This document shows, piece by piece, positions 1 to 64,000 of a stretch of DNA of 64,000 nt. The notes under the pieces are model-generated. The model was not told the DNA's origin. It ran no database searches and saw nothing but the letters and a program-made list of their open reading frames with translations. This stretch comes from Gordius sp. MW1 (taxonomy: Eukaryota > Nematomorpha > Gordioida > Gordea > Gordiidae): positions 17,670,168 to 17,734,167 of the forward strand of contig OZ038531.1 in the NCBI GenBank assembly GCA_964036665.1, given 5' to 3'. How positions within the stretch are numbered: the stretch's first letter is position 1; the number at the start of each line of letters is the position of its first letter. The position numbers and the translations under genes were made by a program.

Positions 1-1589
1 TATAACCAAATTATTTTAATATTAGATTTTATAAATAACAATCAATTGTAGCATTTTTTTGATTATTTTACCTTCTTTAGCGCTTATAATCCTTATTAAT
101 TTGCAGATTGTTGGTCTTTATAATTTAATCCCAATTCTAATTTATAATTAATTTATTTACATTTACACTAATTAAGCATGAAAATTATATCAAATTTATG
201 TTAACCATCCAGTATTAGCTTTAAATACTATCTTAGCTTCTTTATTACAATTTATCTTTGTAAGAATTTTAATTATCCAAATCTTGATAAATAATTTAAA
301 GTAGTTTGAGAACTCTTGCAATCCTATCTCACATATTTCAAAGTTGTTAGAAGTCTATCCCCTAGACATAAGGCGTCAATACTAATATACCGAGATATGG
401 ACTAACCCCTTCCCACGCATTTACATTATTCGCACTAATATTCCTTCTCAATGGGTGGTCAGGACTTGATATTTCTCCCTCCTCGCTCATGGCAGAAAAG
501 CTACCCATCTTACTATGGATGTTTATGCTTTTCCTTTTTACCCCCAACCCCCTCCCCTTCGAGAGTATTCTCTATGTGCAAGACAAGAAATAGCTACTCT
601 ACATTATACAAATTTATTATTCTCCTGCTTACGCTCCCGGAAGAAATCTGGCGTCATTACCCAAATGTGAATTTAAAAATAAGTCGAGGCGCCCTCTTAT
701 TGTTAAAATATTTCCCTACAAATATGGTGTTATTTTACTTATAACCATTAATCAACTGCCTGTACAAATACTTTCTAAAATGCTATAATATGTAAAAACT
801 TTTACCCTAATTCACCACACTTGATGATAATGTCTAACACTCTCAGTGAGTCTATTAAATTTTACTTCGGAAATAAAGATCAATTTATTAAACGGGTTTA
901 ATTCTGTCCCGACTCTACAATGGAATTACGGGCCGAGTCGGATTTCTTTGTTTAAAATGGTCGAGCACGCAATCCCTTTATTTTGCTCTGACGGAATGTT
1001 GTCCCGACATCATTTCTATAATTTTAAGAAATGTAGGCTCATTAAAGAGTTCTAGTTACAATGGAAAGATATAGTTTTTACGGGCTGTAATAAGTTAAGG
1101 TTAGAGTAAATAGGCTATTATGGGTACGTCTAGTTATTGCCTCTCCGTTTTAATTTTTGCCTGGTGTCGTTGTTTTAAAAAAATAAGATTTACTATTGGC
1201 GTTAATGCTGTTGCCCCGTTCCCCTCCACGTCTATTTCTTGCGAGCAGTCATAATGTAGCTACTCTATTTTTAACAAATATATTATTCTCCTGCTTAATG
1301 CTCCCGGAAGAGATCTGCTTCAATACTAATACACACGATAAATACCAGAGGGAAGTAGATTGGCGCCCTCTTTATAAGGATAAGCCTAAGCCCACCCCTC
1401 TTCAAAAAAGGTCTTATTTATATTCAGTAATTTAAATACATTCTCACTTCTGAATTTTTAACATTATACGAAACACAACTACGTTTGATTTTAATACCTT
1501 TCATTTCTGCCAGCTCATTAAAGATTAAAATTCATTGTTAACTCGGTTTCATTTCACCCCGACTTTCAAACTCTTATCCTCCAATTATA
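1..1589 (+). other. No recognised gene; possible LINE 5' region
   Basis: No convincing protein is encoded here. Two segments, about 550-710 and 1214-1370, are similar in order and wording: both have GTAGCTACTC or TAGCTACTCT, then TTATTCTCCTGCTTA, then GCTCCCGGAAGA, then GCGCCCTCTT. That makes an imperfect direct repeat offset by about 660 bases. As this lies directly before the first LINE, repeated 5' UTR units of that element are a reasonable reading. The short ORFs over it show no family resemblance and I do not call them. Confidence 0.35.
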
Positions 1590-4505
1590 ATGATATTAAA
1601 ACTTGGATCTTTAAATACCCAAACGCTAAGGGAACCAGGTTCCTTGCAGGCCCTTACTTTTTTTGCCTCCCACCACTGCATTCACATTTTCTGCGTCCAA
1701 CAAACAAGATACTCAAATCGCAAAGTCCTCCCCGATAACGATTATATTTTTTACGCCACCGAGTCTGGCCAAGAATCTGCAACAGGGGTGGGTACATTTA
1801 TCAAACGCGACCTTAAGGTTATTAGCGTTGACTACGAACAATAGACTTTTAATCATTCACCTACAAATAAAAAATCGGTGTGTTTCAATTTTTAACATAT
1901 ACGCTCCCCCCTCTTCCAAAAATTTTCAATCGATGGAATCCCTCCTGCAAAACATCACAGATAAATTGAAAGCTAAACATATTAATATCCTCGCTGGTGA
2001 CTTCAATGCCTCCGCCCAACGATCATTGGGTGATAAAAAATTGGTAATTGGCCCTAATTCTATAGGTCCGACTAACCGTAATGGCAAACTGCTCAAAAAA
2101 TTCTGCTACAATCACAAACTAAAGATAACCTCAACTTTTTCCGACCTTCCTCTAGATAACCTAATCACATACCAAAAAAACGAAAATCACCGAGGTACCC
2201 AAATTGATCATATAATATGCCAATTAAGAAACCACAAAATGATAAAGAACTTTCACACCATTCAGCCTATCTTACAAACAGATCATTTTGTAATCGTAGC
2301 AGATCTCTTTATTAATCCCTCCTCTCTCCACACGTCAAAAAAACTTAAAAAATACCCATCTGGAGCTAACATAATCAGAGACATCTCTCAGCTTGTGCCC
2401 ACATTACAAACAGACTCGAAGTCACTGGGTGATCTTGCCCCTCTCTCAGTCAATGACCATAATGACTTGTTAGCAAAGTTTTTTACCCCATCCCAGAGTA
2501 ACCTTCATGTCAACATCAAGTCCTGGTTCTCCATCGATACCATTAATTTACTCGAGACCCGTTATAACGTTTTTAAGGATAAGACACTTAGAAATAAAAA
2601 AGCATGGGTCCAAGAACTCACAAAAAAGATCAAAGCTGCAATAAAAAAGGACAAGGCTAACTACTTATCAAGCAAACTAAAAGAAGCAGAATCTGCGGCT
2701 CGTACTAACAATACACACACCCTTTACAAAATTCTAAGGAACATCACCGCAAAATTTGCCGTTAAACATAACTACAACACAATACAAAACGAACATAGCT
2801 CCAACGATTCTTTGATCCAAACCGAGGCTTGGGAGAACCACTTTCGTTCCATTCTAGATCGCCCTTACTCAATCCCCTGTTCTGACATATTCCTTGACTT
2901 TATTAACAACTTTAAAACACCGACCACCCCTTGTATCAGATTAGAACCTCCCTCCATGAATGAAATAAAATCCGTTTTAAAATCCCTCAAACTTCATAAA
3001 GCTCCCGATGCAGACAGAATCACAGCTGAAGCCCTTAAGGCTGATTACACCCTGTCTAGCGAACTCTTGCATCAACTCTTCACAAAAATCTGGCAACAAG
3101 AGCTCATCCCTCACGCTTGGTCTACTGGTCTACTTAGTAAAATCTATAAAAAAGGAGACCCATCTCTTCCCGACAATTATAGAGAAATCACAATCATAAA
3201 TAACATTTCCAAGGCTTTTATAAAAATAATATACAGGAGGATTTATCCATTCATTGAAGATAATTTAAAAAGTAACCAAGCCGGCTTTCGTAAGTCTAAA
3301 ACCACAATTGAACATATCCTTACCCTTAAAAATATTATTGACATCTCCTCTAAATCTAAATCACCTTTAGTGCGAACATTTGTCGACATTCAAAAAGCTT
3401 TCGACTCTCTCTCCCATCTTTACATATGGGAATCTTTATGCCTACTAGGAATTCCAAAAAAAATTATTAGACTTATTTTCTTTCTCTACAAGGATATGAA
3501 AGTGGTCATAAAACATCTACACCACCGCGGAAACCCAATCCAAGTCAATTTAGGAGTTAGACAGGGATGTCCACTATCTCCTCTACTATTCATCACGGCA
3601 ATGGATCTCATAATAAAAAGATTCACCCTGCCTTACGACGGTCTCCACATGAACGGCACCAAACTGTCTTCACTGCTTTTTGCTGACGATTTATGCATCG
3701 TATCAGATTCAATTCTTAAAACACAGAACTTTGCCGATAGGTTCGTCTTAGAATGCAAGAAAGCCGGTTTAATAATTAACCCAAGCAAGTCTAACATGCT
3801 ATCTATTAACTTACCCCACCAAAATACTACCTTGATTATCAACAACACATTAGTCCCCTTTTCAGAATCAATAAACTACTTAGGAGTGACCCTTTCTTCA
3901 GATACATACTCCCACCAAGATGCCTCTAATAAATTAGCTAAAGCACTAAAGAGATTTTATTCCTGCTATTCGATCTGGAAATCTCACGAACTAGCTCTAC
4001 CAACCCGCCCCCGTCTATTCAAAACCACCATACTACCTGTATTCCTCTATGGATGCGAAACGTGGTCCCTAAAAGGCCCGGCTCTTAAAGCTGCCCAAAC
4101 CAAACTAAACAAAATGCTAAGAATAATTTGTAAAATATTCTTCCCAGATGTAATTAGCAACCCAAACCTTTGGACCCTTTGTGAAATCCCTCCCATTAAA
4201 AACATAATAATATCACGGAAGTGGAACTTCTTAGCCCACCAGACTAGACGCAATGGACTAAACATTTGCTTAAGATCAATACTATGGAGACCGCCCCAAC
4301 TAAGAAATTTAAAATGTCGAGGATCCTGGATCCACAAAACTTTCTCTGAACTCCGCTCTCTCAACCACGAGTGGAATACTATAATCCCTATAGTGCAAAA
4401 CAGATCCGCTTGGAAAACCTTCTCTGCCTCCAATTTCCCCACAAAGTATCCCCTCCCAGCCGCCTCAACTTCGAATAGTCTCTCAACTCAACAACATCCC
4501 AGATA

Positions 4506-4506
<1 letters not shown>
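1590..4506 (+). pseudogene. APE-type LINE endonuclease/reverse transcriptase (one frameshift)
   Basis: Non-LTR retrotransposon polyprotein with an N-terminal APE-like endonuclease, central reverse transcriptase and a C-terminal extension. The product would nick DNA and prime cDNA on it. The endonuclease start (MILKLGSLNTQTL) is read from 1590. That frame stops at 1844, and the protein continues in another frame from about 1840 to 4506, so one indel breaks it. Endonuclease motifs are GDFNA, a QIDH block and TDHF. The catalytic Glu position reads VQQTR, not QET. RT motifs are FVDIQKAFDS (A), GVRQGCPLSPLLF (B) and FADDLC (C). The tail has YGCETWSL and a KWNFLAH block, as in RTE-like single-ORF elements. 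It is clearly related to, but distinct from, the LINE at 10-12.9 kb. Confidence 0.93.

Positions 4507-4545
<39 letters not shown>
4507..4545. repeat. (TA)n microsatellite after the first LINE ORF
   Basis: About 39 bases of TA repeat directly after the LINE stop codon, then an A/T run to about 4556. It probably lies in the LINE 3' UTR. Confidence 0.9.
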
Positions 4546-4553
<8 letters not shown>

Positions 4554-4555
4554 TT

Positions 4556-4878
4556 TGAGCCTGAGTTTGAAGCCCAAACTAGTTAACCATGGAGAGCCTT
4601 CTAGGCCTCACACCGAAATCTGAATGGATAATCGGTAGCCCCTCAACCCAACTGCATCGTAAATAAGCCCCAATCCGACGCCCAAACTAGCTAACCAGGG
4701 ATGGAGAGCCTCCTAGCGAGTACCACAATCTGATTGGAGAATCGGTAGCTCCTCAAACCAACCACATCGTAAAAAGACTTTCTTTCCACACCATCGATCC
4801 GTTAGCCCGAGGCCGACGCTCTAGCGAACAATGGAAAACCTTCAAGTCCTCTTACCGCAATCTCAAGGAAGTGTCGTA
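4556..4878 (+). repeat. Tandem ~110 bp repeat in the LINE 3' UTR
   Basis: Two clear copies (about 4556-4665 and 4667-4775) and a decayed third (about 4776-4870). Each has a CCCAAACTAG block, GGAGAGCCT, an AATCTGA block, ATCGGTAGC and CATCGTAAA. The repeat ends at the TIR element that starts at 4885. I read it as 3' UTR sequence of the first LINE, because it follows the ORF and no other element is recognisable. Confidence 0.7.
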
Positions 4879-4884
4879 TCCTTA

Positions 4885-7800
4885 ACACTCCGTTGGCCAG
4901 GTTAAAATCCTAACACGGATGGTAAAGGGGGTTTTAAAAGCCCCAAACTTTTAAATAGCTATAACTTGGTTGTATTGTAATATAAACTTTTCAAATTTTA
5001 AAAGCATAATACTACAACTCTTATCTGTAAATTGATATATTACTTTGGGTATTTGAACAAGGGGTTATAATTTTATAATTACAATTAGTGCAACCCCCAA
5101 AATTTCCCCCTATGTGACTATATTTATTCATAACAAATTTTTTTTCTCCAATTCCATAATTTAATTTATAAGATCATATAAAATAAGGTTGGAGCTAAAA
5201 CTGTAAAAAATTTGCCATAAAAAAACTTAAAAACAAAAATAATAGAGATGTCCAAACTTAGGGAATTTTTGGCCCTACGTTTTTTTAGGGCAAAAAGTTA
5301 CTACTGTTCTAAGCCATGATTTTTCTAATTTTTGGACTCCAATTAAATTTTTTTTAATAGAAATACATTATAGAAGGTTAGAATTAAGAATAGGAAAAAA
5401 TCTAATTGTAAAATCTTGAAACAAAAATTTTATGAGGCTCTAAAAATTGTGAATTTTGTGTAAAAAATGAGATTTCCTACATGTTTTGTTAGTTTAAAAT
5501 TAAATTTTTTTTTGTTTGAAGAGATAAAGTTTAAAAAAATTAGTTTATAAATGAACATTAGTAATAAAAGTTTATGATTTATTACATTTGGCTAACCTCA
5601 AAATAAAAAAATAGGGTAAAGCAAATTTTGACCCTTTGTTTTTTGAGACAGAAAGTTTTCTATTCTTATTGATACATTTTTCTAATAATTTTTCAACTAG
5701 TTTTATATTTTTACAATAGAAATAAATCTTAGAAGGTTAAATTTGAGAATATGAAATGAACTTTCAAGTAATATCTTAAAACAAACATTATGTAGGGCTA
5801 TAAAAACAGTCAATTTTTCATAAAATGACACTTCATACACATATGAAGTATCAAATATGATTTGTTTTAAATTAACAAGAAAGTTTTAATTCAGTTACTT
5901 TATAAACAGACATATAAGTTTAATAATCTGATTTTTTAGTCTATTTAATCCTAAGCTACAATAATATTTACTATAAGGTATAAACTCCTCAAACTGATAA
6001 ATAATGTTTATTTATTTATGACAACTTGATAAAATGTTATATTTTTACATTTATATACCATTTTCAGACAAAAAATAATATATATATAGCACCTTTTAAT
6101 GTTAGACATGTAAAATATGGCCTAGGCTATGTATTCTCGATTCAGAGTGATAAATAACAAAACGTAAAACGCATTTCTTAAACGTTCCCTTCCTGAGCGC
6201 AATCATCGCGTTCGTTAATTTGTGTGTTATTGTTTACATTTTTTTAAATTCGCCATTTTTGCTTGTTCTAATTCATATGGTAACAACAACATTTTGTGGG
6301 AAAAGAAAGGTATGATAAATAGATATATTAACTATTTTCCTAGATAAATAATTTTGAATTTTTAATCTTTTCAAACAAGATTTGTTCATTTATTCAACAT
6401 TTTGTGGCAATAAAAAGGTATGATAAATTGATATATTAACTATTTTCCTAGATAAATAATTTTTAATTATTTTCTTAGATCAGTTGCAAAAGAGGTGGGA
6501 AAAATACATCAACCATTCAAATGTTTAACATATTTGTCTTATTTACTAAAACATCAATCAATAGTTGATTCACCATTGTTTCTTATTGTTTAAAAATAAT
6601 AAACTGCAGCTGACATATTTGAGTGTTGTTTTTTTAGAGATTCAATAAATTTCCTAAAAGGTTTGCTGAATTTGGCTCAAATTTAAATAAACTGTAGTTT
6701 TTAAGATAGCATGTTATAAAAAATTAGATTTGAAAATGCTTTTGACATTTTTATACGTGCATTTTATAAAAAATGAAATAGAAGATTGTTGGTAACTATC
6801 TTGAGTAATTTTTAGGTTATGACATCAGGTAAAAAATATTGAAAATGCTTTTGACATTTTTATATGTGCCTTTTATAAAAAATGAAATAGAAGATTGTTG
6901 GTAACTATCTTGAGTAACTTTTAGATTATAACATTTAAAAAATAAGTTTTGAAAATAGAATTAATAAATTGTTGGTAACCATATGCACAAAGCTTTTGCA
7001 CTTTTAGAACATACAGGAATTCTAATACTACCAATTAACTCTTAAAATAAGAAAACAGCACTTATATTATGTGACTCTTAATGAAATATGTATAAATGTA
7101 TTCAGATTTTTACAAACTAATATTTAAGGATTTGTCAGAATATGTATGCAAAATTGTAAATTGTTATACTAATGATTTCTAATGAAAATCATATTATAAA
7201 TTTGATAAAATACTTAAATGGTCATTCTTATCAATATAAATTGCATAGCAATTAATAATTGTAACTCTCCCTGACTCACAAATAGTATTAATATGTTGAA
7301 ACACTAACAACAATAATATAAGCAACAACACAAGGTTTATTGTATTACACGGATAACAAATAAGGTTTCCAACCTCATTAAAAAAACCTATTAGATATAT
7401 GTTATAAATTCTTAAATACAATGGTTATCAACTATTTATTGATGTTTTATTAAATGAGACAAATATGTTGAACATTTGAATGGTTGATGTATTTGAATCA
7501 ACTATTGATTGATGTTTTAGTAAATGAGACAAATATGTTGAACCTTTGAATGGTTGATGTATTTTTCCCACCTCTTTTGCAACTGATCTAAGAAAATAAT
7601 TCAAAATTATTTATCTAGGAAAATAGTTAATATACCTATTTATCATACCTTTTTATTGCCACAAAATGTTAAATTAATGAACAAATCTTGTTTGAAAAGT
7701 TAAAAATTCAAAATTATTTATCTAGGAAAATAGTTAATATATCTATTTATCATACCTTTATATTGCCACAAAATGTTGTTGTTACCATATGGATTAGAAC

Positions 7801-8342
7801 AAGCAAAAATGGCGAATTTAAAAAATTTGTAAACAATAACACACAAATTAACGAACGCGATGATTGCGCTCGGGAATGGAACGTTTAAGAAATGCGTTTT
7901 ACGTTTTGTTATTTATCACTCTGAATCGAGAATACATAGCCTAGGCCTTAAAATATCTAAGTGCACAAGAAAATTTGTACAAATGAGCACTTTGAAACAC
8001 CACGAGGAAAAATAAACATGTTAAAATCTATGTTTAAAATGTAAATATCTCAAAGAAAATAAAATGTTTATAAAATTTTTTTTCACAAATAGGTTTATAA
8101 TAATGCTTTTTAATTTTTTTTTTCATATTGTGGAACGTGGGGTCCTGGACGACCCCGGGCATCTAAAACACGCTCTATCTTAAAAACTACTGGATAAAAA
8201 CAAGCCAAATTTTGCAGAGATATTCTAGGATAAATTTTATTAAGCTACTGAAAAAATGAAATTATAACAATCACTAACTTAATTTGTACAACATTTATAA
8301 ACCGCTTGGGGTGTGTGAGACCCCACCTAGCCAACGGAGTGT
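4885..8342. mobile_element. 3.46 kb non-autonomous TIR element (piggyBac-like or TA-target)
   Basis: The ends are inverted: ACACTCCGTTGGCCAGGT on the left, and ACACTCCGTTGGCTAGGT when the right end is read in reverse. The left flank reads CTTA and the right flank TACT, so a TA is duplicated. Shifting the boundary by one base gives TTAA on the left and TTAC on the right. Near the right end are hairpins of the form GGGGT...ACCCC, which also occur in the piggyBac-like element at 48.9 kb. No transposase is visible. A foldback element (6119-7948) is inserted in the middle. It may sit in the 3' UTR of the first LINE, since LINE-tail-like sequence resumes after 8342. Confidence 0.75.
6119..7948. mobile_element. 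1.83 kb foldback element with 8 bp TSD
   Basis: Long inverted arms (about 6119-6590 and 7450-7948) begin and end with GGCCTAGGCTATGTATTC and its complement. The flanks carry an exact 8-base duplication, TAAAATAT, at 6111-6118 and 7949-7956. Each arm also holds internal direct duplications, for example the block around GGTATGATAAAT...GATATATTAACTATTTTCC appearing twice. The single-stranded form would make a large hairpin. No transposase ORF is visible. An 8 bp TSD fits hAT-type insertion, but the termini are not a textbook hAT end. Confidence 0.8.
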
Positions 8343-8344
8343 TA

Positions 8345-8616
8345 CTATTTAATATTTATATGCTTATATTAGTCTCAGGCATGGTCCGCTTTTGCTTATA
8401 CTTTAGTGCTTCTTAATCTTACTAACAGTACTGACCTTCGCTTTAATATACTAACAAATTAACCACTAACCTACTAACAACTCAACACGTAACCTTTGGT
8501 TAGCGTGGCCCGAGATGCACCAATGGTGTTAGATGGGACTCAATCTTAGCTTGCCGATTTAGCTAAGCTCTTGTTTGTCATCGGGGCATATACATACATA
8601 CATACATACATACCCA
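8345..8616 (+). mobile_element. LINE 3' end with (CATA)n tail
   Basis: This segment resembles the 3' UTR of the LINE at 12.9-13.14 kb. Both have a GTGGCC block, then AAGCTCTTG, a TC(A/G)-rich stretch, and a CATACATA tail (8587-8613). It is either the resumed 3' UTR of the first LINE, split by the insertion at 4885-8342, or an independent 5'-truncated copy. Confidence 0.6.
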
Positions 8617-8790
8617 CATGCTCAATTGCTAACTACTCATCAGTTATACTCACCTATTCTTACCAGAACTCACCTATTCACATAAACATCAGAAAGCAGC
8701 TGATATTACCGTTTGTTTTTAATTTTTGAAGTGTAAAATGTCTATTATGAGTACATTAAAGTTAATATTGGAAAAGATACGCGTGTTTAA

Positions 8791-8892
8791 TATAAATGTC
8801 GATGTAGTAATTGTTCTGTAAGAGGTTTCTACTTAAATGAAAATTTTACCTTAACCCATGAGCAAGATATTATCCCACATAAAAGTAATTTA
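8791..8892 (+). pseudogene. FLYWCH-like zinc-finger relic
   Basis: One frame reads YKCRCSNCSVRGFY followed by a FTLTHEQDIIPH block. The pattern is Cys-x4-Cys, an RGFY turn, and a final His. It matches the ORF in the palindrome at 15.3/17.7 kb, which reads YRCRVNDCGGRGFY and then RAHDNLPH. FLYWCH fingers occur in Mutator-like transposases and in host factors. Only this short coding stretch is recognisable, and it has no start codon of its own. It is followed by tandem repeats, as in the palindrome arms. Confidence 0.5.
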
Positions 8893-9400
8893 TAATTATT
8901 TTTACTTATTTTATATATAGCTATCCAAACTAAGGATCCATTGATAAACCTTTAAAACATTTATATCTACTTCAACCATTTTCACATCCCATAGTTGTAA
9001 GCTAATTAATTTTAATATAATTATTTGACTTATCAAATTATTGATAATATCCCACATAAAATTATTTTATATATAGCTTATCCAAACTATGGATCCATTG
9101 ATGAACCTCTACAAACATTTATATCTACTTCAACCATTTTCACATCCCATAGTTGTAAGCTAATTAATTTTAATATAATTATTTGACTCATCAAATATTT
9201 AGTTGATAATATCCCACATAAAAGTAATTTATAATTACTTATTTTATATATAGCTTTTCTAAACTATATAAGATAGTTGAATACAAATTCAACATTTATG
9301 TGTTGTAGATGTATTTAGGATAGCTATGGAACAAAATAGGTGCAGTGTTATATCTACTTCAACCATTTTCACATCCCATACTTGTAAGGTTAAAAAAATA
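8868..9400 (+). repeat. Tandem ~180 bp repeats after the FLYWCH relic
   Basis: Two to three copies of a unit with ATCCCACATAAAA, TATATAGCT, AAACTATGGATCCATTGATG, ATATCTACTTCAACC and CACATCCCATAG. The unit resembles, in order, the sequence after the FLYWCH ORF in the palindrome (AATTATGGATTGATACC, ATCTACCTATATCCCAT), so the two minisatellites look homologous. Confidence 0.7.
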
Positions 9401-9760
9401 TATTATAATCTTTATAGATTGTGCCTCTGGTCATCCTCAGTTTGCTACTGCCTTGCCTCCCACCATTTTTACATCCCATAGTTTTTGCTTTCATTATATA
9501 ATATTCATAATTTACGTTGTGCAATTTGTAAACTCTATTTTTTGATGTTTTGTTAATATTAAAAAGGATTGTCTTATTTTTTAATAATGTTTTTAACATA
9601 TCTGATTGTGTCCAATATATGTTATTGCTGATAATTTTCATCGCTTGATGTTATAAATTATTACCATAGACTAAGATTATTACAGTCTGTAAGTTATAAG
9701 TAGAGCCGTGTAACAAGTTGGAACTATTTCATTTTTTAAATGTAACTAACAAAAATAACT

Positions 9761-12700
9761 CATATTACATATCGTCTGCTTTTCCCCTAAGTTAGGAAAT
9801 TTCGTCTGCTTTTACTCGTATATTACACTATTTTAGCTTATATTTCCATTCTTATAAGCATCGATAAAAGGATAAATAGCACGCGCGCGCTTTTTGACTT
9901 CGATACTAGATCTCTAATTTTCATTATTCATAGTTAAACAAATACTAAATCCCTCCCCCGAATCATATCATTGGAAGAGCATTCATAAGAATATCCTGGA
10001 CAAAATACATACAATCATGCGGATAAAAATCGCATCATTAAACGTTAATACCTTAATGGTGGAAGGGAATCAACAATGTATGATAACATTCGCTAGGAAA
10101 TATAAATTGGATGTTCTGTGTTTACAACAAACTCGGATCCCCCTCTCCAGAGTCGATAGTGCCTACTCAGACTACACAATATACCATACGGGCTTCGGCG
10201 AGAACCCAACCACAGGAGTGTCCACGATTATAAATAAACGTCTCTCAATCTCGAGCATTGATTGGGTTAACGACAGAATCCTCATCCTCAATGTCACATT
10301 TGGGTCACGTACTCTCTCAGTGATAAACGTCTATGTCCCCACATCGTCATATAAACTTCAAATATTAAAAGACTTCTTCACTCTACTTTCAGGAAAGATC
10401 AAGACTTTAAAGCGCAGATCATTGCCTGTTATCATTGGCGACTTCAACTCTTCTGTTAAGTACACTGACCGTGATGACCCTGGATTGGTAGGCCCTAACA
10501 CTTTAGGCACAAACAATAGAAACGGGATTTTTCTGAAAAAATGGTGTAGAGGGTTGAAGTGGCGTATTGCCTCTACTTTTTCCGAGCTTCCGACAGATCA
10601 GTTGGCTACATTTAGAAGAAGGAATAGTCCCCAAATAAGCCAAATAGATCACCTGCTTTGCAGATCACGGCATTATAAAACTGTCAAAAACTTTCGTGTT
10701 ATACAAGATACAATAATTGAAAAGGCGGATCACAGCGCCATAGCTGCTGAGCTGGTAGTGAAGTCAGCCACCTTACGAATACCATCATTGCGCAATAATC
10801 CAACGATAAGGCCACAAGGTTTATCAGGTACAATCGAATTCAGGGAATATCTACACTCCAAATTTAGAATACAAATTTTTTTGCTTTACCCATTAATGAG
10901 TTGAGTCTATCAGCTATATTTGCTAATGCCCCCAAGGGCCAGAATCGAATGAAGACAAAAACTTGGTTCTCACAACAAACGCTGGGGCTACTGAGGACAA
11001 GAAATCAATTTTTTTTCGATGATAAAAATTTCCCCTACAAATCCTCATGCCTGTCGGCCCTCAGCAAACGTATCAAGTCAAGCATAAGACAAGATAAAAT
11101 GGCTTATATTAACTCGAGAACCAGCGAGGCAGAGGCCGCGGCCCGCTCAAATAATACTCACCAATTATTCAACATAATAAAAAGCCTGAATCGTAGCTCG
11201 TTTACAAAAAGGGCATACTACAACATAAAAACAGTTAGTGAGTCTAATGATTCCTTGGTGCAAACCAAAACATGGGAGCTATACTTTAGATCAATCTTGT
11301 CACCCCAATTCAAAGTGCCGGTATTGGACATTTTCAGAGAATTTATAGTAAATTTTAAAGGACCTCCGGCACTCCCAATATCAACTGACCCACCATCGTT
11401 TTCTGAGATCAAAAGAGCAATTAAATCACTTAAACCCCATAAAGCGGCTGACCTGATTGGACTCACCTCAGAGGCACTGAGCGCGGATCCATACGTCTCC
11501 AGTACTATGCTACATCTACTCTTTTGTAAAATTTGGGCGAAAGAAGAGGCACCAGAATCCTGGTCACGAGGGCGCCTTATCAAACTTTTAGAAAGGAGAC
11601 CCATCTGATCCTAACAATTACAGGGGAATCACAATTATAAATCTTGAGTCCAAAATATTCATAAAAATAATCTACAACAGAATATATAACGAGGTTGAGG
11701 GCATCCTCGAACATAATCAAGCAGGATTCAGGAAATGCCGGACCACAACGGAACACACCATCACATTGAGGAATATGATAGATGTGTCGCGCTCCAGTGG
11801 GGACCCTTTGGTTTTGGTCTTCCTAGACATTTCGAAAGCGTTCGACTCCCTCTCCCATCTTTACATATGGGAGTCGCTATGTTTATTGGGAATTCCCAAG
11901 AAATTGATCCTTATGATCTTCCTGATCTACCAAGATATGAAAGTAATAGTAACGCATCTACAACACAAATCAGACCCGATTCCGGTGACAGTGGGAGTTA
12001 GACAGGGCTGTCCATTGTCCCCTCTTCTTTTTATAATAGCGATGGACTTGATTGTAAAGCGGTCCATACTTGGCTATGAAGGCATCAATGTAAACGGTAT
12101 CAACATATCCTCACTACTTTTCGCGGATGATATATGCCTTATCGCTTCCTCTGTATCACAGGCTCAATTGATGGTTGATAGATTTGCTAATCAGGCGAAA
12201 CAAGCAGGGTTGTTTATAAATGCTGGTAAGTGCTCTATGCTCGTAATAAATAATCAATCAGAAGAAGAGTTGATTATTGAAAATAACCCAATACAAGCAT
12301 CCAATAGAGTAAGATATCTGGGAGTAGAACTAACAGAGGATACTTATGCCGACGGAGACATGGAATTAAAGCTCCGACGAACCCTTGTAAAATTTTATTC
12401 TTGTTCGGCAATCTGGCGCTCGCGCCAACTGGTCCTCAACACCCGCCTGAGGATCTTTAAAGTTATGATTCTACCAACACTTCTTTATGGGTGTGAATCT
12501 TGGTCGTTGCGTGCCCCCGGCATAAAAAAACTCCAAGCTAACATCAACAAAATGCTACGAATTGTATGTCGAATTTTTTACCCAGCAACGATAACAAACG
12601 AAAATCTGTGGATGCGTTGTAAGATCCCTCCAGTTAAAAATATTTTGTTAACAAGAAAGTGGAATTTTTTAGCACATCAGGTCCGAAGAAAAGGTACAAA

Positions 12701-13140
12701 CTATTGCCTGTCTTCACTGTTCTGGTATCCTCCTTCACTAAGGGGCTTGAAGTGCAACGGCAGCTGGCTTCACAAGACTTTTCGAGAAATTCAACTATTA
12801 GGTCAGGACTGGGATTCAATGTTGACAATAATGCAGGATAGGAAATTATGGATAGAGTTCTCAAAGAACCAACTATCTAGTCTTTCAACTTCAAGGGCGC
12901 GTATATCCCATTCGTAATAAATGCTCACTTACAAAGTTCTCTTGTATTCTCATGCAGTTGGGTATTACATATTAACATGCCATAATTACACTGCATATTA
13001 ATCAAATTTGTTACAGGTACATTACACACGTTGTCACCAACGTGGCCTTATGCGCCATTTGGCGTGAGAAGGGGCCCAACCTAGATTGCACTTAATAAGC
13101 TCTTGGGCGTCTTCGCGGCAATCATACATACATACATACA
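9761..13140 (+). mobile_element. Near full-length APE-type LINE with 13 bp TSD
   Basis: The element is flanked by the 13-base direct repeat AACAAAAATAACT at 9748-9760 and 13141-13153. The right copy begins exactly after the (CATA)n tail at 13123-13140, which supports these as the true boundaries. Contents: a 5' UTR of about 256 bases, the polyprotein at 10017-12917, and a 3' UTR of about 220 bases. It is 3.38 kb in all. Confidence 0.88.
10017..12917 (+). pseudogene. APE-type LINE endonuclease/reverse transcriptase (two frameshifts)
   Basis: The start is MRIKIASLN at 10017, the standard N terminus of an APE endonuclease. The first frame runs to about 10868, the second to about 11595, and the third to the stop at 12917, so two indels break the protein. 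Endonuclease motifs: SLNVNTL, LQQTR (Gln where the catalytic Glu is expected), GDFNSS, SQIDH and ADHSAI. RT motifs: FLDISKAFDS, GVRQGCPLSPLLF and FADDIC. The C terminus has YGCESWSL and KWNFLAHQVRRKG. The domain order and single ORF fit RTE-like LINEs. It is a homologue of the LINE at 1.6-4.5 kb, but diverged enough to be a separate family. Confidence 0.93.
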
Positions 13141-13153
13141 AACAAAAATAACT

Positions 13154-14747
13154 TTAATTTTATGGTTGATATGATATAATAATATTAAATAAGGTAGGAA
13201 TTATAAATTTAGAAAATTTTGCTGGAAATTATCATTTGTAATATAAATTATTATAGTTTAATTCCATCCAATAAAAGCCTATGCTAGATATAAATAGATT
13301 AAATGAATTATGATCCCCTAAATTTATACTGATATTCTTAATACATTACATGTTATACAAGAGAAGATTCTCTCATGGGGATGGGGTGAGTTTTCAAAAA
13401 ATTCTGACAAATAATACTGTTAAACATAAAAAAAATCATGTTTATAGGTTTTTGCAAAATTTGGACTTACAATTTTTTATTAAACATTTTATGAACAATA
13501 ATGGATGTGCTAAAGTAATGAATGTGAACTAACAGAGTATAATATTTAACCATGAGGACCTATTTATTTTATGGTATATGGAGGTAATATATCTTGATAT
13601 CACCTCAAGGTATAATTTTAAAATGAATATGAGATGTTTAAATAAGATGTATAATAATAGAACATTTGAATGTATTAGGTTAAGGTGGCATGATCTTATT
13701 TGCAAATGATCATTCATATATTCTAGAACTACAAGTAGGAATTTCAATATCACCTATCACATATCTATTTGTCAGAAGCAATTGATAGTATTTGTTTACA
13801 GACATGCTTTCCATAAGTAAAAAAATGTCATTTGTATATCAAAATTAGATCACAAAACAAATCTAGACTATTACCATTTGTTAATTGTTAAAGTTTAATT
13901 CTATATAATAAGAATATAAACTTATTGTACATATAAATAGATTAAGTAAATTTTATTCCCCAAATTAAAATTGAACTTCTTAATAATTTTACTCTAGATA
14001 AGTAAATCTAAATTAACTTTTTATAATACAAAAAAACTATAATTGATGACTCATTATTTTATTGTAAAATTTGCGCTCCTGCTCATCTCGCATAAAACTC
14101 AGCTCAACTAAGCTCATGCAAATCATGCTTATAACTAATTCATTTTATATAATCATGTTATAAACGCTTTATAGGGCTGCAAAAACTTATAATAAGCATA
14201 TAATATATGAAGATTAACTTTTTTTATTGCTGCATATATATTTTCTTTCATATTAAGCATATAATAATGAAGTTCAAATTTTTTACTGCTGCCTATATAT
14301 TTTAGGGTTAGGGTTAGATTAAATGCTTTATAATAAGTTAATATGCATTTACAATATTTTATATTGTTATATATAATAGATATACTTATATAATAATGTT
14401 TAAATTATAATTTTTGTGCACTAGATGAATTGTGCTTTAGTTGAGTTGAGTAAAATTCAAAATTTGCATTACAATTTTACTCTTTCACTTTTTCTAGGAT
14501 AAAAAATGTATAAAAGATGATTTATTATTTAAATATATATTTAATCATTCTCAAAACAAACTTTTTATGATCACAAATTATACAATCAAAGCCTACGTGA
14601 GTGAATCTAAAACCGTTTCTTATTATGCTATAATATTATACTCTTACACCTATATTTACTTATATTATAACTTTTAAATAATGTTTTATAAAAAACATTA
14701 TTTTTAATTATTGAAAAAATGCTGTTTATACATAGTGTTTATGTGAC
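13154..14747. other. AT-rich intergenic sequence, no gene seen
   Basis: No ORF here has recognisable content. A diverged duplication is visible at about 14190-14245 and 14255-14305 (GCATATAATA, CTGCTGC(A)TATATATTTT), followed by a short TTAGGGTTAGGG at about 14304. I see nothing else. Confidence 0.6.
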
Positions 14748-14755
14748 TTTTATTT

Positions 14756-14986
14756 AAATCGGGGTCAAAGTCGCAGAAAAAAAGCAGCAGAATTGGTCAG
14801 AACTGGTCAGATCAAGATTTTAGATAATCAATATATTAGAATTAAATCTCAAATGGGGAAGGAATTTGATGTGATCTAACCCTAACCCGAACCTAAAACA
14901 CTAACCCTAACCCTTTTGACCAATCTTGATCTGACCAGTTCTGACCAATTCTGCTGCTTTTTTTTCTGCGACTTTGACCGGTTCCC
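14756..14986. mobile_element. 231 bp palindromic MITE
   Basis: The arms are inverted over about 55 bases: GGTCAAAGTCGCAG, then AGCAGCAGAATTGGTCAG, then AACTGGTCAGATCAAGATT, mirrored at 14915-14977. The 8-mer TTTTATTT occurs on both sides (14748-14755 and 14987-14994), fitting an 8 bp TSD. The centre holds CCCTAACCC-type sequence. Confidence 0.75.
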
Positions 14987-15068
14987 TTTTATTTCATGTA
15001 TTTTATAATTTTAATATGTACCAAAATGCGCTATTTGTAGCGTTTGAGCATAGCAATTGGTGCCCTAT

Positions 15069-15205
15069 CAACTCGCCGAAAAATAATGTCCCCCAGCTAA
15101 AAAAAGGTCCCCAAGCTTATTAACCCTAACCCATCAACCAATCACAAATTTGGGGACATTTTTTAGCTGGGGGACATTATTTTCGGCGAGATTGTTATCG
15201 GCGAG
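15069..15205. mobile_element. 137 bp MITE at the left end of the palindrome
   Basis: Inverted ends TCAACTCGCCGA...TCGGCGAGTTGA, with inner inverted blocks ATAATGTCCCCCAGCTAAAA. A second copy lies in the right arm at about 17911-18032, in inverted orientation and truncated after AGCTGGGGG. Confidence 0.8.
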
Positions 15206-15327
15206 TTGACGGGCCACCTTAGCAATTGAGTAGGATATTAGCATCCGTACCAAGTCAAACGTTATAAAGACACTAAATATAAAAATAACTAATAATAACT
15301 AAAAACCCTAAAAACACCTATTGTAAT

Positions 15328-15570
15328 ATGAATCACGTTCATTTTACTCTATCCCAAAAAAAGAAAACCAATTTTAGTTTATCAAATTATCATTATATAA
15401 ACGTCAATAATGGCACAGATACAAAATCTTACTACAGATGTAGAGTAAATGATTGTGGTGGCAGAGGTTTCTATTCAGATGCAAGGTTTACAATGACACG
15501 TGCACATGACAATCTCCCACATAAAAGTATTTTAATATTAATTTACTTATTATATTATGGAGTACCCTAA
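15328..15570 (+). CDS. FLYWCH-like zinc-finger ORF, left arm
   Basis: An 80-codon ORF starting MNHVHFTLSQKKK. Residues 20-65 have the FLYWCH layout: aromatic residues, SYYRCRVNDCGGRGFY (Cys-x4-Cys), then RAHDNLPH supplying two His. FLYWCH fingers bind DNA and are found in Mutator-like transposases and in metazoan regulators. After HKS the frame runs into low-complexity residues and stops, so this is probably one exon or a fragment. The identical peptide is encoded in the right arm. The sequence does not show whether it is expressed. Confidence 0.55.
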   Translation: MNHVHFTLSQKKKTNFSLSNYHYINVNNGTDTKSYYRCRVNDCGGRGFYSDARFTMTRAHDNLPHKSILILIYLLYYGVP

Positions 15571-15590
15571 TTATGGATTGATACCTTTAG

Positions 15591-16460
15591 ATCTACCTAT
15601 ATCCCATTTGAGTAATTTAATTTAAAAATTTATATCATCATTTCTATAGACAGTGGATCTATACAACCATCCCACGTAAATGATGAAACAAATCTACCTA
15701 TATCCCATTTGAGTAATTTAATTTAGAAACTTATATCATCATTTCTATAGACAGTGGATCTATAGAATCATCTTACTTAAATGATGCAACAAATCGACCT
15801 ATATCCCATTTGAGTAATTTAATTTAAAAACTTATATCATCATTTCTATAGACAGTGGATCTATACAATCATCTTACTTAAATCATGCAACAAATCTACC
15901 TATATCCCATTTGAGTAATTTAATTTAAAAACTTATATCATCATTTCTATAGACAGTGGATCTATACAATCATCATACTTAAATCATGCAACAAATCAAC
16001 CTATATCCCATTTGAGTAATTTAATTTAAAAACTTATATCATCATTTCTATAGACAGTGGATCTATACAATCATCTTACTTAAATCATGCAACAAATCTA
16101 CCTATATCCCATTTGAGTAATTTAATTTAAAAACTTATATCATCATTTCTATAGACAGTGGATCTATACAATCATCTTACTTAAATCATGCAACAAATCT
16201 ACCTATATCCCATTTGAGTTATTTAATTTAAAAACTTATATCATAATTTCTATATACAGTGGATCTATACAATCATCTTACTTAAATGAAGCAACAAATC
16301 TACCTATATCCCATTTGAGTTATTTAATTTAAAAACTTATATCATAATTTCTATAGACAGTGGATCTATACAATCATCTTACTTAAATGATGCAACAAAT
16401 CTACCTATATCCCATTTGAGTAATTTAATTTAAAAGCTTATATCATAATTTCTATTGACA
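15591..16460 (+). repeat. ~101 bp minisatellite, nine copies (left arm)
   Basis: The unit contains ATCTACCTATATCCCATTTG, AGTAATTTAATTTAAAAACT, TATATCATCATTTCTATAGA, CAGTGGATCTATACAATCAT and TTAAATCATGCAACAA. TATCCCATTTGAG recurs every 101 bases from 15601 to 16409. Confidence 0.93.
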
Positions 16461-16969
16461 GTGTATCCGTTTATATGTATTTACAATCTCATGAATCAAT
16501 TACAACCATATAAATAAAATTTATTTCTAGTTTTTTATAAATTTTTATAGTAAGGTGTGTTTTTCATCTTAATTATTAATCACAATCTTATTAATAAATA
16601 TTGCCAATTCTAGTTTAGGTTTAAGGAAATCAAATATCACTATCTTCAAGGATCTATTTGTAAAAAGAAATTAGTAAAATAATTTTCTGTAAAATAAATG
16701 TCGCTTGCTTATTATGATTAGTCCTTGAAATAAAACTAAAAGATCATTTGATAATGTTTATTTACAAACATAAACAATAAAATCTCAAAATAAATTTTAT
16801 ATGCCCCGTATTAATAAGATTGTGATTAATAATTAAGATGAAAAACACACCTTACTATAAAAATTTATAAAAAACTAGAAATAAATTTTATTTATATGGT
16901 TGTAATTGATTCATGAGATTGTAAATACATATAAACGGATACACTGTCAATAGAAATTATGATATAAGT

Positions 16970-17515
16970 TTTTAAATTAAATTACTCAAATGGGATATAG
17001 GTAGATTTGTTGCATCATTTAAGTAAGATGATTGTATAGATCCACTGTCAATAGAAATTATGATATAAGTTTTTAATTTAAATTACTCAAATGGGATATA
17101 GATAGATTTGTTGCATCATTTAAGTAAGATGATTGTATAGATCCACTGTCTATAGAAATTATGATATAAGTTTTAAAATTAAATTACTCAAATGGGATAT
17201 AGGTAGATTTGTTGCATCATTTAAGTAAGATGATTGTATAGATCCACTGTCTATAGAAATTATGATATAAGTTTTTAAATTAAATTACTCAAATGGGATA
17301 TAGGTAGATTTGTTGCATCATTTAAGTAAGATGATTCTATAGATCCACTGTCTATAGAAATGATGATATAAGTTTCTAAATTAAATTACTCAAATGGGAT
17401 ATAGGTAGATTTGTTTCATCATTTACGTGGGATGGTTGTATAGATCCACTGTCTATAGAAATGATGATATAAATTTTTAAATTAAATTACTCAAATGGGA
17501 TATAGGTAGATTTAA
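16970..17515 (-). repeat. ~101 bp minisatellite, six copies (right arm)
   Basis: Same unit as in the left arm, in inverse orientation, with six copies of ACTCAAATGGGATA. Small substitutions distinguish the units, so the arms are not a perfect mirror here. Confidence 0.92.
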
Positions 17516-17531
17516 AGGTATCAATCCATAA

Positions 17532-17774
17532 TTAGGGTACTCCATAATATAATAAGTAAATTAATATTAAAATACTTTTATGTGGGAGATTGTCATGTGC
17601 ACGTGTCATTGTAAACCTTGCATCTGAATAGAAACCTCTGCCACCACAATCATTTACTCTACATCTGTAGTAAGATTTTGTATCTGTGCCATTATTGACG
17701 TTTATATAATGATAATTTGATAAACTAAAATTGGTTTTCTTTTTTTGGGATAGAGTAAAATGAACGTGATTCAT
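17532..17774 (-). CDS. FLYWCH-like zinc-finger ORF, right arm
   Basis: Mirror copy of the 80-codon ORF at 15328-15570, with an identical predicted peptide. The tandem repeats next to it have diverged in number and sequence, so identity of the ORFs points to recent duplication or gene conversion between arms. Family reasoning is as for the left copy. Confidence 0.55.
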   Translation of the reverse strand: MNHVHFTLSQKKKTNFSLSNYHYINVNNGTDTKSYYRCRVNDCGGRGFYSDARFTMTRAHDNLPHKSILILIYLLYYGVP

Positions 17775-18045
17775 ATTACAATAGGTGTTTTTAGGGCTTT
17801 TAGTTATTTTTAGTTATTATTAGTTATTTTTAGTTATTTTTATATTTAGTGTCTTTATAACGTTTGACTTGGTACGGATGCTAATATTCTACTCAATTGC
17901 TAAGGTGGCCCGTCAACTCGCCGAAAACAATCTCGCCGAAAATAATGTCCCCCAGCTAAAAAATGTCCCCAAATTTGTGATTGGTTGATGGGTTAGGGTT
18001 AATAAGCTTGGGGACCTTTTTTTAGCTGGGGGAATTTCCCATTAT

Positions 18046-18263
18046 TCCATTATTGACTTTTATATAATGAAACTAAAATTGGTTTTCTTTTTTTGGGATA
18101 GAGTAAAATGAACGTGATTCATATTACAATAGGTGTTTTTAGGGTTTTTAGGTATTTTTAGTTATTTTTAGGTATTTTTAGTTTTTTTTAGTTATTTTTA
18201 GGTATTTTTAGTTATTTTTAGTTGTTTTATATTTAGTGTCTTTATAACGTTTGACTTGGTACG
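18046..18263 (-). repeat. Third, truncated copy of the FLYWCH-element end
   Basis: This repeats the sequence at about 17692-17875, from ATTGACTTTTATATAATG through the TTTTTGGGATAGAGTAAAATG block to TTTGACTTGGTACG. It is in the same orientation as the right arm. A short repeat, TTAGTTATTTTTAGGTATTT, is expanded here. It ends 33 bases before the KLHL20 start codon. Confidence 0.8.
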
Positions 18264-18296
18264 CTTTTTAGAACATATGATTTTTAGACCACTTCT

Positions 18297-21200
18297 ATGA
18301 TGGGAGATATAATTAAAGGACATCCAAATACCGATATTATAAATACTTTGGAACATAGCAAATTATGTAGATTATCTTATTCGAATAATCGTATAATTCA
18401 TATTGCAAATAAATATCCGCAACATGTTATTATTCAAATGAACTTATTGAGGGAACGAAAAGAATTATGTGATGTGATGATTAAAGTTGGACCTAGGTGC
18501 TTACATGCCCATAGGTAACATATTCAGATAAAAAATGTATTATTTGATATTAAGAATTTAAAAAAAAGATACAAATACATTTTAATTGTGTACTTTTATC
18601 AGACAATTTTGATATAGAAATGATTATTGTTATATTTTAGCATTTAATACACAATTATTTGGCAACAAACCTCTATTAGTGTTAAAAAAATTTTAAAACT
18701 AAATATTTTATTCAGTGTTTTATAAAAATGCATTTATCTAATACTTTCCTATGTATACTAATTTGGGTTATAAGTTTACTATGAAAAGTTTACCGAAGCA
18801 TTTATAGTTGTTTAATTTAGTAAAAAAAAAAAAAAGGAGTAATCAGCAGAATGATCATAATGAAAATGTATTAAGATGACATTATTCTGATAATGATGAG
18901 AATATGAAAATAATAAGCCAGGGATAATAAGAGAAATGGGGTATCTATATTGATAAGTTATGTTATAAAAGGTAGGGGGAAAGGAGGGAATTTAGCACAA
19001 AACCTAACCAAACAAACAAATATTTTTACCAACTCAATTTTTATTCAAGTTTTAAAATATATAATTCTACAAATAATATAAAACTGAATTTTAATATGTA
19101 GAAATAATATATAACTAAAATTTATAATAATTAAATGATTCATCTTTCATATATCACAAATATGACAATGGTTTTTATTATTATTAATAAATTTTATTAA
19201 CTTTAAAGCAAATCTTAAAAACTTATTAAATCTTTTAGAGCAATACTAAGTGCGGCTTCTCCTTACTTTTATGCTATGTTTACTGGGAATATGTCAGAGA
19301 GTAAAGATTCTGAGATCACAATCCATGAAGTTTCAGACCTCGCAATTGAACAATTAATTGGTAATAACATTCTTCGAAAAAGCTATTCATAAAAAAAATA
19401 ACATTTTGGCCTACGTACCAATGACCTGTTTTTATTTTTAAATTACAGATTTCATCTACACTGCTACTATTGTTATTGAAGAGGGGAATGTACAAACTTT
19501 GCTCCCAGCTGCCTGCCTGCTCCAAATGATAGATATACAGGAGGCCTGTTGCGAGTTTTTGAAAAATCAACTCGACCCAACAAATTGTTTGGGCATCAGA
19601 GCATTTGCCGACACTCATTCGTGCCGAGAATTGTTAAAGATTGCAGATCAGTTTACACAAAACAACTTTTTAGAAGTTAATATTTTCATATATTTCCAAA
19701 TATGATGTTTTAGATATTTTAGCTATTCAACCTTTTATAATATAGGTATATATCTTATCAAGCCTATTTGTTAAAATTATAAATTTGATAAAAGTTGTAA
19801 GCGTATATATTTAGTGATATGCTGAATAGAAATCTCCCCAACACCATTTAAGCTTGGTCCCCCACTGAACAAACAAACTGTAATTCTTTTAATTGTGTTA
19901 AATCAAATGACTAAATTATAAGTTTCTTCCCTCTGAATGCAATAATTAGGCTTGGGTTATTAATTTTGCCCAGCTTTTGCTATCTTCCTAAAATATTTAA
20001 TACTATGTGGGCCCTCTCTTTTCGAAATTTATAGTTTACATAAATAATTTTTAATACAAAAGTTGTTTCTAATACTCTAATTTTCTTTTATTACTATTAT
20101 TAATTTAGGTGGAAAAAACCTCAAATTTTTCGCTGAAAATATGTAATTTATCTATTTAGGTGATAATTAACGAAGAATTTTTGCTGTTACCCTATGAACA
20201 ATTGATTGAAATCCTGTCCAGCGATGAGCTAAACGTGCGCAACGAAGAGCAAGTATTCAAAGCCGTAATGGCTTGGATCAAATACAAGCTACCCGATCGA
20301 GAACTTCTGCTTTACTACGTATTGTGTTTTAATTTACTCATGTTTGTTAATTTAATGTATTGTTGATTTAAATACGACTTCGGTTCGGATTTATGTAAAG
20401 AGGGCCCGATTTACGACGTGGTAACCGTGAATCAAATAATAATAATAATAACAATTCTTATTAAAATGCCATCTAGGACACAATTTAAATTAGAGACTAG
20501 ACTAGTTTGGCAAAATTATCCCTATCTCTTAGAATGTGACTCGAAACTGAAAACAGAACTTACATTCCCCCCTAACATCAAATTTCTTAAAAAAACACAC
20601 ACAAAATTTTAAGTTTAAAACACGAAAATTGAATTTTTATTAAATGAAAAACAAATTCAAAAAACGAGGTTTTTCCAGCGTAGAGTTATAGTTTAAAATT
20701 TGGGCTTTGCTAACCGAAAATATCAAATTCCCCAAACTAACTTTGCTCAGTAGAAAATTGAAATAGCTTAAGATTTTAAAAAGCATAATTCTCACATTTC
20801 AATTATTTTAAAACTAACCACGGTTTCGCAATATAAAAATTTTGTTTGACTTCTAATAATGTCGGTCACTTTGCGATCACTTTAGTCATTGCCTCGTTTT
20901 CGGCCAATTTGCCTCATATTTTTATAAAATTTGGTTAGAGTACCACTAGTTTTTGAGTTATAGGCGGTCTAAGTAAAAACCGATCATTTAAGACATCGGT
21001 TCATGACGCTATATTCGATAAAATTTAAAACAATCGGACGAAGCGCAAATATTTAGGCTCGAACGGGGTCCGAAAAATTAAGCCCAACCAGCGGTCATTA
21101 GTTAGTTTTTATTCGGAACCAAATAAGTTCCTTTACAGAAGCATATCTTTCCAATGCTGGACAGGACATGACAGGATTTTGGCCTCGGGCCAGGGTCAGA

Positions 21201-24200
21201 CAAATTGGAAGTAAACACCGGTCATTGTTAATTTGTAGGGAATTACTCGACCAGTTTCTCAATTATCCGTCATAAAGCAGCAAGCTAGACAAGTTGCTAA
21301 AAGAAATTATTTATATATGAAGGTAATCAGGCCGGGCTCAAAAATAAAAATGAAAAATGGGCTCGGGCGAGGTCAAAAAAATTAAAGCCAACCAGCGGTC
21401 ATTAGTGAGTCTTGACGCGAATGCAAAAAAGTTTTTTACAGAAGCATAAGTCCACAGCCATTAAAAACCCGTATACGTTTCGACAGCAATTATTAAAAAA
21501 TTATAAGTTGGACGGGACAGGACGGACGAACAACCAGAAACGAGCCCATAATTGCATAGCAAATATCAATTATTGACCCTTTAATCATAAGCTCCCGTCG
21601 TATTTTTTGTCCAAACTAATAAATTATTAATATGACAAACACGGGCGTAGCCAGGATTGGATTTAGAAGGGGGCAATAATGATTTAGGGAGGGGCAAAAT
21701 GATAATGCTAAGTTATTTTGGTCATCATTATATTACATTTTTAAGAATTGTTGGATTTAGAGGGGAGAAATAGTATTTAGGGAGAGGCAATAGTGAAATT
21801 TTAAGTAATTTAGGTCATAATTATATTAAATTCAAAAATTTTAGAGCACCCCTGGCTACGCCCATCACTAAATTTATTGACTTTTCTCCTTGAATTTAGG
21901 TTTTAAAGTTCGTGAGATTGCCCTTGATAAATCCGAAATTCCTGATAGAAAGCGTAGGCAATGAGGGTCTTATCAAGCGAGACGAGCGGTGTAGGGATTT
22001 GGTGGATGAAGCTAAAAATTACTTATTGCTGCCGCAGGAAAGATGTTCCATGCAAGGCCCTAGAACTAAGCCCAGGAAAATTATGCGCCGTGGCGAAGTT
22101 CTATTCGTGGGTAATTTTATTAATTTGAAAAATCTTTAAATTTCATAATAGTTCTGGCAAAAGTTTCAACCAATTTAATTTTGCCCCCCCCCCCTCCTTT
22201 GTCTGTGGTTAAAAAGTTTATTTTCACGAAACAAAGTTACATAAATAAGCGAAATACAAAAATAACGACATATTGGTTTAATACAAAGATCTATTATATC
22301 ATTATCTTTCTAAAATGGGCCTAAAGTTGTATCGTACAACAAGAATCCCTAGTTGTTGCCTGAGTAAAAAGGACGCAGAAATTTTAGATTTCGGCGAGCG
22401 TTTTCCGATTTGCATCTGGCTAAGTCCATGTAAATATATATATTCCTTAAACCCTTTATTCTAATAGAAACTGCTAATCTATGAGATTGTTTTGATATAA
22501 TTTAGCGTTTTTCTCCTTTTTGATCGACTTGTTTCTATAAATTGCACATCTTGGTAAAAGTGTGATACTTTCTAATGAATCCAACGTTGTTTTTTTGTGC
22601 CTGGTCATTTGACATGTCGCAATTCCAATTGTTTTTAACAAGATCAAAGGCTTGGCCTTAGGCTAATATTTTAACTTAATTTAAGCCTGAGCAACCATTT
22701 TAATTTTGTCACCACAGAATATATTGTAATTCAACACGGGCCTAGCCTGGGATTGTTTAGATGGGTCTATGTACTTAAATCATGTTTATGAGTAATCCAT
22801 AGGCCGAATAAGTCGTTTCTTATGGTATCGAATCGATGCATTCGACCAAAGTTTAACTGACAAAATGTCTATGAATATTTAACGAAAATGCTCCTTGAGA
22901 GGGGTTTACAGAGAGGAAAACGTTAGGGTTAGTGTTTTAGGTCGGGGTTTTAGGTTAGGGTTGGAGTTAGATGCACACATTTAAATCGACAAATGCATTT
23001 TCGTAGAGACATTTATTTGTTTTTTGGTTTTTTGTCAATTGCAACTGAATCGTGTCTCATATCATGGGTCGGGTCTAGGCTAAGGTGGCCAAACGTTCTT
23101 TAATAATTTATGGAGTAGAAAATGTTTCATAGAAAATTTACGCAAAAATAAAATTGGAAACAAATCAGTGGGATTTAGATTTTTGTATTTGGAGGGGGGT
23201 AGCCGCCCCTACCTGCCCCTCCTCCCCCCGGCTACGCCCATGCATGGTTCACTAATTTAACCGTATTCCACGTAGCTGGTGGCTGGTGTAATGGAGACGC
23301 AATATCAACCGTAGAGCGGTATGACCCAGAGACCAATGAATGGCGAATGGCCGCCCCCATGGTAAAACGGAGGTGCGGGGTCGGCGTGGCTGTACTCTAC
23401 GACTTACTATACGCGGTTGGTGGACACGACGGGCAATCTTACCTCAATACCATAGAAAGGTTTGACCACTTTGCTGTTTGTATAAAACCTTTTTTTTTTA
23501 AAAGTTGTTTTTATAAAAAGGGGTAAAACATGGTAAAACAGCACGTGTTGAGGGATTTAAAATCGAAAACAGGAATAAATCGGAATTTTTTGTTTTGATA
23601 ACGAGCTAGTGAACTTTTTTGAAGTAGGGGAGACCGGGGCTATCTTTTACCCGGGGCTATAGCGTCTTCTCGATTATTTTTGTCATTTATGTTTATTAAG
23701 ACCTCAAATTATAATCATAAATGTATTTTATTAAGGCACATGTTAGGCACAAAAAATATTTGGATTAACCTTTCTTACAAAAAAATTATGTGGAAAAAAA
23801 GGTTTTTCGGGGCTAAAACGTCCTTTTTTATTTTTTTGTATTTTGTAAATTATTTAAAAACTTATTCTGCCAACCTGAAATATATACCAAGGTAATAAGA
23901 AGTAACTCTTTTATTATATTTATATTCAAATATATTTTTTTGACGAGTTGAATCATCTTAAGCACAACTTAAAGTTCAATGATCATGCCGGGGCTATCGC
24001 AGCCGGGGCTATCGTTTCCTTTTCACTCATTCACTTTTTTAATTATGGTGCGTAATGTAATCTCAATGAATCTCAAACTACCAATAATGAAGTGTCCCTA
24101 AATAATTTTAATCCAGAATCACTTTATCCCCATCCCATTTTAACTAGAAAAACTTCAACTAGACAGCAAGTGTCAACAATACTCACATCATCACCTCATA

Positions 24201-27200
24201 AAAAAAAGGTAAGAGAAAAGGTGGCCAAATGCCAAGGTAAGATTACTAAAAAATTGATCAGATCACAAAATAATTGCCTGATATGTGGCAAAGATTATAC
24301 AAATCATCATAATAATGAAGACTGGTTCAGCTGTAGGAAATGCTCCCTCTGGGCTCATGGATCCTGCTGCAATTATGATATTTTCTATATTTGCATTAAA
24401 TGTAAATCCTAACCATCTTTAATAATTACATGACATTTTTATACCAATAAAAGATTTAAATCAATGATTCTAGCACAAAAATTTGATAAAGTAATTGATA
24501 TGTAAAATTTTATAACCTTTAATAGATTATGAACTTCTAATATTTTGACATTTTTAAGCACATAATATAAATTTGCATTATTTGTAAACCTTAACCTTGT
24601 TTAACAATTATTCATTTTAAATGATATTTGTGTAATAAGGCATATAAATCAATGATTCTAGCACAGAAATCTTAGAAAGGCACTTTATATGTTAAATCTC
24701 TATGAAAAGTTTTATATTAAAATATAAAAAACTTTTTAATACTTTCACATAAAGCATATGCAATTATAGGTCATTAATTTTAACATAAAAACACATTAAT
24801 CCTCTTATAAAATTATTATATCAAACTTTTTAAGCTTTAAAGTTTTTATAAACTTAATATTTTGCAATTTAAACCATTCACTTAGTTTCATTAGGTAATA
24901 ATTTAACAACAATCTCTGATAAATCACTCTTAAAGAATATTATCAACATTTATAAGTTACAAAAGATTATAAACATTAAAAAATTTGGTTATTTAGGCCT
25001 AGGTAATCAATTAGTTTTTAGTTTTGGAGCTTTATATTAGAGAGGACGCGATAGCCCCTTCGAAAGGACGCGATAACCCCTGGTAGTTTTCGAAATTTAT
25101 ACGAGTTGTCTTTTTTTTAAACCCGTATTACGAAAAATCTATCAACTGTATTGCCATATTTTTTTTTCCTTTGAAAAACACTCTAGACACGAATATTTTT
25201 CTAAAAAAAGTATATGAAAATCGGTTAACAATTTTTGTCCAGACCTTTTTGAAAATTTTTGGTCGCGATAGCCCCGGTCTCCCCTAGAGTTGCACTGGCT
25301 TAAAAGTTCTTGGTAAATAAGGAAAAGTCTGATAGAGGAATTTTAGTTGCTCCAAATATAGCGATAGATATATTCATAAATTGCCTTTGTGTACCATTAA
25401 ATCCACCATTTTGAATTTAACTATCTTCCATGTCCTCCAGTTGAAAAAATCTTTAAAAGTGAGTAAATATTCTTGGAATTATGCCCTTGTTAGAATCCCG
25501 ACAAGAATTTTTGCATGGGGGGAAGTTTTAGATTCCGAGAAATTAAAATTTTTGTGGGCCATGCAGATTAATTAAAAAACCCACACACCTGTTTTAAATG
25601 TGTAATTCACAATGTAAATTTTTATGCAATTCCTACATCATTATATTATTATTTACTTTGCGTTTAGGTACGATCCCCGTATGAATGTGTGGTCTTGCGA
25701 CGTGGCCCCGACCAGTACTTGTAGGACTAGCGTGGGCGTCGCTGCTCATGACAATTACTTGTATGCCGTGGGTGGACAAGATGGTGTTTCTTGCTTGAAT
25801 TTGGTTGAGAGGTATAAATTCACCCCCTCGTCCCCCCCCCCCTGATTTTTTGGTGTTGATAGCAGTTTTGTCTATTAAAAAAATCGTTGTTTATCGATAA
25901 AAACATTGGCTTGCGAATGTGAGATAGTATAAGAACAACGTGGAAAAATGAAACTTGCAGTCTAGTATCCGTCCAAATAGTGCTGTAAAAACGGCTGGGT
26001 TTTGTTTAGTCGACTAAACTTAAGCACACCAAAAGTTTGACCTAGAAATCTTTGGCCTATTCATGCGACTAAGAATAACAGACCGAAAAATCTTGGTTTG
26101 TTGATGTTTAGTCGACTAAAACTAAAGGTCGACCAAACAAAACCCAGCCGTTTTTACAACACTACGTCCAACAAGTCGATTTGTTTGAAATAATATAATC
26201 GGATGTCCTCACATGGAACGTATCTAGCGGAGGTGATTTTTTGAAGGTTATTAAGGGTATTACGGGCGATATTTTCGAATTTTAGGTTTAATTTAAGGAT
26301 CACAATTTTTATTTCCTTTGTATTGAGGGAGGGTTTAAAGATTTTGTATGAAAAGAAATCTTGTATAAATCTAGACATTTGGATCTTTTCGCATTAATTC
26401 TGTGTACTTCAAGGTGGAATTTCTGAGAAATAGTATTTGAAGACGAAATTATTTAAATTGATGATGATAGTATTAGAATTAAGCTAAAAACCAAAATTTG
26501 GACACTTTGACATCTTTATTGCATGAAAATGCCGTTTATACATTGAACATATCAAGTTTCAAGTTATAAATTATTGTTATTAGTGATCCCTGCATAGCTT
26601 TGTATTTGCACTAGTGTAAATTAAATAATTACCCTCATTTTTATGCATATTGCTCTGTCTAGAAAGAGTGTGATATTGCACACAATGCAGGGTAGGCAGA
26701 CTTAAAATTTAAGGAAAATTTGCTTGACCAAACCAAACCGTTTATTATGAAAAGATGAAAAGATGTGACAAATAATTTTTTTAAATTATTTAATTAATGC
26801 AGATATGACCCGACCACGAATTGTTGGTTCAAGATAGCCAGCATGAAAACTCGAAGACTAGGTGTAGCGGTCGCAGTTTTAGGACCCTACTTATATGCCG
26901 TGGGGGGTGCAGATGGAACTATGCCCCTAAATACGGGTAATTTTATAAACACTTTCAACGTTTCATTAAAGTTATTGCCATATATGCTTATGATGATTTC
27001 ATTCTCAAGTCCGAATTTGGTTCAGGATAGCGTAGAAACCATAATAAATATTGCGTGCGACCATAAAAAAACATAATCATGAAACAATTTTGTCTATCGG
27101 CTCTCATCGTCTCGCCTTCTTGTTATCACATTTCCACATCTGGCTGGTTTTAATCATCCCCTTCTCCCTCACCTCTTCATATATATATATAACTCTTCTC

Positions 27201-30137
27201 AATGCTTTTGCTTCAAAATAATGGTCGTCCCCTAGGTTAAAAATATATGCATTGGTAATGATGAGCTGGTTTTTGCATTGGAATCTAAAAATTGGGTAAC
27301 ACCTTTTTGGGCGAGATTTTTTCGATATGCTCACTTGTGTAGTGAATAATTGCAAAATTTATGGGTGAGAGAATAAAATTAGAACATTACAGGATTATTT
27401 TTCATGCCTAAATTTAACGTTTAATGTTTTTAAAAAAAAGAATAGCGTTTAGTTTGTTTTACGTGCATCAAACATAATGATCTACACCTTTACCTAATAT
27501 AATTATATCGTATTATAAGTCTATGGTGGCCCCTTAATACCACTTTCATCTTGGATGTATCTAAACTTAAGCTTAGTCGATTTTTAAATTGAATGGAGGG
27601 AGAAAGGGAAATAAGACCTCTTATTTTTTAATTTTACTCTACCCATGAACTAATATTCTATGTGTGATTGTTTGTTTAATTTATACATTAAAATAAAATA
27701 TGGACATTATCTTTATAAGAAAAGTGATTTTATTGATTGTCTCATCGTCGAATTGATAAAAAAAAGTGGGGGGGGGAGGGTTTTAATATATTTTAGGGTC
27801 ATATGGGCCCATTAGCAAGGGGAAAACGGTATTTTAAATTATAGCAACACAGTTATAAAGAGGTGTAAATTAGTGATGATCAAAACCTAGGTCAGGTTTT
27901 TCCGAGGTCCAACCTGAGGTCGGTTTTAGGTTCAGGTTTTCAAAAACCTGATAAGATTTTTTGAACACCCGAACCTTAACCTGAGGTTCATCCCGAAAAT
28001 CAACCTGAAAAACCTTCAGGTCAATTTTACACCCAACCTGAAAACCCAGGTTGACCTCAGGTTAACATGGAAAATCTTGTTTTTTATATGATATATATGT
28101 ATAAATGTGGTATTTTATTTTAAATATTTTCCTTTTTCAAGATGCATTAAATTTTTTAAATATTTACAATTTTAAATGAAAGAAAAATAGTATTTTGTTA
28201 TTATTTAAAAAAAAATTAAGATTTTTTCAATATACAAATGATTTAAATATTTACCATGTATATTTGGTGAATGCGGCATCTATATTTTAACAAATTTTCA
28301 TAAAGCGTTGGAAACCATTGCATGCATATACTATGCAGCATAGTATAGCATTTTAGTGTATGGATGGTGTGTGATAAAATTAGGGGCTGGGTATGGGTAG
28401 GGTATGCTATGCTGCATAACGCTTTATAAAAATTTGTTAAAATATAGATGCCGCATTCACCAAATATACATGGTAAATATTTAAATCATTTGTATGAAAA
28501 AATCTTAATTTTTTTTTAAATAATAACAAAATACTATTTTTCTTTCATTTAAAATTGTAAATATTTAAGAAGTTTAATGCATCTTGAAAAAGGAAAATAT
28601 TTAAAATAAATACCACATTTATACTTATATATATCATATAAAAAACAAGAATTTTCCAGGTTAACCTGAGGTCAACCTCGGTTTTCAGGTTGGGTGTAAA
28701 ATTGACCTGAAGGTTTTTCAGGTTGATTTTCGGGATGAACCTCAGGTTAAGGTTCTTTGAAAACCAGAACCTGAACCCTCAGGTTGCCTGATCAAAACCT
28801 AGGTTTTGATCATCACTAGTGTAAATACAATAGTTGATAAAACTGGTTGATATTTCTTAGTTTAATCATCTCCCTTGCTCTTGTTTGTTTATTTGACGTA
28901 AGAACATTTTTAAACCAAAGTTTTAAGGTTGGGAAAATACAAGAGCATGTGTAAAACGAATTTGAATTGTTGATCGTGCTATAGTGGAAAGGTATGACCC
29001 GATTACCAACAAATGGACCAATGTGGCCCCTATGGGTACGCGCCGAAAGCATTTGGGAGTGACCGTTTACAATAGTCATTTATACGCGGTCGGGGGTCGT
29101 GATAATTCTACGGAGCTGAGCAGTGCAGAACGTTATAACCCCCAAACCAATAAATGGACACCCATCGTGGCTATGACGTCTCGAAGGAGTGGGGTACGTC
29201 TGGGGCATTTGCCCCCTACTCGTTTTTATACGCTGATAAAACTCTTTTTTAATCAATAAAGAAGGGGGGGGGAATATTATTGTAGTCGTTTCTGTTCATA
29301 TATTATCGTTTTTGTTTATGGGGAAATTTCTCTCTATGCCTTAAAAGTTTGAGAAACAAATTAGAAGGTTTACTTGCATATTTTTGATTAAAATCTAAAT
29401 CCGGCCCTATGCCCTCAGCTGGTACTAAGAAAGGAGAGGGCACTAAGGGATTGGTAATGATACAGAGAGGAGCAGGATATTAATTTTAAAAACTTTTACC
29501 CTGTGATGTTTATTATACCCTCAAATCACATACTATAAAATTTGGAATTTACAGTTGTAATTGGCTTTCAGATGCTGGTTAGTGTTGTAAAAGCGGCTGG
29601 GTTTTGTTTGGTCGCTTTTTGGGTTTGGTCTGTTTTAGTCGACTAAAACCAAAGGTAGACCCAACAAAACCCATCCGTTTTTATAACACTAATGGTGGTT
29701 AACTAAAACTCGTAAATGTCCATCGTATGCACTAGTTTGGAAACAAAATTTTATAATTTTAATGCTAAATTAAATAATTTTGTCAGTCGCTCGCATACAT
29801 TAAATCATTGAACTAGGTGGGGTTGGCGGTAGTTAATGGACTGCTAGTGGCGGTGGGTGGTTTTGATGGAACTGCCTACCTTAAAACGATCGAAGTATAT
29901 GACCCAGTTCTAGGTTCTTGGAAACTTTGCGGCTCTATGAATTACAGGAGATTGGGTGGTGGGGTCGGAGTATTAAAAGTGCCAGGCCCCATTGGTCCCC
30001 CCGACCCTACGCTTGATTTGTCGCCTAAGCAGCACGATGATATGGCGTCGTCTCTGGATTTGTACGAACAACTTACACCCAATGGTACACATCTGCCCAA
30101 CACGGGCTCCTCTACGGATCATCAAAGTATTATTTAG
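18297..30137 (+). CDS. KLHL20: KLHL20-like BTB-BACK-kelch protein (10 coding exons)
   Basis: Adaptor of CUL3 ubiquitin ligases: BTB binds CUL3, kelch repeats bind substrates. Coding exons: 18297-18514, 19239-19360, 19449-19675, 20160-20318, 21900-22110, 23276-23459, 25668-25811, 26803-26936, 28985-29193 and 29817-30137. All have AG/GT borders and matching phases, giving 642 codons plus stop, near the 609 of human KLHL20. [58 protein letters not shown]. Six kelch blocks follow, including [52 protein letters not shown] and [12 protein letters not shown]. The N-terminal ~45 residues and the last ~50 (PGPIGPPDP onward) are lineage-specific. The ATG follows a possible acceptor (ATTTTTAG), so an upstream non-coding exon is likely. 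Two donors are weak (GAA|GTTAAT, TAC|GTATTG). Confidence 0.95.
21643..21863. mobile_element. GCGTAGCC-family MITE in KLHL20 intron 4
   Basis: Ends GGGCGTAGCCAGG...CCTGGCTACGCCC. The inside has GGGGGCAATAATGATTTAGG and AGGGGCAAAATGAT, repeated in decayed form. It is the type member of a family seen many times between 21 and 53 kb. Confidence 0.85.
22858..23036. mobile_element. MITE-like inverted repeat with TTAGGG-rich centre, KLHL20 intron 5
   Basis: The left side has GACAAAATGTCT...ACGAAAATGC; the right side has GCATTTTCGTAGAGACAT...TTTTTTGTCAA. The centre contains GTTAGGGTTAG and GGTTAGGGTTGG. Boundaries are approximate and no TSD is assigned. Confidence 0.5.
23627..25284 (+). mobile_element. 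1.66 kb pogo/Tc1-like TIR element in KLHL20 intron 6
   Basis: TIRs GGGGAGACCGGGGCTATC and its complement, flanked by TA on both sides (23625-23626, 25285-25286), the target of Tc1/mariner/pogo elements. Extra copies of GGGGCTATCG lie inside at about 23655, 23995 and 24007, which could be subterminal transposase sites. It carries a PHD-like fragment at 24092-24412. A shortened relative is at 39083-39387. Confidence 0.85.
24092..24412 (+). pseudogene. C-terminal PHD-like finger of a transposase
   Basis: The frame is open from before 24092 and ends at 24412. It encodes a basic linker ([14 protein letters not shown]) and then a zinc-binding tail: [24 protein letters not shown] and FYICIKC. Cys-x2-Cys, Cys-x2-Cys, His and Cys-x2-Cys spacing with a W before the His is PHD-like. 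This kind of tail occurs at the C terminus of jerky/Tigger (pogo) DDE transposases. No DDE core is recognisable upstream, so this is a remnant inside the TIR element. Confidence 0.6.
25978..26164. mobile_element. hAT MITE copy 1 (KLHL20 intron 7)
   Basis: Ends TAGTGCTGTAAAAACGGCTG...CAGCCGTTTTTACAACACTA, with inner TTTAGTCGACTAAA blocks. TSD CGTCCAAA / CGTCCAAC (25970-25977, 26165-26172), 8 bp with one mismatch. Confidence 0.9.
27871..28818. mobile_element. 948 bp hAT-like palindromic element (KLHL20 intron 8)
   Basis: Ends TAGTGATGATCAAAACCTAG and its complement. There is a perfect 8 bp TSD, GTGTAAAT, at 27863-27870 and 28819-28826. The arms are inverted for over 400 bases around a centre near 28345. 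The outer ~200 bases of each arm are built from AACCTGAGGT-like words in both orientations. No ORF. Confidence 0.92.
29580..29691. mobile_element. hAT MITE copy 2 (KLHL20 intron 9)
   Basis: Ends TAGTGTTGTAAAAGCGGCTG...CCGTTTTTATAACACTA. TSD ATGCTGGT / ATGGTGGT (29572-29579, 29692-29699). It is 112 bp, shorter than copies 1 and 3. Confidence 0.88.
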
Positions 30138-31391
30138 TATTTTATGAGCTACTTTCGGCAAAAAATGCCGAGTCTTGTTGTGTCTTGATATAAATTAAGT
30201 TAGTTAAAAGTTAGTTTTTGTTTTAAATTATTATGCTGCTCTAAGGGAGGGGCGATGTTCTTGTGAAGAATCTCTTTTATAACTAAGTGTAAAATATATA
30301 ATTTTGTTAATTCCAATATAGCGTGACACAACTGATTAGAATTTTTATGGAACGACGATTATTTTTAATAGCCTGGCACATGGGCGTGGCCAGGTTTTGG
30401 ATTAGGGAGGGGGCAAAACGTTTAAAAGTTCAATTAGGGAATTTTTTTTAATTTTTAAGGTTTTTTGCATTTTTTTATCGTTATTCACTCCCCCCCCCTG
30501 GCTACCCCCATGGCCTGGCAGTACGATGTCATTTTTTAAACATTGTTCACACTTTTTTATAGTAATACAATTTTGCGTTTTTATCTTATGGTGCTCTTAT
30601 TTTTGTAATTCTACCGTAAGCTTTGTTTCCATAAGGTTGGGTCTAGGTTTCTCATCATTGCAACATTTCTTTTGTTTAACTATATGATGGTTTGAAATTT
30701 TGGAAATCATTTGCCAGAACCTCATCCAAAGTTCATTTTAAATTATGAAATAAAATCCGTTATGTAATTAATTGCCATTTCACATCAGTATTTAGTGTAT
30801 CAGGCAAACTTGTCTAAGCGCTTGATTAGACTATCAATAAAATATCTAAAATTGCCATAATTTAAATATGTTAATTTTGCTGATATTGATTTTTATCATT
30901 TAATATAGGCCATTTTTGACTATTTTTGTTTCAAATTAGCCTTTTCTATTGGACATTTTTAATTTATCTACTTTGCTTTATGTATTCGGGTTCTAGGTGC
31001 TTTTGTGTGTTAAAGGTATTGTTTACCTTAATTAACATTATGTTTTTGGTTAAAAAGGATAAAAAGGGATCAACAATTTTTTAAAATTCATTTAAATTCT
31101 AGTCAAAAATTTACTCCATATTTACACTAACATGCTAAAAAAAATTATACAAAGCAGGACATCTTGATTTAATTGTAAAAGAAATAAATATAAATTTTTG
31201 AGAGTTTTGATTTTATTAAACCTAAGACGTTAACATATAAATTTCAGATAAAGCATACTTTAGATTTAAAAAATATATGTTGTATATATGCCATATTTTT
31301 TGATCACCTCAAACTTTTTCGAGTCTTTTTGTTAAAATAAATAATTATTAACGCTTCATTAATTTGTTTCAATTTACTTTTTATTTTCTAG
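30138..31391. other. KLHL20 3' flank with one MITE
   Basis: Contains a GCGTAGCC-family MITE at about 30382-30510 (GGGCGTGGCCAGG...CTGGCTACCCCC) and a candidate KLHL20 poly(A) signal, AATAAA, at 30749-30754. The rest is AT-rich with no coding signal. Confidence 0.6.
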
Positions 31392-31774
31392 CGCATTGCT
31401 TGAAAATGATCAGTTGTTGCGCGCGATGTCATAGGACCGACGTATTTTATAATCCCGAAATCTTGAACGACGTAGCCATGGGCGAAGGCAGTACCCCCTT
31501 GCCCGATACCTGCACACCTCCTATAATCGCCCCACCCTCAACGATTTCCAATATTGATCGATTATTGCCAATAATCAATAATCAATCACTGCCCTCACCG
31601 CATCTCTCTAACCATACGAATATCACCGTCCATGCCTGTAGTATAATTGGCGAAATTGAATTTTTCCCCCAAACTAGCCCCGAATCTAATGGGAACGGGG
31701 AGGTGGAGGTGACTAGTGGTACTAGTGAAAATTGCACAGTTGTCAATAATGAAGAGGCTCGAGATTTAATATAA
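31392..31774 (+). CDS. Unassigned terminal coding exon
   Basis: The open frame begins straight after a good acceptor (TTTTTATTTTCTAG) and runs 127 codons to a stop. Only one frame is open through it, and it must be entered in phase 1. The start is Cys-rich (HCLKMISCCARCHR). The rest is Pro/Ser/Thr/Asn-rich (PPIIAPPSTIS, TSGTSENCTVV), with base composition more even than the surroundings, which suggests real coding sequence. No family is recognised. It could be an alternative last exon of KLHL20, whose final exon offers weak phase-1 donors near its end (CCCAATG|GTACAC), or the end of a separate small gene. Confidence 0.45.
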
Positions 31775-32221
31775 ATTTATATTTATTTATTCATGTCTTT
31801 TTTTTCTATTTAAAGTTGTCTTAAATTTGTAATGACTATTAAATTTCAATTTGAATCTTTTTTGTAACTTTGAAGAAGTTGACCAGTTTTAATATACGAC
31901 AAAATTATATTTTTTCTAACTTTGGATACGTTTTCCATGAATATTAATTATGTTTTGTAGACCAAAATTGGTGCATTATATGATACGATGTGTGTATAAT
32001 ATATAAACATGACAAACGCAGGTGTATGTTAGAATATACGCGATTATTTATCCAACCCACCCCATCCATTTAAATTTTGGCGAGTTAATGTTGTGTTATT
32101 ATTTAACGCGAATTCTGGTAACAATAAACCTTTGTGGTGTAGTTTCTTTATGGATTTTTGCGGTATATTCGGAAAATATTGGCCCTTTTGTAAATCAAAT
32201 AAAGGGAAAATTCAAATAATT
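31775..32221. other. Convergent intergenic spacer
   Basis: Lies between the + strand exon ending at 31774 and the 3' end of the GFI1-like gene. AT-rich, no coding signal. Confidence 0.6.
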
Positions 32222-32227
32222 TTTATT
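32222..32227 (-). promoter_or_regulatory. Poly(A) signal AATAAA of the GFI1-like gene
   Basis: AATAAA on the - strand, about 80 bases after the stop codon. Confidence 0.6.
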
Positions 32228-32305
32228 GTGGAAACCGGACATTTACAGCTATTCTAACATTGAAGTTTGATGAAAGTTTTGGTTTTGTGCAAAAATACAA
32301 AAGAT

Positions 32306-35300
32306 CTATAAAAAGGCTTCTTGCACCTTGTCTTCCATTGCTGTTCGTAGTTTTTCGTGACTTTCCGTATGTCTCCGCAAATCAATTTTTCGCTGAAATT
32401 TACGGTCGCAAAAGCTGCATGTGAATGGTTTGAAGCCGAAATGTTTTCTCGTGTGCGTTATTAAATTCGAAGATTGACTAAATGCTTTCCCACATTCCGT
32501 GCATTTATGCGGTTTTTCCCCTACATACGATTAAATTGATAAAAAAGTATAAGCTCAGGCGGGGGGGGGGGGGGAGGGGTGGGGGCCAGAAAGAGGCACA
32601 TGCCCCCCCCACTCCTTTTTAATATAAAAATTCTTATCTATTTGACACAATTATGTTTAAGTTATTAAAAATCATCTTAGAACCGCTCCCATTATCATGA
32701 CTAAGTTTAAATTTGAAAAATAAAAGAATTTAAGCAAGACTATTTTTTGTATGAGTCTTTCATTAATCATATACATATGGGCATATCCAGGAGAAGGCAG
32801 GGAGGGGCTGCTGCCCTCCTATAAATCCAAAAATTTATTAAATTGATGGCTAAAATTGCAAAAATCCTTATTTCTCCTTCCTAAATCAGTATTGCCCCCC
32901 CCCGAATTTCAAAGCTGGCTGCGCCTAGGCATATACAATATATAATCCGTTAAGACTAAACATGCATTTAATAAGCGTTTTTGTTAGTAATGTTTATTAA
33001 AATTTTTGTTGCAATAACAATTTCATTAATTCCATTAATAACAATTATTTAAGCGAAAAACACCAAGTTATATCAGGAAACACGCTATAAAAAGAAAATT
33101 TGAGAACTTATAATTTTATGTCTTAACCCTAGGCTTAAAAAGCTAACATTTTATAAGTTTCAATTAAATAAGCTCAACATTTTATAAGTTTCATTTAAAT
33201 AAGCTCTAATATCTCATTTTGACCGCCTTATTAATACTTTATTTTATTTAAGACTACATATGGCATTACTATATAACGAAAACATGGTAAAACTTTGAGT
33301 CATGTCGTAACTCCTCTTATTTAATTTGGCTCAGTTATATTATAGGCAAGACTAAGTAAGTATAACTTGTTAAATATATTAGCAAAAAGTAAAGTTACCA
33401 GTGTGGGTGTATATATGTTTTTTCATATCGGATTTCTGATGAAATCGTTTTCCACAATACTCACAGGAGTATGGTCTTGTATTAGAATGAATCAAGAGAT
33501 GGGTTGACAGCGTAGAAGGTCTTTTAAAAATTTTGCCACATTGTAAACAACTATAAATTTTATCCTTGATGCTTGGCCGCTTGAAGATATTTTTATTTGG
33601 AGCCTCAGCTAAATGAGGGTTTGGTTGGTTTTGATCATCTACTTCATTTGTTTCTTCTACCTAAAATAATAACATGATTATGTAAATATGAGGTAACATG
33701 TAGCAACTAGACATCGAGGATCTAATGACCTTTAATACTTCCCAGTGTCGAAAATAATTAATTTATATAATGTCGGGTTCTGGGCCAGCAACTTATTTTT
33801 AAAGTTTCGAAGTATAAGCTAGATTTCCTCACTCACTAAACTCTGTATGTAATTTATCATCGAAGAGATTGTTGTTTTGTTTGTTAATTCATTAATATAA
33901 TTAATCGTAAATTCTGAAAAAAAAAATTTATGCATGGGACTAGCCAGTATTGGATTTAGAGGGAAGCAACACTGATTTAGGTCGAGGCAAAATGATCATT
34001 TTTCAAAATTTCATCTATAATTTTAATAAATTTCATCTATAAATTTTGTATTTAGAGGGGGGCAACCGCCCCACCCTGCACCCCCCCCCCCCCCTTGGCT
34101 ACGCCCATGTTTTAATGTATTTTACCATATCGATATTCCTTAATTTTAGACGATTTACCGTTCTTTATAAATTGATTTACTAAGGTTCAAAAATCCGCAA
34201 AAAAACTTATATTTCAAATTTTACTTTATTTGATGACTTATGGTAAATACAAATGTATGTCCTATAATAATTTTATTAGCTGTTAATAAATGTTCTGAAG
34301 AAATTTTCCTCTTAGATGCTCCTGGCGGAACCGGTAAAACATTCCTATTGTCATTACTTCTTGCAAATATTCGATCCCAAAATGAAATAACCGTGGGCAT
34401 CTTCCGGAATAGCTGCGACATTGTTGCCTGGTGGTAAAACTGCACACTCTGCTTTAAAATTGCCTTTAAACATTCATTTTAGCGAAACTCCCATGTGCAA
34501 CGTTTCACGAGCATCTGGAATGGGTAAAGTGTTAGAAAGGTGCAAACTTATCGTTTGGGATGAATGCACAATGGCCCATAAAAAATCGCTCCAAGCTCTA
34601 GAATCTAGATCGTTCTTTGCAAGATTTGCGGCGCGATTCCAGACCTTTTGGTGGCGCATTTTTATTGCTTGCATGAGATTTTATTACCAGTGTTTCCTCG
34701 ATCAACCCCTGCTGACTAGATCAATGCTTGCCTTAAATATTCTATTTTGTGGCCTTACGTCTAAACCTTAAATTTAACTACTAATATGCGTGTAGTGTTA
34801 CAAAATGATCAAGCATGTGAGTTATTCATCAAGCATGTGAGTTATTCAATTGCTAGAAATTGGAAACGGAACCGTGCCCGTTGATATAAACTCAGGACGG
34901 ATTTCATTTCCTACCAACTTCTGCCATTTTGTGCCGTCCAAAACAGATTTGGTGGAAAACGTTTTTCCAAATATTAACACTTATCATCTAGATCCAATTT
35001 GGCTCCGTCAGGGCAATTCTTCCAAATAATAAAGACGTCGACGAACTTAACAATCTCATTATGTCTACCATTAACAGCAGTCCAGTCACCTACAAGTCAG
35101 TTGACACTGTTGTTAGTGCTGATGACGCTGTTAATTATCCGATCGAATTTTTAAATTCGCTAGAGGCATACCATCACACGTTTTGCATTTGAAAATTGGG
35201 GTACCGATTATCATGTTGAGCAATATTAATCAGCCAAAACTTTGCAACGGCACACGTCTTGCTATTAAACGCTTAATGTGCAACGTTGTTGAGGCCACGA

Positions 35301-38300
35301 TTTTGACTGGACCTTTCACTGGAGAAGATGTCTTCATACCACGAATCCCTTTAATTCCAACAGATATGCCCTTTGAATTTAAAAGATTGCAATTTCCTCT
35401 CAAACTCGCATTTTTTATAACCATTAACAAAGCTCATAGCCAGTCCCTTGCAATTTGTGGAATCAATTTAGAAACAGATTGTTTCTCACATGGACAATTA
35501 TATGTTGCATGTTCGCGCGTCGGCAACCCACTAAATCTCTATATCTACACAGAAAATAACATAACCAAAAATATTGTCTATACCTAAGCATTATAGCAAT
35601 TTGTTTCTTTCTAAGGCAGAAGTTAAGCTGCGAAGCATCTCTTACCCGAACCTACAACCCTCTTTATAACGCTTCACTACTTTTCTGCATGAATAATTAA
35701 AGTTAGTATTATTTCTATTTATCCACTCATAACTTTTAACAATTACCATTAAAGCTCATTGATTTTACTCGCGTATAATCACCTTTTAAATTCTCTAATT
35801 TTATATTACTTTGAGCGTTTCTCCCCATTTTATCGCCAGAGTATTATAACCAAATTTGACGAGACATTCACAAGAAGCTATAATACTGTACGTGTATTAC
35901 CTTATTCTTCATAAGACCTATCTTTGATTTACCCTTTATCCATCAACTTTCCCTTTACATCATTTTTTACATTATACTTTCAGCCAAAATCTTCATACAG
36001 CTCTTTATTACACATACATTATTAAATTTTTATATTTTAATGCTTATATACTCTTATGAATTATTATTAGTAAATATTTTATATCGCTCTTAAATAAATA
36101 TTATGGATATTTATTTGCATTAGCATTCGGACCTTTCACATTATAAACTATTTCATATATGACCCCATTTTAGATAAGTCTTATTAATAGGTTATACTTA
36201 TTCAACCACTTAAGGACTGAGCCAAAGCAACGCTTGGCCGGGCACAGCTAGTTAAAAATAAAAATTAACAACAAATAGTCGGGGTCGCTGCTGATCGTCG
36301 TAAGTTGAGATTTTCAGTAGGCCTGGGCTGGCACCATAACAATGAGATTATTTATATAGTTTACTATTTTTTTGTCACCTTTTTATTTATAAAAATTCTA
36401 TAATTAAATTAAAAATTTTCGGAAATAAGACAAAATTAATGCTTGAAATTTAAAATCGTCATTTTAGGCCCGTCAGTTCGGACAATTAGAATTGGGCAAA
36501 TAAAGGGTTTGGACTGGCCTTGGCGGGCAATTTACTAATCAAACCGTGATGGGGTCTAGCAGAAAATTTTATACAAAAATGATTAATGACAAAGGATTAA
36601 TTCTGTATTGAATGAGGAACATTATAATAAATAGGCATTTGATTTTTCATTTGCCTAGCGATCATTTAGAGATTTTAACTGTAGTAGGAGAATTACCTAT
36701 GATTAGTTAATATTACCAATTCATTCCATCGATGTCTTGACATCCTATTTTTTGAATAAGCTTCTAATCTCTTGAGTATGAAAAAACTACGACCATTGAT
36801 GCATGTGGTGTTAAGAAGACAAAAAAATGTGATTAAATCTTTAAAAATAAATATAAATCTTTTATGGTGTTTATAAGTGAGCCTTTCATCTGATTAAATA
36901 TTATTAACTTAACTCATTTAATATTTTATTTATATGAATTTTTTTTAATTTTTACTAAGATGAGGGGAGGGGCCTTGGATACGCCATTGATCTACATCAT
37001 TGTTTATAAATATAAGTGAGACGTTTGGATCTATAATCATCTAGACATTATAAATCAATGGATTAAAAATTATACATATAAAATCAATCATAATAATTAT
37101 AACAATTGAGATATATAAGAAAGTAATTATACTATATTAAACATGATCGCTTAGTTAGCCACTTCCTAAGGCGGTCTGGTGTTTTCACGGGAAATAAATG
37201 TTTTTCGTAGCAATTTTTACGATCATATTCGAAAATATGCATTTTATCAAAAATTAATTAAAAAAAATTGAATGTATATATTATGTTTCCCGTTTTTTTA
37301 TAGATGTCTTAAAGTCTTTTATGCCACTAAATTATGATATTTTAACTCATTTAATCTAATTATTAATCAAAAAATTTTCAAATTTCGGTCAAGGGGTCAG
37401 AAAAGTCCCGCTTTCCGCCCCCTGGCTACGCGCTTTTATGTCTAAAATATAAAATATTGAGGTTGTCTCATTATTTAATAACCTAATCTGATTCCAAAGT
37501 AAATTCAAATCAATTAACTAATTCAACGTAAAGTCTTCATATCTTGCCTAATTATACAAAAATCGAAAATTAATTTAAGAAATCTCACATAGCAATTGAT
37601 ATAATGTATTTAAATTGACCTTAGGCTTAGCTAAGAAAAGGCAGGGAATATGCTACCTTTCTCTTACATCTAAAATTTTTAGTAAGGCTAAAAGTTTAAA
37701 AATCATTATAATTTTTTGCTCATCGTTCATTATTAAAATCCTAGCTACTCTAAAGTAGTTTTTTTTTTATTATAATCAATTTTTTATTAAATGAAACTAT
37801 AGAAAACTAAAATTTTGAATATAACAATTTGTTATATGCCATATACTAAATTTTATTTCAAAACTAAACTCTTCGGATAGAAAAAGAAAGTAGGAGGAGG
37901 TGACGAGGCTTATTATATCAAAGTAACTCATTAATTTCTATTTTAAATAAAATACGAGTAAAACCTAGAGATTTAAACCTGAGCTTTAAATAGATGATAA
38001 CAAAAAACTTTTTTGCTTAAGTTAACCAATGTTGCTAAACACATAAAAACTAGTTATCATCAATACATTTCCAGTGATTTAATTAACGTAGTAAATTTAT
38101 TAAAGTGGTTTTGATCTGTCCACCGTCCCTTGAAAGTCGAATGCGTCTGACAGTTCTCACATGTCCTACGAGAAAAAATTTTCCTATTTCGTTGTTTCGT
38201 CTATTTTGTCCCCATAATCTTAATTAAGACCTCATGTCATGGCCCTCGCCGACGATCGCAAGTAAAAAGATTACAAGGCCCTTTTGGAGTCAGCTGATTA

Positions 38301-41300
38301 AGTCCAGTATATTTATCCCAATAGTTTCCTCCAGTACGGGATTTATGAAAAATAGGCTTTTCTTAAAGAAATAGACAGACAATCCCCTCCTTCCTAATAT
38401 TCTCCCACATTTTTGTTAATTTTGTTAAACAACCAATCGCAATTTTAATCGCAAATTTAATTTCAAGTCATTTTTGGATTCCTGGCCTCTTCTAAAAGAC
38501 GAAGACGAAGCAGCAGCCCGTCCCTGCTTCACCCTTGCTACGCCTATAAAAGCTTCTTTTATATTATTACATTATAATGGTAGTATTTTAAAATAATTGC
38601 ATTATCAGATATGTATAAATAAACTAGCCCTTATTTAAAAAAATTATCGCTGTAACCTAGTAAAGTGGGGATTACCTTGTATATATTGGCGTGGTTTATC
38701 ATAGAAGTGGCACACGAAGCCTCCGGACAGGGGTGCCAAATGTTTGATTTATAATTCATTAAATTTGTAGGATAAATCGAATATTTAAGCTCTTCAATTG
38801 CGTGTTTTGTCCTTTTATAGTAGACTTTGGGTGAGAATTCGTCATGGCTCTTTGCATGTTCCAAAGAATTTCTACGGCATAAATATTCTGTTTCGTTTTC
38901 ACAGCCGTTCCTTCCAAAACGATCATCTAAGTTTCAAAATAAAATAGGAAAATTGCAGTAACTAATCACAAAAAATCAAAAATTTGCTGTAATTTTGCTT
39001 GATTGGTTTAACATGAAACCCTTTATATTTAATTATATAATCAATTTAAAAACCACAAGCAAGTTAATCGCAAACTAATTTAGGGGAGACCGGGGCTATC
39101 GTGTCCATAAAATTTCAAAGAGGCCTGGACAAAACATATTAACCTATTTTCATATACTTTTTTCAGAAAAATGTTCTTGTCAGCAGTGTTTATAAAGGGG
39201 AAAAAATTATAGCAACACAGATAATAGATTTTTAGTATAATAAGGTTTCAAAAAAAAGACAACTTGTATAAATTCGAAAAATGAAAGTACATATAATATA
39301 TAAATTTGACTGGATACAAATGAATGGCTTGGAAATTATTTGAGAGGATACCTATAGCCCCGGGCTACGTATAGCCCCGGTCTCCCCTACTATTGAAAAT
39401 AAAAATTTCTAAGTGGCGATAACTAGTATTTAAAAAACGGCTGGGTTTTGTTTGGACGACTTTTTTAGTCAACTAAACATCAAAGGTTTTTTGGCCTGTT
39501 TATGTTTAGTTGACTAAGAAGTTTGGTTGAAATTAAAAAAACAGACCTGAGTCAGCCCTTAGTCTTAGTTGAACGTCGACCAAACTAAACCCATCCTTTT
39601 TCCAACACTAGCCAAAACATAGAATTTTGCTTTTTATGCCAAATATAGGACAGCGATGCCATTGAATTATTGAACTCAATACAGACCTACAGTTTGGTTT
39701 TTTAATTTTTTTGGATGGGAATGGGCTGATTTTTTGAACGAAAATTCAATCTCCATTGGCAATGATTGGAATAACATTATTAAAATACATCGTTTATATT
39801 AGATTCGGTGTTTTGACATATATTATTTTTTTAAAATAACCATAAATTTTTATTTAACTTACGTAATTATTATTAAAATTCATAATACCTCCGAATCATT
39901 AAAAACATTTGGTCCCTCAAATCCTCGCGATGCTGATGGTAATTTTTTATTACCAAGGATTTAATAAACTCAAAGATAAAGAGATTTTTTATGCGTATTA
40001 ATTAAGTCAGATCACGAATATGGACAAGAAACTAAGTTTAAAGAATAATTTTGTCATTTTTATTCATTCGTTGTCTCATTTCGAGTTTTATAATCAAACG
40101 TTTTGAAAAAAATAAAAATTCAATTGTAAGATTTTTTGAATTTATACTTCTTAAAACGTGAAAATTAGCTAACTGTATAAATCGTGTGATTTAAATTTTC
40201 TGAAAAAATAGTTAAGGTGTTAATGTAGATATTTTATCAGTAGAGACGACAAGATGTATAGTCTTGAGTCTTCCATTGAACCAACAAAACCCTCTTTATT
40301 TGCTCTTACCGTCAAATAATTAAATAAAAATATAAATATTTTTAAATAAAACAAAGTGTTTATTTTCACTGTGTCAATATACCATATTTCTATATTTTTT
40401 AATTACTAGATGAGCCAGATTCATTATAAATTCAAAGGCGAAGCAAAATATAATTCAAAATAGATATTATTGAATTATCAATTTAAAATGGCAAAAAATT
40501 GATAAACAAGATTGAAAAAAAACGTTATATCTATACTACGGGAGAGGCAGGGAGGGTTGCCCCCCTCCCCCCCCCCCCCCTAATTCAATTTTTTTTAAAT
40601 ATATTTGACAAAATTATGGATATAAATGTCAAAATTTATTTTTTGTCTTTCGCCCTAGCAAAGCTTTATTGCATCCTAACATTATCTCTCCACTATCATT
40701 ACAGCCAATCACGCTTCAGCAAATCAGGTTTAATCATTATACTTAATAAGAAATCAATGATAATCTGGGTGCCAATCTCATCCAAAAAGAAATGACTGAC
40801 ATTAAAATAATTTGATATAAAGCGAAAAAAGCTTGCTGTGTGTGGGCATATGCAAATATGAATAAAATTTTAAAATATTTTATTTAATTGATGAGGTAAG
40901 GAAAAATTTTAAAAATATTTTTTTTATCCATTGTGTTCTTTTTTCGTTTTATGTATTTTTCCTATATTATTGACATGGGCGTAGCCAAAATTGTAACTAG
41001 AAGGGGGCAATTATGATTTAGGGAGGGGTAAAATGACAAATTTTAGATTTTAGCCTTAAATATATCAGGTTTTCAATAATTTATGAATTTAGAGGGGAGC
41101 AATTGCCCCTCTCTGCTGGCCACGTCCATGATTATCGTCATGGTTTTGGATTTTTAACAAACAAAAATGTTTTAATAAAAATTAAATTATTGTGAGATTG
41201 AAGAGGTTTAAAAAATAAAATAAGTTTCTCACTCCCGAAAGAAAGTTGTTCGGATAACACTAAATATTTTAATTTAATTTCTATATCCAAATGAGATAAA

Positions 41301-41973
41301 AATAATATGTTTTCCTTTAATTTTGACATTTTAAATTATCCCCCCGCCTAATAAAAAAAAGCAAAATTTTTTTTTATTTCATCATATAAGGCTTTTGGGA
41401 TCGTCATATTAAAAATTTTAGGCCCCATTATATTTAGGATTATTAACTCCAGGATTCATTTTTTCGATTTTTTATTCAATTTATAAAAAGCTTAGTTAAC
41501 TTACCAAATAATAGGTTAAGGGAATAGTTGGATTTTGGAGTATTTGATAAAGCCGTAGAAAAATTCTCTATAGGAAAATATTTAGCTACTTCATCTTCAG
41601 CTCTAAATTTCACAGGTTTTAAACTAGTTTTGACGTTAAAATTTCCTTTTTTCTCTTCAAAATTTATGCAATTAAACCAATCTCTTCTCTCATATAACCA
41701 CATGTATTGCCAATAAATATTTTCTTCATAACTCAAGTTTTCCATACATTGTACAGGTATAATTTTGTGATAATTTTCCATGCAATGCCAAAGGAACCAG
41801 GGATTCAGATAATTTTTAAGCGTAAAATCGGGATTGTTATAAGGTAAATTAGATATTATTTTAGCAGATGTAGCATTTTGCTGACGTACTCTACTGTCTG
41901 ATACAGTGTAAATTAAAGAATTTCCAACAATTTCTTTAACCGAAAATGCAAAATTATATTTAGTCTGATTCAT
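32306..41973 (-). CDS. GFI1/senseless-like C2H2 zinc-finger factor (4 exons)
   Basis: DNA-binding transcription factor, probably a repressor. Exons on the - strand: 41973-41505, 38926-38676, 33660-33399 and 32520-32306. Borders are AG/GT (donors TTTG|GTAAGT, AAG|GTAATC, ACTG|GTAACT) and phases fit, giving 398 codons plus stop. Four fingers at the C terminus read [57 protein letters not shown] and [19 protein letters not shown]. These match vertebrate GFI1 fingers 3-6, and Drosophila senseless also has four. The N terminus lacks a SNAG motif. Instead it has FSVKEIVG at residues 10-17, like the eh1 motif that binds Groucho/TLE. The middle ~200 residues show no known domain. Intron 2 carries a Helitron remnant and other mobile elements; introns 1 and 3 also contain MITEs. 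Confidence 0.93.
32779..32925. mobile_element. GCGTAGCC-family MITE, decayed (GFI1-like intron 3)
   Basis: Ends GGGCATATCCAGG...GCTGGCTGCGCC. GGCAGGGAGGGG and TTGCCCCCCCCC mark its two halves. Confidence 0.6.
33935..34106. mobile_element. GCGTAGCC-family MITE (GFI1-like intron 2)
   Basis: Ends ATGGGACTAGCCAG...TTGGCTACGCCCAT, with AGGCAAAATGATCATT inside and a long C run at the right. Confidence 0.75.
34210..36251 (+). mobile_element. 5'-truncated Helitron with 3' terminus
   Basis: Carries a decayed PIF1-type helicase (34240-35587). It ends in CTAG (36248-36251) followed by T, the Helitron CTRR|T rule. Just before the end is a hairpin, GCCAA-AGCAACGC-TTGGC, and GCCGGGCACAG. The Rep/HUH part is absent, and the left boundary is approximate. 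Confidence 0.75.
34240..35587 (+). pseudogene. Helitron PIF1-type helicase, frameshifted
   Basis: Helicase that would unwind DNA during rolling-circle transposition. Walker A is [11 protein letters not shown] frameshift near 34400 moves the reading into [20 protein letters not shown], then [15 protein letters not shown] (Walker B, WDEC). A second break after 34600 destroys the next block, where only scattered FGG and NFCHFV-like words survive, and a 19 bp direct repeat sits at about 34810-34848. The last frame, 35183-35587, is long: [27 protein letters not shown], and the C-terminal helicase signature [10 protein letters not shown]...[11 protein letters not shown]. Several breaks make it non-functional. 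Confidence 0.88.
36258..37432. mobile_element. Dispersed TIR element, copy A (interrupted)
   Basis: Shares long blocks with 46884-47632: GTCGGGGTCGCTGCTG, TAGGCCTGGGCTGGCACCAT, AATCAAACCGTGATGGG, then TCTGGTGTTTTCACGGGAA. The right end is CCTGGCTACGCGC. Relative to copy B it has about 510 extra bases at about 36634-37147. The left end is missing at the Helitron terminus. Confidence 0.7.
37433..38675. other. Intron 2 sequence of the GFI1-like gene, no further feature
   Basis: AT-rich. A one-sided GCGTAGCC-type end is seen near 38535 (TTGCTACGCCTATAAA). I see no ORF of interest. Confidence 0.5.
39083..39387. mobile_element. 305 bp deletion derivative of the pogo-like element (GFI1-like intron 1)
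   Basis: Same TIR as 23627-25284 (GGGGAGACCGGGGCTATC), flanked by TA at 39081-39082 and 39388-39389. Its left ~80 bases match the inverse of the right end of the larger copy. Confidence 0.88.
39424..39610. mobile_element. hAT MITE copy 3 (GFI1-like intron 1)
   Basis: Ends TAGTATTTAAAAAACGGCTG...CATCCTTTTTCCAACACTA. TSD GCGATAAC / GCCAAAAC (39416-39423, 39611-39618), two mismatches, so the oldest-looking of the three. Confidence 0.82.
40977..41127. mobile_element. GCGTAGCC-family MITE (GFI1-like intron 1)
   Basis: Ends GGGCGTAGCC...CTGGCCACGTCC. Contains GGGGGCAATTATGATTTAGG and AGGGGTAAAATGAC, matching the copy at 21643. Confidence 0.8.
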
Positions 41974-43547
41974 GTTTACGAATTTTTATTGGATTTAATT
42001 AGGCTTATACTTGAAATTAAAAGAAAATACTAAATCTTTGAATTTTGTGGAATTTTGTCAATAATGTATTCATTAATGTAATGACGCATTTTCGACATCT
42101 AAAGAATATTAAGACATATAATGCAAAAATATATACACAATCACTTAATAATCGATATATACAAAATTCAATATTATTTTTGAATTTTTTGTTATTGTTA
42201 AAATGAAGTTTCGTATATAAAAATTAAATGATATATTTATAAATAAATTTGTAATTATATTTATAAATAAATTTGTAATTATATTTATAAATAAATTTGT
42301 TATTATATTTATAAATAAATTTGTAATTTATTTTTCAATAATTAAAAATGAAAAGGCTATATGTTTATCCCACATGTTTAATCAGAATGTAGCTTTGTCT
42401 GTGGCATAAATGAACACACTTACAGAGATTTTCTTTTTGATCAAATTAAATCATCACAAAATTCAATATATATTTCATATCCATCTTGATAAGAAAAATT
42501 TAAAAATTGAACAACACAACGGATTTTGTGTCATATTAAATTTATCCAATTTTATAAATTGAAATTGCTTAAAATTGTTTTGTTAAACGCCACAAAATTA
42601 ATTGATTTGTATAAGTCTAAGCAATTCCAATGAATTTGATCCTTAATATTTATGATGGAAGATTTTATCTTTCACTAAATTTTAGAGTTGTGAAATTGAA
42701 GGCCTTAACATCAGTTTTTATCGAATAATTTTTCTCAAATCTTTTTTTTCTTCCAATCAGCAACAAAATATTGAAATCGTTAAGGTTTTAAAAATAATTA
42801 ATTTTTAAAATTTTTTAACCAACATGCATGTCTAAATAAAGAAACTTCATGACTTCAAGATTATTTTTATTTTTGTCAAATTTTACACAATCTTCGTTTT
42901 CCAAAATAGGGCACTTATTTATAAGATAAAAAGCAAGAATTTTTTTAATTTTATGTATATAAACACTGTAGTTAGTTTGTAATATTAAGAGGTTATGTGA
43001 AACTAGGGTTTATTACAGAGAATGCAGGGGCCGGACAAACCCCCCCCCCCCCCCTCCTCAAAATTTAAATATCCCCCGCCATCTTTTGGACTGCTTTGAA
43101 ATTTTTTATAGAATTTGCTTTTTAATTATAAATTTTTATATTAATTTAATTGATCTTCTTTACTTTAAAATCAATTTTGCTTAATATTATTGAAAAAGTG
43201 GACTCTATAAAAATTGCTTATATAATCACAGCGTTCTCGTTAAAAAATTCAATCTCTTAATTTCGAGCTGCCGCATGGTTATTGATCTCATAAAATTTGG
43301 AAGGTACCTTCTGTCAAACTCCCTCGGGACTGCTTTTACCTTTGCTTTATAATAAAATTTAAGCCTACAAGATTAAAATATAGAAACGCTCTCGGCAATT
43401 TTACTTATAACAATCCATATTTAACGATAATAGTAGTAAAAAACAGAATTTTTTTACGATTTTGCTATAATGGATCTATTACATGGTTGTATAAATTAAC
43501 TTAGCATTGTGGTTTTGAGGAAAGATGACGTATTAAAATATTAAAAT
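41974..43547. other. Upstream region of the GFI1-like gene
   Basis: A four-fold ~23 bp tandem repeat (TTATAAATAAATTTGTAATTA) lies at about 42232-42325. A half MITE with a long C run lies at about 43020-43090. No ORF is supported. Promoter and 5' UTR of the - strand gene should be within this stretch, but I cannot place them. Confidence 0.55.
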
Positions 43548-43703
43548 GGGCGTAGACAGGATTAGAATTAGAGGGGGCGGCTATAATGATTTAGGGAGGG
43601 GCAAAATAGCAATTTTTTTAAGCCATAATTTGATAAAATTTCTACGATTTTTTGGATTTAGGGGGGGGGGGGGGGCAGCCGTCCATCTTTGCCACCCTGG
43701 CCC
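43548..43703. mobile_element. GCGTAGCC-family MITE
   Basis: Ends ATGGGCGTAGACAGG...CACCCTGGCCCAT, with the family core GATTTAGGGAGGGGCAAAAT and a G run. Confidence 0.75.
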
Positions 43704-43740
43704 ATGAATCTTTATATCATATAAAAACACTAATTATATT

Positions 43741-45580
43741 CAGTGGCGTAGCTAGGGGGGGGCCCAAGGGGCCCGGGTCCCCCCAAGAGCAAAAACCGGG
43801 CCCCATGGGCCCCCCCAAGGGAAAAATCTTGGGCCCCTGGGCCCCGTACGCCATTTTTTTATTTTATCTTAATTAGGAAAAAATATGAAGATTATAATTA
43901 TTTGTTTTTGAATATAACTTTTAATTATAATATAAATTAAACCCTTCATACCCTTTTTTAAATCTCTTTTATCAGAAGTAATTAACCATTATGAATTAAA
44001 ACTGCCAGATACCAAAATAATAATGGCAAAATTATATAATATATAATAATTCCTAATAAATTGCAATGATATTTTTCACCTATTAAAATTTTGCTCTCAA
44101 TAGTGTTTCTAATTTTATTATTTTGACTAAAATAATTTTAACTATCCCAATAACTTTATGTTCATGCGAAGGATCGTTCTCATTGCTAAAATGGATTAAA
44201 ACTATCTTCGTTCCACATAATAAGACAAGATAGGTTATCTTCTTTAGCTTTATTGAGCTTAGAACATGACTTTATAAATGATTCGTTTGCAACATCGAAT
44301 AAAAGGCGTAATGAACTACTATTAAAAGACTAATTTTAATATTTAATGAAAAATCACCTGGGCTTTTAAACTTGTTTTAAATACTTTCAAAATATATTAA
44401 AATATTATTAAATTTACGAAAATTCCTTCCTGGATTAAATTTAATTGTCCATCTCACATGCTTATTGTTTAACGTATCTTGCATTTTTTTATGTACCACA
44501 TGCACATATAAAGCCAATGAATTTCCAAAAAATAGTTTGTGCCCCTTTTTCCCCCTTTATTAGTGATATCCCATCAAAAGTTTCATAAATAAATATTAAT
44601 AACAAATTCATGAGACAATTGTAAACGCATCAAAACTTTCAAGGGATAAAAATCCCAAAAAAATTCCTTTTGGTGTGCCATGGATTCAACAAAATGTACA
44701 CCAACGCTAAGTTGTTCTGTGCATCTCACAACTCTAATTTCAGATAAAATTTATTAAGTAAAATTTTTCTTTTAATTCTGACAGAATATTTTTAAGGTTC
44801 ATTTAGCCTTTAAATTTATTAGTTCATTTTAAATTTAAGGCCATGTAAGGGGGGGGGGGGGGGGTTGTGCAAATATATGTATATTATCATCAGGGGCAAT
44901 AACTTCTAAATTAAATACTCATTCTCGAACGAATTTTAATTTCATGATTAATTTTTATTTTATGTTATAATTACGCCTTTTAAGGATCTAGCTTTAAAAA
45001 AGGCTTTTAAATGTTCTCATTGTTTTCCTGATATAAATGCTGCAATATTGCATATGTGAAATTAAAATTTGTTATATATATGGCCAAGATTTTTTGGGGT
45101 TGTGGCAATAGATTATTATTATAAAAACTTTGTTGTATAGTTTTTTTACTATTTGTATTATTTTTTAAAATGGCAACAATTTCTTGTCAATATCTCCGTT
45201 CCACCTTGTGCCCTTACAAATTTACACAAAAACTTATTATACCAAGTGAAATTTTCTATATTATTTCAACTACATTACTGTTTTATTTATGAATAAATTT
45301 TATTTATTTTATGCCCTAGAAACATGCGGTCTAAGACATACCAGTGTGATGTTATTAGAAAAAATAACAAAGTAGTAGCGGAATTTTAAGTTTGCCCAAC
45401 GTTTATGAGGGAAAATTTTTTCATTTGCGTTTGACCCATGGTCGTATACAGGTTTGAATGAGGGGGGGGGACATAATTTTTTTTTATTTTTAAGGGTATT
45501 TGTAGTTAAATTTTTTTTGTCCCCCCCTATGGTTTGACCAGCTCAGCCCCCCCAAGGCAAAAAGGCTAGCTACGCCACTG
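43741..45580 (+). mobile_element. 1.84 kb hAT element with perfect 8 bp TSD
   Basis: Ends CAGTGGCGTAGCTAG...CTAGCTACGCCACTG. TSD ATTATATT at 43733-43740 and 45581-45588, exact. The left end has nested GGGCCC-rich palindromic sequence. It carries the broken C-terminal part of a hAT transposase at about 44156-44335 and no N-terminal part. Confidence 0.92.
44156..44335 (+). pseudogene. hAT transposase C-terminal dimerisation domain, frameshifted
   Basis: Reading LCSCEGSFSLLKWIKTIF, a one-base frameshift at about 44232, then RLSSLALLSLEHDF and a stop after NELLLKD. This is the conserved C-terminal hAT dimerisation motif (family form: C-E-x-S-F-S-x-L-K, then R-L-x-x-L-A-L-L-S-I-E). The rest of the transposase is not recognisable in this element. 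Confidence 0.8.
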
Positions 45581-45588
45581 ATTATATT

Positions 45589-46883
45589 TTTTGAACTTGT
45601 AGAAAGGTGTAGGATATGCTGTAGTATTAATTTTAAATAGATTTGGATGTTTTTAAATTATTCACTGAGTAAAGTATCTCGAAGATAAATTGACAGCATG
45701 CTATATTATTGGAAGATAGACATAAAGCATCATCATAACATGTGTGTAAATGCTAAAGTTAATTATCATTATTATTGCCCTTCGTTGCTTGAAGCGTTAA
45801 TAAATCAACTATTGCTCTCCCTCTTTGAAAGGTCCGCCCTGTTGTTTAATTAGCTCTCGGTCTGTCTTAAATTACAATATTATAATTGAAAAATTTGGAC
45901 CAAGTCTCGGCAAAACATAACCGGACTCAATCTCTCGATAAATGCTGTGGCAGGCAAGCGCATCCCATGAATATATAACTCCCATCACTCCCTGTATAAT
46001 GATATGCATTTTGGGACTTATTATAACCTATAATTTGTAATCTCATTTACCCAGACCCACAGACAGCTAAAAAGAACCGGACATTAATTTAGGTTATATG
46101 AGGACAAAATTGAATTAGGGTTAATTTAACATCTACAGGCTTTACAACACTGGCTCACAATTCCCCAGAGTGTATATGGTGTTAGGATGCTGGGGAAATT
46201 TTATTAGAAACCTTTCCTCCTTACTTTTCCTTTAAGGGATTGAGTGAGGTTCTCCTCTGCTTTAGTATTAAAAGCAATTAAATTTGGCAGGATTGGCCTT
46301 GCTCAGCTTATTATCATAACTAATGTATGGATGGCTGGCAGCTCATGTTATTTGAAGCTGTTTGCAATGTTAAAATAGAATTATAGATGTAATTTAATAA
46401 ACTTATCGCGAAATAAAAATTTTTGCTTATAAAACTTTTTTAAATGCTTTAAATTAAAGTTTGTATTAAACTAACCACCAGGCCGTAGCCAGTAGGGAGT
46501 CTAAAATTTTATAAAAATTTGATATATTTTTAGCTTAAATTTTAAAAAATGATTATTTTGTCCCTCCCTAAAGACTTATTGCCCCCCTCTAGTTCCAATC
46601 CTGGCTACGCCCATGCTAACCCATTAGTTATTTATGGTATACACATAAACAAGAATTAAAGCATTTTATTAAAAGAATTATATTTGTACCTTAAATTAAT
46701 TTTTATTAGCTATAAGTATCGCTATCTTGTAAATTATCATATATAGATCTATGAATAAACCTATGATGAATTTAAGCCAATTTGATATCTTGCGATTGCT
46801 TTAAAAAGCTATGAGAATTTTAAGATTTTTATTATAACTTTAGCGAAATAACAAACAATTTAAAAATTTATATTTAACATTCA
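45589..46883. other. Intergenic, one MITE
   Basis: A GCGTAGCC-family MITE lies at 46481-46612 (GGCCGTAGCCAG...CTGGCTACGCC). Nothing else is recognised. Confidence 0.6.
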
Positions 46884-47632
46884 GGCGCGTAGCCAGGATT
46901 TTCTCGAGGGGGAGGGGAAAACTGGTAAATTTTTTTTTTACATTTTATTTGTAATTAAAAATCAAAATTAAACAACCAAAAAGTCGGGCTCGCTGCTGGG
47001 CCCACTTGGCTAAGGATTCGGGCAGGCTACCGTTGCTAATTTCAAGTAGGCCTGGGCGGGCACCATAATGAGATTTTTATTTACTATTTTTTGTTACCTT
47101 TCTATTTATAAAAATTCCAGGATTAAATCAAATTTTTTTTTTAAATAAGACAAAATTAATTTTTGAAGTTCAAAATCGTCATTTTCGGCCCGGCTGTTCG
47201 GACAGCATTAGTGAATCGGGCAATTAAAGGGTTTTGGCTGACCTTGACAGGCAATTTAGTTATCAAACCGTGATGGGTTTTAGCAGAAAATTTTAGACGA
47301 ATATGATAAATGATAAAAGTAGGTATTAATATTATATAGAATGAGGAACTTTATAATAATCGCTTAGTTATCTACTTCCTGGGGAGGTCTGGTGTTTTCA
47401 CGGGAAGAAATGTTCAAACAAGTTGTTTTTTTTCATACCAATTTTCACAATCATATTAGGAAATTTTACAATGCCTATTGTCAAAAATTAAATCAAAAAA
47501 TTCGTTTCTAGGTTTTTATGTCTTAAAGTCTTTGGTGTAACTATGCTATAATATTTTAACCCATTTAATTTAGTTACTAATCAAAAAACTTTTCAAATTT
47601 TTGCCCCCCCCCCTATTACGCCACGGTAGGTA
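46884..47632. mobile_element. Dispersed TIR element, copy B
   Basis: Begins GGCGCGTAGCCAGGATT and ends CCCCTATTACGCC. About 750 bp, sharing most of its length with copy A at 36258-37432. The ends resemble the GCGTAGCC MITE family, so this may be a longer relative of it. Confidence 0.7.
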
Positions 47633-48881
47633 GCATTCTAGGCTATAAAATACTATATTTAGTAAATTCAAGCGACTTTTTAGGCCCTGCTCATGGTGGC
47701 TCACCGGGGCAGCTGACCCTTCATTTTAGTTGCATATGGCTTTGTGTGTCAAATTTTCATCCATTTTGAAGAGAGCAACTGGTGTATTTTATCAACCATG
47801 TAATTTTGCCCTATAACAGTCAATTTACCTTCCTCACTAGTTTATAAATTAATACGAACGTCAATAAATTAATATTATACAAAATATTGAGCGCTATATT
47901 ATTAAACAAACTTTAATCGCAGTTTTTACTATTTTAATTTTTATATATTGTGTAAATGATATTTATTTTAAAATGCTGTTTTTGATATCCACCCAATTCA
48001 ATTTTTTTTATTTACTTTTTAAGGCGAAAACTACTAATTTCTATATGATCACAACTTTACCATGTTAACATCAAAATAGTGGAAAAAATGGTACACATTT
48101 TGTGCGTTGATGAGCAGTCTATCTAGTCTATGATTCATTAAATTTTAAAATTGCTCAAAAAATTAATTAGCTTAGCCACGGGGGGGGGGGCGGAGGTGCG
48201 GCTGTCCCCCTCAAAATCCAATATTTTGCTAAATTTTTTTGAAATTATGGCTAAATTTCAAAAAAAGAATCATTTTGCCCTTCCCTAAATCAACTTTGCC
48301 CCCCCCCCCGCCCTCTAGTTTCAATGCTGGCTACGCCCATGCCTAAACCAAATAAAACCTTGCTTTCCCCATTTAAAATGTCTACGCTTATGCCAAAATC
48401 TATATTATAATGAACTGACGTTTGTCATATAATAATTGACTTTTGTAGTCCTCGATACAAATGTATTTTGAAACGAGAGTGGTGTGGGAAAATTTGGTTG
48501 GTAAGACCTTGTAAATGGATTTTTATTCCTTTGGGCATTGAAGATTTTTTTCATTAGGTTATAATTAGTTTTAATAGCTAATTATTATTATGGATGAAAA
48601 TGATGTAGTGTTTAGCTCTAGAGTATCATAATTTATGTACAATTTAATTAAATAATTAAACAGGCCACATGTTTAAAGTCTACTAAATTTTTAGAAAAGG
48701 ACAGAATCTATTCATATCAAAGCTTTTATAATTTTTAACAAAATAATGCGTTAAAAGAAATTTAATAAAAACTATCTAAGCAAACAGAAGCTGTAACACT
48801 AAAAAATTAAAAAGGTGTAAAAGACACTTTACAAAGGCAATATTCAAAGCTCTTAATAGAAACGACTAAATATATTGCTTC
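47633..48881. other. Intergenic, one MITE
   Basis: A GCGTAGCC-type MITE lies at about 48170-48338 (GCTTAGCCACGGGGG...CTGGCTACGCCC). The rest is AT-rich without ORFs. Confidence 0.6.
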
Positions 48882-49238
48882 TTAACCCTCGAGAGCATTC
48901 CTGAAAATCCCGAACACGAGAGCATTCGTGGGGTATATTTGACCCCATTTTTTAACTTCTTATAACTTTTAAGGGTTAAGCCCTTTTTCCAGATCCCCTG
49001 GTTAAGCAACTGTTTCACCAGGGGCGTTTATTAACCATACTAATATTCAACACTAATTACAACTCATAAAAATAAAATATAAAAGCGAAACTTTGGAGTA
49101 AAGTGCGAGTGGTAAAAGAGGGGGCAGAAAGCGTAAACGTAATGGAACACAAAAAGAAGCGAATGCGATAGGTGTGACATGTCGCGTTTATATAGAGCAT
49201 GGTCACGTGCTTGGGGGATTTCTTGTTCGGTTTTCCCC

Positions 49239-50217
49239 TCAGTTCTCGAACATTTCGCTTTCCCAGAAATTTAAGTCTATTTCTTCTTCCTCGTTTCCAA
49301 TGTTTGTTAAATCCAGTTCCTCGATGTTTGGTAATTGTGGAGGCACGGAGTATCGGGGTATTGCCATAAAGATGCGTGATGGTTCGTCCGCCGGGTTTTC
49401 CGTCGTGGACACCCACCTCAGATTAAAGTGTAACCGTAGAAGGTGAGAAACGTCGTAGGATGCCACAAAATAAGCAATGATTTTCTCCACCACAGGTGAG
49501 TTTGACCCTCCTTTCTTTAGGACAAAGTAAGCCGTCATGGAGTCCGTAAAAACTTTGGGGTATCGGAACCCGTTATGGACGGCATGGAGGTAGGCATATA
49601 TTGCGGCCAAGGTCTCCGTAGCCGTTATGTGATCAGTGTTTACCCAGTCGAGACCAATAGCTTGGGCGGCTGTGGCGAATGAGACAGAGAATTTTACATC
49701 GTCCCAGGAGATGCCTATGTGGGTTTCGGACGCGTCGGCGTAAATTATTGTATCGTGTTCCCGGTATAACGGTACGACTTGGCTTAGCAGTGCTAAGCAC
49801 CCTTGTAGCTTCATAGATGCTGCTGGTCTGTCATGACTGGTCCCTTTACCGGTAGATATTGCGTAGAAGGTGGTGAATAACTTAGGCATTCCAGTCAGGT
49901 TATAGTAGATGTAATTTAGAACTCCTAATGCTTCCAGGAGAGCGTATGCTTGTGGTGGCACGGGTGTTGCTAGGTAGAGGAACAATATGTCTGCCGCATG
50001 CTTGAGGCGGCTTTGAGTCTCGCTAGTGCATTTTATTGAGTGGGTCACGAAGTCGAGAGACATTCCCAGGTATTTTATCCTTGTTTCAGCTGTGATTGAG
50101 GACTTTTGGGTGTTTATCGTGAGGCCCCAGTCGGTTGCCATCTGGGCGGTGTTTCCCAGGTCGTTCGTAACGTCATCTTCTTCCTTCGCGATAAAGGTCT
50201 TAAGATTGATGGTATGA
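49239..50217 (-). pseudogene. Retroelement RT thumb + RNase H fragment
   Basis: An open frame enters at about 50217 without a start, in what looks like the RT palm just after the YxDD motif (FIAKEEDD), and runs through GLTINTQKS and IKYLGMSLDF (RT primer-grip region). RNase H follows, with all acidic positions visible: YADASETHIGISW, TETLAAIYAY, FTDSMTAYF and ENPADEPSR. The stop at 49239 follows an acidic tail. The order RT-RNase H without an integrase next to it fits DIRS-like elements, though a Ty3-type origin is not excluded. The RT catalytic YxDD is missing, so this is a fragment. It is far less AT-rich than its surroundings, suggesting recent capture. Confidence 0.75.
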
Positions 50218-50453
50218 ATTTTGATATGAATCTAATCAACATTACAAAACATATTAACGATTTTCTGGACCCCCATTTTTATTTTGTAAATCAAAATAAA
50301 CGTGATTTTTTATTAAAAGAATGTTCAAAATGTATTAAAAACACAAATTGTAAAAGATATCATCAAACGAAAAAAAATATATACATTTTTTCTAACAGAA
50401 AAAAGGTACACAGGACCCCTGTGGCCAAAAAGATGCTATATTTTAAAAAGTAG
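50218..50453 (+). pseudogene. Possible piggyBac transposase C-terminal fragment
   Basis: A frame ending at 50453, about 120 bases before the right TIR, contains CSKCIKNTNCKRYH. A Cys-rich domain at the transposase C terminus next to the right end is usual for piggyBac. Only three Cys and one His are seen and the resemblance is loose, so this is a guess from position more than sequence. Confidence 0.25.
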
Positions 50454-50608
50454 TGGGCCAAAAGTTCTAAAATTTTGCTCAAACTTAGTTCTTAGTAAAA
50501 TATTAGGCTACTGAAAAGGCCAGATCAATTCGCTTTAAAATGCGTTTTATATTTAAGTTTATAACTATCGTGAGGTCGTGGTACCCCACGAATGCTCTCG
50601 AGGGGTAA

Positions 50609-52022
50609 AGACAATGATTATAATCTCCGTTTGAATAGACTAAGGGGATTTGGAAATGATTGGTAAAGTAAAGACTGGAAATGGAACAGCCAAGATCTGA
50701 TTTAAAGTGAAAGAATGTTAACAAATGTATATATAAAATAGCAAAATAATTATTTATATCATGTAAAACCATAGTTTTAAACATAATAATTAATTTTGTA
50801 GGGGAATCACCTCTCCATAGCAATGCCCTGGCGACATGGTTTTTAAAAATTAAACGACTATGACTGAAGCTTAACAATCAAAATACTACCCTATATATTT
50901 CGTTTTATATGCATTGTGACAGCAAATATTTCAAAAACTTGACGTACAGGGAAAATCATTTGTGTTTACCGTAAAAAATTCTACGAGTCTGCAAACAGTT
51001 TGCCGGTTGATTGTATAAGTCCATTATTTGTTGATCAGTGTTATTTAAAACATATAATTTTTACCATGGGCGTAGCCAGGTTTTGAATTAGGGGGGGGGC
51101 AGATTAAAAAAAAATTACTATATAAAAAATTTCCCTGAGAGCAAAAAAAAAAAAAGGTCTCGACTATCCAAATCAAAAATTTTCCTGAGAGCAAACGCAA
51201 CTCCCCTAATTAGGCCTGCCCCCCCTGGCAAATTGGGGGGGGGGGCAGGGGGTCCGGCTGCCCACCTCTGGCCAATTAGGGGGGGGGGGCAAAACATAAT
51301 TTTTTATGGTTTTGGTATTGAAAAATTCTTTTTTTTTAAATTAGGGCCTACGCCCATGGTTTTTACCCTTAATTAAACCTAAATTCTCTATAATTTTAGT
51401 GCACTTTTAGGAGAGGTAAGGAACTTGGATAAAAATTAATCATAAAAACATTCTTATACAGAGTTAATAAATAATATCAGAATCATCTATGCCCCAGTGC
51501 TTTGGTCAGTAATCAGTAAAAAATGTTATTATCTTAAACCTAATTATTTTTTCTACATCATTACAAAAGTGACTACGACGGCTAATGAATATGTAATGAG
51601 CTTTGGAAGGTGTATATAATATAATTCAAATCAAGGACTTACCCATGGTTAAACAGAAGGACCCCCCCCCCCCTAAAAGTAATTTTTCTAAATTTATAAA
51701 TTAATATATAAAATAAATTTTCCATAAAACTATTTAAACTTTTGTTGCCGCCTCCCAAACCAAAAGCTGGCGATGCTTATAAAGCCATCAAAAGATCAAG
51801 GTTTGTATTAACGGCGCTTAATTTCGCTAAAATATATCATTTAATATTATGAGGTTGATGTAAGAAATATAGTAGGTTAGATCAAATTTATAATTTTTAA
51901 TTGGCATAATTCCCCAAACTCAATTATGGAATCATTATACAAAATCCACTTTGATGTGTTAATAAAATTACAATTTTCACCCTACTATAAAGTACAAACC
52001 TAAATAATATGCTATTGTCCAT
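50609..52022. other. Intergenic with MITEs
   Basis: A compound GCGTAGCC-family copy lies at 51067-51355 (GGCGTAGCCAGG...GGCCTACGCCC), with two internal repeats of CCTGAGAGCAAA, suggesting one copy inserted in or recombined with another. A half copy with a C run is at about 51659-51780. No gene is seen. Confidence 0.65.
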
Positions 52023-52166
52023 GGGCGTAGCCAGGGGGGGGGGATTTACAAAAAAAAATTCCAATGCAAAAACTTTGAAAAATTAAAACAATTTATGTTT
52101 TGCTCCCCTCTAATTGAACTTTTAAACGTTTTGCCCCCCCCCCTAATCCAAAACCTGGCTACGCCC
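52023..52166. mobile_element. GCGTAGCC-family MITE
   Basis: Ends GGGCGTAGCCAGG...CCTGGCTACGCCC, 144 bp, one of the cleanest copies. Confidence 0.85.
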
Positions 52167-52289
52167 CTGCTATTGTCGTTTTTATTATAGTGGGATTCTA
52201 GGTATTAAGAATTTTATAATGTCTTTTAACTAAGATTTTTCAATTTATAGGTTTGATTAAAAATTGCATTAGCTTCTTCTTTCTATGAC

Positions 52290-52995
52290 TGTTTATCACG
52301 TAGGCTGGTGGTCATCCTTTCAAAATTAGTTTCCATTTGTCTCTGTATTTACTTAAATCCTTAATTATCTTCGGCAATTTCATATCGTGCCTTATTTTAG
52401 GAATCCAAGTAAGTTTGGGTCTTTCTCTCTTTCGTTTTCCTGCGAAATTTATCTTCTCAATTTTCTTTCTAAAGTAACTATCGTCCCTCTCTCGACATGA
52501 CTATAATTTTAGTCTGTTTGTTAGGTTTTCGATTCACACTTTGGCCAATGGTGATTTTTGTTCATTGGTCAGCAGCTAGCGGACGGCCAAAAGGCCTGGT
52601 CAGTAGCCAGGACACGGCTAAAAAGTCGTATTATCAAAACAAGAACAATATATTAAAAAAATTGTTTAAATTAATTAAAATTATGGGTAAAATTTCAAAA
52701 AATGTTCATTTCGCCCCTTTCTAAACATCCTTAAATCATTATTGCCCCCCTCTAATTCCAAAGCTGGCTACGCCCATGGATGTTGTACCCAAATTTCTTC
52801 TTATTTCTTCATTTCGTTTATGTTCCTTTTTTCTTAATCCTAATCTCATTCTCATCTCCATGGAGGCTAGGCGTTATTCTTCCCTCTTTAGTATAGCCCA
52901 TGATTCCGAACTAAATAGGACTGTTGGCTATATGCTATGATGGACCTATACAGTGTGTTTTTAAGTCTTGTTGGGATGTGTTAGTCACATGGAAC
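52290..52995 (-). pseudogene. LINE reverse transcriptase C-terminal remnant, split by a MITE
   Basis: On the - strand, 52990-52790 reads a decayed SSESWAILKREE, stop, RLASMEMRM, then RNEEIRRNLG. After an interruption (about 52602-52777, which ends with CTGGCTACGCCC) the frame resumes with CRERDDSYFRKK, GKRKRERPKLTW and KYRDKWKL, and a stop near 52312. This is the C-terminal region of single-ORF LINE polyproteins (ESWAL, RxRP+xxW blocks). The wording differs from both intact LINEs in this window, so it is a third family. Confidence 0.65.
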
Positions 52996-53695
52996 GCCTG
53001 TTCAATCTCTCCACTTAAGCCATCCGAAATAAAATGAATTAGCTGAAGGTAATAAATTTTTCCCCTTGTGTAAATAAAATGAATAGGGCATCAAGTTATT
53101 AGAACTTTTTTACTTTTTTTAAGGTGGGAGGGGGGGGGGGAATGACTACTGTTGTAGTTACTAAAAGGATATTGAGCTTACGTGGACAGTATAGTGTCAA
53201 ATTATATTTAATTTTTTTCTGGTTTTTGTTAAATTTATCTAAACATTTGCTTAAAAATATAAAAATTTCTTATGGGTAGTTTTTCTGACGACAGGTAGAA
53301 TAGCATTACTATAAAACTGCTATTTAATATAGTCGGAAAAAACTGTTTTAAGGGGACCATCAAGTGTATAAAATCAAATACATTTTTAAATATACTGTTT
53401 CTAATAGTTAAGTAGATAATCATAATTGATGGAGAAAGAGCGAAAAATCTAGTAATAATTTAGACAACGGTAAATAATTATAATTTAAATCTTGACTATT
53501 ATTTCCTCTCCATCTGGCTAAGCTATTTATTGTCTTGTTTAGCATTAGGCTGCAAGGGTTTCGAATACCTCTTAATTTACCAAAAAATCCTTGCTTAACA
53601 AAACACAATCAGCTCTATATGATTATTATCAAAGATCAAGATTTCATTTGTATAAAACTTTTGTTTAAAACAACTTAATATATTATTTACAGAAT

Positions 53696-54600
53696 CAATG
53701 GCGTACGCAAGGGGGTTTTGGGGATTTAGAAAAACATATATTTTTATTTCATAATATCGAATTATATAATAAATCTTTTGAAATGAGTGTTACTTCATTA
53801 ACTATGAGACCATTAAGTATTTTTTCGCGTTAATATATTTTTCCAGAATTTTAATTGTGTTTATAAAACGTTAGAATTTCATATTATAAATTCCTCGATT
53901 AATTTGAATAAAAGAAAAGGCACAATTTTTAAATTTTGTGTCAAAAAATTTGATCATAAGGGAAAAGCCATCAATAGTAATTTAAAACAAGAACCTGCTG
54001 GTAAGATTTTTAAATAACGTTAGATAATACTTTTAGACTTAGTTAAAATAAATGATTTTAATTTTTGTCCATCAACACCAGATAATATTTAAATGAACAA
54101 TACAGGTAATTATGATATAGCAAACTTTATTAAAAAATATAGAAGATATGAAAACTATTAAACTTATGCATTTAATCTGGAAGCCAGTTATAGAATTTGA
54201 TTTTCCCAAGGGCAAATGTAATCTCAAATTTAATTATACATGGTTCAAACAATGGCCATGATTGGCCTACTCTGAGTCCTTACATAGTGCCTTTTGCAAA
54301 ATCTGTGTTACAATGGGCAAAAGGACTGGAGGATACGGATCTCATCAGGAATTATAACCCCTAATAAAAAGTCTATTTCAAAATTTTTGGAAACTCTTAA
54401 AGCTCATTCTTTTGCAATATATCATAAACATTCAATTGATATGTTAACTTCACTTTCAAATATATATGCCAACAAAAAGGAACCAATATGTAATCTATTA
54501 TCACAGGAAAATAGGATTAAAAAATTCAAATTAAGAGAGGCACTCTCTAATTGATACAATCATTTTCTGGGGGAAACAAGGGATTGCCCCTAAGAGGTAA
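53696..54600 (+). mobile_element. hAT remnant with N-terminal transposase
   Basis: The left end CAATGGCGTACGCAAGGGGG matches the hAT end at 43741 (CAGTGGCGTAGCTAGGGGG). From about 54190 the + strand reads NYTWFKQWP, stop, LAYSESLHSAFCKICV, then FWKLLKAHSFAIYHKHS-like and, at the end, FCGKQGIALRG-like words in broken frames. This is the layout of the N-terminal TTF-type zinc-finger region of ZMYM1-like hAT transposases. No right end is found before the LTR element at 54830, so the copy is truncated. Confidence 0.6.
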
Positions 54601-54829
54601 ATATATAAACATTTAATTTTTAAAAAGGTCATTTGGATTATGGTCCTTATAATATCACATATGATACAATCCCAGATTGTAAAAGAAATAAACAATGCTC
54701 CCTTATTTGCAATATTAGGGTTTTCTTATTATTTTTAAGAAGTTAATAATAACCACATTAGGAGTGCCCAATTAACTTAAAAGTATACTCCAATTAGCGC
54801 CATCTATAGGCAATTATAATTTGAGATTC

Positions 54830-55344
54830 TGTCGTGTACCCATACACGAAGAATGAAATTAGCGTATCCAGAGATACGATGATGAAGATGTCTTCCCACA
54901 CACCCCCCCCCCCCCCCCCTCATCTCATCTTATTCAAAAATTAAAGTTAAACACGTTGTACACTCATAGCGTAGACCATTATTCTTTTACATTTAATTTC
55001 TAGTACGCGTATACCCCCCCCCCCGACGCGCTGATACGTATTTGTTATTTTTCTTACGCGTGAGTGATTTTCGATATACGCATCTTATCGTATGCGATTT
55101 TGACATTGCGATCTTTTAATTATTATATATTTTCTTGGTTGGGATTATATTAATGCCATGTAATAAAGACAGTTGAGAAATATTTCTGCGTACGCGCGTG
55201 AGCCTGTTCGCGGCCCGGCCATCCCCCAATAATTTATCGTTTTACGGCCCAATTTTCCTTTAAGTTCCCCCAATTAATTCCTAATAACTCTTCCCTTCTG
55301 GACCTTCTTATTTAAATCGTATTCCTTTTCGCACGAATACGATA
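54830..55344 (+). repeat. 5' LTR
   Basis: 515 bp. Contains two poly(C) runs (about 54902 and 55013) and ACGCGTATA blocks. The copies differ mainly in C-run length, so insertion is recent. Confidence 0.95.
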
Positions 55345-56305
55345 TTTGGTGTCAGATATTCTACTCACGCCCGATGGAGGAAACCAGGAATTATTCTACA
55401 AAACGAAAAAGGAAATAATTTATACAGAAAAATTAATTTGGAATTCAAATTGCCGCCCCCCCCCTTCTTCTGAATGGAATGGATAAAATTATTCGGATAA
55501 AATTATTCCAGGAACATCCCGTTTGCCATGAAAAATCGTCACAGTGCAGGGATATTGAATAAAATTATTCCAATCCCGTTTGCCATGAACAACCGTCACA
55601 GCGCAGGGATATCGGATAAGATTATTCTACTAAAACAATCGAACCAATCCATGATTCGGAAATATTGGGAGACGGAGGAAGAAAACAATTCCTTCGAACA
55701 ATTGGCTACCAAATTTAAACCGCAAACATAATTCAGTGGAAATTCCAATATGTCTGAGAACATATGGCGGAATTCTTCGAACGAATGAAGATCCCGAAAC
55801 TGATTTTATTCAAAATATCAATTATGCAGAATCATCCCTAACTAATTCTCAAGGCCTAAATTCTTAATCCGCTAAAATATTATTGTAAGACAGAATTATA
55901 CACTTGATTTATTTACATATATTTATTATATGAAAATTATATTGTTAACCAATATTAAAATTCCCCCCCCCCCGCAGTTTCTTTGACTAGTATTTGACAG
56001 TCTGCTCGTGGGCAAGAAAGGATAATTTTCAAGATAGCAGTTTACAATCTATATTAATTATAAGTTTTGTCAAGGCTGTTGCTAGGTGAGTCACAGAGCT
56101 GGAAGAAAAATCCGTTAGTCATGACGTTGCCTTTTTATCTCTGATTTTTACATATATCAGTCGTCGTGTGAGCAAAGGCCAGAGTTGGTATTCGATGCCA
56201 GATGTTTGAAATTTATAATGTTAATAACGCCGCCTTGATAGTTGCACTGAGCTCTTAGAACTCTATCGAAAATACATTAAGTCTTCGACTTTTAAAAGGA
56301 AAAGA

Positions 56306-56819
56306 TGTCGTGTACCCATACACGAAGAATGAAATTAGCGTATCCAGAGATACGATGATGAAGATGTCTTCCCACACACCCCCCCCCCCCCCTCATCTCA
56401 TCTTATTCAAAAATTAAAGTTAAACACGTTGTACACTCATAGCGTAGACCATTATTCTTTTACATTTAATTTCTAGTACGCGTATACCCCCCCCCCCCCG
56501 ACGCGCTGATACGTATTTGTTATTTTTCTTACGCGTGAGTGATTTTCGATATACGCATCTTATCGTATGCGATTTTGACATTGCGATCTTTTAATTATTA
56601 TATATTTTCTTGGTTGGGATTATATTAATGCCATGTAATAAAGACAGTTGAGAAATATTTCTGCGTACGCGCGTGAGCCTGTTCGCGGCCCGGCCATCCC
56701 CCAATAATTTATCGTTTTACGGCCCAATTTTCCTTTAAGTTCCCCCAATTAATTCCTAATAACTCTTCCCTTCTGGACCTTCTTATTTAAATCGTATTCC
56801 TTTTCGCACGAATACGATA
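56306..56819 (+). repeat. 3' LTR
   Basis: 514 bp, matching the 5' LTR over its whole length except for C-run length. Confidence 0.95.
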
Positions 56820-56879
56820 GATTCATTTGACTATATATATCCCCCTCTTTTTAGCATGTGCTCGAAAATGTTAATAGAC

Positions 56880-57532
56880 AAGAGACCTGAGCGGGTGACC
56901 CAACACCCGACCCGAAATCGGGTTAAAAATTTTAAAATGCCTTCGGGTCGGGTCGGGTTTGATAAAGAGTCAGGTCAATGAATATGAATCTAAAATTGCA
57001 AAATACACGGGACATATCTATTAATGCTATTATGTATAGTATCTTTAAGCAATATCGAAATTTATAATCAATTAAGATCATCTATTCATATTTCTTTTGT
57101 TTATCAAAATATGATTGTATTGATTTAGATGTAAATTTAAATTGGACTCGGGAAAGGGAAAATATAACAACTAGTAAAAATTTTAAATTATATTTAAACA
57201 GTGTGAAGGAATAGTTCCTTATTAGTTTAAACTACATGTTTACCCCATATTATAGATTAGATGCTATCATATTTATACATCACTATCATTTTGTCAAACT
57301 GTGTGGTAATATCATAAATCGCACTTAAAAAACGTCGATTAAATTTTACACACTGCATTTTTTTCCTACTTTCGCGTCGGTTGAAGGCATTTGGAAGGGC
57401 TTGGATTGGGTTAAAAAAATTAGACGTTTCAAGTTGGGTTGAAAATTTTAAGATACTTTCGGGTCGGGTGGGGGGGGGGTTGAAATAAAAAAATCGGGTT
57501 TAAGTTGAAAAAAGTGACTTTGTAGGTCTCTA
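56880..57532. mobile_element. 653 bp GGGTCGGG-rich TIR element
   Basis: Short inverted ends AAGAGACCT...AGGTCTCTA. Flanks TAATAGAC / TAACAGAC (56872-56879, 57533-57540) fit an 8 bp TSD with one mismatch. Words of the form TCGGGTCGGG and ACCCGACCCG fill both subterminal regions, in the way AACCTGAGGT fills the palindrome at 27.9 kb. No ORF. Confidence 0.65.
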
Positions 57533-57600
57533 TAACAGACATATAACGTTTTCGCCAAAAAATAGATGGGGATAATAGTCAAATTTGTCTCTAATTAAAA

Positions 57601-59121
57601 TTTTTTTTTTTTTTTTTTTAAGTTAAAAATCTTTATTTGGTAAAATCTATATATATAAAAAATATAAAACACGAATAAATAAATAAATAAATAAAAAGCG
57701 TGACTACTCTTCATCTTCATCGAGGGCCAGAGGCCAGGTGTCGGAAAATGCCTTATAATTGAATTTGGCAATTAAAATTCCTATTTTTTGGCGCAAAAGA
57801 AAACTTGCTGAGTATTTTCCTTCGGGAGATCTTTTTCCTATCAATTTAAAGAAGGCTAATGCCTGTTTGCCAAAAGTGGCGGAACATGAAGCCACGATAG
57901 GGATAAAAATTTTAGAAGGAATTATATCACGGTATTTATGAGTTTTGCGTGCTTCCGCTAGAGCTAACGGGTCAGCGTTATTGTTAGAGGGTGCAAATAC
58001 GTCGATGCAGGTAAAGTCCCAAGATAGGAACTTACCGTCATCCCATGGAATTGTGGATGTTCCATCGGGGCGCATTCTACCCTCAAGAGTGGGTTCTGAT
58101 GGTTCGAGAATGGAAGGGAAGCCGGCTTTTAGTAAAGCGGTTTGAATCAAAAGGTTGATCTTTTGATGGCGAATGAAACGGAATTTGTTGAGTTTACAAT
58201 GTAAGGGGTGGTGGGCCCAAACATCCATTTGTTTCTTACAATTTTTGCAAATCAATTGCTTGCAAATTGGGATCCCCAGTCTCAAGGCGATCGCATAAGT
58301 AATTTCGGGGTTTGATAGTAAGAGCCCGGAGAACTTGCTTGGAATGCATTCCAGCCATTCGTGACCAGAGTCAGTCGTTAGTGACCTGAGATTGAAATGG
58401 TGTACGGCGTCACAACTCGAAAGTAGGTAAGCGACGGAGCGTGACACTATACTGGCATCCCAATCTCGTTGTCTGACTGAATTTGGAATAATGGTTCCTG
58501 GCATTACATTTTCAAGCCAGGATGTTAAAGCAGTTTGCGTTAAAAAATCTTCAGTTTGGGTGGTCAATTTAAAAACGAGATCTTTAACTAGATTGTAAGA
58601 CGAGAGAAAAGCTACTAGGCTAATGGTCAAAGGGGACCTTATTCCTAAACCTCCAAATTTAGTTGGAAGTGTGGCTTGTAACCAGCTAGTATCATTAAAA
58701 GATAAGTTTAAAATTTTTTCTAGGAGATTTTTAATTGTGGATTCGTATAATTTAAGAATATCTGTATGTAAAAAAGCAGCAGCTGATCTAAAACAATGCT
58801 GAATCTTGGAGATATTAAAAAAGTTTTTTATCATAAAAAAAGCGTGATGTATAGGTAACAATTTTAAAAGATCCATTTTTGAGGCCAAAAAAGCTAAATG
58901 TTTATTTAAAAAGTCCTGCAAGCACGGAGATCCGCCTATAGGTGAACCGAGCATAGAAAGTTTTTCCTTAGCCACAATAGAATATGTTTTAAAAATGGAA
59001 TTTTGATCAAAGTTAGGGGGTTGTAAAACTTCGCATTTAGCATCATTAAGTGTTAGATTTAGGGACGTACAAAAGTCTTTAATTATATTGATTGCTTTGG
59101 TTACTTCTTCATGGCTGCCTG
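57601..59121 (-). mobile_element. 5'-truncated LINE with poly(A) tail
   Basis: On the - strand the element ends in about 19 A residues (57601-57619), preceded by AATAAAG and an ATAAATAA repeat (about 57673-57694). It begins abruptly at about 59121, inside the RT palm region, where TRIM71-like sequence starts. It encodes the fragment at 57704-59161. Confidence 0.85.
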
Positions 59122-59161
59122 TCGCCCACCGATTTGTTGAACGGTAGCTACATCGTTTCAT
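57704..59161 (-). pseudogene. LINE ORF C-terminal part with nuclease-like domain
   Basis: The 485-codon frame is intact, but its first ~14 codons are antisense TRIM71-like sequence; LINE coding begins at GSHEEVTKAI. The start is RT palm/thumb (LNDAKCEVL, then FGGLGIRSP). Next are a Cys/His knuckle, CKNCKKQMDVWAHHPLHC, and a block with RMRPDGTS, WDFTCIDVFA, and AEARKTHKYRD. R-P-D...D...K-x-x-Y resembles the PD-(D/E)XK endonuclease placed after the RT in R2-like LINEs. The CCHC then RPD order supports this. The RT catalytic part is lost by 5' truncation, so it is not functional. Confidence 0.75.
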
Positions 59162-59593
59162 TCACACCATCTTCCCTAGGCCGTCACATTATAGAAGGCT
59201 ACATCAGGGGAAAGGCGGTGGCTAATAGTCCGTTAACTATCAACATTCGGCCTAGTAGAAATTATCTGACCATAAAAACGTTTTGGTAATGAAGGTACTC
59301 AAGATGGGGAATTGTGCAGACCTTGGGGTGTTGCGTGTGATTCTGCGGGGAATTTGTTTTTAGCCGATCGCAGTAACAATAGAATCCAGGTTTTTGATAT
59401 GAAAAGAAATTTTATTCGAAAATTTGGAACATTTGGAACGGCTGCGGGCCAGTTTAACAGACCCGCTGGTATAGCCGTAAATAGCAGGAATGAATTGATT
59501 GTGGCAGACAAAGATAATCATCGTATACAGGTATTTACGACCACGGGGAAATTTCTATTCACGTTCGGTGAAAAGGGCATAATGGTAGTTTAG
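59122..59593 (+). pseudogene. TRIM71/LIN-41-like filamin end + NHL repeats, inverted duplicate
   Basis: Reads LLNGSYIVSFTPSSLGRH (end of the filamin/Ig domain) to KTFW and a stop. After one extra T in the GTTTT run it resumes out of frame as [34 protein letters not shown] and [10 protein letters not shown]. It ends at FGEKG, where the match to the - strand copy stops. The left edge is the truncated LINE. Here the linker GGGGAATTG is complete, unlike the other copy. Confidence 0.85.
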
Positions 59594-59650
59594 GATTGAT
59601 AAAATGCGAGGGTGGAAATGGGTTTAGTTCGGTCGTCCAGCGACCATTAT

Positions 59651-60900
59651 TTTAGTTTCACAAGAGTTTAAAGCGACATCCCAGGGATAATTGAATTGAC
59701 CAGATTTATTGCCCTTTTCACCGAACGTGAATAGAAATTTCCCCGTGGTCGTAAAAGCCTGTATACGATGATTATCTTTGTCTGCCACAATCAATTCATT
59801 CCTGCTATTTACGGCTATACCAGCGGGTCTGTTAAACTGGCCCGCAGCCGTTCCAAATGTTCCAAATTTTCGAATAAAATTTCCTTTCATATCAAAAACC
59901 TGGATTCTATTGTTACTGCGATCGGCTAAAAACAAATTCCCCGCAGAATCACACGCAACACCCCAAGGTCTGCACATCTTGAGTACCTTCATTACCAAAA
60001 CGTTTTTATGGTCAGATAATTTCTACTAGGCCGAATGTTGATAGTTAACGGACTATTAGCCACCGCCTTTCCCCTGATGTAGACTTCTATAATGTGACGG
60101 CCTAGGGAAGATGGTGTGAATGAAACGATGTAGCTACCGTTCAACAAATCGGTGGGCGAAATGGAATTTTTATTTCCAATCGAATCAATCAATAACGCAG
60201 TGACCCTATCACCACCCAATATTTTCCCTTCTCCAGAATGATCTCTGGTTTTTAAAATCAGCGAAATGGGTTTATGAATAAGGGCATTTTTAGGTGGAAC
60301 GCTAAATCTCATGGAATACAGGGTAGAATTAAGAGCCGAGGCTGGTGCTTGGATTTGTCCCAGGGTATCTAACAGTGTTTCTAAAAGTCTGGGATCGCTA
60401 GCAGAAGCTTTAAAATCCAAAGTTTCATCTTCCCAAGGCAGAAGCAAGCTATGCATAATAGATTCAACGTTTCCCAAACGACTTTTAAGGTTGCGGGTCG
60501 TGGCTAGAATATCGTTGATGACATTACCATCATTGTCGCAGTTATCAAACATGTGAGCTGCACCGGTAAGTTGTAAACATTCTTTCAAATGACCCTGGTA
60601 TCGAGTTAAACTCCCAATTTGATCCCTTAAACTGAGTAATTTGGAAGGGGCTATGGTCCTCACCCGTGTATGAAGGGTAGCTTGACGAGAACGCAGCGCC
60701 GATACACGGGACTCTATCATGGAATCTATGGTCGTATCTATAGATTTAGCCCGTTCTTCAATTCTAACGGCTATTTGCTTATCGTGTAATACCCTTTCAC
60801 CCAGCTTGGAATATGTGCATTGCACCAGTTCTATGTGTTGATCTAAGATGGCGCGAGCGTTGCCGATGTAAACCAAGGTATGAGTATAGTTGTTAAATTG
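59651..60900 (-). pseudogene. TRIM71/LIN-41-like coiled coil, filamin domain and NHL repeats, frameshifted
   Basis: LIN-41/TRIM71 proteins are RING-B-box-coiled coil-filamin-NHL regulators that bind mRNA through the NHL propeller. The frame opens after a possible acceptor (GCTGCTTAG) at 60900. A coiled-coil region (ARAILDQHIELVQ to HTRVRTIAPSK) leads to a filamin domain ([28 protein letters not shown]). At about 60000 an extra T and an 8 bp loss, compared with the + copy, break the frame. NHL repeats follow: [30 protein letters not shown] and [13 protein letters not shown]. After NS homology ends in unrelated sequence. RING and B-boxes are not seen before the satellite. Without them, and with broken frames, I call it a pseudogene; assembly error is possible. 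Confidence 0.75.
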
Positions 60901-61326
60901 CTAAGCAGCTTCAACTAAAAACTCGAGCACGAACACTAGCTGGGTAATATGCTAACACAATGAGTGCTAAGCTAACTGTTCGGTGCAATAGTTTTAACAG
61001 TAGCACGTAAAAATGCTCGAGAGGTTAGTCGATAGCAGCCAAATCTGTTAAAAAATTTAGCAGGAGCTCGAGCAGTAAATTCGAGCAGATAGTAGATTGA
61101 ATTGCTTTTGTTAAACTATTTTAGTTACTTACAATATTTGCTCATGGTATATTATAAAGTTATTATATTATAGTTTTATAAGAAATTAAGCATGTTGAGC
61201 ATAAATGATGGATTGCACGATAATAAGATGAGATTGTATATTTGATTTTTTACTTGACATGTTATTATATACATTTTGAGTTTTTAGGTATAAATATTTT
61301 GTACAGGTGGTTAAATAAATATATAT
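60901..61326. other. Spacer before the satellite
   Basis: The first 200 bases repeat GCTCGAG-type words (CTCGAGCA, TGCTCGAGAGG, GCTCGAGCAG). No RING or B-box coding sequence is seen, so the 5' exons of the TRIM71-like copy are absent or elsewhere. Confidence 0.55.
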
Positions 61327-64000
61327 GAGGTAAATGTCATAATCTATGTTTATGATGCGATTTAAATTTTTTCTCAAATTGTGACTCACTGAGAGCTTAA
61401 AAAATGTTTTTCACCTTTGAAATTAAGATTTTTAAAAGATTAGCGGTCGCCCAGGTGACAAATGTCATAATCTATGTTTATGATGGGATTTAACTTTTTT
61501 CCAAATTGTGACTCACTAAGAACTTAAAAAATGTTTTTCACCTTTGAAATCAAGATTTTTGAAAGTTTAGCGGTCGCCCAGGTGACAAATGTCATAATCT
61601 ATGTTTATGATGCGATTTAAATTTTTTTTTCAAATTGTGACTCACTAAGAACTTAAAAAATGTTTTTCACCTTTGAAATTAAGATTTTTAAAAGTTTAGC
61701 GATCGCCTAGGTGACAAATGTCATAAATCATAATCTATGTTTATTATGCGATTTAAATTTTTTTTTTAAATTGTGACTCACTAAGCGCTTAAAAAATGTT
61801 TTTCACTCTTGAAATCAAGATTTTTGAAAGTTTAGCGGTCGCCCAGGTGACAAATGTCATAATCTACATTTATGATGCGATTTAAATTTTTTTTTTAAAT
61901 TGTGACTCACTAAGCGCTTAAAAAATGTTTTTCACCTTTGAAATTAAGATTTTTAAAAGTTTAGCGGTCGCCCAGGTGACAAATGTCATAATCTATGTTT
62001 ATGATGGGATTTAAATTTTTTTTTGAAATTGTAACTCTAAGAACTAAAAAAATGTTTTTCACCTTTGAAATCAAGATTTTTGAAAGTTTAGCGGTCGCTC
62101 AGGTGACAAATGTCATAATCTATGTTTATGATGCGATTTAAATTTTTTTTTGAAATTGTGACTCACTAAGAACTTAAAAAATGTTTTTCACCTTTGAAAT
62201 TAAGATTTTTAAAAGTTTAGCGGTCGCCCAGGTGACAAATGTCATAATCTACATTTATGATGCTATTTAAATTTTTTTTAAATTGTGACTCACTAAGCGC
62301 TTAAAAAATGTTTTTCACCTTTGAAATTAAGATTTTTTAAAGTTTAGCGGTCGCCCAGGTGACAAATGTCATAATCTACATTTATGATGCGATTTAAATT
62401 TTTTTTTCAAATTGTGACTCACTATCACTAGGAGCTTAAAAAATGTTTTTCACTCTTGAAATCAAGATTTTTGAAAGTTTAGCGGTCGCTCAGGTGACAA
62501 ATGTCATAATCTACATTTATGATGCGATTTAAATTTTTTTTTAATGACTCACTAAGCGCTTAAAAAATGTTTTTCATCTTTGAAATAAAGATTTTTGAAA
62601 GTTTAGCGGTCGCCCAGGTGACAAATGTCATATACATTTATGATGCGATTTAAATTTTTTTTTCAAATTGTGACTCACTAGGAGCTTAAAAAATGTTTTT
62701 CACCTTTGAAATCAAGATTTTTGAAAGTTTAGCGGTCGCCCAGGTGACAAATGCCATAATCTATGTTTATGATGCGATTTAAATTTTTTTTTGAAATTGT
62801 GACTCACTAAGAACTTAAAAAATGTTTTTCACCTTTGAAATTAAGATTTTTAAAAGTTTAGCGGTCGCTCAGGTGACAAATGTCATAATCTACATTTATG
62901 ATGCGATTTAAATTTTTTTTTTAAATTGTGACTCACTAAGCGCTTAAAAAATGTTTTTCATCTTTGAAATAAAGATTTTTGAAAGTTTAGCGGTCGCCCA
63001 GGTGACAAATGTCATATACATTTATGATGCGATTTAAATTTTTTTTTCAAATTGTGACTCACTAGGAGCTTAAAAAATGTTTTTCACCTTTGAAATCAAG
63101 ATTTTTGAAAGTTTAGCGGTCGCCCAGGTGACAAATGCCATAATCTATGTTTATGATGCGATTTAAATTTTTTTTTGAAATTGTGACTCACTAAGAACTT
63201 AAAAAATGTTTTTCACCTTTGAAATTAAGATTTTTAAAAGTTTAGCGGTCGCCCAGGTGACAAATGTCATAATCTACATTTATGATGAGATTTAAATTTT
63301 TTTTTCAAATTGTGACTCACTATCACTAGGAGCTTAAAAAATGTTTTTCACTCTTGAAATCAAGATTTTTGAAAGTTTAGCGGTCGCTCAGGTGACAAAT
63401 GTCATAATCTACATTTATGATGCGATTTAAATTTTTTTTTTAAATTGTGACTCACTAAGCGCTTAAAAAATGTTTTTCATCTTTGAAATTAAGATTTTTG
63501 AAAGTTTAGCGGTCGCCCAGGTGACAAATGTCATAATCTACATTTATGATGCGATTTAAATTTTTTTTTCAAATTGTGACTCACTAGGAGCTTAAAAAAT
63601 GTTTTTCACCTTTGAAATCAAGATTTTTGAAAGTTTAGCGGTCGCCCAGGTGACAAATGTCATAATCTATGTTTATGATGCGATTTAAATTTTTTTTTCA
63701 AATTGTGACTCACTAAGAACTTAAAAAATGTTTTTCACCTTTGAAATTAAGATTTTTAAAAGTTTAGCGGTCGCCTAGGTGACAAATGTCATAATGTATG
63801 TTTATTATGCGATTTAAATTTTTTTTTTAAATTGTGACTCAATAAGCGCTTAAATAATGTTTTTCACTCTTGAAATCAAGATTTTTGAAAGTTTAGCGGT
63901 CGCCCAGGTGACAAATGTCATAATCTACATTTATGATGCGATTTAAATTTTTTTTTCAAATTGTGACTCACTATCATTAGGAGCTTAAAAAATGTTTTTC
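61327..64000. repeat. ~129 bp satellite array, continues past the window
   Basis: About 20 units, each with TTTAGCGGTCGCCCAGG, TGACAAATGTCA, a CATAATCTA block, TTTATGATGCGATTTAAA, a T run, TGTGACTCACTA and AAAAAATGTTTTTCAC. Units differ at set positions (CTATGTTTATGATG or CTACATTTATGATG; AAGAACTT, AAGCGCTT or AGGAGCTT). TGACAAATGTCA is a short palindrome in every unit. The array has a higher-order pattern. Confidence 0.97.

Follow-up and report, generated by a model that had tools for sequence, protein, structure and literature searches.

The palindrome described here lies in a window of 64,000 nucleotides from Gordius sp. MW1 (contig OZ038531.1, our C5, in an assembly of 212 Mb and 12 contigs) and is a broken copy of a cut-and-paste FLYWCH/MULE DNA transposon of the Phantom-like kind, not a new kind of element. 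With a probability of roughly 0.8, a Phantom-like MULE copy, dead and non-autonomous, underwent tail-to-tail inverted duplication here, and the 101-bp array is coding in the intact element. Minisatellites in transposons are usually dismissed as non-coding, and the initial annotation took the array for a minisatellite beside an ORF. This was probably a misreading, as the array is probably coding, in the form of mini-exons.

The palindrome is present in the assembly, with arms at 15089-16596 and 16809-18033 separated by a spacer of 212 nt (Table 1). Aligned blocks of the arms, which overlap, are 97-98% complementary. With the arrays set aside, 502/520 nt of the arms show 2 substitutions and a difference of two 10-bp repeat units, and their inner part shows 0/157 differences. 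The unequal arrays noticed at first (as 9 and 6 repeats) measure 8.7 and 5.7 units, and the 80-residue ORF is the same in both arms, as had been reported. The right half of the MULE is absent from the left arm. The flanking MITE belongs to a separate high-copy family, for which a first look at the genome gave 771 candidates, of which 40 were scored; many of its genomic copies, with identity up to 99%, cover 15072-15218 of the window, and some 15055-15221. Just outside the palindrome there is a third copy of the element, incomplete, in the orientation of the right arm and with a flank of its own.

Table 1. Positions of the palindrome parts and neighbouring features in the window.
Feature	Position	Strand	Basis or remark
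MITE, left copy, inside palindrome	15055..15221	.	genomic copies
9 bp beside left element end	15237..15245	+	read from sequence
Left arm: MULE left end, FLYWCH-1 exon, putative mini-exon array, tail start	15246..16808	+	
80-aa ORF: damaged FLYWCH-1 exon running into splice-dead first intron	15328..15570	+	
Predicted first intron of the family	15527..15560	+	3' splice acceptor lost in both arms
101-bp array, 8.7 units (putative mini-exons of 63 nt and introns of 38 nt)	15591..16467	+	
Unpaired palindrome spacer, MULE tail sequence	16597..16808	+	30 further genomic matches
Right arm: inverted copy of the element's left part	16809..17876	-	
101-bp array of right arm, 5.7 units	16938..17513	-	
Identical 80-aa ORF, right arm	17532..17774	-	
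Inverted flank and MITE copy	17877..18033	.	palindrome stops inside MITE end
Third, partial element copy: left end and part of FLYWCH exon	~18047..18263	-	

Comparison with about 30 other genomic places identifies the arm as the left part of a FLYWCH/MULE transposon. Arm sequence has at least 105 matches in the genome, many of them array pieces that belong to the same copy as others, and spacer sequence has 31, the window included. The element reads, in order, left end, variable 10-bp repeats, FLYWCH ORF, 101-bp array, tail and right end, and its ends form a short imperfect inverted repeat. In the stretches examined, copies are in a single orientation except for the nested pair L034/L019. Target duplications of 9 bp flank eight of the ten copies in which both ends were inspected (L031, L032, the nested copy L034, L035, L036, L040, L042 and L044), L039 has one of 8 bp, and L033 has lost its right end. 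The MULE domain occurs at no fewer than 128 genomic places (150 of 202 candidates scored), and nine of its matches lie just downstream of arm matches of the same family. Beyond the array, L038, L039, L040, L043 and L044 carry a second FLYWCH domain and a MULE transposase, of which L037, L041 and L045 retain damaged versions. The order in the full-length gene is FLYWCH-1, 101-bp array, FLYWCH-2 and MULE transposase, with PF10551 (MULE) scoring 30.4 bits in a full-length partner (cut-off 27.6) and PF04500 (FLYWCH) scoring 26.9 bits in the FLYWCH-2 exon and 23.8 in FLYWCH-1 (cut-off 23.6). Because the full-length partners carry FLYWCH-2 and MULE, the short copies, like the arms of the palindrome, derive from such an element by internal deletion or truncation. 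By its transposase domain, N-terminal FLYWCH and target duplication in the range of 8-10 bp, the element is Phantom-like; the window copy itself has neither a proper target duplication nor the MULE transposase domain.

The proposal that the palindrome arose by inverted duplication of a larger segment is borne out by the flank and MITE, which are inverted together with the arms. The 9 bp beside the left element end recur beyond the right element end as their reverse complement (17877-17885); the flank was therefore copied, the two do not make a normal target-duplication pair, and together with the inverted flank and MITE this indicates duplication in place, not transposition. The centre of the palindrome occurs once in the genome (at up to 3 mismatches). 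This one-off inverted duplication is best explained by template switching during replication, with a U-turn inside the element tail and a second switch from the MITE into the neighbouring inverted copy. Both the layout and the missing right half of the element would follow from such switching. By eye, short shared sequences can be seen at each of the two palindrome junctions. Were the palindrome instead a mobile unit, that is, a foldback transposon with the arms as long terminal inverted repeats, one might point to its two genuine left ends and to known FB-like and Phantom elements whose long inverted ends contain repeats, as the accessible text on Tm1 describes (PMC3169594). We consider this very improbable and rejected it on the unique centre and the flank: the inverted flank and MITE extend past the element ends, the would-be target duplication is inverted, other copies are single-orientation in the stretches examined, the nested pair apart, and long inverted ends that move as a unit were not found. 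Palindromes are also a known kind of assembly artefact, produced here, if so, by a fold-back read or by the joining of two inverted haplotypes. This is quite improbable given that 2 substitutions, two 10-bp units and three 101-bp units distinguish one arm from the other, that different sequence follows beyond the outer junction, and that the contigs seen are 21-37 Mb long.

The 80-residue ORF had been called a zinc-finger peptide. A Pfam search with the window's ORF gave no match, FLYWCH included; two intact relatives do match FLYWCH, just above the cut-off (23.8 and 25.8 bits against 23.6). The initial annotation further took the identity of the 80 residues in both arms as a sign of selection or gene conversion. 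This has almost no probability, as the rest of the arms is equally identical (the ORF columns show 0 differences in 243, the remaining non-array columns 2 in 414; Fisher p 0.53) and the ORF is damaged in both arms by comparison with the family. In an alignment of the arms and the third copy with 26 given loci, 24 of which yielded 25 rows, both arms have, inside the FLYWCH domain, two private indels that shift the frame and compensate each other, and that are absent from the 25 other rows; one private indel, present in 0/25 of those rows, is common to the arms and the third copy. The acceptor of the first intron, lost in both arms, is kept in 24/24 scorable other rows. The suggested comparison of synonymous with non-synonymous change also went against special conservation: among 17 sequences (two pairs not computable), ORF1 dN/dS is near 1 within the family (0.7-1.8 for pairs with a synonymous change). 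We rejected selection on the 80-residue ORF on the private indels, dN/dS and the Fisher test, and since the non-array sequence is equally identical and the ORF damaged, its identity shows only that the duplication is recent. Between families ORF1 dN/dS is 0.22-0.58, and through the long history of the transposon lineage selection maintained the FLYWCH-1 exon, though not within the palindrome. As for whether the ORF is broken in other copies, the exon is free of stops in 34 of the 35 best rows (two of which are the arms, and some of which have no start codon), and at least three further decayed family copies, lower in the list, do contain stops.

The arrays probably are tandem mini-exons that encode a linker of variable length and form part of the same gene, as judged from the sequence pattern of their units. 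Each 101-bp unit of family A comprises 63 nt that begin after an AG, or 21 codons with boundaries in phase 1, and 38 nt that run GT...AG. The FLYWCH-1 donor is in phase 1 in 10/10 elements laid out, and the FLYWCH-2 acceptor in 15/15. Among 133 aligned units from 17 family A sequences (the two palindrome arms included, the short loci L001-L030 and L034 excluded), the phase-1 frame is open in 129 and the other frames in 0 and 9, the exon is a multiple of 3 in 130, and GT and AG are present in 126 and 122; these units were placed by BLAST and counted under a partition already chosen by eye, and those from a single array cannot be taken as independent. In the window, the phase-1 frame is open in all 8 aligned units of the left arm (GT 8/8, AG 6/8) and all 5 of the right (GT 5/5, AG 3/5).

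Diverged MULE families of this genome carry arrays at the same place, with putative consensus exons of 42-120 nt that are multiples of 3 and in phase 1, and introns mostly of 35-46 nt. Seven diverged loci in six groups (L046, L047, L048, L065, L066, and L067 with L068) contributed 42 units, of which 42 are open, 41 have an exon that is a multiple of 3, 41 have GT and 36 have AG. Their unit periods are 101, 101, 155, 98, 151, and 121 or 125 bp, and their consensus exons 66, 66, 120, 60, 114 and 78 nt, against 63 in family A; further copies have consensus exons of 42-81 nt. Several exon length variants stay in frame (63/66/72 and 60/63), the out-of-frame exceptions being three exons of 62 nt in A and one of 49 nt in D65. 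With such exceptions, the units pair a phase-symmetric exon with an intron predicted to be spliceable, in a frame joined to that of the flanking exons. By eye, units of A, B and L070 show traces of common origin and the others look unrelated; the recurrence of arrays in diverged families with mostly unrelated units suggests that spacing, not sequence, is kept. Arrays of the same sort, built of shorter or older exons, occur in L064 and L071, and the 117-bp array of L070 is open over 166 aa even when unspliced. No such array is visible in the stretches examined of L072 and L074, nor a second FLYWCH exon in that of L074. L073 is a member of the F group.

Since the unit partition was first seen by eye, we measured the chance of finding any such partition in dinucleotide shuffles. 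With a GTRA donor and phase 1, the fractions for eight units were 0.023, 0.059, 0.101, 0.057, 0.048, 0.022, 0.025 and 0.184, the last being a short unit; with any GT and phase 1, a partition appeared in 0.11-0.73. We also assembled 21 non-redundant tandem arrays from the window and L031-L074, with position classed by ourselves. Under the strict rule, 8 of the 10 arrays between FLYWCH exons pass, all on the sense strand of the gene, against 1 of 11 others tested on either strand (p 0.0019, or 0.0045 when two passing rows that are one L064 array are merged). Two L037 arrays and one in L074 lie downstream of FLYWCH-1 and were taken as inserted DNA; counted as inside, they weaken p to 0.024, and then to 0.067-0.070 two-sided. 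Neither the consensus of the F family nor a decayed relic at window position 8906 passes the strict rule.

We regard the junction of FLYWCH-1 with YPNYG as the strongest single check of the mini-exon reading, with splicing as predicted from sequence. Predicted splicing of intron 1 gives PHKKYPNYG and PHKTYPNYGCIDEP, and L074 reads LHKSYPNYGCIAEP at the same junction with no intron. L040 (family A) and L046 are the copies in which predicted splicing joins YPNYG to FLYWCH-1; in four other families a first intron is possible but YPNYG is absent, L067 coming nearest. The repeat peptides (one per array, 8 arrays) consist of 47-69% S/T/N/P/Q with 0-5% charged residues, against 25% and 24% in the two FLYWCH domains and transposase, and of random open segments taken from the window only 0-1% attain both figures. 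Where protein homology places the first intron in the conserved part of the transposase, 13/15 copies have 35-43 nt with GT..AG (blocks in the other 2/15 were not resolved), a size like that of most array introns.

Alternatively, the arrays would be ordinary non-coding minisatellites, intronic or lying between separate FLYWCH accessory and transposase genes, and maintained by slippage alone. Within families, the repeats show no sign of amino-acid constraint or stop avoidance, and changes follow no consistent pattern over codon positions; synonymous changes even fall below expectation (4 against 6.5 in MULE-bearing copies, 2 against 5.7 in deleted copies). A linker tolerant of any uncharged sequence would lack constraint, and so would a non-coding array. 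In the accessible text of the sources, minisatellites are reported in MULE-type elements, namely aphid Phantom and Rehavkus (PMC6446971), and a baculovirus element carries FLYWCH and the transposase as two separate ORFs (PMC4447894). Individual arrays also fit less well: all 17 units of B46 and B47 have a second open frame as well, in C48 the acceptor AG is missing from 3 of 4 aligned units (possibly through alignment), and the L071 exons are 88-388 nt apart, against 35-46 nt. We nevertheless hold the non-coding reading to be unlikely, because frame, phase, length and splice signals agree across families whose units are mostly unrelated, the first junction has an unspliced homologue, the peptides are nearly free of charge, and the L070 array is open without splicing. 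Stop avoidance was tried as a proof of coding and set aside for want of power, with stop-making changes in family A at 0/24, 1/22 and, pooled, 1/37 against 0.7, 1.1 and 1.9 expected. A dN/dS of 0.41 among 8 old L071 mini-exons is likewise biased and not evidence, since these exons were found with a peptide-motif filter.

On the coding reading, the intact gene would encode FLYWCH-1, a number of uncharged peptide repeats rich in S/T/N/P, FLYWCH-2 and the MULE transposase. Slippage and unequal exchange in the array would add or remove whole exon-intron units with the frame unbroken, so that a minisatellite process could change protein length safely and copies would encode linkers of different length. 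Arrays in MULE-bearing copies have about 2 to 15 units, equivalent to about 40 to 300 residues between the zinc fingers. The linker is most likely a flexible, sequence-tolerant tether between two DNA-binding fingers, which could let them reach sites at variable distance, for example the variable 10-bp repeats at the element end. If so, gaining or losing whole exon-intron units would be a simple DNA mechanism for altering how far a DNA-binding enzyme can reach, and it becomes testable whether transposition behaviour depends on the length of the linker. Masking such arrays during repeat annotation would conceal the gene.

The layout of the palindrome, said initially to match no described element, has a described parallel in Mu killer of maize, in which, according to the accessible text, part of a MULE is duplicated in inverted orientation and the same end occurs twice (PMC3440606). 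Here too the gene-proximal part of a MULE forms an inverted duplication, with the gene-proximal end supplying both termini and with two partial copies of the gene joined in opposite orientation. The palindrome could be imagined as a silencing locus whose hairpin RNA gives rise to small RNAs against the active MULE family. In each of 8 MULE-bearing copies, 437-1392 nt are perfectly matched by 22-mers of the arm, which means that hairpin RNA could in principle target the family; no such match occurs in the diverged copies L046 and L047. Any inverted duplication of a multicopy element gives such matches, however, and nothing indicates that the locus has been kept by selection, which makes a silencing role distinctly unlikely. 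The likeness to Mu killer is one of layout, and the window palindrome differs from it by including flank and MITE. The palindrome offers an animal case in which the Mu killer idea can be tested. The wider proposition, that animal MULEs keep the exon-minisatellite architecture and not its sequence, that slippage tunes the length of the uncharged tether copy by copy and that the palindrome is a silencing counterpart of Mu killer whose hairpin RNA abounds in these repeats, is improbable as a whole.

Among known elements, the closest are the Phantom MULEs Tm1 of Meloidogyne (PMC3169594) and Muta1 of Aedes (PMC5225508), which, in the accessible text of these accounts, likewise have a MULE transposase, target duplications of 8-10 bp (9 bp here), short subterminal tandem repeats and internally deleted copies. 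FLYWCH is stated for Phantom, and Tm1 shares non-inverted bases at its very ends (PMC3169594). The present element differs in having two FLYWCH domains with a mini-exon array, as we read it, between them, and in its short, imperfect terminal repeats; the same portions of the Tm1 and Muta1 accounts describe nothing like the array. According to the available part of another source (PMC6446971), the minisatellite of aphid Phantom follows the transposase ORF and that of Rehavkus precedes the 3' inverted repeat, listed in a table as 'in Cterm', which may mean that a MULE relative with a protein-associated repeat has already been described. In these MULE-type elements the likeness is the possession of a minisatellite, and the difference is that the array here lies between FLYWCH exons and looks coding. 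Among the literature matches listed, no paper on mini-exon arrays in a transposase was found. Spider flagelliform silk has iterated exon-intron arrays that evolve together; it resembles the present array in its tandem exon-intron units and differs in being a host structural gene and not a transposase.

The mini-exon arrays of L046 and L047, two diverged MULE families that each carry tandem exon and intron units with predicted splicing, differ at 9 of 66 sites in their exons, while their consensus introns are identical across 35 nt. Judged from these sequences, the array introns look as if they had been homogenised more than the exons. In the diverged relic within the window, the FLYWCH exon contains a stop codon, and a 158-bp unit, parts of which are exon-like, is present twice.

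A genome search for the 16-bp end motif found pairs in opposite orientation spaced only 150-200 bp apart; these pairs probably mark small MITEs that belong to this MULE family. The perfect 43-nt inverted repeat around the CCCTAA stretches is probably a MITE as well. The ORFs with BTB-like and BACK domains immediately adjoin the third partial copy of the element, just outside the palindrome.

Features in the window and at two further copies of the palindrome's family
Feature	Location	Remarks
FLYWCH/MULE relic belonging to a second, diverged family	window 8717-9500	
Perfect 43-nt inverted repeat flanking telomere-like CCCTAA stretches	window 14777-14964	
ORFs with BTB-like and BACK domains	window 18297-19702	Pfam; BTB-like match below cut-off
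129-bp satellite, 20.6 copies	window 61332-64000	continues past window end
L034, nested element pair	C2:3556000-3565900	
L042, deleted copy with interrupted mini-exon array	C6:7666000-7673000	

Within L042, the sequence interrupting the array looks, from its reading frames, like a Gypsy-type LTR retroelement. In L034, one copy interrupts the FLYWCH ORF of a second copy in antisense orientation and is accompanied by a 9-bp duplication; this nesting produces a second palindrome-like layout, of an ordinary kind.
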